A DNA stretch of 49,338 bases, taken from the NCBI GenBank assembly GCA_021300155.1, contig JAJTID010000108.1, forward strand, positions 1-49,338. The letters run 5' to 3'. Under the pieces are notes generated by a model. That model was not told where the DNA came from, made no database searches, and saw nothing but the letters and a program-made list of their open reading frames with translations. The DNA is from Pirellula sp. GTDB lineage: Bacteria; Planctomycetota; Planctomycetia; Pirellulales; Pirellulaceae. Position 1 is the stretch's first letter, and the number at the start of each line of letters is the position of its first letter. This document shows, piece after piece, positions 1-49,338 of the stretch. Both the position numbers and the translations under genes were made by a program.

Positions 1-328
1 ATTCGTCCGTAGGCTTCATCGGCTTCCGATCCGCCCCGCGAGGTGGAAACAACCGCGTCCATCGCTTAGCGACTTCGAGCGGCGACCAAGTTTTCGCTTG
101 TTCGTCGTCGATCCGGACCAAAACGTGGAGATGGTTGTCCATGACGCTAAAACCACCTACGGACACTGCAAAAATTTGATCGAGCTCTTTGAGACGTTGA
201 TCGATCCAATCTTTCCGATTGTTGGTTCCGTCGTCTTGGAGGAGCCACGCAGAACGTACGCATCTGGAAACCAGATGGTACCAGCGAGTTACCGTCGTAT
301 CCACAAGCCGAAATCGAGCCGTAGTCAT
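1..328 (-). CDS. Y1 (HUH, IS200/RAYT-like) transposase, 5' part only
   Basis: Reading the minus strand from the ATG at 328 gives an open frame of 109 codons that leaves the window at position 1, so only the N-terminal part is present. It opens with MTTARFRLVDTT, followed by WYHLVSRCVRSAWLL, and contains NHLHVLV at residues 65-71. The two histidines (66 and 68) form the HUH metal-binding pair of Y1 transposases; the catalytic tyrosine would lie beyond the edge. A strong Shine-Dalgarno GGAGG sits at 334-338, six bases upstream of the ATG, which fixes the start. Family knowledge: such proteins nick single-stranded DNA at palindromes and move IS200/IS605-like or REP elements. The start resembles longer transposase-like proteins common in planctomycetes rather than the short RAYT near 35.4 kb. 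No REP palindromes are visible beside it. Confidence 0.85.
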   Translation of the reverse strand, partial: MTTARFRLVDTTVTRWYHLVSRCVRSAWLLQDDGTNNRKDWIDQRLKELDQIFAVSVGGFSVMDNHLHVLVRIDDEQAKTWSPLEVAKRWTRLFPPRGADRKPMKPTDE

Positions 329-523
329 TTCCTACCTCCGAAAAATCAACATTTTGACCTCAAAGTCAAGGATAAACGAAAATCGGCAAGCCTGCAACAA
401 TACAATGCGTGTCCTTTCTTAGACAAGCAGGCATGACTTTGCGTTACTGGGATACGTTTCACCGGTAAGCTACAATGGGAAAGGTTCCGAGACTTAACGA
501 TAGCTCCCCTTTAGTTCTTCCAA

Positions 524-3136
524 ATGCGTACCTCACTGCAACTCTTAGTATTCTTTCTGATTACCACATTGCCTTTATTCAGCCAAGAAAAGTCGACCCT
601 CGATTCGCCGGTAAGGACCACTCAGCAAGGCGTCCCAAAAGGGAAAATCACCAACGGTGTCTTCGCTGATAGCAATTTATTTCCTGGCACCGTTCGAGAT
701 TTCAGCGTTTATGTGCCAGCCCAATACGATCCGAGCAGTCCGGCTAGGCTTATGGTGTTTCAAGATGGCCCTAGCTACTTAAAGGCAGACGGTCCATTTC
801 GAGTACCGATTGTTCTCGACAATTTGATTCATCAGAAGGTATTGTCGCCGACCATTGCGGTCTTTGTCGCTCCAGGTACCATTCCCGCTGCCATTACCGT
901 GCCACCCACCCCTTCGTCCGCTAAAGACAGGAGCAATCGATCGTTCGAGTACGATTCGATGGGAGATCGTTACAGCAAGTTCCTAATCGATGAGTTCTTA
1001 CCCGTCGCTCTTAAGGGATTGAACGTTTCGACGCTGCCCACCGACCGCGCAATTGGTGGCATTTCATCAGGCGGAATATGTGCGTTCACGGTGGCTTGGG
1101 AACGACCTGATCAGTTTGGGCGAGTACTCAGTCACATCGGAAGCTACACGAATATCCGAGGCGGCTGGGCCTACGCTGGATTGGTTCGCAAATCCAAAGA
1201 TAATCCGAAGCCAATCAAGGTCTATCTCCAAGAAGGAGTGAGCGACCTCAATAATCTTCACGGCAACTGGCCTCTCGCCAATCAAGAGTTAGCTGCGGCT
1301 TTGCGTTACTCTGGTTATGATTTCAAACTCGACATGACGGATGGCGGTCACAGTGGTAACGCAGGTGGGAAAGTACTTCCAGATGCTTTGCGATGGCTAT
1401 GGTCGAATGACAAAACGATTCATCCCGAGGAGAAACTTCAAACGACTGTCGATTGGAAACCTCATGCGGACGCTATTCCTCGCGAGGATGTGCCTCATGG
1501 TACGGTCGAAACCATGCCAGCATGGGAATCCAAGATCTTTGAGAAGACGACTCGCGAGTGTTCCATTTACGTTCCAGCCCAATACAAGAAAGGAACGCCC
1601 GCGGCATTAATGGTCTTTCAAGATGGGCACTCCTTCATGAATCCCAAAGGGCGATGGCGCGTTCCTGTCGTTTTTGACAATCTCATTGCACGCGGTGATA
1701 TGCCTCCGACAATCGCTGTGTTCATCAATCCTGGTCACGATCCATCCAAACCGCAATCGGAGCGAAACAAATTCTCGAATCGTGGATTCGAATACGATAG
1801 CCTTGGGGATCGCTATGCAAGGTTCTTGACCGAGGAGATCATTCCCGAAGTCGAGAAGAAGTATTCGGTTTCAAGCGATCCCAATATGCGAGCTATTTGC
1901 GGATCGAGTTCAGGCGGCATCTGTGCCTTTACCGTTGCGTGGGAACGACCCAATGTATTTCGCAAGGTACTGACCAGTGTAGGCAGTTTTGTCAATTTGC
2001 GGGGTGGCGACGCATACGCAACCATGATTCGAAAGACCGAGCCGAAGCCGATTCGAATGTACATGTGCGATACGAGCGGTGATTTGGACAATCCATTTGG
2101 ACATTGGCCGCTCGCCAACAAGCAAATGGCCTCCTCGCTCGCTTACATGGGATACGACGTGCGATTTGATTGGGCCGAGGGGTACGGGCACAATTCAGAT
2201 TTCGGTGGCGAACGGTTCCCCGAGGCATTGAAGTGGCTATGGCGCAAGGACTCGCATCAGCCCGTCATCAATACCAAGGATGATTTGAAGGGGGACCTAA
2301 CCTTGTTGCGTCAGTTGATCCGCGGTCAGGATTGGGAGCTCGTTGCCGAGAACATCGGTTTTGCTGACGCCCCATGCAGTGATACCGAAGGGAATTTTTA
2401 CTACTCCGACATGAAGGCGCCTGCGGTATTTCGTATCGATGCGAAGGATGGCAAACGCACGGAGATCGCCAAGGAGGCTCTGAGTGGAATGAAGTTTGGT
2501 CCGAATGGATTACTCTATGGATGCCAGGGTGCCAAGAACCGTGTGGTTTCTCTTGACACTAACTCGGGTGCAATCGAAGTCGTCGCTTCGGGCGTCACCC
2601 CCAATGACTTAGCTGTGAGCAGCAGTGGCTTTATCTACATCACCGAAACAAAACAGCAGCAAGTGACTCGCATCGAGATCGCAACAGGACAGGTGAAGGT
2701 GATGGATACCGGCATCACTCGGCCCAATGGAATTGTGCTTTCGAACGATGGCGGAACCTTGGCAGTCTCTGATCACGGTGGACCTCACATGTGGACATTT
2801 CGCGTGAAGAACGATAACACGCTGGACGCCAAGATGCCAACGATGTCGCTCCGTTTGGAGATTGACCCGAAGGGTGAGTTTCGATCGAAGGAACCACCTC
2901 CCTATATCAGTGCATCCAAAGGCGATGGATCGGCGGTAGATAAGATCGGGCGTTACTATGTGACATCCGCCTTGGGTATCCAAATATTTGATCCTACCGG
3001 GCGCATGTGCGGTGTTCTTCCCATGCCAAATCCAGGAAAGCCATTAACCAGTTGCACATTAGCGGGGAAGAACCACGATTTTCTTTACGTAACGAACGGG
3101 GACAAAATTTTTAAAAGAATGCTGAAAATGGAGTAA
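524..3136 (+). CDS. Exported tandem enterochelin-esterase-like / SMP-30 gluconolactonase-like fusion
   Basis: The protein has 870 residues. Residues 1-20 (MRTSLQLLVFFLITTLPLFS) look like a signal peptide. Two homologous alpha/beta-hydrolase domains of the Fes/esterase D type follow, at about 45-300 and 330-580. Each has a nucleophile elbow (GISSG near 179-183; GSSSG near 460-464), the shared stretch GGICAFTVAWERP, and a late histidine (GGHSGN at 275; GYGHNS at 555), so both could be active. Residues 600-870 form an SMP-30/gluconolactonase-like beta-propeller with repeated NGLLYG, NDLAV and NGIVLS strands. Family members hydrolyse esters such as siderophore or sugar esters, and lactones; the real substrate is unknown. 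The gene stands alone, followed by a decayed region. The two esterase domains look like an internal duplication. A short overlapping frame at 475-669 is a shadow. Confidence 0.9.
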   Translation: MRTSLQLLVFFLITTLPLFSQEKSTLDSPVRTTQQGVPKGKITNGVFADSNLFPGTVRDFSVYVPAQYDPSSPARLMVFQDGPSYLKADGPFRVPIVLDNLIHQKVLSPTIAVFVAPGTIPAAITVPPTPSSAKDRSNRSFEYDSMGDRYSKFLIDEFLPVALKGLNVSTLPTDRAIGGISSGGICAFTVAWERPDQFGRVLSHIGSYTNIRGGWAYAGLVRKSKDNPKPIKVYLQEGVSDLNNLHGNWPLANQELAAALRYSGYDFKLDMTDGGHSGNAGGKVLPDALRWLWSNDKTIHPEEKLQTTVDWKPHADAIPREDVPHGTVETMPAWESKIFEKTTRECSIYVPAQYKKGTPAALMVFQDGHSFMNPKGRWRVPVVFDNLIARGDMPPTIAVFINPGHDPSKPQSERNKFSNRGFEYDSLGDRYARFLTEEIIPEVEKKYSVSSDPNMRAICGSSSGGICAFTVAWERPNVFRKVLTSVGSFVNLRGGDAYATMIRKTEPKPIRMYMCDTSGDLDNPFGHWPLANKQMASSLAYMGYDVRFDWAEGYGHNSDFGGERFPEALKWLWRKDSHQPVINTKDDLKGDLTLLRQLIRGQDWELVAENIGFADAPCSDTEGNFYYSDMKAPAVFRIDAKDGKRTEIAKEALSGMKFGPNGLLYGCQGAKNRVVSLDTNSGAIEVVASGVTPNDLAVSSSGFIYITETKQQQVTRIEIATGQVKVMDTGITRPNGIVLSNDGGTLAVSDHGGPHMWTFRVKNDNTLDAKMPTMSLRLEIDPKGEFRSKEPPPYISASKGDGSAVDKIGRYYVTSALGIQIFDPTGRMCGVLPMPNPGKPLTSCTLAGKNHDFLYVTNGDKIFKRMLKME

Positions 3137-3199
3137 TATGGGGCCGCGAAAGCTTTTTTCTAAATGAAGGACTCTGCTCATCTTTTCTTCGGGAGAGTC

Positions 3200-3870
3200 T
3201 TGTAAGGGCCACAACGCAATATTTAATCCTGGCAGAACGGCCCTCTATTGCGAACGCGTCTTTTGAAACCTTGCCAGTAGCGTGCGACTCTGGCCAAACA
3301 GTCGGACGCTTTGATTTGTAAAGCAAAGTCTTTCGGTTCGAGTAACCCGTTCGTAAGCTGCGATGGCTTCATCCGACTGCCCAACGCAAAGTCGCGACAA
3401 ACCTAAATACTAAGGAGCAATCGCGTCTGCTTTGCGCAGCGCTTCTGCGTTTTGGAACGACTCTATGGCGATCGCATCATTTCCACGTTGCGACTCGAAA
3501 AGCCCGAGGAGCATCCCTGTATTTCCAGACTGAGGCTCTTTGACCGATTAATCTTTTAAGGACGCGATAAGTTTGTCTAGCGTACCAAACTTCACACGAT
3601 AGCTGTACACTCGATCGAGCGCAATTCCTCGTCGCGGACTCTTTTGCAACACACTCAGGAAGCGGTCGGCTGAACCTGCTGCTGTTTCTCTTCGTCCGTT
3701 AGTCCGACGCCCTGACTGGAGATCGGTTGTTCGTAACAAGACAGTGCTGTGTATAGCAACAGCGACTGAAACAACGATCTTTTAATCGTCCTCTGTATCA
3801 ACGACACCGAACGGGAAGACAACGAACGGGAAGACATGGGCAAGGCGGAACCTCGCGAAAGAAAAGTCAA
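3200..3870 (-). pseudogene. Decayed TPR protein gene
   Basis: No intact gene fills this stretch, but the minus strand holds pieces of one. A hydrophobic start (LFQSLLLYTALSCYEQ) runs to LTDEEKQQQ near 3675, then the frame shifts. The next piece reads ADRFLSVLQKSPRRGIALD and ends KLIASLKD at a stop (3548). Beyond that stop, in the same frame, coding-like sequence resumes (SGNTGMLLGLFESQRGNDAI, then ESFQNAEALRKADAIAP), hits another stop near 3410, and resumes with YLGLSRLCVGQSDEAIAAYER. The pattern of paired helices with G/A/Y positions is TPR-like, and the RFLSVLQKSPRRG segment resembles large planctomycete TPR/HEAT proteins that I recall. One frameshift, at least two stops and loss of most of the usual length mark it as a relic. 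Confidence 0.7.
3808..3836 (+). repeat. Direct repeat, 15-bp period, in relic gene
   Basis: CGAACGGGAAGACA is present at 3808-3821 and again at 3823-3836, in the N-terminal part of the decayed TPR gene. Confidence 0.8.
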
Positions 3871-3938
3871 AAGCGTTTGTTGGCTCTATTTTGCGGACGA
3901 TTCAACGCACATAACTTAGCGATTCGAAGTCCGTTTTG

Positions 3939-6512
3939 CTACTTTTGTAGAATTTTTTTGCGACCCGTTTGCGTGAGCCGATTCCTAATGAACCACCAGA
4001 TTACCCCCACTCCGGCTAGACCAATCCACCATGGGAGGTTCGCATAAAGTCCAGTTGCACTCTTCTCTGAACGAATCTCTGTGCCGAGCTGCAAACTATG
4101 CGATACGACGAGTGGAGCAATCTGCCGGTGTTGACTACCTAACGCCTGAGTCATCTCCTGCGTCTTGTAGCTCCAGAATCGATAGAACCATCCGCTATAT
4201 TGAACACGCATCCTTGGGTATTGAACCTGCAACTCATCGCTCCCGACAGATGGCGCACCGCTCGCCAATTCACCACCCTGCAACCAATCGGGCAATTCGC
4301 GAGTTAATATCGTGATGGGATATTCTCCATTGTAAATGATTGGTTCGTTTTCCGTTGGCATTTCGAGCGTGACGTTGCCGATGTCTGCCATGCAGTCTAA
4401 TTCATAATAGTGATCACCGCCCAACCAACTCTGCTCTCGTGCCTTTTCGACCGGTATCTTGGTAGCTCGAACCACACGAGCTTTGCCGCTGATCCATTCC
4501 ATGGAAGGTTTCGATCGCCCCTTGGAGCCCTTCGCCAACGAATTTTCTAGCAACTTCGTCAACGTTGCCGTCGCTTGCGGTACGGATGATTTCGTATCGA
4601 TCCCAATCGCGGAAACCAAACGAAGCAAAGAAAAAAGTGGTTCTAACTCGTTAGATGCCAATGGACGAATCGGCGACTGTAGGTTCTCTAACTCATCCCG
4701 AAACGAAAGATCCCAACCCAATACGAGCAAGCACTGCAATCGCTCCGGCAACACCGGCTTCCAATCGTTCATTGCAATTTCGCCAATTCGGTTCGGCCGA
4801 ATCTTCCATCGGATATCATCGACCACGATAGCCTTGCGTATCTTCCCATCTGCACTCTCCTCGAACGCGAAGCCTGAAGCGACAAAAGGTTGCAGAAATG
4901 CATGTTGTTTGCTTTGGTTCATCCAATCTTTGGGAATCCGATTGCAATAGATCACGGTCGCTTCTTCCCCTTCGCCAGCTACAGTGATTCGAAAGAACTG
5001 TGTCTGTTCCGCTCGTTGCATGGCTTGGACTGCGGGGGAGCGATTGGTTTTACGAAGCTCTAAAACATCGACCCGTTCTACCTGTGTCGCGATTCCTTCT
5101 AAAGACTTCAATTTGATATTCCCGGCAACTGGCCATGCATAGTCTGATTCGCAAAGCTGTTGGATTTCTGGAGCATGCTTCTGTGCCGCTAGCAACAATT
5201 GCAATGCGCCTTCGGACACGGATTCTGCCGTCGATTCCCATTCCTTAGAAGCAAACTCTCCCACCGATTGGTTTACTGTTTTCATAACGAGCGAGAACGG
5301 CGTATTGAAATCGCGCGGTGGTTGCCATAGTTTGGGGCTAGGCAAACCTCGTAACCATCGGACGAATCGTTGGCTATGCTTTGAGGTTGTCTCGTTTGGA
5401 TCCTGCAGTGCAGCAGCGAAGAGAACCGGCGCCGTCTCAGGACCACGCTGTGACGAATAGGCTACTTTCTTCGTGAAAAACCCGATCACTTCCACGGTAC
5501 GATTCAATTCGGCGTAGCTTGCTTTCCCCAAGATGTCCACTGGAACATAAACGGTCACAGGCTGGCTATTCGCTTCGTCAGGCTTCAACCACAACACACG
5601 ATAATCGACTGCAGGCCATCCTTTACCTTCGATGTGCCCGTTTCGTTCATCGACCAATGCAATCGTTCCGCGAAATCGAATCGGTACACCTCGCACTGCA
5701 TTATTCGAAGTGGAAACCAACTGCATCACTTCCACACGAGGAACTTCACGAGCGTTGAGGATGCCTCTCTCGAGCTCCGATCGCAACTGCAGTACTCGTT
5801 GCCACGTTCGCAAACTAATCAGATGCTCGGATTCACGCCACGTTTGATTGTCTTGCATTTGAAGGATAAACCGACGGTCCAATGCGAGTCGAAACGATCT
5901 CCCCCATGCATCGTCAGGTAGCTCCTTGAGCCTTGAAGATGAGCCTTGAAGCTCCTCTTCGATCGCGCGAATCGTTTCAACTTCGCTGTCGGCACCATCG
6001 TTCGCGGCGTTTCCCAACGTCTCTTCCCAACGTCCGAGTTGCTCCAACGAATTTGCAAGCCATTCATCAATGGCGGCAGAGGATGTCAATTCCACTTGCG
6101 AATACTGCTGTTCGATCAAGGCCGCGATCTCTTTGGGACTCGCACTAGCGATCAAGAACTCCATGACTTGTTGCATCTGCGACTGCGAACTCAGCGTCGA
6201 TCGCAATTGCAATTGCTCGTACGTCCAATCGTTCGATGCCGTACTAGACTCTTCATTCAAATCAGACTCTGTTGTCGTCTCGGTCGCAGCCTCTACCCCT
6301 TGGTCGCCATACGGTTCAAACAATCCGATGGCCGTGCCGACTTTTTCCACTTGTTTGGTGTCGCTCACCGTTTGAATCAGAATAAGAATCAAAAAGAGCA
6401 GCACAAATAGCGAAATCAGTTTTCGAGTGCCGTTGCTTTGTTCCATCGTTTTCGCTCTAGACTGGGATTGTCCATCCAATCCATACCAGCGATTTTGACG
6501 TTTGGTTGGCAT
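3939..6512 (-). CDS. Large membrane-anchored protein of unknown function
   Basis: This 857-residue protein is not recognised. It has a short cytoplasmic N-terminus rich in K/R/Q, one hydrophobic segment at about residues 31-48 (KLISLFVLLFLILILIQTV), a long acidic and Ser/Gln-rich linker, a large probably extracytoplasmic middle part, and a second hydrophobic segment close to the C-terminus (WWIGLAGVGVIWWFI) followed by a basic tail RNRLTQTGRKKILQK. The topology therefore suggests a big loop held at both ends by membrane helices. The middle region contains strand-rich stretches (for example PIRFRGTIALVDERNGHIEG) that look OB/beta-sandwich-like, but I cannot assign a family. Its start is 22 bases after the stop of the kinase-TAXI gene, so co-transcription is likely and a role in the same signalling or envelope process is a fair guess. 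Confidence 0.85.
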   Translation of the reverse strand: MPTKRQNRWYGLDGQSQSRAKTMEQSNGTRKLISLFVLLFLILILIQTVSDTKQVEKVGTAIGLFEPYGDQGVEAATETTTESDLNEESSTASNDWTYEQLQLRSTLSSQSQMQQVMEFLIASASPKEIAALIEQQYSQVELTSSAAIDEWLANSLEQLGRWEETLGNAANDGADSEVETIRAIEEELQGSSSRLKELPDDAWGRSFRLALDRRFILQMQDNQTWRESEHLISLRTWQRVLQLRSELERGILNAREVPRVEVMQLVSTSNNAVRGVPIRFRGTIALVDERNGHIEGKGWPAVDYRVLWLKPDEANSQPVTVYVPVDILGKASYAELNRTVEVIGFFTKKVAYSSQRGPETAPVLFAAALQDPNETTSKHSQRFVRWLRGLPSPKLWQPPRDFNTPFSLVMKTVNQSVGEFASKEWESTAESVSEGALQLLLAAQKHAPEIQQLCESDYAWPVAGNIKLKSLEGIATQVERVDVLELRKTNRSPAVQAMQRAEQTQFFRITVAGEGEEATVIYCNRIPKDWMNQSKQHAFLQPFVASGFAFEESADGKIRKAIVVDDIRWKIRPNRIGEIAMNDWKPVLPERLQCLLVLGWDLSFRDELENLQSPIRPLASNELEPLFSLLRLVSAIGIDTKSSVPQATATLTKLLENSLAKGSKGRSKPSMEWISGKARVVRATKIPVEKAREQSWLGGDHYYELDCMADIGNVTLEMPTENEPIIYNGEYPITILTRELPDWLQGGELASGAPSVGSDELQVQYPRMRVQYSGWFYRFWSYKTQEMTQALGSQHRQIAPLVVSHSLQLGTEIRSEKSATGLYANLPWWIGLAGVGVIWWFIRNRLTQTGRKKILQK

Positions 6513-6534
6513 CGTGTACGTTCCTAAACGTTCG

Positions 6535-8769
6535 TTACCGATCGGGGGAGGTAAAGAATTTGCGAGCGGCTTCGTGATAGGGCAGCCCTTGCCAATTCGA
6601 AGCCAACTCGAAGGGGATCATACCCGCCAACGGCTTGTCTTTCCGATAGATCGCTTGAAGAGAGTCTTTTACAAATCGCGACGAAGCATCTTTCCTGACC
6701 ACCAACAATGCGGTAGTAGCCAAGGTCTGGACGGGAGTCGTTCGATCGAGCGAATATTCTGCGGGTGGAATTTCGTAGGGGCGGAACATCGGCTCTTCCA
6801 ATGCAAGCGACCCTACGTTGGTCAAAGACAAAAACTCAAACCCTTCATCAACGAGCATCTTGTGCATTCCCGGCTGACCTACCTTTATCACCGCAACGAC
6901 GACCTCTGCTTGCTTTCGCATTTCCTCTTCAAACCAATCTCCGTTGACGATCGCAAGCTTCTCGACATCGATCGCAAAATGGGAAAGCAATCGTGTTGCC
7001 GCTTGTCGTGTACCAGACTCAGGAGAGCCGAGCATCACTCGCTTGTTGGCAATCGCCTCCACATTGCGAATCTCTAATTCCTTTCGAACGAGAATATGGA
7101 CCGCTTCGTAAAACAACGGTGCTACCACAGCGACTTGATCGGATCGAACGGCCGACTCTTGCATGATCGCCATTTGAGCGCGGTTTTCTAGGAGATGCTT
7201 GAGATTCTCTAAGGAGCCATAGGTAGAAATGACATTCGCATGCATCCCTGTCTCAGACTCCAGCACTTTGGTAATCTCACCCGCCATTTGAAAATACATC
7301 CCGCCTGACGATCCGGATGCAATCGCAAACGAACGTGGTACCGAGTGATCACGCATGTATTGCATGGCTGATGGCCCGATCAACCAAAGCGAGATTCCGA
7401 CCAATAGAACTAGAATAGCGACGTTCTGGGCTCGCCGCTGAGACACGGACGGCTCGACGTTTCGATGCCCTGACAACGCAGCAATGATCGGAACATTGGC
7501 CAACCAATGCTTTGCTTTTCGAATCCACGATGGCGCTCGAGCCTCGATCGGCGCTCCGGAATAGAAGCGTTGCAAATCGTCGGCTAAATCTCGGGCCGAA
7601 GCGTAACGTCGGCTCGGTGTTTTCTCTAAGCACTTCATGACGATCGTGTCGAGATCGGGATGTACATCATCACGCGATGCGCGAACGCTCGGAGTTGGGC
7701 GGTTCATGACCTGCATCATCGTTTGCATGATCGACTCCGCCTGAAACGGCGGCTTGCCAACCAAGAGCGCGTACAAGATAGCGCCGATGGCATAAACATC
7801 TGTGGATGCACTGTGCTCTTCACTTTTGCCAGCCGCCTGTTCAGGTGACATATAACTCGGTGTCCCCAACGCAGCCCCCGTCGCCGTCAGCCCTTCGTTC
7901 GAGTCCATTCGCTTGGCGAGACCAAAGTCGGTAAGCACCACTTCGTCGTCTTCATTGATGAGCACATTCGCAGGCTTCAAATCGCGATGCACGACTCCTT
8001 GCGAATGGGCATAATCGATCGCCTTGGCTACATCGCGTGTATACCTCACCGCATCGCGTACTGCCATTGGCCCTTCTGCAAGTTTCTTTGCCAGATCGGT
8101 GCCAGGCACATAATCCATCGAAAAGAAGTGATGCCCTTCGTGTTCCCCGCAATGATAGATCGTGATGATGGAGGAGTGCATCAAACTCCCTGCACTTCGA
8201 GCCTCGGCATAAAATCGGTTGACTTCATCGTCACTCGCTAAAGCACCGGAACGAATCATCTTCACCGCAACCTGACGACTCAGGTTGGTCTGTGTCGCTA
8301 AATACACGACCCCCATCCCACCTCGCCCAAGCACTTTCTCCAGGGTGTATTCTCCAAACCGACAAGGAAGCACTCCCTGCGTATTGTCGACACTCGGCAA
8401 TGAGGAAAAGCTAAAGTCTCTCGATCGCGTGGGGGGAGGCAGCGTGGACTCATCCGGTGAGATAATGCGAGGCTCGGATCCTTTCGCAGGCATCGTCACT
8501 GCATTCGGATCAGGCGATACCTCTGGAGTCTTTTCCGAAGAGCGTTTCGAGTCGGGAAGCGGGAGCGGATTCGGTGCCAGAATCGGTCCGGCCATGGTTT
8601 CGATCCAATCCGCAGTATCCAATAGTTCGCTGAGCCGTCCACTCAATTGCGGATATCGTTGTAGAAACGTATCCCGATCCTCGGGATTTCCTGCATCGAA
8701 TCGACGCATAAACTCGAGCAACGCTTGATCCAACTCTAATTCGGACTCGTCGTCAGATTCGTTGATCAT
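6535..8769 (-). CDS. Ser/Thr protein kinase fused to TAXI solute-receptor domain
   Basis: The protein has 744 residues. Residues 1-130 are an acidic, proline-rich cytoplasmic lead. Residues 141-400 form a Hanks-type kinase: GRGGMGVVY (148-156), the ATP lysine in VAVKM (170), catalytic HRDLKPANV (261-269), DFGLAKR (281-287) and SPEQAA. One membrane helix lies at about 449-466 (NVAILVLLVGISLWLIG). Residues 478-744 match TAXI-type TRAP solute receptors: the opening ASGSSGGMYFQMAGEITKVL, then NVISTYGSLENLKHLL and RAQMAIMQESA, and later GSPESGTRQAA. In that family the domain binds small acids such as glutamate in the periplasm. Inferred role: a transmembrane kinase whose activity is set by a bound solute. 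No TRAP permease gene is adjacent. It lies between a membrane NTPase (95 bases upstream) and the unknown membrane protein (22 bases downstream). Confidence 0.92.
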   Translation of the reverse strand: MINESDDESELELDQALLEFMRRFDAGNPEDRDTFLQRYPQLSGRLSELLDTADWIETMAGPILAPNPLPLPDSKRSSEKTPEVSPDPNAVTMPAKGSEPRIISPDESTLPPPTRSRDFSFSSLPSVDNTQGVLPCRFGEYTLEKVLGRGGMGVVYLATQTNLSRQVAVKMIRSGALASDDEVNRFYAEARSAGSLMHSSIITIYHCGEHEGHHFFSMDYVPGTDLAKKLAEGPMAVRDAVRYTRDVAKAIDYAHSQGVVHRDLKPANVLINEDDEVVLTDFGLAKRMDSNEGLTATGAALGTPSYMSPEQAAGKSEEHSASTDVYAIGAILYALLVGKPPFQAESIMQTMMQVMNRPTPSVRASRDDVHPDLDTIVMKCLEKTPSRRYASARDLADDLQRFYSGAPIEARAPSWIRKAKHWLANVPIIAALSGHRNVEPSVSQRRAQNVAILVLLVGISLWLIGPSAMQYMRDHSVPRSFAIASGSSGGMYFQMAGEITKVLESETGMHANVISTYGSLENLKHLLENRAQMAIMQESAVRSDQVAVVAPLFYEAVHILVRKELEIRNVEAIANKRVMLGSPESGTRQAATRLLSHFAIDVEKLAIVNGDWFEEEMRKQAEVVVAVIKVGQPGMHKMLVDEGFEFLSLTNVGSLALEEPMFRPYEIPPAEYSLDRTTPVQTLATTALLVVRKDASSRFVKDSLQAIYRKDKPLAGMIPFELASNWQGLPYHEAARKFFTSPDR

Positions 8770-8864
8770 GCACTATTAGGTTTCGAGAGCGAAAGCAAAC
8801 CATACCGGAACAACCGGGACTTAGCATCCCTCTAGGATACACGAATCGCCGATTTCTCTCTACG

Positions 8865-10352
8865 CTAAGCTCGGCGTTCTTCCGATTGTGCGACCGCCAG
8901 GGTGCTCTCAAACAAGTCGCTCGCAATCTGAAACTGCGGAGACTCCGAACGGTACTTTTTGCAATGTTCCGTGATCAACCGATATAAAAATCGAAACAGA
9001 TTTCGCGGCGTTTTCAACGATTGAAAGGCAGAAACAAGACGTTGTTCCGAAACTTGGGGGTCGAACAGCCCTTTCGGACTGCTCGCCGAACCTCTGCTCG
9101 AACAGGCCTTCATCCGGGCCGCCAACAAATCGTACAATGCCTCTCCCGTCCAATCAAAAGATGGAACCACGTTCTGTTTGTCCAACCTAGCACGTTCATG
9201 AAACTCCCGTGTTTCGCGGTCCGTGTAGTATTGCAACTCGCTTGGCAACAACAATTTGATCCCAAAACTCTCGTGCTTTAATAGCTTATTGTCCAACAAC
9301 GGCCACACGAGTAACTTCATCCGCTCCGACATCCCGTTGACCAAGTCTGGTTCGTCGACGCGATCCACGATAACGATCAAACCCGGATAGCCCAGCGAAC
9401 GCAAAAGCAACTGCAGTTTCTCAAGCAATGCATAGCGATCGTCCGAACGATTCGATGATGGCAACGGTTGCTCATCCAACTCCTTGCGTGAAAAAGACAA
9501 AAGCAGACTTCGAAGCTGGCTTCGATCGCGCGTTATAACTCGCAAATGCTTGCATATCTTCGAAGCGAACAACTGGTACCTTACCCAACGATGAAGATAA
9601 GAGGCCCACGATAAAGCTAATCCCGTTGGCACAAGCCACATGACTGCCCTCAGCGAGAGTGCTTCTTCCGCATAAAGATATCCAATCACCACCATTGCCA
9701 GCACCGACAATAGCACTCCCAAGATGAATGGGAACCACGTTGTCAGCGAGAAGAATTTCAACTTCATCCGTAGACTGCGAATGCGATCCACGTGTGTGCC
9801 AACTGCCGAGCGATCATAGATCGTCGCAAGCAACAACAGGTCTCTTCGTTGCCCGCGATCCAGTTTGTGCACCAACTGCATGTCGATGCTTTGATCGATA
9901 GCATTCAAAGTCGAGGATGTCCCCAGTATGCGATCAACCAACGGCGTGACAGCTTCGCAAAGTATCGCATCCATGTGATCCCACAAATGGAGGGACTGCA
10001 ACACCTTGTCAGGCGAGGCCTGCACGCGACGAGGTAGACTCTGTTGAAATGGTCCTAGATAAGAATTGAAATCGTCTAGCTCGACCAAATAGACCCTGGT
10101 ATCTGGCGATTGTCGATTGTGTTGCAAGATATGCTGTTTTAACTGCAATCGAATGGCAGTTTTGCCTGACCCCTTGGGGCCGAACACAATCGATGTTGCC
10201 GGTTGCCGAGGGTCACCAACCACTTTGCTCCACGAAGGATGAAATGTGCCAGAAATGCACGAGTCTCGAAACACGGCATCCGTCTGCGCGTCCTCATCGG
10301 AGAATGGATTTCGAGTCAGGTTGTGGTGGAGGAGAAATTCTTGTTCAGTCAT
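8865..10352 (-). CDS. Membrane-associated P-loop NTPase (KAP/ExeA-like)
   Basis: The protein has 495 residues. The N-terminus (FLLHHNLTRNPFSDEDA) resembles the start of ExeA/KAP-type ATPases. A Walker A motif GPKGSGKT is at residues 58-65 and a Walker B-like strand LIVIVDRVDEPDLV at about 325-338. Two hydrophobic helices at about 204-226 and 233-251 separate them, which is the arrangement of KAP NTPases, where paired membrane helices are inserted in the P-loop domain. The C-terminal part is helical, with a sensor-like NLFRFLYRLI segment. Family members are thought to organise membrane complexes; the substrate is unknown. It is the first gene of a minus-strand set with the kinase-TAXI protein 95 bases downstream. 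The ATG at 10352 is preceded by GGAGGAA rather far upstream (about 15 bases), so the start carries some doubt. Confidence 0.83.
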   Translation of the reverse strand: MTEQEFLLHHNLTRNPFSDEDAQTDAVFRDSCISGTFHPSWSKVVGDPRQPATSIVFGPKGSGKTAIRLQLKQHILQHNRQSPDTRVYLVELDDFNSYLGPFQQSLPRRVQASPDKVLQSLHLWDHMDAILCEAVTPLVDRILGTSSTLNAIDQSIDMQLVHKLDRGQRRDLLLLATIYDRSAVGTHVDRIRSLRMKLKFFSLTTWFPFILGVLLSVLAMVVIGYLYAEEALSLRAVMWLVPTGLALSWASYLHRWVRYQLFASKICKHLRVITRDRSQLRSLLLSFSRKELDEQPLPSSNRSDDRYALLEKLQLLLRSLGYPGLIVIVDRVDEPDLVNGMSERMKLLVWPLLDNKLLKHESFGIKLLLPSELQYYTDRETREFHERARLDKQNVVPSFDWTGEALYDLLAARMKACSSRGSASSPKGLFDPQVSEQRLVSAFQSLKTPRNLFRFLYRLITEHCKKYRSESPQFQIASDLFESTLAVAQSEERRA

Positions 10353-10750
10353 ACCAACTTAGCATCGTTCCTCCAATGCGAAAAACAACCCCAAATGGAT
10401 TCTCAAGTTGACCACGAAGGGCCGAAATTTCGCGTGGTTTCAGCTTCATACTGGCAGAGCCTTCCGGGGTGAAAGGAGACTAGCACCGTTGTCGACCGTT
10501 GTACCGTAAGCCAGTGATTCATCGAAAGATTCATCCGCTCGGGACAATGGTGCCAAGCTACAGTCGAACCGTCACAATTCTCGGCGGTGTGAGAGCGGAT
10601 TTTTTCTTTTGCGACGCATCTCCCCCAGCTTGCCAAACGACAGGCAATAGAACTTGGAAATTTTTTCGAGATTTGCTAAAGCCTTAGCCAACTGACTTCG
10701 GGATCCCACCCGATCGTTCCGAGTTCCATATTGCGGCAGGAGGCCTTTCG
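10353..10750. other. Intergenic region, no gene recognised
   Basis: About 400 bases between the divergent NTPase and flgC genes. No frame here resembles a protein; in particular flgB, which usually precedes flgC, is absent. It contains one palindromic dispersed repeat (10537-10563). AGGAGG at 10738-10743 is the Shine-Dalgarno of flgC. I saw no clear sigma-28 or sigma-54 promoter. Confidence 0.7.
10537..10563 (-). repeat. Palindromic dispersed repeat, copy 1
   Basis: The reverse complement of these 27 bases begins CTGTAGCTTGG and ends ACCATTGTCCCGAGC. It matches 17289-17315 at 26 of 27 positions. The core GGGACAATGGTGCC is an imperfect palindrome, as expected for a REP-like hairpin. Confidence 0.75.
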
Positions 10751-11170
10751 ATGATTTCCCCACTCGATATCAGCACGAGCGCATTGGTCGCCCAACGGGT
10801 AAGGCTCAACACGATTTCCGGCAACATCGCCAACATGTCCACCATCAAAAACGAAGATGGTGAAAACAAACCCTACCAGCCTCGATTCGTTGTGTTCCAA
10901 ACTGACGAGGCCAAAGCGGAAGGTGGTGCCGCCGGCGTCAAAGTCGATAAAGTCGAGATCGACCAATCCGAACCGAAGTATCGCTATCAGCCCGAACACC
11001 CATTGGCGATTACCGAAGGCAAATGGAAAGGCTATGTCGCTTATCCGAACATCGACATGAACGAACAGTTCGTCGATGCCCTCGAAGCGTCGCGCGCCTA
11101 TGAAGCAAACGTCGGTGTCATCGAAGTTACCAAAGGTATGTCCCGACAAACGCTTAGCATCCTAGCCTAA
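10751..11170 (+). CDS. flgC: Flagellar basal-body rod protein FlgC
   Basis: The 139-residue length is typical for FlgC. The N-terminus SPLDISTSALVAQRVRLNTI followed by SGNIANMST is the conserved rod/hook helix with its 'NIAN' signature. The C-terminus YPNIDMNEQFVDALEASRAYEANV is the matching rod motif. FlgC forms part of the proximal rod of the flagellar basal body and is exported by the flagellar type III system. The ATG is preceded by AGGAGG at 10738-10743. Its stop overlaps the fliE start in a TAATG, so the two are translationally coupled. The usual upstream partner flgB is missing. Confidence 0.96.
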   Translation: MISPLDISTSALVAQRVRLNTISGNIANMSTIKNEDGENKPYQPRFVVFQTDEAKAEGGAAGVKVDKVEIDQSEPKYRYQPEHPLAITEGKWKGYVAYPNIDMNEQFVDALEASRAYEANVGVIEVTKGMSRQTLSILA

Positions 11171-11502
11171 TGACGAACATCCAGCACCAAGATCTATTCG
11201 CTCGCCATCACGAACAAGTCCTTCAAATGATGGACCGTATCGCGGAGCGCAATAATGTCTTGGAGAACAAAGGCCAGGATGTATCCCCTTTCGCAAACTT
11301 GCTCGCAGATGGCGTGGGACGCGTCAACAACATGCAGCATGATTCGCAACAGCTTGTCGAACAATTGTTGACCGGTGGTGATGTGAACCAAGCCGAAGTC
11401 TTTACCAGTGTCCAAAAAGCTGACATGTCCTTTCGATTGCTTGTTCAGATACGCAACAAATTGATGCAAGCTTACGAGGAACTGAATTCCATTCGAGTCT
11501 GA
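11170..11502 (+). CDS. fliE: Flagellar hook-basal body protein FliE
   Basis: The 110-residue length fits FliE. The C-terminal half, SPFANLLADGVGRVNNMQHDS followed by VNQAEVFTSVQKADMSFRLL and VQIRNKLMQAYEELNSIRV, is the typical FliE signature (helix, then adaptor region). FliE joins the MS ring to the rod. The start codon shares one base with the flgC stop (TAATG at 11168-11172). FliF begins 69 bases downstream. The order flgC-fliE-fliF matches the canonical flagellar operon. Confidence 0.96.
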   Translation: MTNIQHQDLFARHHEQVLQMMDRIAERNNVLENKGQDVSPFANLLADGVGRVNNMQHDSQQLVEQLLTGGDVNQAEVFTSVQKADMSFRLLVQIRNKLMQAYEELNSIRV

Positions 11503-11571
11503 TCCTAGTCATTCGGCTCCTCGTTCCTTTTCCAATTCCGATCGCGAACTCCCTGACGCCACGAAATACGA

Positions 11572-13284
11572 ATGAACCAATTCACACAATTCGCACAGCA
11601 GTTGCAAGCCCTCTTCAAAGGCTTGACTCCGCAAGCAAGATTGCTATCCGTTCTGCTCGCCGCCGCGATCGCTGTTAGCGCGGCAGTCTTATTCAATAGC
11701 GCCAGCGTCGGCAATGGGAAAACAACCTACCTTTTCGACGGCCAGAGCTTTAGCGACTACGAAATCAACCGCTTCTCCATTGCATTTAGCAACGCATCAT
11801 TGCGCGATTGGGAGCGTGAAGGGGACCGAGTCAAAATTCCAGCCAACAAGAAAGAAGATTATTACAAAGCAATCAGCGAAGCCAAAGTCCAACCCGATCC
11901 TATGGGAGGTGCCTCCGACGCGGCGGTAAACGGAGCCAATATTTTTGAATCGACGCGCGTAACCGAAGCAAAACAACAACACGCCAAGCTGAAGGATATC
12001 GCAAACGCTCTCAAGGGTATGGCTTTCATTGAAGATGCCTTTGTAACCTCCGATGAGAAACGACAAGGATTTGCCGCACTAAGACAAAAAACGGCTAGCA
12101 TCGCAGTCAGGGCCAAAGGTGGCATTCCTCTCTCGCGCGACCAAACGCTGAGCATCATGAACTATGTGCAGAAGTCAATGGCCGGACTCGGGGCTTCTGA
12201 CATCGCATTGCTGGATCTAGCCAGCGGACAAACAACGCTCGGCAACGACGACCCGTTGATGATCGAACAAGACCGATACTACCAAGTCAAGAAACAGCAA
12301 GAACTCGACCTCAAGAGACGTGCGAAAGAATTGCTTGCCGACTACGGTGATATTCGACTGGAAGTCAATGTTGAACTAGACAACACGCTGAGCGAAGAGC
12401 AAAGCAAAATGAACTACGATCCAAAGCCGACTACGATTCAATCGAGTACTAGTAAGAAAGACATGGACTCGTCCAAAACGAGCGTACAGGGTAGGCCCGG
12501 CGCAGATCCCAACGCTTTCTCCAATCGAAGCGCATCGGTTAGCGCTCCCGACCAATCCACCAAAGGCAAAGAATCTACTGAAAACGTCAAACAAGTTGTT
12601 GGCAGCAACGTTACGAACATCAAGAAGGCGGGCTTGCAAACACGGTACGTGTCTTTCTCGGTTCTTGTTCCGTATTCCTACTACAGGAAGATTCATGAAA
12701 CGGAATGGAGAGAACAGAATCCGACCGAAAAAGACTTGTCCAAGCTACCGCCGATGACAGAAACATTATTGAAATCGCTGAAATCCAAAGTTGAAACACA
12801 AATCCAAAACGCGTTAACTGCAATCATCCAAACGTCTGTAGCAGGGGAAGACAAAAACCCGCGCGTTTCCGTTAACCACTACATCGACTTCCCACCTCCT
12901 GAACTTCCTACTCCATCGATGTCCACCATGGCATTGAATTGGCTCGCCCAGTCTTGGCAGACGTTAACACTCGCTCTCATCGCACTCGTGGCAGTTGTAT
13001 CTTTGCGAAGCTTCGTTGCATCAGCACCATCGTCGGATGACTCGGCATTCGAGCGAGGCTTCGATTTGCCTCTCGATGATGCGTCTGAGATAGACCTCAG
13101 TGGACTAACCGACGACGAAGAGCTCGCCGCTGCAGGTGAAGAGGGAGGCGAAGAAGGTAAAGGAACACCTCGATTCAAACTTTCCGGGGGTGAACTAAAG
13201 ACGGACTTGACATCGATGGTTCGAGAAAACCCCGATGCTGCAGCAACACTTCTTCGAAATTGGATCGCTGGTACAACCGGTTAG
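11572..13284 (+). CDS. fliF: Flagellar MS-ring protein FliF
   Basis: The protein has 570 residues, near the usual 550. A first membrane helix lies at about residues 21-45 (LLSVLLAAAIAVSAAVLF). The YscJ/FliF ring-building domains follow, with PANKKEDYYKAISEAKVQP, FIEDAFVTSDEKR, and TASIAVRAKGGIPLSRDQTL. A charged Ser/Lys-rich loop occupies roughly 290-340. The second membrane helix is near 464-482 (TLTLALIALVAVVSLRSFV). The acidic cytoplasmic tail ends with VRENPDAAATLLRNWI, which resembles the FliG-binding motif of FliF. FliF forms the MS ring in the inner membrane. Its conserved tail implies that a FliG partner exists elsewhere in the genome, because no fliG follows here. Confidence 0.96.
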   Translation: MNQFTQFAQQLQALFKGLTPQARLLSVLLAAAIAVSAAVLFNSASVGNGKTTYLFDGQSFSDYEINRFSIAFSNASLRDWEREGDRVKIPANKKEDYYKAISEAKVQPDPMGGASDAAVNGANIFESTRVTEAKQQHAKLKDIANALKGMAFIEDAFVTSDEKRQGFAALRQKTASIAVRAKGGIPLSRDQTLSIMNYVQKSMAGLGASDIALLDLASGQTTLGNDDPLMIEQDRYYQVKKQQELDLKRRAKELLADYGDIRLEVNVELDNTLSEEQSKMNYDPKPTTIQSSTSKKDMDSSKTSVQGRPGADPNAFSNRSASVSAPDQSTKGKESTENVKQVVGSNVTNIKKAGLQTRYVSFSVLVPYSYYRKIHETEWREQNPTEKDLSKLPPMTETLLKSLKSKVETQIQNALTAIIQTSVAGEDKNPRVSVNHYIDFPPPELPTPSMSTMALNWLAQSWQTLTLALIALVAVVSLRSFVASAPSSDDSAFERGFDLPLDDASEIDLSGLTDDEELAAAGEEGGEEGKGTPRFKLSGGELKTDLTSMVRENPDAAATLLRNWIAGTTG

Positions 13285-13367
13285 CATCGCACTATTCTGT
13301 CATTGCTCAGACTGCATGTTGCGTTAAAACGCAGGTTGTCTGGCACTTGGTAGGTGTTATGCGACTC

Positions 13368-13409
13368 CGTTTTCTCTGTATCGATCTACGTTTTCTCTAT
13401 ATCGATCTA
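13368..13409 (+). repeat. 21-bp tandem duplication
   Basis: Two adjacent 21-base units, each starting CGTTTTCTCT and ending ATCGATCTA, differ at one position (TGT versus TAT). They lie 85 bases after the fliF stop. Confidence 0.85.
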
Positions 13410-13479
13410 ATGGTGCAATTCGATCCGCTCGGAGCTACCACAGACTCGAGACAGAGCTACGCCGAACGCACCGCGCCGT

Positions 13480-13523
13480 GCTAGTATTGCAAACCAGATT
13501 TGCTAGTATTGCAAACAAGATTC
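13480..13523 (+). repeat. 22-bp tandem duplication
   Basis: Two adjacent 22-base units beginning GCTAGTATTGCAAAC and continuing with CAGATTT or AAGATTC. This is independent of the 21-base duplication 70 bases earlier. Confidence 0.85.
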
Positions 13524-13688
13524 TAGACACGAGGAAACTATAGTTTCGCTCATCAATTACTATTGGCAGAGCACGTCCGCTCGAAACATCGGATGATAGT
13601 TAGAGACAACATGGCTCGTTTGTTGACAGAAGGTGGCGGGCTTGATGTGCGATATGAGTGTGTTGCAAGCGTTTGCGTTAGCGCATGC

Positions 13689-13720
13689 AAAAAGGTCTGC
13701 GAAGTTTCGCAGACCTTTTT
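13689..13720 (-). terminator. Rho-independent terminator, perfect hairpin
   Basis: The arms 13689-13703 (AAAAAGGTCTGCGAA) and 13706-13720 are perfectly complementary over 15 bases, with A-tract and T-tract at the two ends. It lies 28 bases beyond the stop of the minus-strand coiled-coil gene and reads as a terminator on both strands. Confidence 0.92.
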
Positions 13721-13747
13721 AGTGTTTCTACTTTGACAAACGAACAT

Positions 13748-14548
13748 CTATTTCGATTTGACGACTGCTGTCACATCTACGGAGTCATTACCAAAGTAGG
13801 ACGTGATTTGATCGACCAAATCGGCGGGAGCATCTTCTTCCAGAACCGGGATACCGGTCAACACTTCCCCTTGGTCTACCATTTTCTCAGCTACATCGAG
13901 TCGAGTGGAAATCTCATCGAGTGTATCTCGCACACTGTTGAGCTTCGTATCATGGATCGAGTATTGGCTGGTCGCTTCGGCAACTTGTTGAATAGTCCAT
14001 CGAGCTTGCAGGCTCTCGACAGCCACTTCGTGTTGACGCTTGGCTGCCAGCATCGTATCCAGTTTGCGACGAGCAGCTTCCAAGTTTCGTTCACGAGCGT
14101 CGAGCATTTTCTCGAGCTTGTTTACGGTCGCCTCTTGCGTCTGGAAGTGCTTGAATCGATCGTTCAAATCCTTTTTCACTTGATCCATATCGTAGGACTT
14201 GCCACCGTAGCTGACATACTTGACGCCACTTTGTAGATCGTCCTTGAGTTTCAAGATCGCATCCTTCGATTTCTCTAAGTTTACAGTCTTGGTTGCGACT
14301 TCCCTTTGAAGCTTGGCGACTTCGACTTCTTCACGTGCAATGACGCGAAGGTTTTCCGCGATCTCGGGCTTGAGATCTTGGATCATGTCCCGAACGCGTT
14401 TGATTTCGAGATCGATTGGGATCTGTTCTTTGATGCTATCGCGAACCGAGTGGTAGCCCGTCTTGATGTAGCTAACGGCGGATGTGCCGCCGATGAGAGC
14501 CCCCGTGCCAGCCACGAGAGCAGAACCAATTAGGATTTTCTTAAGCAT
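13748..14548 (-). CDS. Coiled-coil protein with N-terminal membrane anchor
   Basis: I chose the ATG at 14548 because GGGGGA stands six bases upstream of it; the frame stays open a further 19 codons. The resulting protein has 266 residues. It begins MLKKILIGSALVAGTGALIGG, a single hydrophobic anchor or signal, followed by a linker and long heptad-rich stretches (LKPEIAENLRVIAREEVEVAKLQ, LEKSKDAILKLKDDL, and KLEKMLDARERNLEAARRKL). The family is unknown to me, though similar short coiled-coil membrane proteins occur in planctomycetes; PspA-like behaviour is possible but unsupported. It is monocistronic, ending at a strong hairpin terminator. Expression is probably high, judging from the strong ribosome site and terminator. 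Confidence 0.88.
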   Translation of the reverse strand: MLKKILIGSALVAGTGALIGGTSAVSYIKTGYHSVRDSIKEQIPIDLEIKRVRDMIQDLKPEIAENLRVIAREEVEVAKLQREVATKTVNLEKSKDAILKLKDDLQSGVKYVSYGGKSYDMDQVKKDLNDRFKHFQTQEATVNKLEKMLDARERNLEAARRKLDTMLAAKRQHEVAVESLQARWTIQQVAEATSQYSIHDTKLNSVRDTLDEISTRLDVAEKMVDQGEVLTGIPVLEEDAPADLVDQITSYFGNDSVDVTAVVKSK

Positions 14549-14898
14549 GGTATTTCCCCCAAACGTAGATGAAACAGGCGGGCCCTCCCGCTCTGCCGCT
14601 CCCATTCATCGCATCGTTCGCTGGTTCGATCCACACGCTGTAGATCGTAAAACCCTGCCGAAACCGACTGGACGTGAGGGGCACGGACAAGAAAGGATTC
14701 GCAGGCGTTTCGCGAATATTGGAAACTTTGGTGTTTTCTGCGAGAATAAAGAAGAGGTTGGATCTGCTCCCTATTCGCTTTGGTTTTATGCAGGAACTGC
14801 CATGGAAAAAATTGAACTGCCGGCTCCGGATCAGGTTACAATACTTGACTGTGTTCCAACCACCGATAAATCCACTCTCGATGCAATGGTGAATTCGA

Positions 14899-16632
14899 TT
14901 GGGCAAGACTGTTCGAAAGAGCCCGACATATACCTCCAAGCGTGCAATTCGCAGTTCTCTGGCGAATAGCGATAAGCTCCTCGATCGCACGATGGGGCTC
15001 GAAACAGAGTATTCCGTCGTCTCTTCAGATTCACCGAATCGACCGTCATTCGACTTTGACGGATTCCTGCGACAAGTCAAAAAGATAGTCCCTATCGCTC
15101 CCAGCTTTCGAAATCCTACAAAATTCTTCTTGGCCAACGGTGGATCGTTTTCGCTTGAATCGGGGGCCTCCGCGAGTCTAACCGAAGCTTACCTCGAAGC
15201 TTCCACTCCCGAATGCAAAAGTCCGATGGAACTGCTAGAGTCCCATCTAGCGTTGCAACAGACTGCAATCGATTCCATCCGTCGACAGTATCCGGACCGA
15301 ACCGTCCGCCTCATCCAAGGGAATCACGATGGAAACGGACATACTTATGGCCAACACGAGTCGTATGAAGTCAATGTCGCGAACGGAATCACATTACTAG
15401 GGTGGCGCATAGGTGTCGCCTTATTGTTGCCCTGTGTTCTCGCGTATCGCGTATCGGCTGTCGGATGGTTGACATTGATATTGATATTGGCGCAGATCGA
15501 TTCGTCAGTGCGGGCGATGGTACGTTATTTCGCAAAGCGACCAGTAGCGAAAAATAACAAACAAACAGCTTCTTCGATGCTCGTCTCCTCGCGTTGGATC
15601 GGAGCTTGCTCGTGGGGACTAAGAACATTGCATGCACCTTTGGCCATGTTGCTGTGGCTTAACATTCAACTGTTCGCATTGCGAGTTTACCGAAAGAAAT
15701 TAACAGCTTTCTTCGTTAGCCGATGCATCATCGATGGTGCTGGCCATATCGATGAACAGGGGCTCTTTCGGGTTAGTACGCGAGCATATCATGTTAATTG
15801 CATCATCGGCTTCGGCGGTTATAGCGCGAGCCGTCCCATTTTTCGCTGCGACTCCTGGCTCAAGGATTTGTGTGTTGGTGGGCCATTCGCTTTGGGTGGC
15901 GCTCTTCGATTGTTTCGCAAACGGCAAAGGATTGAGATCGCCATTGGTGATTCTGGCTTGTGCCAAACTTCACAATACGTTCGCATGGGAAGCACTTCCT
16001 TGGCTTTCGACTTAGCTGAGAATTCTCGCTCTGTTGTTTTGCCTCGCTTGAATAAGCCACTTGACGGCATTCGAAGATATTCACGCGATTGGATGCTGCT
16101 GGCGAAAGAGACTGGGAAAGATGGAGCCCACTGGTACGCATCGGAAATTCAGAATGCGTATGCGTTGGCCGTTCGAGAGATGATCGACCAGTCCCGTGTT
16201 CAATCCTTTGAAGCCAAGAGAATTGTGGAACTTTGGCAAACGCTCTTGAGCCAACTCGAACTCTCGGACGAGAAGAGTTGCCCATCGAAGGATCTGGTCG
16301 GCAAGGTGGATTGGATTACCAAACTCTGGCTATTGCATCAACTCGAGAACAAATCCAGATTAAACACACGACTCAAACTGGACGTGCGCTACCACGAGTT
16401 ATCCAAGGAAGGCTACGGCAGTCGGGTATTGGAACTGACGGGTGGGACTTTGCTAGTCCAATCCACGAGGATTGAACGAGCGTGTCAAAGTCCACCGAAA
16501 GACTCGCCTGCTGTCCCTAGATCCTATTTGATTCGCGAGTTCGGAGAAGGATCCGGTCTCGTAGTCGATTGGGACCAAGCGTCATGGACAATGGACGGAA
16601 AACGATACCGCCGATCATTCCCTCGATCGTAA
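14899..16632 (+). CDS. Dop/PafA-like (Pup ligase/deamidase superfamily) protein with membrane insertion
   Basis: Near residue 32 the protein reads MGLETEYSVV, the ATP/Mg glutamate strand of the Dop/PafA fold. FFLANGGSFSLESG (77-89) and LEASTPECKSPMELLESH (99-116) match the catalytic-loop region. GNHDGNGHTYGQHESYEV (141-158) matches the N-x-D-G-x-G-x-x-Y-G-x-H-E motif of Dop. IEIAIGDSGLCQTSQYVRMG (345-364) and DWITKLWLL (471-479) complete the core. Between these, at about 163-275, lies an insertion with several hydrophobic stretches (LLGWRIGVALLLPCVLAY, VGWLTLILILAQI, LAMLLWLNIQLFAL). The usual catalytic aspartate seems to be glutamate (E87). The start is uncertain: TTG at 14899 has GGTGA upstream, while ATG at 14992 would cut directly before GLETEY. 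No Pup-like gene or proteasome gene is near. Activity is unproven. Confidence 0.82.
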   Translation: MGKTVRKSPTYTSKRAIRSSLANSDKLLDRTMGLETEYSVVSSDSPNRPSFDFDGFLRQVKKIVPIAPSFRNPTKFFLANGGSFSLESGASASLTEAYLEASTPECKSPMELLESHLALQQTAIDSIRRQYPDRTVRLIQGNHDGNGHTYGQHESYEVNVANGITLLGWRIGVALLLPCVLAYRVSAVGWLTLILILAQIDSSVRAMVRYFAKRPVAKNNKQTASSMLVSSRWIGACSWGLRTLHAPLAMLLWLNIQLFALRVYRKKLTAFFVSRCIIDGAGHIDEQGLFRVSTRAYHVNCIIGFGGYSASRPIFRCDSWLKDLCVGGPFALGGALRLFRKRQRIEIAIGDSGLCQTSQYVRMGSTSLAFDLAENSRSVVLPRLNKPLDGIRRYSRDWMLLAKETGKDGAHWYASEIQNAYALAVREMIDQSRVQSFEAKRIVELWQTLLSQLELSDEKSCPSKDLVGKVDWITKLWLLHQLENKSRLNTRLKLDVRYHELSKEGYGSRVLELTGGTLLVQSTRIERACQSPPKDSPAVPRSYLIREFGEGSGLVVDWDQASWTMDGKRYRRSFPRS

Positions 16633-16854
16633 CAGTGGCAGCACACCCATGTTTCTGCGCTTCTTATGAGAATAAGGCCACTGTCGTAACCAGACATAGA
16701 ACCGCATTCGGACGGAGCTGCTTGCCGGCATGGTGCGATGGTCACATCTTGACCATCATCTTTGACGAACAACTTAGTGAAATATGAACTCGCCTGGCTG
16801 CGGCTAGCGTCCCACGTCGAAAAGCAACGAGGTAAGGTTACGATGCTGCCCTTG

Positions 16855-17182
16855 CTACCGAGGATTACCTACCCCAACCCCACCGGCTCCTACGACTACC
16901 ACGAATCGATCCAGCGAAATAGCTGGGACCGGTTTGACCAGCCCCGAAGGAGGTGGCGGCAAGACTCCTGTGGCCGGCATGTTGTAGGTATGATAACCAT
17001 TGCTCGCAAGATGTTTCGCGAGGACTCGTTTTTTCGCGAGGTAAACCGCACCGGTTGAAATGCCTACCTCCTTGGCAACTTCTTCGACTGGACGCGTGTC
17101 TCGGGTGAAGTTGGCATAGTCGATCCGTGGGTGCAAGTTCCTTTTCTGGCAATGTACACAAACGAGAGTCGCGTTTCTTTCA
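16855..17182 (-). pseudogene. Possible fragment of an ECF-sigma-like gene (region 4 helix-turn-helix)
   Basis: The minus strand reads VEEVAKEVGISTGAVYLAKK and then RVLAK at about 17040-17100. This closely resembles the region-4 helix-turn-helix of planctomycete ECF sigma factors; compare DVASQLDVSAASVYQSKSRV in the intact gene at 21991. Upstream, the frame reads CVHCQKRNLHPRIDYANF, which is not sigma-like. Downstream it runs into a Gly/Val/Pro-rich tail before a stop at 16855. No start codon or full-length domain is evident, so I treat it as a remnant. An alternative is a small HTH protein with a CxxC zinc knuckle. Confidence 0.4.
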
Positions 17183-17270
17183 CGTTGCCGAGAAAAAACG
17201 AGAGAGTTATGCTAGAATTTGCATACTTGGACGCACCAAGGAAGCGGAACAGACAAAAGGCACGGTTTAA

Positions 17271-17367
17271 CTGTAGCTTGGGACTTTACTGTAGCTTGGG
17301 ACCATTGTCCCGAGCTAATGGATCTTCCAAGGAGTTGTTGAAGGCCGGGACAGTGGTCCCAGCCTAC
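17271..17367 (+). repeat. Cluster of palindromic (REP-like) repeats
   Basis: CTGTAGCTTGGGAC occurs at 17271-17284 and again at 17289-17302. The second copy continues with CATTGTCCCGAGC to 17315, making an imperfect palindrome (GGGACCATTGTCCC) that matches 10537-10563 in inverse orientation with one mismatch. A related palindrome, GGGACAGTGGTCCC, lies within 17344-17367, between GCC and AGCCTAC. Together they form a short REP-like cluster 93 bases before the ferredoxin-like gene. Confidence 0.75.
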
Positions 17368-17459
17368 TTTGACTTTTGTCGCCTTTGTCTAAGAACAGCG
17401 TTCGATCGACTTTCAGCCCGTATGCGCCTTTCACATAAGACACTATCCGAAGAAACTTC

Positions 17460-18539
17460 ATGATCCAAGAGAACCACGGTCTACTCGTCGTCGTCTCTCA
17501 AGGGCAAAGCCGGAGCCCTGACAAGCGAGCCATCGAAGACGGAGTTGCCGCCGCTGCCGCAGCGTTGCCCAACACCATCGCTTTGATCGTGCCGCATCTT
17601 TACGATTTAGCTAGCGATAGTCAGAGCTTGGAGCGAATTCGACAATGGCGAGGTCCGATCGTCTTGTTGACATGGCTATTCGATCGTGCTGCGATTTGGG
17701 TGATGGACCGGATGGATGTTCGCGGTCGCCCCGGTGATGTGGAGCTTGTGAATCCCGACATTGCCAACGACGATGAGGACGATGAAGAGGCCGAAGACAA
17801 AGTTGATGAAAGGGCTGAGGACCGAGTCGCCAATATTCAACAGCGGCCGGATCGACGCATTTACTCGATCGATTTGCGAGCCAGCAGTTCGATCGATGCG
17901 TTTGAGAATGAGTTTCGACGCATCTTGACCGCAGAAGGTCTATCGGAAGCGAAGCCACGGGAGTTGCTATCGCTCGACAGATTTCTCAATCCCACGAACT
18001 CGACCGCGTTGGCTGCCGACGGTTCTGGGGCACTTGCTCAACCCGCGTCCCATGAATCACCGCTCGGGATTGTACCGCTGCGAATCGAGGAACATCCATC
18101 GCGACGATGGTATCCGGTCATCGATTACAGTCGTTGCACGAATTGCATGGAGTGCATCGACTTCTGTTTGTTTGGCGTGTACGGAGTGGATCGCGGTGAG
18201 ACCATTTTGGTCGAACAACCAGACAATTGCCGCAAAGGCTGCCCTGCGTGTTCGCGAGTATGCCCAGAGAATGCGATCATGTTCCCGCAGCACAAAACGC
18301 CGGCCATCGCCGGTGCTCCCGTCGAAGCGGCCGGTGCTTTCAAGATTGACCTATCCAAATTGTTCGGTGCACCGGAGCGCAATGAAGACGCCGTGGCCGC
18401 CGCAGCTCGAGAGCGAGACGAACAGCTTCTCTTGGCCGGTCGAGCTGCCGTTGGAATGGCTGATTTAGAAAGCAAGAAGAATGCTCCAAAGGATGCATTC
18501 GATTCGTTGATCGATCAACTCGATAACTTAGATTTGTAA
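17460..18539 (+). CDS. Protein with C-terminal 2x[4Fe-4S] ferredoxin domain
   Basis: The protein has 359 residues. The N-terminal part (about 1-90, LLVVVSQGQSRSPDKRAIED ... IALIVPHLYDLA) looks like an alpha/beta domain, perhaps related to CbiX/sirohydrochlorin chelatase-like folds, though I am not sure. A very acidic linker follows (about 100-120). Residues 220-285 hold two cluster motifs: C226-x2-C229-x2-C232-x3-C236 and C257-x3-C261-x2-C264-x3-C268-P. The second has an extra residue in its first gap. Such domains transfer electrons or sense redox state in the cytoplasm. The gene stands alone, so the partner is unknown. No good Shine-Dalgarno is visible before the ATG at 17460; the upstream overlapping frame is not convincing. 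Confidence 0.85.
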   Translation: MIQENHGLLVVVSQGQSRSPDKRAIEDGVAAAAAALPNTIALIVPHLYDLASDSQSLERIRQWRGPIVLLTWLFDRAAIWVMDRMDVRGRPGDVELVNPDIANDDEDDEEAEDKVDERAEDRVANIQQRPDRRIYSIDLRASSSIDAFENEFRRILTAEGLSEAKPRELLSLDRFLNPTNSTALAADGSGALAQPASHESPLGIVPLRIEEHPSRRWYPVIDYSRCTNCMECIDFCLFGVYGVDRGETILVEQPDNCRKGCPACSRVCPENAIMFPQHKTPAIAGAPVEAAGAFKIDLSKLFGAPERNEDAVAAAARERDEQLLLAGRAAVGMADLESKKNAPKDAFDSLIDQLDNLDL

Positions 18540-18608
18540 CGTGGGGCAGTTTTGCAACCTGCTGTCATGACCTGGAACCGTAGGATACTTATCTCAACCA
18601 AAGAACAG

Positions 18609-18652
18609 ACAGGCTGGAAGCTTATCCCACCTGACAGGCTGGAAGCTTATCT
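18609..18652 (+). repeat. 19-bp direct repeat
   Basis: GACAGGCTGGAAGCTTATC occurs at 18609-18627 and again at 18634-18652, six bases apart, between the convergent ferredoxin-like and kinase genes. This resembles dispersed intergenic repeats I recall from planctomycete genomes. Confidence 0.8.
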
Positions 18653-18668
18653 TGCTCGGCGGACTGAT

Positions 18669-21600
18669 TTACTTCACCGCTTCGCCGCCGTTGCGACTGA
18701 TCAGTTTCAATAACTCTTCGGTCGATATCTTTTCAGATCGAACGCGGCCATCCGCCATGAGAAACGTGCTTGGGTGGTCATCAAACCAAACCACTTGGCT
18801 AGGATCCGCGAAGTCATAAGGCTTCGTCCACGGGACCGAATTTGCAGCTTCCACTAGTAACAGCGTTGGGGAAGTACCGTCCGTAAAGGACTGCAGTTGT
18901 TCGCCGCCACCTAAACCCAAGGCGCTATCCATGCTTGCGAAACCAACAAAATTCGTTTCCCCTGGTTTCTGACTTTCGTTGGCAAAGAGACTGCGATACA
19001 CCGCTGGCATCTTGTCTAGCAATGTCAAGTTGTGCTCGCTGTCCCATGGCTCATCGAAATGGTATTGTTGATAGAGTTCGACCTGCTCAATGAATGGCAG
19101 GATGGCGACTCGCCAACTAAAGGGATACGTTTTTTTGTCTTTACGATTCTGTCCGCCTTCTCGCGTGTTGGATGTTCCGGGGAACTTTTTGTAGGCCGAT
19201 TCGAAATTAAGAAATGCAAACCCGAGTAGTTCTAGCTTGTTGTTTAAATCCAGGAGTTTGGCTTCGTGAAATGACTTCGGTTCCTTCGTTTTCTCGGACA
19301 TTTGCAACTCTTGAATCTGAGCCTGAACTTTACCAATCTTACGTTGGGTAATCAAAACAGTCGGGTGTTGGTGACCATAATTTGTCAAATCCTCGCCGAG
19401 CTGACCGGCTAATTCCAGCAGTTGCTGCTTTAGTCCAGTGACAGCAGATACGTTTTCCGTTTGAGCTGCATTGCCTCCCATCAATTCGGTCAGTGTCTTC
19501 TCGATTAGTTCGTGCTCTGTTGGGCCGGCAAGCAAAATCAATGTTTGATTTTGCTCATCTACTGCAAGCTTTACATTGGGATTTCCGTTGAGCAACGAAG
19601 CAACAATGTCGTATGCGATTTTTGGGGCGATCTGCGTAAGTTTGTAGGTTTTGAGAAAAGGCTCCATGGATGAATTCTTGTCTAGGTCAGTCGACACTTC
19701 CGGCACCGGAGCGACCATACCTTCTTGCAACCATAGCCCAAGCTGCCGAGCCTCGCTTCTTTCAAAAATACCTGTGATCGAAACCTGCTGACCAATCTCG
19801 GCATTGATGATGGGAGCCGAACGAACAATTCCGTTGACAACGATTGCAAGCTGATTGCGAATATTTGCTTTGGTTAGCGAGGCAAACAGACTGCCAAGTT
19901 CTGGATCCAAACTCAATTCAATGGACGTTTCACGTTTTTCACCTTTTGTTTTCGCGCTGAGAATATGCCCTCGAATGTTGGGCCATCGAATCGAATGATC
20001 GTTACTCACGAGAACAAATCTCTTGCCTGCGTTCATTTCCTTGAAAGGTGCACTCAGTTTTTCATCTGCGACGGCGTACCACGTTCCATAGGGCGTTCGC
20101 ACAGGGTTGTTCCCTTCGCTGGCACGCAAGAGTCGCGTCGCTTCCTGTATCTGTACCTCGGAAACACTCGGCGCGTGCCCCGTCGATTCGCGATTGACCA
20201 AAATGCCAAATGAAAGGGGAGTGACATCGCTATTGTTGGACGTACTATCAAGTGTGCTACCCGAAACACTGTTGCCTCTCGATTCGGTAGCACCAATGTC
20301 TTTTTTGGGATTGGGAAGACCCTCACGGATCTCGACTTTGCTCCCTTCTGCAAGTTGCAAAGTAGTCTTCGATCCATCTGGATTGGTAATTACCACGATG
20401 ATGGAAAAACACATACCCAGAATCAGACCGAAGAAACCGGCCGCAATCGCTTTCCAAGTCGGTACAGGGCGTTTCATCCAAGATTGCGTTGCAGGCTTTG
20501 CCACTGTGCTTGTGCTTGAGATCGAATGCTTGACTGGCTCTAGCAACAGAGCATCGTGGATCAGTCTTTTTAGATTGTGTTCTTTGCAATGTGGTGCCAA
20601 TGCAACAACGATATCTTGCGGACTTGATGGACGGTTGGATGGTTTCTTGGCAAGCATCGAATCGACGAGTTGAACCAAGCTGCGTGGAGCCGATGGTAAC
20701 AGATCCGCGAGGCTTGGGGGAGACTGCGATACATGCGCCGTCATCTTCGCAAACGTGGTCAAGTGTTGATCGTCGGCAAAAGGAGCGCGACCGGTTAGCA
20801 ACTTGAACAGCGTGCAGCCGAGCGAATAAATATCGGCGCGGATATCGACGGTCTTAGAATCGGCGACTTGCTCTGGCGATATGTAGTCTGCCGATCCCAT
20901 CGCTTGACCAGTACCTGTAAGTTCCGATCGTTCATGGTCACCATACTGAAGTCGGGCTAAGCCGAGGTCTAAGAGTTTGACTTCGCCATCGTTGCTCAAC
21001 ATCACATTCGATGGCTTGACGTCGCGATGCACGAATCCTTGCGAGTTGGTATAGGACAATGCCACGGCAACTTGGCGAGTTATCTCGCATGCATCTGCGA
21101 CACCTAATGCACCGGTCCGCTGAAGCAACTGTCCTAGATCGAGTCCTGAAATGAACTCCGTTACCAGAACCGCGGTGCCGTCGACTTCACGTGCATCGAA
21201 GGCCGTCACAATATTCGGATGGCTTAAACGCCCAATCGCTCGCATTTCGGCTTCGAAGCGTTCGACGGTCCGCGAGTCAGCCAAGCGGTGATTTGCGAGC
21301 ACCTTCAAGGCAACTTCACGGCCGAGCTTGGTATGTCGTGCAAGGAACACTTTTCCCATGCCACCGCTTCCGATGGGGCGTAGGATGTCGTACTCGCCGA
21401 TGGTTTTGGGTAAGCGATCAAACTCGGCTCGATCCTGTCCGTTGTCCGAATTCGCAAGAGCGCCAAGTGCTTTGACAACGGCTAGTTGACATTCGGGCTC
21501 CGCTCGGAAGTTCGCGTACTCGACGGGATCGCGCAAGCTAACGATCAACGAATCGCGTGCATCTTCTACTGTTTCGAGTTCCGATCGACATCGGTCGCAG

Positions 21601-21704
21601 TCGGAGATGTGTTGAAAAAGGGCATCGCTATCATCGTTTGACAACTGGCCAAGCGTAAACGCTTTGAGTTGGTGATTGGTTGGGCATTCAGTCGCGATCT
21701 TCAT
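18669..21704 (-). CDS. Zinc-finger Ser/Thr kinase with SecD-head-like, secretin-N-like and DUF1559-like modules
   Basis: The protein has 1011 residues. An anti-sigma-like zinc finger (C7, H32-x3-C36-x2-C39) opens it. The kinase spans about 105-365: IGSGGMGKV, ATP lysine 134, HRDVKPSNV (226-234), DLG (246-248) in place of DFG, and SPEQVA. A membrane helix lies at about 417-439. Outside the membrane, residues 555-670 resemble the SecD P1 head (LAIVVNGIVRSAPII ... VSITGIFERSEARQLGLWLQ). Residues 686-745 resemble a secretin-N repeat (YKLTQIAPKIAYDIVASLL ... QTLILLAGPTEHE). A helical part follows, and 828-1000 matches DUF1559 (ELLGFAFLNFESAYKKFPG, SWRVAILPFIEQVELYQQYH, FTDGTSPTLLLVEA, FLMADGRV). 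It is divergent from the ECF sigma gene at 21991. Inferred role: a membrane sensor kinase acting on that sigma factor. Confidence 0.9.
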   Translation of the reverse strand: MKIATECPTNHQLKAFTLGQLSNDDSDALFQHISDCDRCRSELETVEDARDSLIVSLRDPVEYANFRAEPECQLAVVKALGALANSDNGQDRAEFDRLPKTIGEYDILRPIGSGGMGKVFLARHTKLGREVALKVLANHRLADSRTVERFEAEMRAIGRLSHPNIVTAFDAREVDGTAVLVTEFISGLDLGQLLQRTGALGVADACEITRQVAVALSYTNSQGFVHRDVKPSNVMLSNDGEVKLLDLGLARLQYGDHERSELTGTGQAMGSADYISPEQVADSKTVDIRADIYSLGCTLFKLLTGRAPFADDQHLTTFAKMTAHVSQSPPSLADLLPSAPRSLVQLVDSMLAKKPSNRPSSPQDIVVALAPHCKEHNLKRLIHDALLLEPVKHSISSTSTVAKPATQSWMKRPVPTWKAIAAGFFGLILGMCFSIIVVITNPDGSKTTLQLAEGSKVEIREGLPNPKKDIGATESRGNSVSGSTLDSTSNNSDVTPLSFGILVNRESTGHAPSVSEVQIQEATRLLRASEGNNPVRTPYGTWYAVADEKLSAPFKEMNAGKRFVLVSNDHSIRWPNIRGHILSAKTKGEKRETSIELSLDPELGSLFASLTKANIRNQLAIVVNGIVRSAPIINAEIGQQVSITGIFERSEARQLGLWLQEGMVAPVPEVSTDLDKNSSMEPFLKTYKLTQIAPKIAYDIVASLLNGNPNVKLAVDEQNQTLILLAGPTEHELIEKTLTELMGGNAAQTENVSAVTGLKQQLLELAGQLGEDLTNYGHQHPTVLITQRKIGKVQAQIQELQMSEKTKEPKSFHEAKLLDLNNKLELLGFAFLNFESAYKKFPGTSNTREGGQNRKDKKTYPFSWRVAILPFIEQVELYQQYHFDEPWDSEHNLTLLDKMPAVYRSLFANESQKPGETNFVGFASMDSALGLGGGEQLQSFTDGTSPTLLLVEAANSVPWTKPYDFADPSQVVWFDDHPSTFLMADGRVRSEKISTEELLKLISRNGGEAVK

Positions 21705-21990
21705 ATTGCTCCCTTTTCTGCATTTTAATGGTTCGATTGTGCCACATCATGATGAACGTAGGAGTCTGACACGATTTTTCTTGCTCCGACGGGGACCGCT
21801 AAACTGAGCCGATGGGCGCTAGCGGGCGCTAGCCCCGGTTTCCGCCAACGCTTCGCGTTCTTTTAAAAACCGGGGCTAGCGCCCGTCGGCTCAGTGCTTT
21901 GACGAAAGAACCGTGATCGTAACCGATCAAAAAATTTCACTTGGAGACGTACAAGAACAACTTGTTGAACTATTGCATTAGAATGAGAGC
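21705..21990. promoter_or_regulatory. Divergent promoter region with large inverted repeat
   Basis: This 286-base gap separates the oppositely oriented starts of the kinase (21704) and the ECF sigma gene (21991), so it must carry both promoters. It contains the inverted repeat at 21803-21895. I cannot assign -35/-10 boxes with confidence. Confidence 0.55.
21803..21895. repeat. Large imperfect inverted repeat
   Basis: The left arm (21803-21841) starts ACTGAGCCGATGGGCGCTAG and ends CCCCGGTTT. The right arm (21865-21895) is AAAACCGGGGCTAG, then CGCCCGTCGGCTCAGT. The arms pair over about 29 bases, except that the left arm carries an extra 10-base CGGGCGCTAG duplication. The 23-base loop is CCGCCAACGCTTCGCGTTC-like. 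This is a mobile palindrome type recalled from planctomycetes, here lying between divergent kinase and sigma genes. Confidence 0.85.
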
Positions 21991-22626
21991 ATGACATTTT
22001 TACCTTCCGAGTCACCTCTGCAACCGTCACCAGTGCAACAGTCCCACGAGCATCCAACTCTATCTTCGCAATTCTTGTCGGGAGTTCGGCGAATGGACCC
22101 CGTTGGTTGGAGCCGATTGGTAACCACATTTGGTCCGATTGTTTACAGTTGGTGCCGGACGTCAGGCGTTCGAGATAGTGACGCACCGGACGTTGTTCAA
22201 GACGTCTTTGCCGCAGTGGCACGTGGCATTGCAAATTTCGAGAAGGAAAAGGAGCAAGGGAGTTTTCGGAGTTGGTTAGCAACGATCACTCGCAATAAGG
22301 TGCGCGACTACTTTCGGATGCAAAGCAAACGACAGAACGGTCAAGGAGGTACGGACGCGATGATCCAACTGCAGATGATTCCACAAGAACTCGACTCCAC
22401 GATTTGCGCAGCGAATGCAACAACGCCGCTGATTCGCGAAGTGCTTCAACAGGTGGAAGCCGAGTTCGAAGTCACCACATGGAAAGCCTTCTGGATGACG
22501 ACGATCGATGGCATGAAAGCCACCGACGTCGCATCACAGCTTGATGTATCGGCAGCAAGCGTTTATCAATCGAAGTCCCGTGTACTTCGTCGGCTGCGCC
22601 AGCGGCTTGCTGAACTTCCACAATGA
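21991..22626 (+). CDS. ECF-family RNA polymerase sigma factor
   Basis: The protein has 211 residues. Region 2 is VGWSRLVTTFGPIVYSWCRT, then DAPDVVQDVFAAVARGIANF, with GSFRSWLATITRNKVRDYFR as the 2.4-like part. Region 4 is ATDVASQLDVSAASVYQSKS followed by RVLRRLRQRL. These are the hallmarks of sigma-70 ECF factors, which guide RNA polymerase to specific promoters. The helix-turn-helix style (VYQSKSRVLRRL) is that of the planctomycete ECF groups paired with Ser/Thr kinases. The kinase encoded divergently has an N-terminal zinc finger of anti-sigma type and is the likely partner. GAGAG lies just before the ATG at 21991. Confidence 0.95.
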   Translation: MTFLPSESPLQPSPVQQSHEHPTLSSQFLSGVRRMDPVGWSRLVTTFGPIVYSWCRTSGVRDSDAPDVVQDVFAAVARGIANFEKEKEQGSFRSWLATITRNKVRDYFRMQSKRQNGQGGTDAMIQLQMIPQELDSTICAANATTPLIREVLQQVEAEFEVTTWKAFWMTTIDGMKATDVASQLDVSAASVYQSKSRVLRRLRQRLAELPQ

Positions 22627-22742
22627 CGCACGAGGCAAATAAAAAACGCCACCTCGACTGTTGTTGGCCAGTGTCGGTAGCGTTTGTAGTTGTTTATGGT
22701 GAACCGTACGCGAAGGTACGACCACGTTGTATTCGAGCAAGT

Positions 22743-22949
22743 TTACGCGGCGCGCCGTGTATTCTTTTTTTGTTCATGGACTGGCGTTACGTCTTTGGCC
22801 GAGACTTCCAGTTCTGTGCGAAGGATTTTAATATGCGGTGGAGCCTCGACTCCAATCCGTACTTTATCGCCGTTTACACGAACAATTGTTAACACGATGT
22901 CGTCGCCCAGGTGCACCCGCTCGGATTCTCGTCTGGACAATATCAACAT
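22743..22949 (-). CDS. csrA: Translational regulator CsrA
   Basis: The 68-residue protein begins MLILSRRESERVHLGDDIVL and continues TIVRVNGDKVRIGVEAPPHI, which is the full CsrA signature. CsrA dimers bind GGA-containing RNA leaders and repress or stabilise mRNAs, including flagellin mRNA in several bacteria. The C-terminal tail (VSAKDVTPVHEQKKNTRRAA) is variable, as usual. The leader contains two GGA triplets close to the start (see the regulatory site). The gene sits alone on the minus strand between the sigma gene and a small conserved gene. A flagellar cluster lies 10 kb away. Confidence 0.95.
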   Translation of the reverse strand: MLILSRRESERVHLGDDIVLTIVRVNGDKVRIGVEAPPHIKILRTELEVSAKDVTPVHEQKKNTRRAA

Positions 22950-23012
22950 AACTGAGATTCCATTCCCCTTATGCTGTTGGGCAATCGAAATTGTCAGTGA
23001 TGGTTGCCCAAC
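22950..23012 (-). promoter_or_regulatory. csrA leader with GGA motifs and hairpin
   Basis: On the minus strand, AAGGGGAATGGAATC precedes the csrA ATG by about 9 bases and holds two GGA triplets (around 22959-22966), the core that CsrA itself recognises. Further up, GTTGGGCAA (22976-22984 on the plus strand) and TTGCCCAAC (23004-23012) can pair as a 9-base hairpin with a 19-base loop. This suggests autoregulation but is not proven. Confidence 0.45.
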
Positions 23013-23044
23013 TCGCCATCACCAAACCCCTAGTCCGCGATTGG

Positions 23045-23380
23045 TCACGCAGCCGCCAAAATCATCTCCTTGACGCAACGTGTTCCCGCTCGCTGACCCG
23101 TGGAATCATAAAATAGCACTCTAGCAGTCGCGATATCGAAGACCGCAGTCAATCGGATGCTACGAGGGCCATGCAAACAATATAAAACTCCGCAGGTGTT
23201 ACCCTGCTTGTGCAATCGACGTTCCGTCAATGGGAACGCTTTCGGTAGTAGTTGATTCTGATGACAAATCACTTCTTCAACGATCTCTCGAATTTGAGCT
23301 AAGTCCGACAATTGAAACCATCCCAACGTTTTAAGTGTGAACAGTAGTAGTGCCGCTACAGACCGACATCCTGAGTGCAA
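23045..23380 (-). CDS. Small conserved planctomycete protein, function unknown
   Basis: The frame codes for up to 111 residues from a TTG at 23380. The conserved-looking core is LSDLAQIREIVEEVICHQNQ, LTERRLHKQGNTCGVLYCLH, and GPRSIRLTAVFDIATARVLF ending in YDSTGQRAGTRC. I recall small planctomycete proteins with this GVLFCL-GPR-VRLTA-FYDSTG pattern but no function for them. The first 20 or so residues (HSGCRSVAALLLFTLKTLGW) may not be translated; an internal TTG just before LSDLAQ is a credible start. No Shine-Dalgarno is clear. It is not obviously linked to its neighbours. Confidence 0.7.
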   Translation of the reverse strand: MHSGCRSVAALLLFTLKTLGWFQLSDLAQIREIVEEVICHQNQLLPKAFPLTERRLHKQGNTCGVLYCLHGPRSIRLTAVFDIATARVLFYDSTGQRAGTRCVKEMILAAA

Positions 23381-23609
23381 CAGGTTGTCAAACCGTATCG
23401 ACTAGGCAAGCATAGCTATCGGATCGTTCCTCTCAACAACTGAGTGCCAGCAGATGTTTCGATCGAGGTTTCTTTCCCCCGCGATTGTACTACGTGCATC
23501 TTAGCGCTAGTCCTCATTCGCTGTACTACAGGCACCCGATTTCGAAATCAGCGAGAATAACTAGATTAATGCTCAAGTTTGACAGCTATTGCTGATGGTT
23601 TGGCTCCTT
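23381..23609. other. Short intergenic region, nothing recognised
   Basis: These 229 bases between two minus-strand genes hold no coding frame, repeat or terminator I can support. Confidence 0.5.
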
Positions 23610-23915
23610 TTATTCAGCGAGTCGTCGATCTGTCTTAATCAAAGTACGACGAAACATGCCGACAGCGATCCCCAAAAGAGCTCCAACGCTTGCCGATGCC
23701 AATACGAGTACGGCCCAAATCCAAATAGCACGAATCGAACGCACATTGGAGATATCTCCAAAAGCCATAATGATTGCAAAAATCGCGAAGATCAAAGGAA
23801 CAAATGCAGCAGATACTGCTCCCAAGCAAGCTGATCGAAGCAAAGAATGTGAGTTCTGGAGAGTGGAAATAGGAGCATGAACAGTTGTGGATTGATAGGG
23901 ATTCGTGTTGTTCAT
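23610..23915 (-). CDS. Small two-helix membrane protein
   Basis: The protein has 101 residues. The start MNNTNPYQSTT is of a kind often seen in small planctomycete membrane proteins. Two hydrophobic helices lie at about 30-52 (LGAVSAAFVPLIFAIFAIIM) and 64-87 (AIWIWAVLVLASASVGALLG). Its ATG overlaps the end of the histidine kinase gene by four bases (23912-23915), so the two are very likely translationally coupled. The function is unknown; the coupling suggests that it supports or modulates the sensor kinase. Confidence 0.78.
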   Translation of the reverse strand: MNNTNPYQSTTVHAPISTLQNSHSLLRSACLGAVSAAFVPLIFAIFAIIMAFGDISNVRSIRAIWIWAVLVLASASVGALLGIAVGMFRRTLIKTDRRLAE

Positions 23916-25723
23916 CTCGATGGAATCTCTGTTACGCCTTCTGCATTCTTCGCGTATTGCCTCGGGATCTTGACTCGAAACGTACTGCCGAACCCGATTT
24001 GACTGGATAGCCCGATGTCACCTCCAAGCAGTCGACAAAGCTCTCGAACGATGGACAATCCCAGGCCCGTTCCTGAGTGTTCACGAGTAAGTCCATCAGT
24101 ACCAGTCACCTGTTTGGCTTGTCGAAATTTTTCAAAGATGATCTCGTGATCTTCGATAGCAATACCGACGCCGGTATCGGCAACCGAGATGAGAACATCT
24201 TCACCCTTTTGTTCGCAACTGACAGTGATCAATCCACCCTCTGGCGTAAATTTGATTGCGTTAGAAAGCAAATTGGTGAGGATTTGTTGAATCTTTGATT
24301 GGTCCTGCTCTACCCAAAGGGCGTCGTGTCCAGAATCAACCCTGACATCTATATTCTTGTTCTCTGCCATATTACGGACCAAATCGCATTGGCTATGAAT
24401 GATTGCAAGCAAATCAAACTCGCTGACTCGGACTTGCATTTTGCCCGCTTCGACTTTGGCTAAATCCAGGATGTCATTAATCATCTCCAGGAGATTTCGG
24501 CCACTATGCTGAATATTAGATACGTACCGCCGCTGCTTTTCCGTGAGCGTTTCAAATCCCTGGAGAACATCGCTGAAGCCGAGGATGCTGTTGAGCGGTG
24601 TCCTCAACTCGTGGCTCATGTTGGCTAGGAACTCACCCTTGAGTCGGTTCGCTTCGAAAAGTTCGAGGTTGACACGGGCAAGTTCGTCCACCTGAACATT
24701 CATTTTCGAGTTTACGGTCTCCAACTCGGATTGGATGTTGGTTAAGTGTCGAAGCATCGCATTGAACGACTCTGACAGATCGTGAAACTCATCGTTCGTT
24801 TCCAAATGAAATCGTCGCGTTGTATCCCCAGCAGTAATCTGCTCGCTAACCTGTTTCATGTAAACAACAGGACGAATCACTAACCTTTTCAGAATCCAGT
24901 GAACAAAAAAGAGCGAGAGAGCTAGCGTAAAGATGGCGATCGTCGTTAGAAGCGAGTAAATCCAAACACTTGAGAAGCGGGTATAGGCATAGGGCATCTT
25001 GACGCGAACAACACGAAAAGGTTCCTCGGAGCGGGAAGCGGCTACAGGAGTGGCAGGCGTGAGCCTCGAATGACATTCCATGCATTCATTGTCAAACTGA
25101 ACAGGATGGTAGTAATAGTAGAATCCGTCGAACGGGCCGGTTTCCTCAAAAACATGAGAGGAAGGGAGTCGAAAGGAGATCGTAGCATTGCCAGCATCAG
25201 GAGGTGTATTCGTATCGATAGAAGTCTGCTTCTCTTGGATGCTTGCCTTCTCTGCTATGCGAGCTTGCAGATTCTCTAACGTCAATCGATCGAATCCCTC
25301 AGCGACATGCGCTTGTAAAGACTCGTATTCGATGCCGTCGTCGAGACGAAATAATGGAAAGTCCAACTGTTCTTCGTTCCCTTTCGTGTCGAGCATCATC
25401 CCCTTGAGCCGCTCGAGCAGTTTCTGTTGCTGGAGAGATTCTGCGTCGTTTGTTGGCTTTGGACGAAGTTCTTCGGGCAACACTGACGATTGGGCTGAAT
25501 CGATGGGGCGTCCCATCGCGTAGATATGTTTCCAGCCAATATAAGTTCTGGCCGTGTTTCGTGCAGCCTCTCGTGCTGTCTCCATGACTAGTTGCTCGGC
25601 GACAAACTGGACGGCAAAAAACGCGACGAGAAGCGAGCCTAAGAGCGCTACCCCCAAGAACAGGAGGCATTTTTGCTCTAGTGACCAGTTTCCAAAAAGA
25701 GTTTTTACAATCGCCTTGAGCAT
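23912..25723 (-). CDS. Sensor histidine kinase with DUF3365-like, heme-motif input domain
   Basis: The protein has 603 residues. Membrane helices lie at about 20-41 and 254-276. The extracytoplasmic part between them ends in NECMECHSRL, a CxxCH heme c motif (214-218) typical of DUF3365/Tll0287-like sensors. A HAMP linker follows (277-330) and a short coiled coil (330-360). The HisKA domain carries FLANMSHELRTPLNSILGF with the phospho-histidine at 371. The ATPase domain carries the N box (QILTNLLSNAIKFTPEGG), DTGVGI and GTGLGLSIV. It probably senses redox state or gas through a bound heme and phosphorylates an unlinked response regulator; none is adjacent. It is the first gene of a two-gene unit with the small membrane protein. 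Confidence 0.93.
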   Translation of the reverse strand: MLKAIVKTLFGNWSLEQKCLLFLGVALLGSLLVAFFAVQFVAEQLVMETAREAARNTARTYIGWKHIYAMGRPIDSAQSSVLPEELRPKPTNDAESLQQQKLLERLKGMMLDTKGNEEQLDFPLFRLDDGIEYESLQAHVAEGFDRLTLENLQARIAEKASIQEKQTSIDTNTPPDAGNATISFRLPSSHVFEETGPFDGFYYYYHPVQFDNECMECHSRLTPATPVAASRSEEPFRVVRVKMPYAYTRFSSVWIYSLLTTIAIFTLALSLFFVHWILKRLVIRPVVYMKQVSEQITAGDTTRRFHLETNDEFHDLSESFNAMLRHLTNIQSELETVNSKMNVQVDELARVNLELFEANRLKGEFLANMSHELRTPLNSILGFSDVLQGFETLTEKQRRYVSNIQHSGRNLLEMINDILDLAKVEAGKMQVRVSEFDLLAIIHSQCDLVRNMAENKNIDVRVDSGHDALWVEQDQSKIQQILTNLLSNAIKFTPEGGLITVSCEQKGEDVLISVADTGVGIAIEDHEIIFEKFRQAKQVTGTDGLTREHSGTGLGLSIVRELCRLLGGDIGLSSQIGFGSTFRVKIPRQYAKNAEGVTEIPSR

Positions 25724-25999
25724 GCGGTTCGAACGGTGGCTTGCATAGAATTTTCGTTAAACACAGAGTTTACCGCTTTTGAACGTATCAAATCAGGGCA
25801 ATCTTCACACCTAGAGAAGTTTCGCGTCAATCGGATGCCGAAGTTCCATTTTGCGTAGTCGTGACTTTTTGCCCAACCCATGCAAATTTCTTGCGGGGCG
25901 CGCCTCGCGTAATTACCATTAAACTGATTTTAGCGATTTATCCGATCGCAATGACAACTTTTGTCTCAACTGAATTAGTACTTGAGGAGTTCGGTTTCG

Positions 26000-27586
26000 A
26001 TGTCCAAGCCTTTCACTTATTGGGTCCGACTCGCGTTGGTAGCAACCCTTTGCACCCTCACGACATTCTCTCCCGCTCTTGCAGGAAAGTTCATCGATCG
26101 TTTGCTGAATCGCGATTGCCCATCGTCCAACAACAATTGCTGTGAAATCGTTGCACCCGAATGCCCGGGTGTTCCCACTTGCGAGATGCCGACCAATTGC
26201 GAATCGACAGTTGCATGTGCACCCGTTGTTCCATGCGTTCCTGCGACGCCGTCCGCTCCCTGCGATGGTATGGTGGACTCGGCTGCTCCTCCGGCACCTG
26301 CAGCAACAACGGCTCCCGCTGCAGTGGTTCCAAGCGAAAAAACAGAAGCTTCCGCCGTTCCTGCAGCACCGGTTGCTCCTGCGGTTGTTGAAACACCGGA
26401 AGCAAAAGCGTCCGTAGTCGAAGAACCAAAGCCCAGCGTTCCAGCGATCCAACCCGAACAGCCTGCACCGGTGAAGCCGGCAGAAATTGCAGCACCTGCA
26501 GAAACGCCCGTCGCCCCTGCTGCTCCCGTTGTTGAAACACTAAAAGTAATCGATTCACCTGTCGCTGCACCCGCAACAACGCCAATCGCTCCAGCGCTTG
26601 AGGCACCTGCAACAGAGGCACCTGCAACAGAGGCACCTGCAACAGAGGCACCTGCAAAGACCGATTCGAAGAAACCGGATATTGCAGATGATCTTTTCGG
26701 TGAATCCCCTGCTACAACACCAGCGATCGAAAAGCCTGCAACAGAAACACCTGAGGTTAACCCTCCAGCCAAAGCCAATGAATCACTAGACGATGTCTTT
26801 GGCACAAAACCAGACTCTGTCTTGCCTGGAGCAGATGCACCAAAAGTTGCTCCTGCTACCACAACACCGCCAGCAAATGCCACTGGCTTGGATTCGGTTT
26901 TTGGAGAGCCAGAAACTCCCAAAGCAGATATAAAGCCAGCGACGAAAGATGCCGTGGATGATTTGTTTGGAGAACCAGCACCAACCAAAGAAACACCAAA
27001 AGCAGACGCGAAGAGCGATCTAGACGATCTCTTTGGCGACCCCGCAAAGGCCGCTCCAACGGAAGCACCAGCAGCCACCCCTCCCGCGGCTACTGCGCCT
27101 GCGGCCACACCGCCAGCAGCCGATCCAAGCCTTGATGATCTGTTCGGTAAACCAGTAAGTACCGAGGAAAAACCTCAATCTACTGGGGATGGATTATTCG
27201 ACGATTTGTTCGCACCGAAACAACCTGCCAGCGAACCGGCTGCTCCTGTTAAGACTCCTGCTGCTCCGAAAAACAACTCGGACGAGCTAGATAAACTGTT
27301 CGGCATTGGAAGCTTCACTGCTCCATCGCAATTCAACGGGGCCGAGTTCAAGACATGGGTCGACAACACCGGAACCTATTCGGTGAAGGGACGATTGGCT
27401 GTTATCTACAGCGATAAAGTGAAATTGCTGAAGGAGAATGGAAAATTCACCACCGTTCCATTGGACCGATTGAGCGATCGCGACTATGAATATGTTCGAT
27501 GGGTCGCGTCCAATCTTTCACCAGACAAATCGACCAAGTTTGTAAAAAAAGAAGCAGTCGGTCCAGAGGTTGAAAGCATTCGATAG
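26000..27586 (+). CDS. Exported Ala/Pro-rich SHD1-domain protein with repeated DDLFG motifs
   Basis: I chose the ATG at 26000 because GAGGAG lies 10 bases upstream and the next residues form a signal peptide (MSKPFTYWVRLALVATLCTL to SPALAG). The protein has 528 residues. After the signal comes a Cys-rich stretch with about ten cysteines, then a long Pro/Ala/Thr-rich region. Within it, eight short motifs of the form D-D/S-L/V-F-G occur at residues near 230, 264, 298, 320, 342, 379, 401 and 431, often followed by E/D/K-P. The C-terminal domain (about 447-510, FKTWVDNTGTYSVKGRLAVI then TTVPLDRLSDRDYEYV) matches SHD1. In yeast Sla1, SHD1 binds NPFxD peptides. The bacterial role is unknown; it probably mediates peptide binding outside the membrane. 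It stands alone. Confidence 0.87.
   Translation: MSKPFTYWVRLALVATLCTLTTFSPALAGKFIDRLLNRDCPSSNNNCCEIVAPECPGVPTCEMPTNCESTVACAPVVPCVPATPSAPCDGMVDSAAPPAPAATTAPAAVVPSEKTEASAVPAAPVAPAVVETPEAKASVVEEPKPSVPAIQPEQPAPVKPAEIAAPAETPVAPAAPVVETLKVIDSPVAAPATTPIAPALEAPATEAPATEAPATEAPAKTDSKKPDIADDLFGESPATTPAIEKPATETPEVNPPAKANESLDDVFGTKPDSVLPGADAPKVAPATTTPPANATGLDSVFGEPETPKADIKPATKDAVDDLFGEPAPTKETPKADAKSDLDDLFGDPAKAAPTEAPAATPPAATAPAATPPAADPSLDDLFGKPVSTEEKPQSTGDGLFDDLFAPKQPASEPAAPVKTPAAPKNNSDELDKLFGIGSFTAPSQFNGAEFKTWVDNTGTYSVKGRLAVIYSDKVKLLKENGKFTTVPLDRLSDRDYEYVRWVASNLSPDKSTKFVKKEAVGPEVESIR
26600..26659 (+). repeat. 15-bp tandem repeat, four units, in coding sequence
   Basis: GAGGCACCTGCAACA is repeated in register three times (26600-26644), followed by GAGGCACCTGCAAAG. 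It encodes EAPAT units in the Pro/Ala-rich region of the SHD1 protein. Confidence 0.92.
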
Positions 27587-27723
27587 TGATTCTTTCGAAT
27601 CTTCGCTAGCAATGGATTCGGGCTTGATGCGGACCAACTAGTTCTCCTATATCTGCGAAAAGAGTCTTCGCGCGATGACGTCTCGACACGCGCGGGCTTT
27701 CAGTTTCCAAGTATGGAAGAGCT

Positions 27724-30700
27724 ATGGTCATGGTCGATCGTTCAAGAATTCTGAATTCACGTCTTTGTACGCAACAATTTTGCCTTTTGATAGTCCTGCT
27801 ATTTGCAGCTTTTCCTTCCGCTGCAACAGCACAGAAGGAACGGCGCCAGGGTGGTGCGGGGAATCCTCCCACGAGTAACCCATCTGTCAGCGTGCCTCCT
27901 GCAGCAAATGCAAAGACGCAGCGAGAGCCAATCTGGGTAGAGGACGCCTCCGCGAAGCGCGGGGACGTCTACTTTCGCCGTGTGCTGGATCTGCCCGCAA
28001 CCGAACAAGCGTACATCGAGTTTGAAGCAACCGAGACTTGCGAAGTATTTCTCAATGGACTTCGTGTTGGCAACTCACGTGGTCCCGGCGCCAGAGAAAA
28101 AGCAGATGTTTCTTCAACTGTTCGGCCAGGAAAAAACACATTAGCTATTCGAGCCACGAATCGGAATCGCCCCAATCCGTCGATTTCCTTTGGCTTCTAT
28201 TTTAAGCCGGCCAACGGGAAGTGGCGAATCGTCGTAAGTGACTCCGATTGCAAGGCATCGAGTACTGTCTCTGCGAATTGGCAATTGCTTCGATACGACG
28301 ATAGCAAATGGAGCCCGGCAGTTTCTCGTACGGGGGCCAGCAACTCAACTCCTGCTCAGACGGTCGCCGACACCACAAAATCCGACGGCCGAAAATCGGA
28401 CAAAACACAAGCCAAACCGATTCAAGTCGCCCTCGCGGATTATGACTCGACGAGAGGTCTCCCGCCCGTGGAGCGATTCACTACGAAGCCAGGGTTCTCG
28501 GTGGTTGAAGTATTCAGCTCGAAGAAAGTTGGCTCCATACTCGCCATGGCATTCAATGAGTTTGGGCACATCGTGGTCTCTCAGGAAGATGGCCCGCTTC
28601 TTCTGCTTTACGACTCGGACAAAGATGGAACGCTAGACAAATCGCGAGTCTATTGCGATCTCGTAAAGAACGTTCAGGGAATTCTTCCGCTCAATGGCGA
28701 AGTTTTCGTAACTGGTGATGGAGAAGAAGGTTCTGGTCTCTATCGACTTGCGGACACGGATCGAAATGGAGAGCTTGAGAAATCGGAACTGATCCTTCGC
28801 TTTAAGGGAACTCCAGGAGAACACGGTCCGCACCAGATCTCGTTCGGTCCAGACGGTTGTTTGTACATCGTGGTCGGCAATCACTCGCAACTCGACCAGC
28901 CTTGGACCGACGAATACACCTATCCACCGCCTTATGAAGGAGATCTGATTCAGCCTCGTTTTGAAGATCCGGGTGGACACGCAGAAGGAATCAAGGCACC
29001 GGGTGGCACGATCGTGCGGTACGATCTTGCGTCGCAAAAAGCAAGTGTAATCGCAGGCGGTCTTCGCAACGCCTATGATATCGCGTTTCATCCGAGCGGG
29101 AACTTGTATGTTCACGATAGCGACATGGAAGCGGACATGGGAGCCACTTGGCATCGTCCCACAGGGCTATTCAGAATCATCGAAGGAGGTGAGTATGGCT
29201 GGCGGAGCGGCTGGGCTAATTGGCCAGAGCATTATCTCGATCGACTAGCACCTGTTACTAGTGCCGGTCGTAGCTCACCTACCGGAATGGTCTTCTACAA
29301 CCATCACATGTACCCGACCAAATACCATCGCACGCTATTCTTGGCAGACTGGTCGGAGGGACGCATTTTATCTTGCAATGTCGAATCCACTGACAAGTCC
29401 AAGCCAAAGATGGAAGACTTTGTCGTTGGAACTCCAATGAATGTGACGGATCTCGATGTCGGAGTCGATGGGTGGCTCTACTTCAGCACTGGAGGTCGTG
29501 GAACCGATGGTGGGATTTATTGTGTGAAATGGACAGGTGAAATTCCCGATAAGGTTCGAGACCAGGGAGAAGGAATCACCAAAGCCATTCGATTGCCTCA
29601 GATCTACTCGGCGTTTGGCCGACAAGCTGCTGCTCTATCTAAAAAGGAAATCGGCTCGGAATGGGGAGATCTCGTTGCGGGCGTTGCCTACAGTAGTGAG
29701 AATCCTGCGCGTTACAGAATGCAAGCCCTCGACTTGATGCAACTGCTCGGTCCTGTTCCACCCGCAGAAATGTTGATAGAACTCAGCAACACTAGCAATG
29801 AAGCAGTTAGGGCAAAGTGTGCACGCCTAATGGGCTTGCAATCGGACACCGAGACTGCCGAGCGTTTGGTCAAGATGCTCTCGGACAGCTCCTCTTCGGT
29901 TCGCATCGCCGCTTGTGAGTCCATGTTGCGGATGGGCGTAGTCTGCGATCCTACCGCCATCATCACGCTGTTACAAAGCGATATACGCGAAGAACGATTC
30001 CTCGCTCGACGCATTCTGGCCACTATCCCCGAGGAACGTTGGAAGAATCAATTTCTAACCAGCGCATCCGGGCGTTTGGTCATCAACGCATCGCTGGTTC
30101 TCGCGACAAATTCTCGCGATAGTGAGAATGCGACGATGGTAGTCAACGCGCTTTCGAAAGTTGTGGAAGGGTTCGTCAGCGACGCTGATTTTGTGGATCT
30201 TCTGCGGACTGTTCAAGTCACATTGGGAGCGGTGAACGTCGATGATGCCACACTCAGAAAACTGGGATCATTTGTCGAGAAAGAGTTTCCTGCCGGCAAC
30301 TCGGTTATCAACGCAGAGTTGATTCGAATTGCAACCTATCTTCAAATCGACCTTGTTTCTGAAGCAATCAAGTACCTTCAAACCGATACTTCGATGCCGG
30401 AACGTGTCTTGATTGCGATGCATCTACCGATGATGAATCATACATGGACGTCGAAGGAACGGATGGCTCTGCTTCAGTTTTTGGAATCTGCCCAGAAAGA
30501 GCGTGGCGGCGGATCGTATCATCTCTATGTGATGAAAACCTCGAATGCAGTTGCCGATTTTCTAACGGAAGAAGAGTCTATCAAGATTCTATCGCTCGGC
30601 GAACAGTATCCCAATGCCGCGTTAGCTGCATTGTTGAAACTACCAGAACAATTGGACGAAGACGCGATCGACCGGCTCATCAAGCTAGACTCCCAGATCG

Positions 30701-31692
30701 ACAAGGGGGGGATCGAAGAGGATGTTTTTAAGAGATTAAAGACTGGTATCACGGCCATCCTTTCTCAACAGAAGAATGATTCAGCTCAGGACTACCTCCG
30801 TCAACGATGGCGCAAGAGCCCTGATCGAAGAGCGTCCATCGCTTTGGCCCTAGCGCAACGTCCTGATGAGAAGAATTGGGACTATCTAGTGCGATCCATT
30901 GGGATCCTCGATCTATTTGCAGTCCCCGACATTTGTTCCGCATTGCGAAACATTGATGTCGCGACCGACGATCCAGATGCGATTCGTCAAACGATCCTAC
31001 AGGGATGCAGACTTGTCGAGGCTGGGCAGAATCCAGAACCTGCAATTGCACTTCTCAAGTATTGGACAGGTGAGGACATTGTATCGTCATCCGACAAACA
31101 GGAATCACCGATGGCTGCGTGGCAACGATGGTACGAGCTTCGCTTTCCGGATAGCCCCGCGGCAGTATTGCCAAACGAACTTGAAAGGCCACGTTGGTCG
31201 CTTGAGTTCCTTGAGCAGTTCTTGGCAGGTGATCAAGGAAAGTATGGCGACCGTGAGAATGGTGCATTGATCTTTGCAAAAGCGCAGTGCGGTGCATGTC
31301 ACAAAATGAACACCCAAGGAAGTGGCTTCGGGCCCGATCTCTCAAGTGTTGCCAAACGCTTCACTCGAAGCGAGTTCCTCGAGTCCACACTTTACCCGTC
31401 ACACGTCATCAGCGATCAATATGCCTCGAAGAAAGTTCTAACAACGCGAGGGCAAGTCTATACGGGCATCCTCGTCAAAACTCCATCAGGAGTAATCGTT
31501 CGCACGAATCAAGAAAAAGAAGTCCAAATACCACAAGACGAGATCGAAGAGATCATGCCTAGCAAGCTCTCTGCGATGCCTGCGGGATTGCTGGACTCCC
31601 TGACTCCCACGGAGATTCGCAACTTGCTTTGTTACTTTGGGTACGTCCCTCAAGAACAAATTGCAGAGAAAAGCGCGCCTCTGCGACGGTAA
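27724..31692 (+). CDS. PVC-type giant protein: propeller, HEAT repeats, cytochrome c
   Basis: The protein has 1322 residues. A signal peptide (LLIVLLFAAFPSAATA) is followed by a beta-sandwich (about 70-200, VYFRRVLDLPATEQAYIEF). A glucose/sorbosone dehydrogenase-like propeller comes next (about 250-610, GHIVVSQEDGPLLLLYDSD, GPHQISFGPDGCLYIVVGNH, IVRYDLASQK, GGLRNAYDIAFHPSGNLYVH). HEAT-like helices follow (about 660-1160, VRAKCARLMGLQSDTETAER). The C-terminal cytochrome c has CGACH at 1189-1193. The conserved tail (SKLSAMPAGLLDSLTPTEI) is typical of PVC heme-binding proteins. Such proteins are thought to oxidise sugars or related substrates in the periplasm and pass electrons through the heme, but substrates are unproven. 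GGAAG precedes the ATG at 27724. It is monocistronic as far as can be seen. Confidence 0.93.
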   Translation: MVMVDRSRILNSRLCTQQFCLLIVLLFAAFPSAATAQKERRQGGAGNPPTSNPSVSVPPAANAKTQREPIWVEDASAKRGDVYFRRVLDLPATEQAYIEFEATETCEVFLNGLRVGNSRGPGAREKADVSSTVRPGKNTLAIRATNRNRPNPSISFGFYFKPANGKWRIVVSDSDCKASSTVSANWQLLRYDDSKWSPAVSRTGASNSTPAQTVADTTKSDGRKSDKTQAKPIQVALADYDSTRGLPPVERFTTKPGFSVVEVFSSKKVGSILAMAFNEFGHIVVSQEDGPLLLLYDSDKDGTLDKSRVYCDLVKNVQGILPLNGEVFVTGDGEEGSGLYRLADTDRNGELEKSELILRFKGTPGEHGPHQISFGPDGCLYIVVGNHSQLDQPWTDEYTYPPPYEGDLIQPRFEDPGGHAEGIKAPGGTIVRYDLASQKASVIAGGLRNAYDIAFHPSGNLYVHDSDMEADMGATWHRPTGLFRIIEGGEYGWRSGWANWPEHYLDRLAPVTSAGRSSPTGMVFYNHHMYPTKYHRTLFLADWSEGRILSCNVESTDKSKPKMEDFVVGTPMNVTDLDVGVDGWLYFSTGGRGTDGGIYCVKWTGEIPDKVRDQGEGITKAIRLPQIYSAFGRQAAALSKKEIGSEWGDLVAGVAYSSENPARYRMQALDLMQLLGPVPPAEMLIELSNTSNEAVRAKCARLMGLQSDTETAERLVKMLSDSSSSVRIAACESMLRMGVVCDPTAIITLLQSDIREERFLARRILATIPEERWKNQFLTSASGRLVINASLVLATNSRDSENATMVVNALSKVVEGFVSDADFVDLLRTVQVTLGAVNVDDATLRKLGSFVEKEFPAGNSVINAELIRIATYLQIDLVSEAIKYLQTDTSMPERVLIAMHLPMMNHTWTSKERMALLQFLESAQKERGGGSYHLYVMKTSNAVADFLTEEESIKILSLGEQYPNAALAALLKLPEQLDEDAIDRLIKLDSQIDKGGIEEDVFKRLKTGITAILSQQKNDSAQDYLRQRWRKSPDRRASIALALAQRPDEKNWDYLVRSIGILDLFAVPDICSALRNIDVATDDPDAIRQTILQGCRLVEAGQNPEPAIALLKYWTGEDIVSSSDKQESPMAAWQRWYELRFPDSPAAVLPNELERPRWSLEFLEQFLAGDQGKYGDRENGALIFAKAQCGACHKMNTQGSGFGPDLSSVAKRFTRSEFLESTLYPSHVISDQYASKKVLTTRGQVYTGILVKTPSGVIVRTNQEKEVQIPQDEIEEIMPSKLSAMPAGLLDSLTPTEIRNLLCYFGYVPQEQIAEKSAPLRR

Positions 31693-31767
31693 TGCTAGTT
31701 AACGCTGCGTCGGGCCTTCACCACTCAGTGTAACTTCAAAACTCACAAGTCGTCTTGCGATACGCTC

Positions 31768-34700
31768 CTAAGCAAAATCGCATAACGACTCGACGTAGGC
31801 TGCGGAACCATCTCGAACCCAAGCGTCGAGCTGGCCAGGCTCCTTGAGTTGCTGACCTCGCATCATCTCTACGGCGATGTACTCGCATGGGACCGCACTC
31901 AAGGTGCTCATGTCGCCCCATATCTTCTCGAACTGGGCCACGGGATAGACATCCTCTTGACCGAGTCCCCATCGCTTCTTCACATCTTTAATCGTGATGT
32001 AGGTCGGGAGTTTCTGTCCGAAAGTTCGAACAGCCACATCGACAATTGCCGCATTCCCCAATGTGCTGCGACTCAACTCGAACGCTTGCAATAACAGATC
32101 AATGTCGATCCAGGTGGTCATCGAAGAGTAGAACGTCAGCTTGAATTCCTCGCGTTCATTCGGCATTGCCATCCCCTCGACGAGGCGACGCTTTCCATCG
32201 ACCATCGCAAGGCCCCCACCTCGGTCATCAATTCGCCGACTGATCACTTCAAAACTGAGACATACCTCTGATTGAATATGTTTTGACAACACCAGCGGAT
32301 CGATGTTCGCTCCCAGTGTGTCAATATTATGCAGAAGCAAATACTTGAGGGACGGCTGCTGTTGCAACATCTGATGAAGCAATCCATTGCGCAACATATT
32401 CGGTATCTCATACCAGTGCCCTACAGGATGCATGCACTGCATCGGTAAATTGTCTGTATAGTCATTGGCTTCGCCCATCGACTGAGCCCAGCCCATAATC
32501 GCTGCCTGTCCACTCTCTCGAACTTTTTGTTGTTGCTCATCGAGAACCTGATGTGGCATCTCTTGCCAGAAAAACTTCAAATCACGAACAGTTGGGATGG
32601 TTCGCAACCCAACCGACATGCCTCGAGAGAAATGTACCGGCCCAGGATATTGGTAATTCTCAACCATTTGCAAATGCTTGACCATCGGCTCATGGGTCAT
32701 GTATCCCGTAGTGAACACATGGGGAATGGTTGCCGCATAGTGCCGTGCCGTTTGACGACTTTTGGCCAAGTGCACTTCCATAAAGCTTCGATGCTTGCCA
32801 CCAAATTTGCAAAACGGATGGAGCCCTTTGACGACTCCCGCTCCACCGGTCCATCGCGACCCAACCCCAGCGGCCAACGTCACTACGGCTACTTGATTCG
32901 CAGCGATTGCAGCCCTACCGATCGACGCGTCCGCATGATCCATCGAATGGCGATTTCGAAGATCAATCACTTCATCCGCAGGTACATCTTCAATCGTCGT
33001 TTGCGGTGGCAACCGATTCTCGGAGAGCCCGATTCGACCTGCCAACAAATCAGACTTGATCTGCTCATGCTGCACACGATCGAAGCCGTTTGACTTCAGC
33101 AATGTCTTCAAGTTGTCTGCACCGCTTGTTGGTGAGGCCGGTTGCGGAAGAAGACGATCCAGCAACCATCGTGCCCGCCCCTCTCCCTCGCGGCAAGAGC
33201 GGTTCAGTCGCATCAACTCTCGCTGCGACTGCGGACTTAACTCGCGGATGTCCTTTCGAATCAGCTTCGGAGCCAGGATGGCATAATAGCCATCGGGCAT
33301 ACTGGCACGCTCTCCATGCAACAACTCCCCCCAAGATCCACGATCATTGATCGAAAACTCGTAAACGACCGGGTCCATGGCAAACGGCAGTCGTGTTTGC
33401 ATCGCTCGCTTGGTCGCAACCAAGGCATCGAGGAGCCATGACTTCGCTTCGCTTTGCACCGCTGGATCAAAGAAGAATCCCATGCCACCACCCGACATGC
33501 CACCGAGCATCAAGAATCCCCAGAATTGAGTGCCCCATTTCTCGCGGCACTGTTCGATCATCGCTTCGGTGAAACGATTGGTACACCAGGGAATAATGGT
33601 CTGGAGCGGTCCGGTGAAATTCTTGGTCGTTAACGCCGCAACACGTCGAATATCTCCCTTTTGAAGTGAATCGACGATGGCCTCAAAGATCTCAATGGCT
33701 TCGAGCCTCGCATCCCACTCTCTTCCGGCACGAACTAAATACTTCTCGGTAACCATCTCCAAGATAGGCCCAACATTTTGAGCCATCCCACCGTAAATCA
33801 GCACAAGGCTATTTTGTAAAGACTCTCTTGCTTGTGCTGAAATGTTTTGCTCAGTGAGGATCGTATGATGCGGTAGTAATCTGCCTCGACTGATACCGAA
33901 CTCAGGATCATCCTCCGTTGCCAACACCCCCTCGATCCGCTTGATGCCTTGCCAAACACCACCCGAATCCTGCCAACCACCGCCTGAGCCGCCGAGCCAC
34001 TCGCCCAAAATCGCACGCGCAGTAATCAACCGTTGATCCCGTACCGCCAGTCCACCTTCCAAATTGGAAACTTGGCCAGTTGCTCGCATCAACACGGAAA
34101 TCAGGCAGCCTAACAGATTGGTACTCACCGCCAGCCGCGAACCTTTGGGGATATCATTGACCTTGCTCACCAGTTCGAGTCCCAAACCCTCTTTACCAAT
34201 GAGTGTTGATAGGAGTTCACTCATCTTGCGATGGCAACCCTCCATTGCAGGTGGAACGATACCGGCAGCAATCAATGCTGCCTTCAAGAGTCCGAGATAG
34301 TCCTTGGCGAAATCGAAGACTTCGTCAATCTCGGTAATCTCCGCTTCCGCACCCAAGTCGGTACTGACTAGGCGTAACACAGGGCGGTCGATGACTCGCA
34401 GGTAAGCCTCAACCGGTGGCAATGGTTCTGCATCGCGTCCGTAAACACCGAGATTGATCGATGCATTGAGAACCCGTGCACCTTCGGGGTAGTCCATTCC
34501 CAAAAAGAAGATATCGGACCAGCCTGAATGCGAAAAATCCATTCTGACGCTGGTACGCTCCCATAGAATAGGAAAGTCCCCCGTCGCCGCATCGGATTGT
34601 CGCAATTCTTGGTTGAGTCGCAACGGGTGCTCGCTCGGATGACCAATTCGAAACATCCACTGATTGCCCCGAACGGTCCGAACGCTGCGTCGCACTTGGT

Positions 34701-35106
34701 CGGCTAACGTTTGAATACCGAGTTGGTGGTACGCTCGCGCTAAGGCGCTCGTGATAGCCACTGTCGGCCCTTGTTTCGATTGAACTTCTAACAATTGGTC
34801 GATCGCTTCCGGGAATCGCCGTTCCAGAATATGCTGGTAGCAATCGTAAGGTAGCAAACCCGATTGGCTTTCCGGAAACGTTTTCGGTAGGTGGAATCGA
34901 TAAATAGCTGCCAGGAAAAAGTGAGCGCGCACGCGGTGATAAAGGTTATCTGTTTTCCGACGAAATGCGTCGAGCTCTTGCGTCGCCGTCAGTAACTCTT
35001 TCGCGTCAAGCCCCTCGCAAAGCGACTCGAGCGTGCGATGGCGCAGCGACTCGTCCGAAGAGACGATCGTTTGAATCCATGGACTGGCGAGTTGTGTTTG
35101 TGTCAT
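31768..35106 (-). CDS. Fusion of GHMP (fucokinase-like) kinase and UDP-sugar pyrophosphorylase-like domains
   Basis: I chose the ATG at 35106 (MTQTQLASPW); the frame stays open for 48 more codons but only through REP repeat DNA. The protein has 1112 residues. Residues 1-170 are helical. Residues 180-570 resemble GHMP sugar kinases of the FKP/fucokinase type: DIPKGSRLAVSTNL (318-331), GGSGGGWQDSGG (372-383) and GGMSGGGMGFF (535-545). The first motif is altered relative to GLGTSS. Residues 738-1090 match UDPGP pyrophosphorylases: LAAGVGSRWTGGAGVVKGLH (744-763), then LLLHNIDTLGANIDP and EVISRRIDDRGGGLA. It probably phosphorylates a sugar and activates it to a nucleotide sugar in the cytoplasm, like Bacteroides Fkp but with a UDPGP domain. 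It lies downstream of the GalU-like gene, separated from it by the RAYT/REP insertion. Confidence 0.85.
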   Translation of the reverse strand: MTQTQLASPWIQTIVSSDESLRHRTLESLCEGLDAKELLTATQELDAFRRKTDNLYHRVRAHFFLAAIYRFHLPKTFPESQSGLLPYDCYQHILERRFPEAIDQLLEVQSKQGPTVAITSALARAYHQLGIQTLADQVRRSVRTVRGNQWMFRIGHPSEHPLRLNQELRQSDAATGDFPILWERTSVRMDFSHSGWSDIFFLGMDYPEGARVLNASINLGVYGRDAEPLPPVEAYLRVIDRPVLRLVSTDLGAEAEITEIDEVFDFAKDYLGLLKAALIAAGIVPPAMEGCHRKMSELLSTLIGKEGLGLELVSKVNDIPKGSRLAVSTNLLGCLISVLMRATGQVSNLEGGLAVRDQRLITARAILGEWLGGSGGGWQDSGGVWQGIKRIEGVLATEDDPEFGISRGRLLPHHTILTEQNISAQARESLQNSLVLIYGGMAQNVGPILEMVTEKYLVRAGREWDARLEAIEIFEAIVDSLQKGDIRRVAALTTKNFTGPLQTIIPWCTNRFTEAMIEQCREKWGTQFWGFLMLGGMSGGGMGFFFDPAVQSEAKSWLLDALVATKRAMQTRLPFAMDPVVYEFSINDRGSWGELLHGERASMPDGYYAILAPKLIRKDIRELSPQSQRELMRLNRSCREGEGRARWLLDRLLPQPASPTSGADNLKTLLKSNGFDRVQHEQIKSDLLAGRIGLSENRLPPQTTIEDVPADEVIDLRNRHSMDHADASIGRAAIAANQVAVVTLAAGVGSRWTGGAGVVKGLHPFCKFGGKHRSFMEVHLAKSRQTARHYAATIPHVFTTGYMTHEPMVKHLQMVENYQYPGPVHFSRGMSVGLRTIPTVRDLKFFWQEMPHQVLDEQQQKVRESGQAAIMGWAQSMGEANDYTDNLPMQCMHPVGHWYEIPNMLRNGLLHQMLQQQPSLKYLLLHNIDTLGANIDPLVLSKHIQSEVCLSFEVISRRIDDRGGGLAMVDGKRRLVEGMAMPNEREEFKLTFYSSMTTWIDIDLLLQAFELSRSTLGNAAIVDVAVRTFGQKLPTYITIKDVKKRWGLGQEDVYPVAQFEKIWGDMSTLSAVPCEYIAVEMMRGQQLKEPGQLDAWVRDGSAAYVESLCDFA

Positions 35107-35152
35107 GTTGCTGAAAAAAAGTGTTTGACTTTTGTCGATCGGTTTTGATCTT

Positions 35153-35250
35153 AATCCCAACCCGACGCGTAAGCGAGGGATCTTGCATGGACGAGTGATG
35201 CTGGGTCCCTCGCTCACGCAGCGGGTTGTGATGCTGGGTCCCTCGCTCAC
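35153..35250. repeat. REP palindromes upstream of the sugar kinase/pyrophosphorylase gene
   Basis: Two to three REP units lie here. CCCAACCCGACGCG then TAAGCGAGGGA starts near 35157. GGGTCCCTCGCTCACGCAGC then GGGTTGTGATG starts near 35203. A further GGGTCCCTCGCTCAC runs to 35250. They are related as palindrome halves. When read as codons they give SEGPSIT repeats, which explains the false N-terminal extension of the neighbouring gene. Confidence 0.88.
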
Positions 35251-35267
35251 CGGCTTGTTCCTTTAAT

Positions 35268-35334
35268 CCCAACCCGACGCGTAAGCGAGGGATTCTTTGG
35301 GATTGTACGTCCCTCGCTCACGCTTCGGGTTGGG
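35268..35334. repeat. Paired REP element (BIME-like inverted repeat)
   Basis: Arm 1 at 35268-35292 (CCCAACCCGACGCGTAAGCG then AGGGA) pairs with arm 2 at 35310-35334 (TCCCTCGCTCACGCTTCGGG then TTGGG) across a 17-base spacer with few mismatches. A further half unit, GCAGCGGGTTGTGAT, follows at about 35382-35396, next to the transposase stop. Confidence 0.88.
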
Positions 35335-35398
35335 ATGTTTCCTTTGCCTGCGGCAAATCTATTAAATCAACAAGCCGTCATGCAGCGGGTTGTGATAG

Positions 35399-35899
35399 TC
35401 ATGGCATTGCATCGCGGCCCTTTCGATCCTGCGCCTCGTTCACGTATTGAACAACGGTCCGTAGCGATGCTTCGGTCCAAACGAAACGAATACTTCCTCG
35501 CTCTGCCCACCAGTTCTCCTTGTCTGGTCGCGATTGTTCTCGCAACCGACGTGTACACCATGCTTTAACATCAATTCGTATCTTTTCTGGAGATGTGTTG
35601 GCTGCACCGATTACGATGTGAGCATGATTCGATCGGCAATCAGATGCATAATGGACCCATTTGCGGAAATCGCACGTTTCCAATATCTGCTTCAAAACAA
35701 TTTGTCGTTCAGGGACAGACAGAACGCATTGCTCTTCTGCCATACACGCTCGACAAGAATCACTTAGGTTCTGACTAGGTAATTGCCATCCTTGGTGATA
35801 CTCGACCCAACCCCTCTCATCTCCCGGCAACCAGGTTCCATAGGTTGGCCAGGTGATGAAGAAGGCTATTGGATCAGGCATGACAATGTTGTCAGTCAT
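35399..35899 (-). CDS. rayT: REP-associated tyrosine transposase (RAYT)
   Basis: The protein has 166 residues, the usual RAYT size. It starts MPDPIAFFITWPTYGTWLPG after a short leader, and has the metal-binding HUH motif NHAHIVI (91-97) and a likely catalytic tyrosine in VQYVNEAQDRKGRD (Y152). A strong Shine-Dalgarno GAGGAGGT lies at 35906-35913, seven bases before the ATG at 35899. RAYTs nick REP palindromes as single-stranded DNA, and REP copies stand on both sides here (35153-35396 and 35996-36056), so the whole 35.15-36.06 kb block is a REPtron. It separates two genes of a sugar-nucleotide operon, both in the same orientation, which suggests it arrived after the operon formed. Confidence 0.93.
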   Translation of the reverse strand: MTDNIVMPDPIAFFITWPTYGTWLPGDERGWVEYHQGWQLPSQNLSDSCRACMAEEQCVLSVPERQIVLKQILETCDFRKWVHYASDCRSNHAHIVIGAANTSPEKIRIDVKAWCTRRLREQSRPDKENWWAERGSIRFVWTEASLRTVVQYVNEAQDRKGRDAMP

Positions 35900-35995
35900 A
35901 TCGCGACCTCCTCAGTCTTTGCATCTTCATACTTTAATCTGTGAGGCTTGTGGCTTGAAACCCAACTCCAAGCGAAAAAGCATAAGAGAGGGTTT

Positions 35996-36056
35996 CTGGG
36001 TCCCTCGCTTACGCAGCGGGTTGGGGGGGCTGGGTCCCTCGCTTACGCAGCGGGTT
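35996..36056. repeat. REP pair on the other side of the RAYT gene
   Basis: CTGGGTCCCTCGCTTACGCA followed by GCGGGTT occurs at 35996-36022 and again at 36030-36056 as direct repeats. Both match the REP family at 35153-35334. Confidence 0.9.
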
Positions 36057-36072
36057 ATGATTCCGTGTCGGA

Positions 36073-36909
36073 TTAGCGAGTTGCCAACAATTCCACCATG
36101 TCACTCAACACTTGATCGCGATCGACCCCGGAAAGCGAGAGGGCTAGCTGTGTGTTCAATAGTCCGTACTTGACCCCGATGTTGTATCGATGCCCATCCA
36201 CTTCGCATGCCAAATATCGTTCGCGTGTCGCCAATTCATTCAGCGCGTCCGCCAGCGGAATCGGCCTTTGCGATTGCGACACCAAGGACTCAAGAATGTC
36301 TAGTACCGATGGTGTCAAAACATGCATACCAAAGAAACATAGATACAGTCCGCTGCGAAAGCCAGCGATCGTCAATTCTTGTTCCGCGATCGTGGGGGTA
36401 GGTTTCTCAACAACTCTTTTGACTTCGTAGAGTCGTTCGGTCTGAGGAAGACGCTGACCACCGATTGCACCGAAGAACGGGAGCATCTTCTCTTTGGTGG
36501 GCTGCACTCCGGAAACAGAACACTCTTCGGCGGAGGCAACTTCGATCAGTTGCTCAACACAACGTTTCCCGCCCGTACCGCTCAAGTACAAATGGTCGCC
36601 GACCAGATGCACGAACGGACTGTCGTTGACAAAATCTCTAGCACAAAGAATCGCTTGACCATATCCCTTGGCTTCTTTCTGCGTCACAAAGGTCAAGCGA
36701 TCAAGATACTGACCGGCTGCTTTTTCGTAAGCATCTTCATTGCCGGGGCTAATCACGATAGCGATCGATTCGATTCCCGCTGAATCGACCTCCTCAATAA
36801 TCATCTCAAGTGCTGTCTTCTCGGTCCCATCACGATCCACAAGTCTCTGCAAAGGCAATGCGGATTGCCCTGGCCCAGCAGCAGTGATTACAGCTTTTTG
36901 TATTTTCAT
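36073..36909 (-). CDS. GalU-like nucleotidyltransferase
   Basis: The 278-residue protein starts MKIQKAVITAAGPGQSALPL, the sugar-phosphate nucleotidyltransferase signature with a G-x-G-like loop, although the usual AGLGTRL/K is relaxed to AGPGQSALPLQ. Further family features are VISPGNEDAYEKAA, TQKEAKGYGQAILCARDFV with the usual GLGHA-like loop, FVHLVGDHLYL (metal/sugar-binding aspartate), EVKRVVEKPTPT and DGHRYNIGVKYGLLNTQLAL. It probably makes UDP-glucose or a related UDP-sugar from UTP and sugar-1-phosphate. Its ATG lies three bases after the DUF6702 stop, so it is translationally coupled. The downstream fusion gene is in the same pathway class. Confidence 0.88.
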   Translation of the reverse strand: MKIQKAVITAAGPGQSALPLQRLVDRDGTEKTALEMIIEEVDSAGIESIAIVISPGNEDAYEKAAGQYLDRLTFVTQKEAKGYGQAILCARDFVNDSPFVHLVGDHLYLSGTGGKRCVEQLIEVASAEECSVSGVQPTKEKMLPFFGAIGGQRLPQTERLYEVKRVVEKPTPTIAEQELTIAGFRSGLYLCFFGMHVLTPSVLDILESLVSQSQRPIPLADALNELATRERYLACEVDGHRYNIGVKYGLLNTQLALSLSGVDRDQVLSDMVELLATR

Positions 36910-36912
36910 TAT

Positions 36913-37539
36913 CTATCGTAGTGGATGAAGCAAATTCCCCTTCTTGTACTCCAAAGAATACTTGATTTGCTTCGTCGGTTGAACTACCACAGAATTTTCT
37001 TGGCGAGAAACAGCCTCCATAAACAATTGGTGGCACAACCAAACTCTATAAACCGAAAGGTCTGCCTCGGGTGGCTGCATTTCTAGATGGATCCACAACC
37101 AGCCCTTTTCTTGTTCCCGACCTACCCATTTTAACTTGGAGAAGTCCTTTGCCTCACGCGTCGTCGAGTTCAACACTTTTTCCAACTCATCTTTCTGCAT
37201 TGCCATCGGTGCACGGCGCAAAAAGAACTGCGAATCGAGATAAGACACCACGAGCTCTTCAAACTCACGTTCTTCTAGGCTACATCCCTTGAGGGCTGCC
37301 TCGATCTCCGCTGGTGTGCTGTTTGGAGGCAGCGAAGATGTACGCCATGCCTTCATGGATCTTTCTAAATCTTGCGGATGCAGCCGAAGTGAAACTTCCC
37401 AGTGCTTCGACTCTGCATTCCATGTCATCTGACCGACGCACACATGAAATGGATGAGCGAAAACGCGTGGAGGACACATGAACCCTGCAATCATCACGAA
37501 CAAACCAGAACAAACAACCGCAAACTTTGAACTCAGCAT
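36913..37539 (-). CDS. Exported DUF6702-like protein
   Basis: The protein has 208 residues. It has a signal peptide (residues 1-28, ending CPPRVFA) and the mature start HPFHVCVGQMTWNAESKHWE, which fits the DUF6702 pattern HPFHVSL-E. The rest is beta-rich, with a Trp-rich stretch (EKGWLWIHLEMQPPEA). DUF6702 proteins often neighbour M1 peptidases, and here the M1 gene ends only 10 bases upstream. The function is unknown; it may assist the peptidase or its substrate in the periplasm. The next gene starts three bases downstream, so it is in the middle of an operon. Confidence 0.85.
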   Translation of the reverse strand: MLSSKFAVVCSGLFVMIAGFMCPPRVFAHPFHVCVGQMTWNAESKHWEVSLRLHPQDLERSMKAWRTSSLPPNSTPAEIEAALKGCSLEEREFEELVVSYLDSQFFLRRAPMAMQKDELEKVLNSTTREAKDFSKLKWVGREQEKGWLWIHLEMQPPEADLSVYRVWLCHQLFMEAVSRQENSVVVQPTKQIKYSLEYKKGNLLHPLR

Positions 37540-37549
37540 AAAATGCTAC

Positions 37550-40234
37550 TTATTCCTTTGCTGGTTCTTTCGCTTTTTCTTTATCCAGCTTTGACTTTAG
37601 CTCGGCTTTCTTTTTCTGCCGTGCCTTTTTCTTCTCTGCTTTCTCCTTCTCCCAGTCTTCCTCGGACTTGGTTACTTCTTTCTTTTCTGTGGTAGCCGAA
37701 GAAGCTAATGGACTAGGCGGCGTTGGAATTTTGGCAGCGCCAACTTCCTTTTCCACTTTTTTTGCAGGTTCTTTTTCTGGAGCTTTGGCTGCCGGAGTAT
37801 CTTTCGAAGCTTCTTCCTTTGCTTTGATTGCGGACTCTTTAGCCTTTGCCTCCGCTTCCTTTGCTTTCGCTTCAGCCGCTCTCTTCGCTCGCTGCATTGG
37901 ATTCTCTTCACCGCCAGGTCCGCCACCGCCACCACGCCCCGTTCGTTGTTGCTTGAACAACTGGAATCGAGTCGGTTCGAGTTGCGGCGGATAGAAATTG
38001 TTCTCGCGATCGATGTCTGCTGTCTCGCGGTACGGATCGAGTTCGATTTGCTTTACCTTTTTGTCTGCGATAAACATCGTCTCGCATTTCGTATTGTCGA
38101 CGCGCCAGATTTCCGCAGGAATTCGAATTTCGCGAGTTGTGTTGTCTTCAAAGGTAATCATCAAGATCACGGGCATAACCAACCCACCTACATTCTTCAG
38201 CCCGACACGATAGAAGCGATTGTTGCTGTCGAACATCTCCTTATCTTTGTCTTTGAGTTCCGATTTGAATTTCTCGAAAGCTTTGCGCTGTTCGTCGGTG
38301 ACTTCGTTCGGATTGTACTCGTTATAGAAGTCCTTGAGCTCCGGAAACTCATCCACGCGTTTCTTGAGCGGTTTGTTGCGTTGTTGCGAAAGGGTCAATC
38401 GTTTCTGTTCGCTCTTCTCCTTTGCAATCTTCGCATTCTCATCTGGGGAATTTCTATCCAATTCCATTACTTCTGCATCGTCGATCGCGATGTCGCAATG
38501 TTCCGTGGTATAGAACCAACCGCGCCAAAACCAATCGAGATCGACGCCAGACGCATCTTCCATCGTTCGAAAGAAATCCGCTGGCATCGGACGCTTGAAC
38601 TTCCAACGGCGAGAATATTCACGGAATGAAAAATCAAACAGCTCTCGACCGAGAACGGTTTCTCGCAAAACATTGAGACCCGTGGCCGGCTTGCTGTAGG
38701 CATTCGGACCAAACTGCATGATCGAGTCACTGTTGGTCATGATCGGCACTTGATTCGTGCTTTGCATGTAGGGGACCATGAACTCAGGATCGCCACGTTG
38801 CGAGGGGTATTTGTCCTCCCACTCCTGCTCGGCAAGGTATTGTAGAAAGGTATTGATCCCTTCGTCCATCCAAGACCATTGTCGTTCGTCACTATTGACG
38901 ATCATGGGGAAGTAATTGTGACCAACTTCGTGAATGACCACCGAGATAAGACCATACTTGGTTGCTGACGAGTAGGTGCCATCTTCCTTTGGTCGAGGAC
39001 CGTTGAAGCAAATCATGGGATATTCCATCCCACCAATGGGACCATTCACACTGATCGCGACCGGATAAGGGTAGTCAAAACTGTATCGACTATAGACATT
39101 GAGCGTGTGGATGATGGCATGAGTGCTGTACTTACTCCAGAGTGGTTCTCCCTCATTCGGGAAGAAACTCATGGCCATCGTTTGATTGCCGTTCACATCG
39201 TGACCTTGAGCGTCCCAGATGAACTTTCGGCTCGAGGCGAATGCAAAGTCACGAACATTCTCAGCGTGGAAAACCCATGTCTTCGTATCCTTGGACTTTT
39301 CCTTTTCGTTTTCTTTGGCTTCCTCTGGCGTGACGATAAACATTGGTTTCTTTGCAACTTTCGCTTGAGCAAGCCGTTCGCGATGTTGCTCGGACAACAC
39401 TTCATTGGTGTTTTGAAGAACACCAGTTGCACAAACGATATGATCCGACGGGACCGTGATGCGAACGATGTAGTCACCGAACTCGAGCGTAAACTCCCCT
39501 TGGCCGAGGAACTGTTTGTGTTGCCATCCGTTTACGTCCGTAAAGGCCGCCAATCGAGGAAACCACTGAGCCATCTCGTAAATGTAGTTTCCGTCTTTCT
39601 CAAAGAACTCAAAACCAGTTCGCCCGTTCATCATCCTGGCATTGTTGATCTTATAATGCCATTTGACCCTGAACTGCAATTCTTCATCTGGAAGCAGCGG
39701 CGTTCCTAGGTCGATACGCATCATCGTATCCACTACGGTCGTCTCAAGCTTTTTCCCCTGTGCATCAACTACCGAGTCAATTTTGCAACCGCCATCAAAT
39801 GTTTGACGATGCAACAATGCCTCCATCTCACCGGTCGAGACACGTCCTGGTGTAAATCCGAGACGTCCACTTCGTGTTTTGCTCGCAGCGCTATCTGGAC
39901 TGAAGATGTTCGCATCCAATTGCAGCCACAAGTATCGCAATGTGTGCGGAGATTGGTTGTGATATCGGATCGACTCTGTACCCTGAATAGACTGGTCCTC
40001 ATCATTGAGAGTCACATCGATGTTGTAGTCCACCTTTTGTTGCCAATAGTCTGGACCAGGTTCGCCAGCCGCGCTTCGGTAAGAGTTCGGCGTCGGAAGG
40101 ATCTCCTCCAATTGTCGGAACTTGTCTTCCTGACCGTACTTCTTGTTGGGGAAAGGTTGTGCCAAAACAGTATTGGCCGTGATTCCAAAAATCAGGGAAG
40201 CCCACAGCAGTCCAGCATAGCAACGAGGTTGCAT
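37550..40234 (-). CDS. Exported M1-family zinc metallopeptidase
   Basis: I chose the ATG at 40234 because it opens a signal peptide (MQPRCYAGLLWASLIFGITA to VLAQ); 29 further codons upstream lack this. The protein has 894 residues. The exopeptidase motif appears as GPIGGMEYPMI (about 399-409), and zinc binding as HEVGHNYFPMIV (435-446) with the third ligand E458 in WMDEGINTFLQYLAEQEW. This is the M1 aminopeptidase pattern HExxH-18-E. The lead YNIDVTLNDEDQSIQGTESI fits the N-terminal beta domain. The last 130 residues are a K/E/A-rich, low-complexity coiled tail (AKAKEAEAKAKESAIKAKEE) that looks unusual for the family. It probably degrades peptides in the periplasm and is the first gene of the operon. 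Confidence 0.92.
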   Translation of the reverse strand: MQPRCYAGLLWASLIFGITANTVLAQPFPNKKYGQEDKFRQLEEILPTPNSYRSAAGEPGPDYWQQKVDYNIDVTLNDEDQSIQGTESIRYHNQSPHTLRYLWLQLDANIFSPDSAASKTRSGRLGFTPGRVSTGEMEALLHRQTFDGGCKIDSVVDAQGKKLETTVVDTMMRIDLGTPLLPDEELQFRVKWHYKINNARMMNGRTGFEFFEKDGNYIYEMAQWFPRLAAFTDVNGWQHKQFLGQGEFTLEFGDYIVRITVPSDHIVCATGVLQNTNEVLSEQHRERLAQAKVAKKPMFIVTPEEAKENEKEKSKDTKTWVFHAENVRDFAFASSRKFIWDAQGHDVNGNQTMAMSFFPNEGEPLWSKYSTHAIIHTLNVYSRYSFDYPYPVAISVNGPIGGMEYPMICFNGPRPKEDGTYSSATKYGLISVVIHEVGHNYFPMIVNSDERQWSWMDEGINTFLQYLAEQEWEDKYPSQRGDPEFMVPYMQSTNQVPIMTNSDSIMQFGPNAYSKPATGLNVLRETVLGRELFDFSFREYSRRWKFKRPMPADFFRTMEDASGVDLDWFWRGWFYTTEHCDIAIDDAEVMELDRNSPDENAKIAKEKSEQKRLTLSQQRNKPLKKRVDEFPELKDFYNEYNPNEVTDEQRKAFEKFKSELKDKDKEMFDSNNRFYRVGLKNVGGLVMPVILMITFEDNTTREIRIPAEIWRVDNTKCETMFIADKKVKQIELDPYRETADIDRENNFYPPQLEPTRFQLFKQQRTGRGGGGGPGGEENPMQRAKRAAEAKAKEAEAKAKESAIKAKEEASKDTPAAKAPEKEPAKKVEKEVGAAKIPTPPSPLASSATTEKKEVTKSEEDWEKEKAEKKKARQKKKAELKSKLDKEKAKEPAKE

Positions 40235-40342
40235 CGTACAGAATCTCACACAGATGAAAACAAACAGAGTGTCGTCGAGAGGAAACCGAAGTATAGTCAA
40301 AAATTCTCGGATGGAAACCAATCCAGGAACGAAAGAAACGTC

Positions 40343-40988
40343 TTAATCCGGCGATACTAACTCGCCCCCTTGGTGCGTCAGAAAATCGCGAAAAATCTTG
40401 CCATCGATGGTTGGACTGAAAAATCGCAGGGAACAGTCCATCCAAGAAGCATTCCCTGCGTTCCCGAGAAGAAACTGAGCGGGGGACATTCCGGTGATGT
40501 CCAAATCATCGGGACTTGTCCGAGGAACCGCGTTCGGGCCTGCCACTTGAAGAAAACTCAGCGTGTTCGAAGTTCCGTCGGTTATTTGGCGTAGCTGCAA
40601 GGCATCGCCTGACCATTCCCGTCTTTGCTGCCAATGTTGCGGGCTGGAAGTTTTCTGTATGCGGACTCGTAATTGAGTATCGCCAACTGCATTGCTTCAA
40701 GTTGTTGCTCCCTTGCGTACGTCGAGCGGCATCGCGTGCGGATTGAATCACAGGCAACAGCAGTCCAGTCAAAACACCAATCGTCGCAACACCGCTCGCA
40801 CCTTTCACCTCAGCGGTCAACCGCTCCCCTTCGATCGACCAGAACTCGTTCTTCCGAACTCCTTTGAGTCGCAAAATGTATTGTTCCATCGCTTTGCGAA
40901 CGGCAGGCGTAAAGTCTGGCGCGCGCGAAAGATTGTTGCGAAACTCTTGTTCTGCAATTTGCATCCCGACGTCACGAAGCTCGATCAA
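40343..40988 (-). pseudogene. Broken DUF1559-type gene
   Basis: The minus strand encodes, in successive frames, a DUF1559-like protein with interruptions. The first part is MIELRDVGMQIAEQEFRNNL, GEVKG-like EVKGASGVATIGVLTGLLLP and SARDAARRTQGSNNLKQ. It shifts frame at about 40692 and continues MQLAILNYESAYRKLPARNI. Near 40615 it shifts again, after apparent loss of the domain's middle, to LQLRQITDGTSNTLSFLQVA and CSLRFFSPTIDGKIF. The order (SARDAARR, NNLKQLQLA, ITDGTSNT) is the classical DUF1559 series, with the first interruption most simply a one-base change. Two frame changes and a lost middle show inactivation. It lies next to the M1 peptidase gene. Confidence 0.85.
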
Positions 40989-41191
40989 AGCGATGCGTAG
41001 CGCGATGATTGAATGACAAATGAAAAATCCTTTTTTGACTCACACTCGATCACCCGTATGATTTTGACGTCGGTGCGTACTCAACTATTTCCGTTACGCG
41101 GTCGCGTGATTCTGATTCTGCTGCTACCATCGTAGACGCAGGGTTTTCGTTCCAATCCAAGCCTAATTCCATCGTCGCATTGAGTCCTTTC

Positions 41192-41869
41192 ATGAGTTCT
41201 CTTCGAGCCAACCACATTGCAAAAACGTTTCCTACCCCCGCTGAAGATCTCGTTATTCTTGAAGATATAGAATTGGAGCTTCATGCGGGTGAGAATGCGG
41301 CCATCGTCGGACCGAGCGGGTGCGGGAAGTCGACTCTGTTACAAATCTTAGGGGTACTCGACAAACCTACGCATGGCAATGTCGAGATCGCGGGGCAGGA
41401 TCCGTTCAAATTATCCGAGAACGAACAAGCCCGGTTTCGTAACGACAAGATCGGTTTCGTATTTCAGGATCACCATCTTCTGCCTCAGTGGAATGTATTG
41501 GAAAACACTCTGTTGCCATCGATGGCGCAAGGGAGACCGGATGCGAACATGCTACAGCGGGCGAAACAGTTGCTCGAACGAGTGGGACTACAACATCGAA
41601 TGACCCACCTACCGAGTCAATTGTCAGGAGGAGAACGAGAAAGAGTGGCTGTGGCTCGTGCGCTTCTTCGCAAACCATTGCTTGTGCTTGCTGATGAGCC
41701 AACCGGCAACCTGGATGAAGAAAACGCAGTGCGTATCTCTCATTTGCTCTTGGAAATGCCACGCGAAGAGAACGCCATTTTGATCGTAGTCACTCACTCG
41801 ATGGAGTTAGCATCGAGAATGCAGCGATGCTATGAGCTTAAACGTGGCAAGCTTGTACTGAAGATCTGA
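41192..41869 (+). CDS. LolD-like ABC transporter ATPase
   Basis: The protein has about 225 residues. Walker A is GPSGCGKSTLLQILGVLD, the Q loop FVFQDHHLLPQWNVLEN, the signature LSGGERERVAVARALLRKP, Walker B LLVLADEPTGNLDEE and the switch histidine VVTHSMELA. Sequence style and length fit the LolD/MacB/FtsE group, which powers lipoprotein release or efflux through a partner permease. Such permease genes (LolC/LolE) usually lie next to it, but none is visible in this window, so the protein may use a distant partner. ATG at 41192 begins MSSLRANHIAKTFPTP; a TTG at 41180 is an alternative. The neighbours are a broken DUF1559 gene and a long gap. Confidence 0.9.
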   Translation: MSSLRANHIAKTFPTPAEDLVILEDIELELHAGENAAIVGPSGCGKSTLLQILGVLDKPTHGNVEIAGQDPFKLSENEQARFRNDKIGFVFQDHHLLPQWNVLENTLLPSMAQGRPDANMLQRAKQLLERVGLQHRMTHLPSQLSGGERERVAVARALLRKPLLVLADEPTGNLDEENAVRISHLLLEMPREENAILIVVTHSMELASRMQRCYELKRGKLVLKI

Positions 41870-42363
41870 TAACGGACCTTCTGATAGATGTACTATCGAC
41901 TTGTCACCCGAAAAAAGTGCTGAAATGGTTGGATTCTCTAATCCAGTCTGTGTTGCGATGTGATGCCGCTTGTTGAACTTATCCCACCCCGCAGCGTACG
42001 GGCGAAGAACTTAAACCCCCACAGAGTTCCTTGCTCACACTTTCAGAAATTGCGTTGCCGGGACTTTCGAGACGCTTCGTTCTTTGGATTATCATGTGTC
42101 TGCTCGTGTTCCATTCGAAGACGGTTTTCATACTCCAATCCGGTAACTCGAGTACGAAAGCAAGCACCCAATTCATTCAATACAATTGCGATTGATAGTC
42201 CATTGTCTTCAGAATGCGGAATGCGCAACTTCAAAACTTACGCTACGGATTGGGGAGCCAACATCGTAAGATTTCGTACCACATGCGCCCTGCCTCTCCA
42301 ACTTAGGTTAGAATGCATAGAGATTCCTCCACACTCGTTTCCCGCCTCGCAATCGATGTTTTT
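41870..42363. other. Intergenic region, nothing firmly recognised
   Basis: About 490 bases between the ABC ATPase and the DUF1549/DUF1553 gene. One minus-strand frame (42043-42234) has a passable composition but lacks a clear start and any family match. No terminator or repeat is clear. Confidence 0.5.
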
Positions 42364-45300
42364 ATGAAAAGATCGAACACGGTTTCCATACTTTCCTGTC
42401 TTGGCGTACTGACTATTGGTCTGTGGTTTGTCTCCCAAACTGTTCATGCACAAATTCAGTTCAATGAACAAGTGCGTCCGATCCTTTCCGACAAGTGTTT
42501 CTTCTGCCACGGTCCTGATGCTTCTAAACGAAAAGCTGACTTGCGACTCGACCTCTACGATGATGCGGTCGGTTTCGGAGCAATCACTCCTGGCAAACCC
42601 GACGAGAGCGAGATCTTGAAGCGAATGCTCTCCGATGATCCGGACTTGCAGATGCCCCCGCCCAGTTCGAAGTTGGCACGACCCACAAAGTCAGAAGTCG
42701 AGACCATTCGAACTTGGATCACAGAAGGTGCAAAGTACCAGAAGCACTGGGCCTTTGAGCCATTGAACTATACAAGTTTACGCTCCAAAGCACAAAACGA
42801 TCCCATCGATGGATTCGTTCGCGAATCCCTCTCGAAACGCAAAATCGTCATGCAACCACGAGCTGATCGAAGCACATTAGCACGCCGTGCCTCGTTTGAT
42901 ATCACGGGGCTACCACCGGACGAAGATATTCTGCGATCGTACATCGATGATGCATCGTCTGATGCTTGGGAGAATTATATCGATCGGCTACTAGCTATGC
43001 CGACTTACGGTGAACGCATGGCGGTCGACTGGCTCGACATTGCTCGCTATTCCGACAGCTACGGATTCCAAGTGGATCGAGAACGCATGATGTGGCCGTG
43101 GCGAGATTGGGTCGTTAAGTGCTTCAATGAAAATAAACCGTTTGATCAATTCATTGTCGAACAACTCGCGGGTGATTTACTTCCCAAGCCGACGAAAGAT
43201 CAAATATTGGCGACAGCCTTCAACCGGCTCCACCAACAAGAGAGCGAAGGTGGAAGTGTCGAAGAAGAGTATCGCGTAGAGTACGTCGCAGACCGTGTGC
43301 AAACCTACGCGACTGCATTTCTTGGTCTTACGTTTGAATGTGCTCGTTGTCATGATCACAAATTCGATCCGATCACGCATAAAGAATACTATCAACTATT
43401 CTCGATCTTCCAAAACATCGACGAAGCGGGACTCTATTCCTACTTTACGAACTCACCACCGACGCCCGCATTCGGTCTTTCCGACGCTACGACGGATGGC
43501 AAGATCGCGAAACAACGTGAAGTCGTCGATCGCATCGAAAAGGAAATTGCTACGGCTCGAAAGGAACTCGATTCGGAGGCCGCGACATGGGCTGCCGCGA
43601 CATGGGCTAAAGAGCGTTCCCAACAGTTGCCCGTGATTCGCGAGCCCATCATGGCGTTGAGTTTCGATTCCGCAGAAGATCGTAACCTTGCGAATAGCGC
43701 CAAAGCAGACGCTCCCGCGAAACTGGAGGGGGACAATAGTCTGGTTCCTGGCAAGTTCGGACAATCTGTCAAATTCAATGGCGATGAACCAGTCAAGACC
43801 AAGCAAGGAAACTTCGGACGACACGAGCCGTTCAGCGTCTGTTTATGGCTCGAGACTCCTGACGTTAAGGAACGAGCCGTTGTCTTTCATCGTTCGAGGG
43901 CTTGGACGGACGCAGCCAGTCGTGGTTATGAACTGTTGATCGAAGATGGACGACTCAAGTGGAGTTTGATCCACTTCTGGCCAGGAAACGCAATCTCGAT
44001 CAAGACGTTAGGACCAGTCCCGGTACAGAAGTGGACTCATGTTGTTGTTACTTATGATGGCAGCAGTCGTGCATCTGGTTTGCAGATCTTTGTCGACGGC
44101 AGACTCGCTCCTGTAGAAATCGTTCGCGATTGCCTATCGAAAGAGATCACCGGGGGCGGCGGTGACACGATCGATTTGGGCGAACGTTTTCGGGATCGTG
44201 GATTTCGTGGTGGCAAGATCGATGAGTTCCGTGTCTTTCAGCACACAGTGTCGCCCTTCGAAGTTGGTTCGTTGTTTTCATCGGATAGGCAGTTTGCGCC
44301 GAACGCGAACGAACAAGAGCTAAAGGAGCATTACTTTGTCTCCGAGTCTGATAAACTGAAGCAACTCACGAAACAACTCTCCGAAGAACGCAAGAAGCTT
44401 TACGATTTTCAAGATGCAGTGACCGAGATCATGGTCATGCGAGAGTTGCATACACCTAAACCTGCCTATGTATTGACGCGGGGCGAATACAATCTTCGTG
44501 GCGAGGAAGTGCACGCAGGAACACCAGCAGCTCTCTCGCCCTTTCCAGAAGGTCAGCCCAAAAACCGATTGGGATTAGCGCGTTGGACAGTCGCTCCTGA
44601 CCATCCGTTAACGGCTCGCGTTACCGTCAATCGCGTTTGGCAGAGCGTCTTTGGTCGTGGTCTGGTCAAGACGTCCGAAGACTTTGGTTCGCAAGGCTCA
44701 CGACCTGTTTATCCGCAAGTGCTCGACGCTTTGGCCGTTCGTTTTGTCGAGAGCGGTTGGGACATGAAGGGATTGATGAAGGCGATATTGATGAGCGAAA
44801 CATACCAACAGCGCAGCGTGTCCGACGCATCGAACATGGCGGACGATCCTGAGAACGAACTGCTGGCTCGCGGTCCACGGTTTCGATTGCCTGCCGAGAT
44901 GATTCGCGACAATGCGCTTTCGATCGCAGGTCTTCTTCAGTTGAAGATGGGAGGCGCGCCTGTCAATCCTTACGAAATGAGCGAGTCGTTCAAGCCGACG
45001 AAATGGAGTGACGGAGACGGGGTCAATCGTCGAAGTCTTTACACCAATTGGCGTCGAACCGGACCTCCGCCGGCGATGATTACGTTTGACGCGCCCCGCC
45101 GCGCTGTTTGTGTTGCGAAACGTGAACGGACCGATTCGCCCCTACAGGCACTCGTCCTGCTAAACGGTGTTCAATACGTCGAAGCGGCGCGAGCCCTTGC
45201 TGAACTTCTGATTGCAAAAAATGCGGACGATACGGATGCGATGATTCGATCCGCTTTCCAACGCTGCTTGAGTCGAAGCCCTGACGAAACCGAATTGAAG

Positions 45301-45483
45301 ATTGCCAAGAATCTCTTAAGCGAGCAAATCCAGTTCTTTCAGAAAGATCCCGAGGCGACGAAAGAGTTTCTCAAAGTCGGCAGTCGTCCGTTTGCGGAAT
45401 CGATTCCGATTGCGACCCTTGCTGGGACGACGGCATTGTGCCAAGCGTTGATGAATCACGACGCTTGTGTTGTGAAGCGTTAA
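42364..45483 (+). CDS. Exported PSCyt1 / LamG-like / DUF1549-DUF1553 protein
   Basis: I chose the ATG at 42364 because it opens the signal peptide ([20 protein letters not shown] to TVHAQ); an ATG at 42313 is an alternative. The protein has about 1039 residues. It has a planctomycete cytochrome motif (CFFCHG at 45-50), then the DUF1549 region ([40 protein letters not shown]), a concanavalin/LamG-like sandwich (about 440-600, [29 protein letters not shown]), and DUF1553 ([60 protein letters not shown]). Such proteins are widespread in planctomycetes, are exported and carry heme; the reaction is unproven, though carbohydrate degradation is often proposed. A DUF1501 gene follows 20 bases downstream, the usual partner. 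Confidence 0.94.
43579..43608 (+). repeat. 15-bp perfect tandem duplication in coding sequence
   Basis: GCCGCGACATGGGCT occurs twice in a row (43579-43593 and 43594-43608), so the reading frame is kept and the residues AATWA are doubled. Confidence 0.9.
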
Positions 45484-45503
45484 CCGAATAGAAAGTTTCT
45501 CAT

Positions 45504-46958
45504 ATGGATTACAGCACTTTTTCGACACTTCAAAAGTTCCAAGCGCGACGAGCCTTTCTTCAGCAAAGCAGTCTCGGACTCGGCAGTATCGCACTTGCAA
45601 GCATGATGGCCCGAGATGGTTTCGCCGATAGCCTCGATATCCCCGGTGGCGGTGGTGATCTGAAATCATTTCATCACGCCCCCAAAGCAAAGCGAGTGAT
45701 CTATCTGTTCATGTCCGGCGGCCCATCGCATATCGACCTCTACGATCACAAGCCTTTGCTCAAGGAACGTGAAGGGGAGCAACTGCCAGATTCCGTACGA
45801 GGTGGGCAACGCCTGACCGGAATGTCTGGCAATCAATCGTCCATTCCATTGGTCGGTTCTCCGTTCGAGTTCAAACAATACGGGCCTTCGGGTGCTTGGT
45901 TTAGCGATCTGTTGCCACACACCGCGAGCATCGCCGACGAACTATGCGTCCTTCGCTCCACGTTTACCGAAGCGATCAATCACGGCCCAGGCGTCACCTT
46001 CTTTCAAACTGGGACACAGATTGCAGGACGCCCGAGTATTGGAGCTTGGTTGAGTTACGGGCTGGGCCAAGAGAACGCGAATTTGCCATCGTTCGTGGTC
46101 TTGGTCACCAAAGATAAATCGGGGCAACCGCTTGGTGCACATCTATGGGGAAGTGGGTTCTTGCCAACGAAGCATCAAGGAGTATTGTTTCGTGCCGCCA
46201 AAGATCCAGTCTTGTATCTTGGTAATCCAGCAGGAGTGAGTGCCGAAAGCCGTCGTGCATTGCTCGATCGATGGAAAGAGCTTCAAGAACATCAACATAC
46301 GCTCACCCCAGACAGTGAGATCAAGAATCGTATCGAACATTACGAGATGGCTTATGCGATGCAATCCAGTGTTCCGGAAGTTGCAGATCTCTCGTCTGAG
46401 CCGAAAGAAGTCCTCGAGAGTTACGGTCCGGATGTGAGCAAGCCTGGATCGTTTGCCGCAAACTGCTTGATGGCCCGACGACTAGCGGAGCGAGGCGTAC
46501 GATTCATTCAACTGTATCATCAAGATTGGGATCATCATGGCGGATTGCCAGGCGCTTTGCCGAAACTATGCAAAGAAACGGATCAACCGAGTGCCGCATT
46601 GGTCAAGGATCTCAAGAGGCTTGGGCTGCTCGATGATACGCTCGTGATTTGGGGTGGCGAATTCGGCAGAACCAACTACTGCCAAGGGAAGATACAGAAG
46701 AACTTTGGTAGAGACCATCATCCACGTTGCTTTACGACGTGGTTCGCAGGGGGCGGAACGAAAGCAGGTTCGGTTCACGGCGAAACGGACGAATTCGGCT
46801 ACAACATTGTCAAAGATCCAGTACACATCCACGATATCCAAGCGACCGTGATGCATTTACTCGGTATCGATCACGAGCGATTGACTTACAAATTTCAAGG
46901 TCGCCGCTATCGATTAACGGATGTGCATGGCCGATTGATTCCAGAGCTGATGAGTTGA
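45504..46958 (+). CDS. DUF1501 (sulfatase-fold) protein
   Basis: The protein has 484 residues. The N-terminus (RRAFLQQSSLGLGSIALASM) is a Tat-like signal with twin arginine. Family features include KAKRVIYLFMSGGPSHIDLY (metal-binding nucleophile-region strand), GPGVTFFQTGTQIAGRPSIG, FIQLYHQDWDHHGGL, LDDTLVIWGGEFGRTNYCQG, FGRDHHPRCFTTWFAGGGTK and IHDIQATVMHLLGIDH. Metal-site histidines and aspartates thus match the alkaline-phosphatase-like superfamily. The gene starts 20 bases after the DUF1549/DUF1553 stop, forming the classical pair. The proteins are thought to act together on a periplasmic substrate, but none is proven. The Tat signal implies folding, probably with its metal, before export. 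Confidence 0.95.
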   Translation: MDYSTFSTLQKFQARRAFLQQSSLGLGSIALASMMARDGFADSLDIPGGGGDLKSFHHAPKAKRVIYLFMSGGPSHIDLYDHKPLLKEREGEQLPDSVRGGQRLTGMSGNQSSIPLVGSPFEFKQYGPSGAWFSDLLPHTASIADELCVLRSTFTEAINHGPGVTFFQTGTQIAGRPSIGAWLSYGLGQENANLPSFVVLVTKDKSGQPLGAHLWGSGFLPTKHQGVLFRAAKDPVLYLGNPAGVSAESRRALLDRWKELQEHQHTLTPDSEIKNRIEHYEMAYAMQSSVPEVADLSSEPKEVLESYGPDVSKPGSFAANCLMARRLAERGVRFIQLYHQDWDHHGGLPGALPKLCKETDQPSAALVKDLKRLGLLDDTLVIWGGEFGRTNYCQGKIQKNFGRDHHPRCFTTWFAGGGTKAGSVHGETDEFGYNIVKDPVHIHDIQATVMHLLGIDHERLTYKFQGRRYRLTDVHGRLIPELMS

Positions 46959-47057
46959 TGGCTCACTGGCATTTGGCCAACGCTCTCAAGCGTTTTGAGC
47001 AATGAACTGGAACAATGTTCAAGCGGACGCCTTCTGTTCGGGCTCGTCCCGCACCGC

Positions 47058-47080
47058 TTCTCCCTTGCGGCAAGGGAGAA
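47058..47080. repeat. Perfect palindrome
   Basis: TTCTCCCTTGC and GCAAGGGAGAA are complementary around a single central G. It lies 100 bases beyond the DUF1501 stop, in a repeat context (GAAGGGTGCCGAAGGCGGCG) that resembles dispersed planctomycete repeats. Confidence 0.8.
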
Positions 47081-47368
47081 GGGTGCCGAAGGCGGCGAAG
47101 GCGGGTTGAGGGATGATTCTTATAGCAACAGTACCTGATTCACTGATGGCGCAAGGCCACTGGTGTCTGAGTCACGTGGCGCGTTTCGGGTAGCCACGTT
47201 TGCCGAAGCGTCGATGTCCTCTTGATTCACTATGCTCTTGCGAACGTAGTTACGCTTTTAAGTTTGGCTTACTTGGTCGACGGCTTTGGAACCGGCAGAT
47301 TGACAACTTCACCCCCAGAACGCGTCAGCAGAACGCGAAAATCCGAGTCCTTGAGACTTGGTGTCACA

Positions 47369-47401
47369 ATAGGTGTCATGTAGGTGTCATGTACGTGTCA
47401 T
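47369..47401 (+). repeat. 11-bp tandem repeat, three units
   Basis: Units ATAGGTGTCAT, GTAGGTGTCAT and GTACGTGTCAT follow one another at 47369, 47380 and 47391, ending 13 bases before the TlpA-like stop. Confidence 0.85.
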
Positions 47402-47414
47402 GTTGGTAACAGGA

Positions 47415-48659
47415 CTATTTCTTCTTGAGCTGCTCCAAGAATTCAGTCAATTCTTTCTTTAGCTCTGGCTCCGCATTCTGGACGGCAAGCGTTTGTACTT
47501 CGATAGCGCGTGCTGTATCTCCCTGAGCGTGAAGCAAATGAGACAACGTGTCGAGAATCGCAGCGTTCTTGGGTTCGAGTGCGACGGCACGCTCTGCGCT
47601 CTTGGTCGCTGCTGCCATTAACTCCTTTGGCAGGTCCGACTTCTTTTGCGACGCTTCGAAAATATTCCATGCGAACATATTCAAATTGGCAGCGGAGGCA
47701 GCTTTCGATTCTGCATACGATACCAAATTGCTTGCTGCAAGTTCGGCGTTCTTGCCCGTCGCAATCGTCATCGATACCAGCATCTGAAGTTTGTTCTGTA
47801 GAATCTGAACTTTCTGCTCGGGTGTAACGGTTTCAGCGATAGCATCCAATTCTGCAATTGCTTCTTCCACTTTTCCAGAACGCATCTTTCGCATCGCGCC
47901 CGACATTTTGACGTTGAGTGCAAAACCATCCAACATGGAAATCATTTGCGGATCTTTCGCATACTCTTCCTTGGCCTTTGCGATTTGTTCCATCGCTTCG
48001 TCTATCTTGCCAGCGCGAGCCAATTGACTGATCTTGCCCATCAGTAAATCGCGGTCTTGTGCCTTTTTGAACTCGGCCGCGAATGTATCGCGATCCCATT
48101 TGTCATCGACCACTTTGTCCAGAGGTTCATCCATCTCCATTGGATGGCCGATCCATTCCACAATTCCGGTCTTGCCCACAATGAACGCGGTCGGGATACC
48201 GTTTTGCCCAGCAGCATCCATGTATGTCTCGTAGACAGATTTGTCTGGATCGGTCGTCAAGCAATAAGCGCTTGTGAGTTTGCCGTACGTTTGTTCTTTG
48301 TCCTCGCTACCCTTCACTGGTTTGGCCAAGAACTTTTCAACGGTCTCTAAGTCCTCATCGCTAACGCTGACCAATTGAACTTTTTTGCTGGCATACTTTT
48401 CTTGCGTTTCGGCAAGGTGTGGCATACTGGCGATGCATGGACCACACCAGGTAGCCCAGAATTCAACTACATAGACATTCCCTTTTTCGAAGCTCGTTAC
48501 CGGCTTGAATTTATCATGACCGTTGCTCACCCAGTGTTCGATGTTTAACGCAGGAGCTTTCGAGCCGATCGTTAACGCTGGTGCATCTTGAGCTTGGATC
48601 GTTGGGGCCGCACAAGCAACTGCGGTCAGTAACAGGAGGTTTCGGAACGTTCTTCGCAT
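47415..48659 (-). CDS. Exported TlpA-like thioredoxin protein with TPR-like tail
   Basis: The protein has 414 residues. It has a signal peptide (residues 1-24, MRRTFRNLLLLTAVACAAPT to IQAQ) and a TlpA/AhpC-type thioredoxin domain with VVEFWATWCGPCIASMPHLA (catalytic WCGPC, 71-75), VQLVSVSDEDLETVEKFL and GQNGIPTAFIVGKTGIVEWI (cis-proline IP). The C-terminal half is helical and repetitive, like TPR (GKIDEAMEQIAKAKEEYAKD, GKVEEAIAELDAIAETV, ERAVALEPKNAAILDTLSHL). Family members reduce disulfides in exported proteins or cytochromes. The gene is single; the start ATG at 48659 fits the signal peptide. Its neighbours give no direct clue. Confidence 0.93.
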   Translation of the reverse strand: MRRTFRNLLLLTAVACAAPTIQAQDAPALTIGSKAPALNIEHWVSNGHDKFKPVTSFEKGNVYVVEFWATWCGPCIASMPHLAETQEKYASKKVQLVSVSDEDLETVEKFLAKPVKGSEDKEQTYGKLTSAYCLTTDPDKSVYETYMDAAGQNGIPTAFIVGKTGIVEWIGHPMEMDEPLDKVVDDKWDRDTFAAEFKKAQDRDLLMGKISQLARAGKIDEAMEQIAKAKEEYAKDPQMISMLDGFALNVKMSGAMRKMRSGKVEEAIAELDAIAETVTPEQKVQILQNKLQMLVSMTIATGKNAELAASNLVSYAESKAASAANLNMFAWNIFEASQKKSDLPKELMAAATKSAERAVALEPKNAAILDTLSHLLHAQGDTARAIEVQTLAVQNAEPELKKELTEFLEQLKKK

Positions 48660-48741
48660 CGGTTTCTACTTCGCTTGGACAGAGTTTTTAGGAATGTTTC
48701 TGAGAGGAAACTAGGGCCCCATGATACGCTCGCACGCAGCA

Positions 48742-49338
48742 TTAGTCTAGCTCATCGGCTGGCAGGTTTGGCTTTCGGTTCGCGTAGAACTTGGTGATAT
48801 CGATTCCTTGCCTCTGTTCATCTTCGAAGAGTTTGATTCGAAATTCGAGTCTCTCCAAACGACGTTGCATTTGAGGGATCATTTCGATCGTTTGGTCTTG
48901 GATGGCACGTCTCGGGACGGCGGGGTAGCCGAGATGGCGCTGCATGGCAGAGAACAAAAAGAGGGGATCCTTTTGGCGGTTCGCAAAGGCGATCTTTCCT
49001 TCCCGTTCGCCGAACAAGATCGGATACTCGGCTTCGGCATCTTCTCCGAGGTGCCTTTTTCGATATTTAACAAACTCTTCGCTACGGCCGTAAATCAAAT
49101 CAGCAACATCGACGAACCCTAACTGGCGTCGAACGACAAGTATCCATTCTTTCCACTCAGGAGAATAAAGCGGATCTTCGCTCATGGCCTTTAGCCCAAT
49201 GTCATAATTGAGTCGATTGCGACAAAGAGTTTCGAATTGATAGAAGAAGAAGCCTTGCCGATTGTCGGATCGACCGCGATAGTCCGCTTCGTGCTTGAGG
49301 ATGCTGAGTGCAGTACGAAAGTCAAATCGGCCGCGATC
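48742..49338 (-). CDS. Conserved planctomycete-type protein, cut by window edge
   Basis: The reading frame that ends at 48742 stays open to the window end, so the 147-residue version starting at ATG 49185 is probably too short. Codons before it read FDFRTALSILKHEADYRGRS, NRQGFFFYQFETLCRNRLNY and DIGLKAM. The rest is EDPLYSPEWKEWILVVRRQL, FVDVADLIYGRSEEFVKYRK, ILFGEREGKIAFANRQKDPL and a coiled end (RRLERLEFRIKLFEDEQRQG). No enzyme motif is seen and the function is unknown; its conserved-looking Trp/Tyr-rich texture recalls planctomycete proteins of unknown function. At least 199 residues are present, and the N-terminus lies outside. Confidence 0.75.
   Translation of the reverse strand, partial: DRGRFDFRTALSILKHEADYRGRSDNRQGFFFYQFETLCRNRLNYDIGLKAMSEDPLYSPEWKEWILVVRRQLGFVDVADLIYGRSEEFVKYRKRHLGEDAEAEYPILFGEREGKIAFANRQKDPLFLFSAMQRHLGYPAVPRRAIQDQTIEMIPQMQRRLERLEFRIKLFEDEQRQGIDITKFYANRKPNLPADELD

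Follow-up and report, generated by a model that had tools for sequence, protein, structure and literature searches.

Which stimuli activate bacterial protein kinases has been called an outstanding question (PMC6069109). A single reading frame of a Pirellula genome raises it anew: in the window, by which we mean the whole stretch of 49,338 nucleotides that was analysed, an ORF of 744 amino acids on the minus strand (6535..8769, ATG-to-stop in the ORF list) encodes both a Ser/Thr kinase and a TAXI-type receptor domain, as identified with Pfam and NCBIfam. Is this join genuine and maintained, does the receptor part still hold a ligand site, and could it serve the kinase as its sensor?

A kinase and a TAXI domain in one reading frame

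The translation of the frame contains VAVKM, HRDLKPANV, DFGLAKR, ASGSSGGMYFQMAGEI, TYGSLENLKHLL and GSPESGTRQAA. A sequence-only reading had seen in it a Hanks kinase, one membrane helix and a C-terminal TAXI segment, and Pfam, NCBIfam and a structure model bore this out. Pfam placed a protein kinase domain (Pkinase, E 3.7e-54) at residues 141-390 (7600..8349, minus strand), where alignment and patterns located the G-loop, VAVK, HRD, DFG and SPE elements of a Hanks-type Ser/Thr kinase. The G-loop, Lys, HRD-K-N, DFG and PE motifs were invariant in 21 aligned rows, and the window protein has them by pattern; among 48 fused proteins, our own patterns found the motif set complete in 42, with one or two motifs missing in the other 6. 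Ahead of the kinase, alignment and an AlphaFold model delimit an N-terminal helical segment at residues 8-60 (8590..8748, minus strand), which gave no match in the Pfam scan and in which several positions were invariant in the 21 aligned rows.

The C-terminal part was assigned to the TAXI class by several routes. Residues 483-739 (6553..7323, minus strand) matched the Pfam model of TAXI-like domains, NMT1_3 (PF16868), with E 3.1e-25 and a score of 89.8 bits (cut-off 27), and NCBIfam reported TRAP_TAXI (TIGR02122) at residues 454-739 with 96.3 bits against 84.35. A PDB sequence search returned TAXI receptors as the closest proteins, the best solved relative being 1us4 (GluR0-like ligand-binding core; E 5e-17). 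In the AlphaFold model, made from 21 aligned rows, the 10-residue mean pLDDT of the TAXI region was mostly 80-91, with dips to 70, 76 and 55, and Foldseek against the PDB ranked 1us4 first (E 1.4e-17, TM 0.74 by target length), followed by 8u79 and 9ibo (VcGluP with glutamate) at ranks 2-3 and then 4ddd, with 8s4j at rank 6. Profile searches and structure prediction agree in placing a TAXI fold here, a two-lobe Venus-flytrap domain like 1us4 and 8s4j that is putatively periplasmic. The kinase part of the model matched PknB, from rank 5 in the same search; this half was modelled poorly (many 10-residue blocks below 50, pTM 0.42), and kinase-TAXI coupling lies outside the model's reach.

Between the two domains lies one hydrophobic segment, whose kinase side is slightly more positively charged. 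We placed the single transmembrane segment at about residues 450-468 (7366..7422, minus strand), within a continuous helix that AlphaFold predicts at residues 442-475. Since the kinase needs ATP and one membrane segment stands between the domains in 48/48 fused proteins, the TAXI domain is probably periplasmic. With a kinase and a solute-binding-protein (SBP) domain in one polypeptide and a membrane segment between them, the window protein has the architecture of an SBP receptor kinase. Its order is that of the PknB/Stk1 PASTA receptor kinases, in which a Hanks kinase and one membrane helix are followed by a C-terminal outer domain; unlike in those, the Pfam scan found no PASTA repeats, and the PknB_PASTA_kin model reached 297 bits, short of its cut-off of 450, over residues 141-412 only.

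Spread and age of the fusion

Kinase and TAXI domains occurred in one frame in 22 of 24 same-genus genomes, two of these fusions (G003 and G013) being cut by contig ends with both domains still visible; as to the exceptions, G004 was without a match, and in G008 the TAXI frame leaves the contig before any kinase could show. Both domains were also seen in 22 of 23 named GTDB-genome loci, all of them metagenome-assembled and 14 titled Pirellula, and since 21 of the 23 apparently are contigs of the 24-genome genus sample, the two counts are not independent. A class sample of 397 genomes, drawn evenly, gave 156 with a profile match. Among these were 34 of the same family, and in 29 of them the fusion was verified: 6 belong to the window's genus, the window's own genome among them, and 23 do not; the five left uncounted were unfused (G142, G346), cut by a contig end (G378) or weak matches (G202, G297). 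Beyond the family, the class sample held the fusion in G027 and, twice and on short contigs, in G314. In all, 25 genomes beyond the genus carry it. Carriers assembled into one contig are G006, G176, G270, G322, G337, G349 and G373. Within the class sample, at least 20 genomes of the family had no match, so some lineages can dispense with the protein. Across 392 genomes sampled from the phylum and searched at E 1e-20 or better, none of nine frames of at least 600 aa from other classes had a kinase in frame, and among the matches listed for the class sample two frames of more than 600 aa (L085, L098) were likewise without a kinase.

We built a tree from 48 fused and 16 unfused TAXI domains by a quick method and rooted it at its midpoint. 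A single branch (SH-aLRT 88) separated all the fused domains from the unfused ones; this topology is compatible with a single origin of the fusion without proving it. Left out of the tree were L003-L024 (taken as represented by L033-L054) and duplicate entries in which a gene recurs with a different locus id, as well as the contig-end frames L018, L030, L047, L055 and L104, the locus L094, and the domains shorter than 190 aa in L029 and L031.

L094 (G361:C381), on a 4.9-kb contig, has a different kinase N-terminal half and a C-terminal half almost identical to that of L093, with an identical TAXI part; the changeover between the halves falls close to the conserved SPEQA motif. It is likely a chimeric assembly and was dropped from our counts. 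In the one-contig genome G006, a transposase-like and putatively IS66-like ORF (L115:8045-9511, minus strand) separates the N-terminal extension of the fused gene from its kinase domain. A chimera of this kind and an extension split off in this way are what might be cited for seeing in the window gene an artefact of a chimeric contig, or a pseudogene with one half out of use. The relatives already refute that reading for the window, and we give it a negligible probability: the same join recurs in 47 other genomes, some of them one-contig, which rules out the misassembly of two genes that the sequence-only reading had itself named as a danger, and dN/dS is low in both halves. Compared with a 96%-identical relative, the TAXI part had dN 0.020 and dS 0.301 (dN/dS about 0.07), and the kinase part a dN/dS of about 0.025. 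By this measure the TAXI part is under purifying selection, and, judged by its distribution, the kinase-TAXI fusion is old and conserved.

Ligand pocket, neighbouring genes and transport partners

For the TAXI protein VcGluP, six ligand residues have been named, and loss of Tyr45 or Gln93 is reported to lower affinity 213- or 990-fold, respectively (PMC11574862). We mapped these residues by HMMER alignment to 8s4j, adding 28 to the chain number to obtain the paper's number, an offset worked out in this analysis. Four of the six glutamate contacts aligned with identical residues, both critical ones included: Tyr492 (7294..7296) with the critical Tyr45, Ser519 (7213..7215) with Ser75, Gln537 (7159..7161) with the critical Gln93 and also with Gln78 of TtGluBP, and Glu555 (7105..7107) with Glu125, all on the minus strand. 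The other two are changed, Tyr200 to Ala626 and Met201 to Val627, and the ligand may therefore be other than glutamate.

Conservation of the pocket was counted over 51 fused domains (the 48 tree rows plus G006, G009 and G003, the last as L039) and 16 unfused ones. Gln537 was kept in 24/24 genus, 26/27 other fused and 16/16 unfused domains, that is, in 50 of the 51 fused domains, and Tyr492 in 24/24, 25/27 and 15/16, or 49 of 51; before the three rows were added, the fused counts had been 47/48 and 46/48. Ser519 was kept in 24/24, 24/27 and 15/16, and Glu555 in 24/24, 24/27 (Asp in the other three) and 13/16 (again three Asp). For TAXI proteins at large, Gln93 is reported in 54% and Tyr45 in 78%, and the Gln93 site is suspected to vary with the ligand (PMC11574862). 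Retention of this pocket is not what one would expect of a degenerate domain. As the unfused TAXI proteins keep the same residues, the pocket alone is no argument for control of the kinase. The proposed ligand is most likely L-glutamate or a close relative, such as glutamine, pyroglutamate or 2-oxoglutarate-like acids.

Downstream of the fused gene, in the same direction and at a gap of 22 bp, an ORF (3939..6512, minus strand) encodes a protein of 857 aa in which we see, by eye, a hydrophobic helix close to either end; its structure model has OB-fold-like barrels between them. The model is of moderate quality (mean pLDDT 65.5), and its Foldseek matches were CST, RPA and SSB proteins, which are OB-fold proteins, with TM by target mostly below 0.5; no Pfam or NCBIfam family was found for it, and we would call it OB-fold-like at most. 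The gene adjoins the fused gene in 9 of the 22 fused named GTDB loci, and its product is diverged (about 31-35% identity among relatives, 86% in the closest). Ahead of its first helix the protein has a partly conserved N-terminal tail with several Ser/Thr, and it is conceivable, by way of speculation, that this tail is a substrate of the kinase.

PASTA kinases are thought to answer the state of assembly or of the envelope. By analogy, the TAXI fold might be a docking surface for a protein or envelope component, for example the 857-aa protein, with the kinase answering assembly or envelope state. A co-directional membrane-protein gene at so short a gap, adjacent in nine loci, speaks for such a role, but the other 13 of the 22 loci had no match to it in the flank (a few flanks are short, and L055, which ends inside the fused gene, is uninformative), it was not found in 12 fused loci beyond the genus, and the pocket residues are kept nearly everywhere. 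We consider docking unlikely, and prefer the reading that the TAXI domain binds a small molecule.

The upstream neighbour in the window (8865-10352, minus strand) is ATPase-like; it matched the anti-phage model DS41_1 with E 5.9e-31 and 107.9 bits, where the cut-off is 370, and gave weak AAA matches as well. In the 12 fused loci beyond the genus, one ECF sigma family stands directly upstream and co-directional in 6, and downstream a HAMP-HATPase family is found in 3 and a response-regulator-GGDEF-EAL family in 4, these neighbour domains having been verified on L109 alone. The relatives' ECF sigma factors retain acidic residues in the putative DAED stretch (DPAD-like; by eye), and kinase-regulated ECF groups, as described, differ from them in this stretch (PMC8103513). 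Direct phospho-activation of the adjacent ECF is not indicated: we inspected the DAED-equivalent stretch by eye for missing acidic residues and found no such loss.

The sequence-only reading had proposed a switch without any transporter. We searched the window's genome (260 contigs, 99.99% complete, 3.96% contamination) and found a single TAXI match (PF16868, E 0.01 or better), which is the fused protein itself. The sole DctM match was a frame of 459 aa that stands on its own, next to frames which we named DctQ- and DctP-like from their translations, and not the fused QM permease of a TRAP-TAXI transporter; the DctM model search thus found no TAXI-type TRAP permease, and the GltS model gave 0 matches, so that no GltS stands beside or fused to the TAXI domain as in TAXI-GltS. 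The proposal accordingly held for the TRAP-TAXI and GltS partners that were searched, but not in full, since one SDF-family (sodium:dicarboxylate symporter) gene on another contig could be a partner. Might the anchored TAXI domain, then, pass its ligand to a transporter encoded elsewhere, with the kinase reporting or tuning transport? Besides that SDF gene, an unfused TAXI gene beside an SDF symporter gene in locus L119 and the TAXI-GltS system, in which a TAXI SBP is tied to a carrier not of the TRAP type (PMC12344293), would fit a role in uptake. Against it, no carrier was found among the Pfam-scanned neighbours (three in the window and selected ones from the 12 loci beyond the genus), of which one is an MscL channel, and the genome search found neither permease. 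We regard this role as distinctly improbable.

Proposed mechanism and relation to known systems

The interpretation that we favour, and hold to be fairly probable, is that of a transmembrane receptor kinase made of a single chain, with a glutamate-like small molecule as its gating ligand. That the protein is a one-piece sensor of such molecules is made probable by the conservation of the join in many relatives together with the preserved ligand pocket. The TAXI domain would face the periplasm and close on a small ligand; closure would then travel via the continuous helix 442-475 to the kinase, probably by altering a dimer, and would switch phosphorylation on or off. The sequence-only reading had already made the receptor the sensor of a transmembrane kinase, and of this our comparisons support the part that concerns a fixed receptor-kinase fusion with a conserved ligand site.

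So built, the protein would correspond, in one polypeptide, to the actinobacterial GlnH-GlnX-PknG system, for which an extracytoplasmic SBP for acidic amino acids has been proposed to control a Ser/Thr kinase (PMC6069109, PMC9769921). In both, a solute-binding protein is proposed to govern a Ser/Thr kinase; the actinobacterial system, however, consists of three separate proteins, with GlnH in the polar amino-acid SBP family and PknG without a membrane helix, whereas the window protein is a single polypeptide with an SBP of the TAXI class. A kinase and an SBP in one polypeptide are also already in print, as MSMEG_1200 and a further 260 in InterPro (PMC6069109). The window protein shares with MSMEG_1200 and NF052427 StpK7 the presence of both domains on one chain, and differs in that its sensor is TAXI and its host a planctomycete; the NCBIfam model NF052427 reached 198 bits over residues 137-466 only, against a cut-off of 900. 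VcGluP and TtGluBP share the TAXI fold, and VcGluP four of its six contacts, both critical ones included, but they are transport receptors or SBPs, whereas the window's TAXI domain is anchored to a kinase and no dedicated permease was found for it in the genome. TAXI-GltS (BP0403; PMC12344293) is another case of TAXI recruited away from TRAP transporters, there linked or fused to a carrier and not to a kinase.

SBP-driven receptor activation, with Ser/Thr kinases included, has been treated as widespread (PMC9602780), and an account confined to siderophore gene clusters lists SBP_bac_3 with Pkinase and NMT1_3 without a co-occurring domain (PMC13293324). The main text of a planctomycete kinase survey has 0 occurrences of TAXI or NMT1 (PMC11032199), and no report of a TAXI-kinase was found in the literature searched, to which the SBP-signalling review PMC8050422 could add prior art. 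We rate the finding as a new variation, with TAXI as the sensor, on kinase-SBP fusions known with other SBP classes.

TAXI proteins occur in other settings as well. In the family f7, an unfused TAXI gene is followed directly by a separate Ser/Thr kinase gene in two of four genomes examined (L117, L120), and in a third (L119) by the SDF symporter gene mentioned above; as judged from gene order, the first two would be a split version of receptor and kinase, and the third neighbour a hint as to the ligand. Around five larger unfused-TAXI loci (L099-L103) no kinase frame was found nearby, so linkage of TAXI and kinase genes is not general. Common unfused proteins of about 436-500 aa (L025, L073, L076, L099, L101-L103 and others) appear, by eye, to be built of a helix at the N-terminus, then TAXI, then another hydrophobic segment and a tail that is charged and coil-like; they may be sensors too. 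The earlier description of TAXI proteins as normally free periplasmic receptors proved a little strong: unfused TAXI proteins of the class commonly carry a hydrophobic segment at the N-terminus, and lipoproteins apparently make up a higher share of TAXI than of DctP-type SBPs (PMC12344293). In G499, from another class, one frame (L154:1849-3948, minus strand) has, after TAXI, the membrane region of a neurotransmitter-gated ion channel (PF02932, E 6.4e-11, above cut-off), and a second (L160:2539-4488, plus strand) TAXI with PF02932 at E 8.8e-6 (26.6 bits against a cut-off of 28.1); on their domain content these are possible TAXI-gated channels. Tandem double TAXI was seen in L156 (two Pfam stretches) and L158 (by eye from the translation). 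Plasmid records gave 37 with a match, and among the 20 matches listed (20-26% identity) 14 are annotated as TAXI SBPs and 6 are nameless.

With the receptor domain, and a known pocket, on the kinase itself, the class of stimulus can be guessed from sequence, and since that domain sits on the kinase, ligand screening and ligand-gated phosphorylation could both be tested on one protein. If the proposed gating is true, TAXI proteins would move from transport into signalling. Evenly balanced in our judgement is the broader proposition that planctomycete TAXI is a general sensing module and not a transport receptor, fused to a Ser/Thr kinase in one lineage (perhaps once), encoded as neighbouring receptor and kinase genes in others, and fused to ligand-gated channel parts in others again; if this holds, much of the family would have, in the kinase fusion, a receptor kinase that responds directly to glutamate-class ligands.
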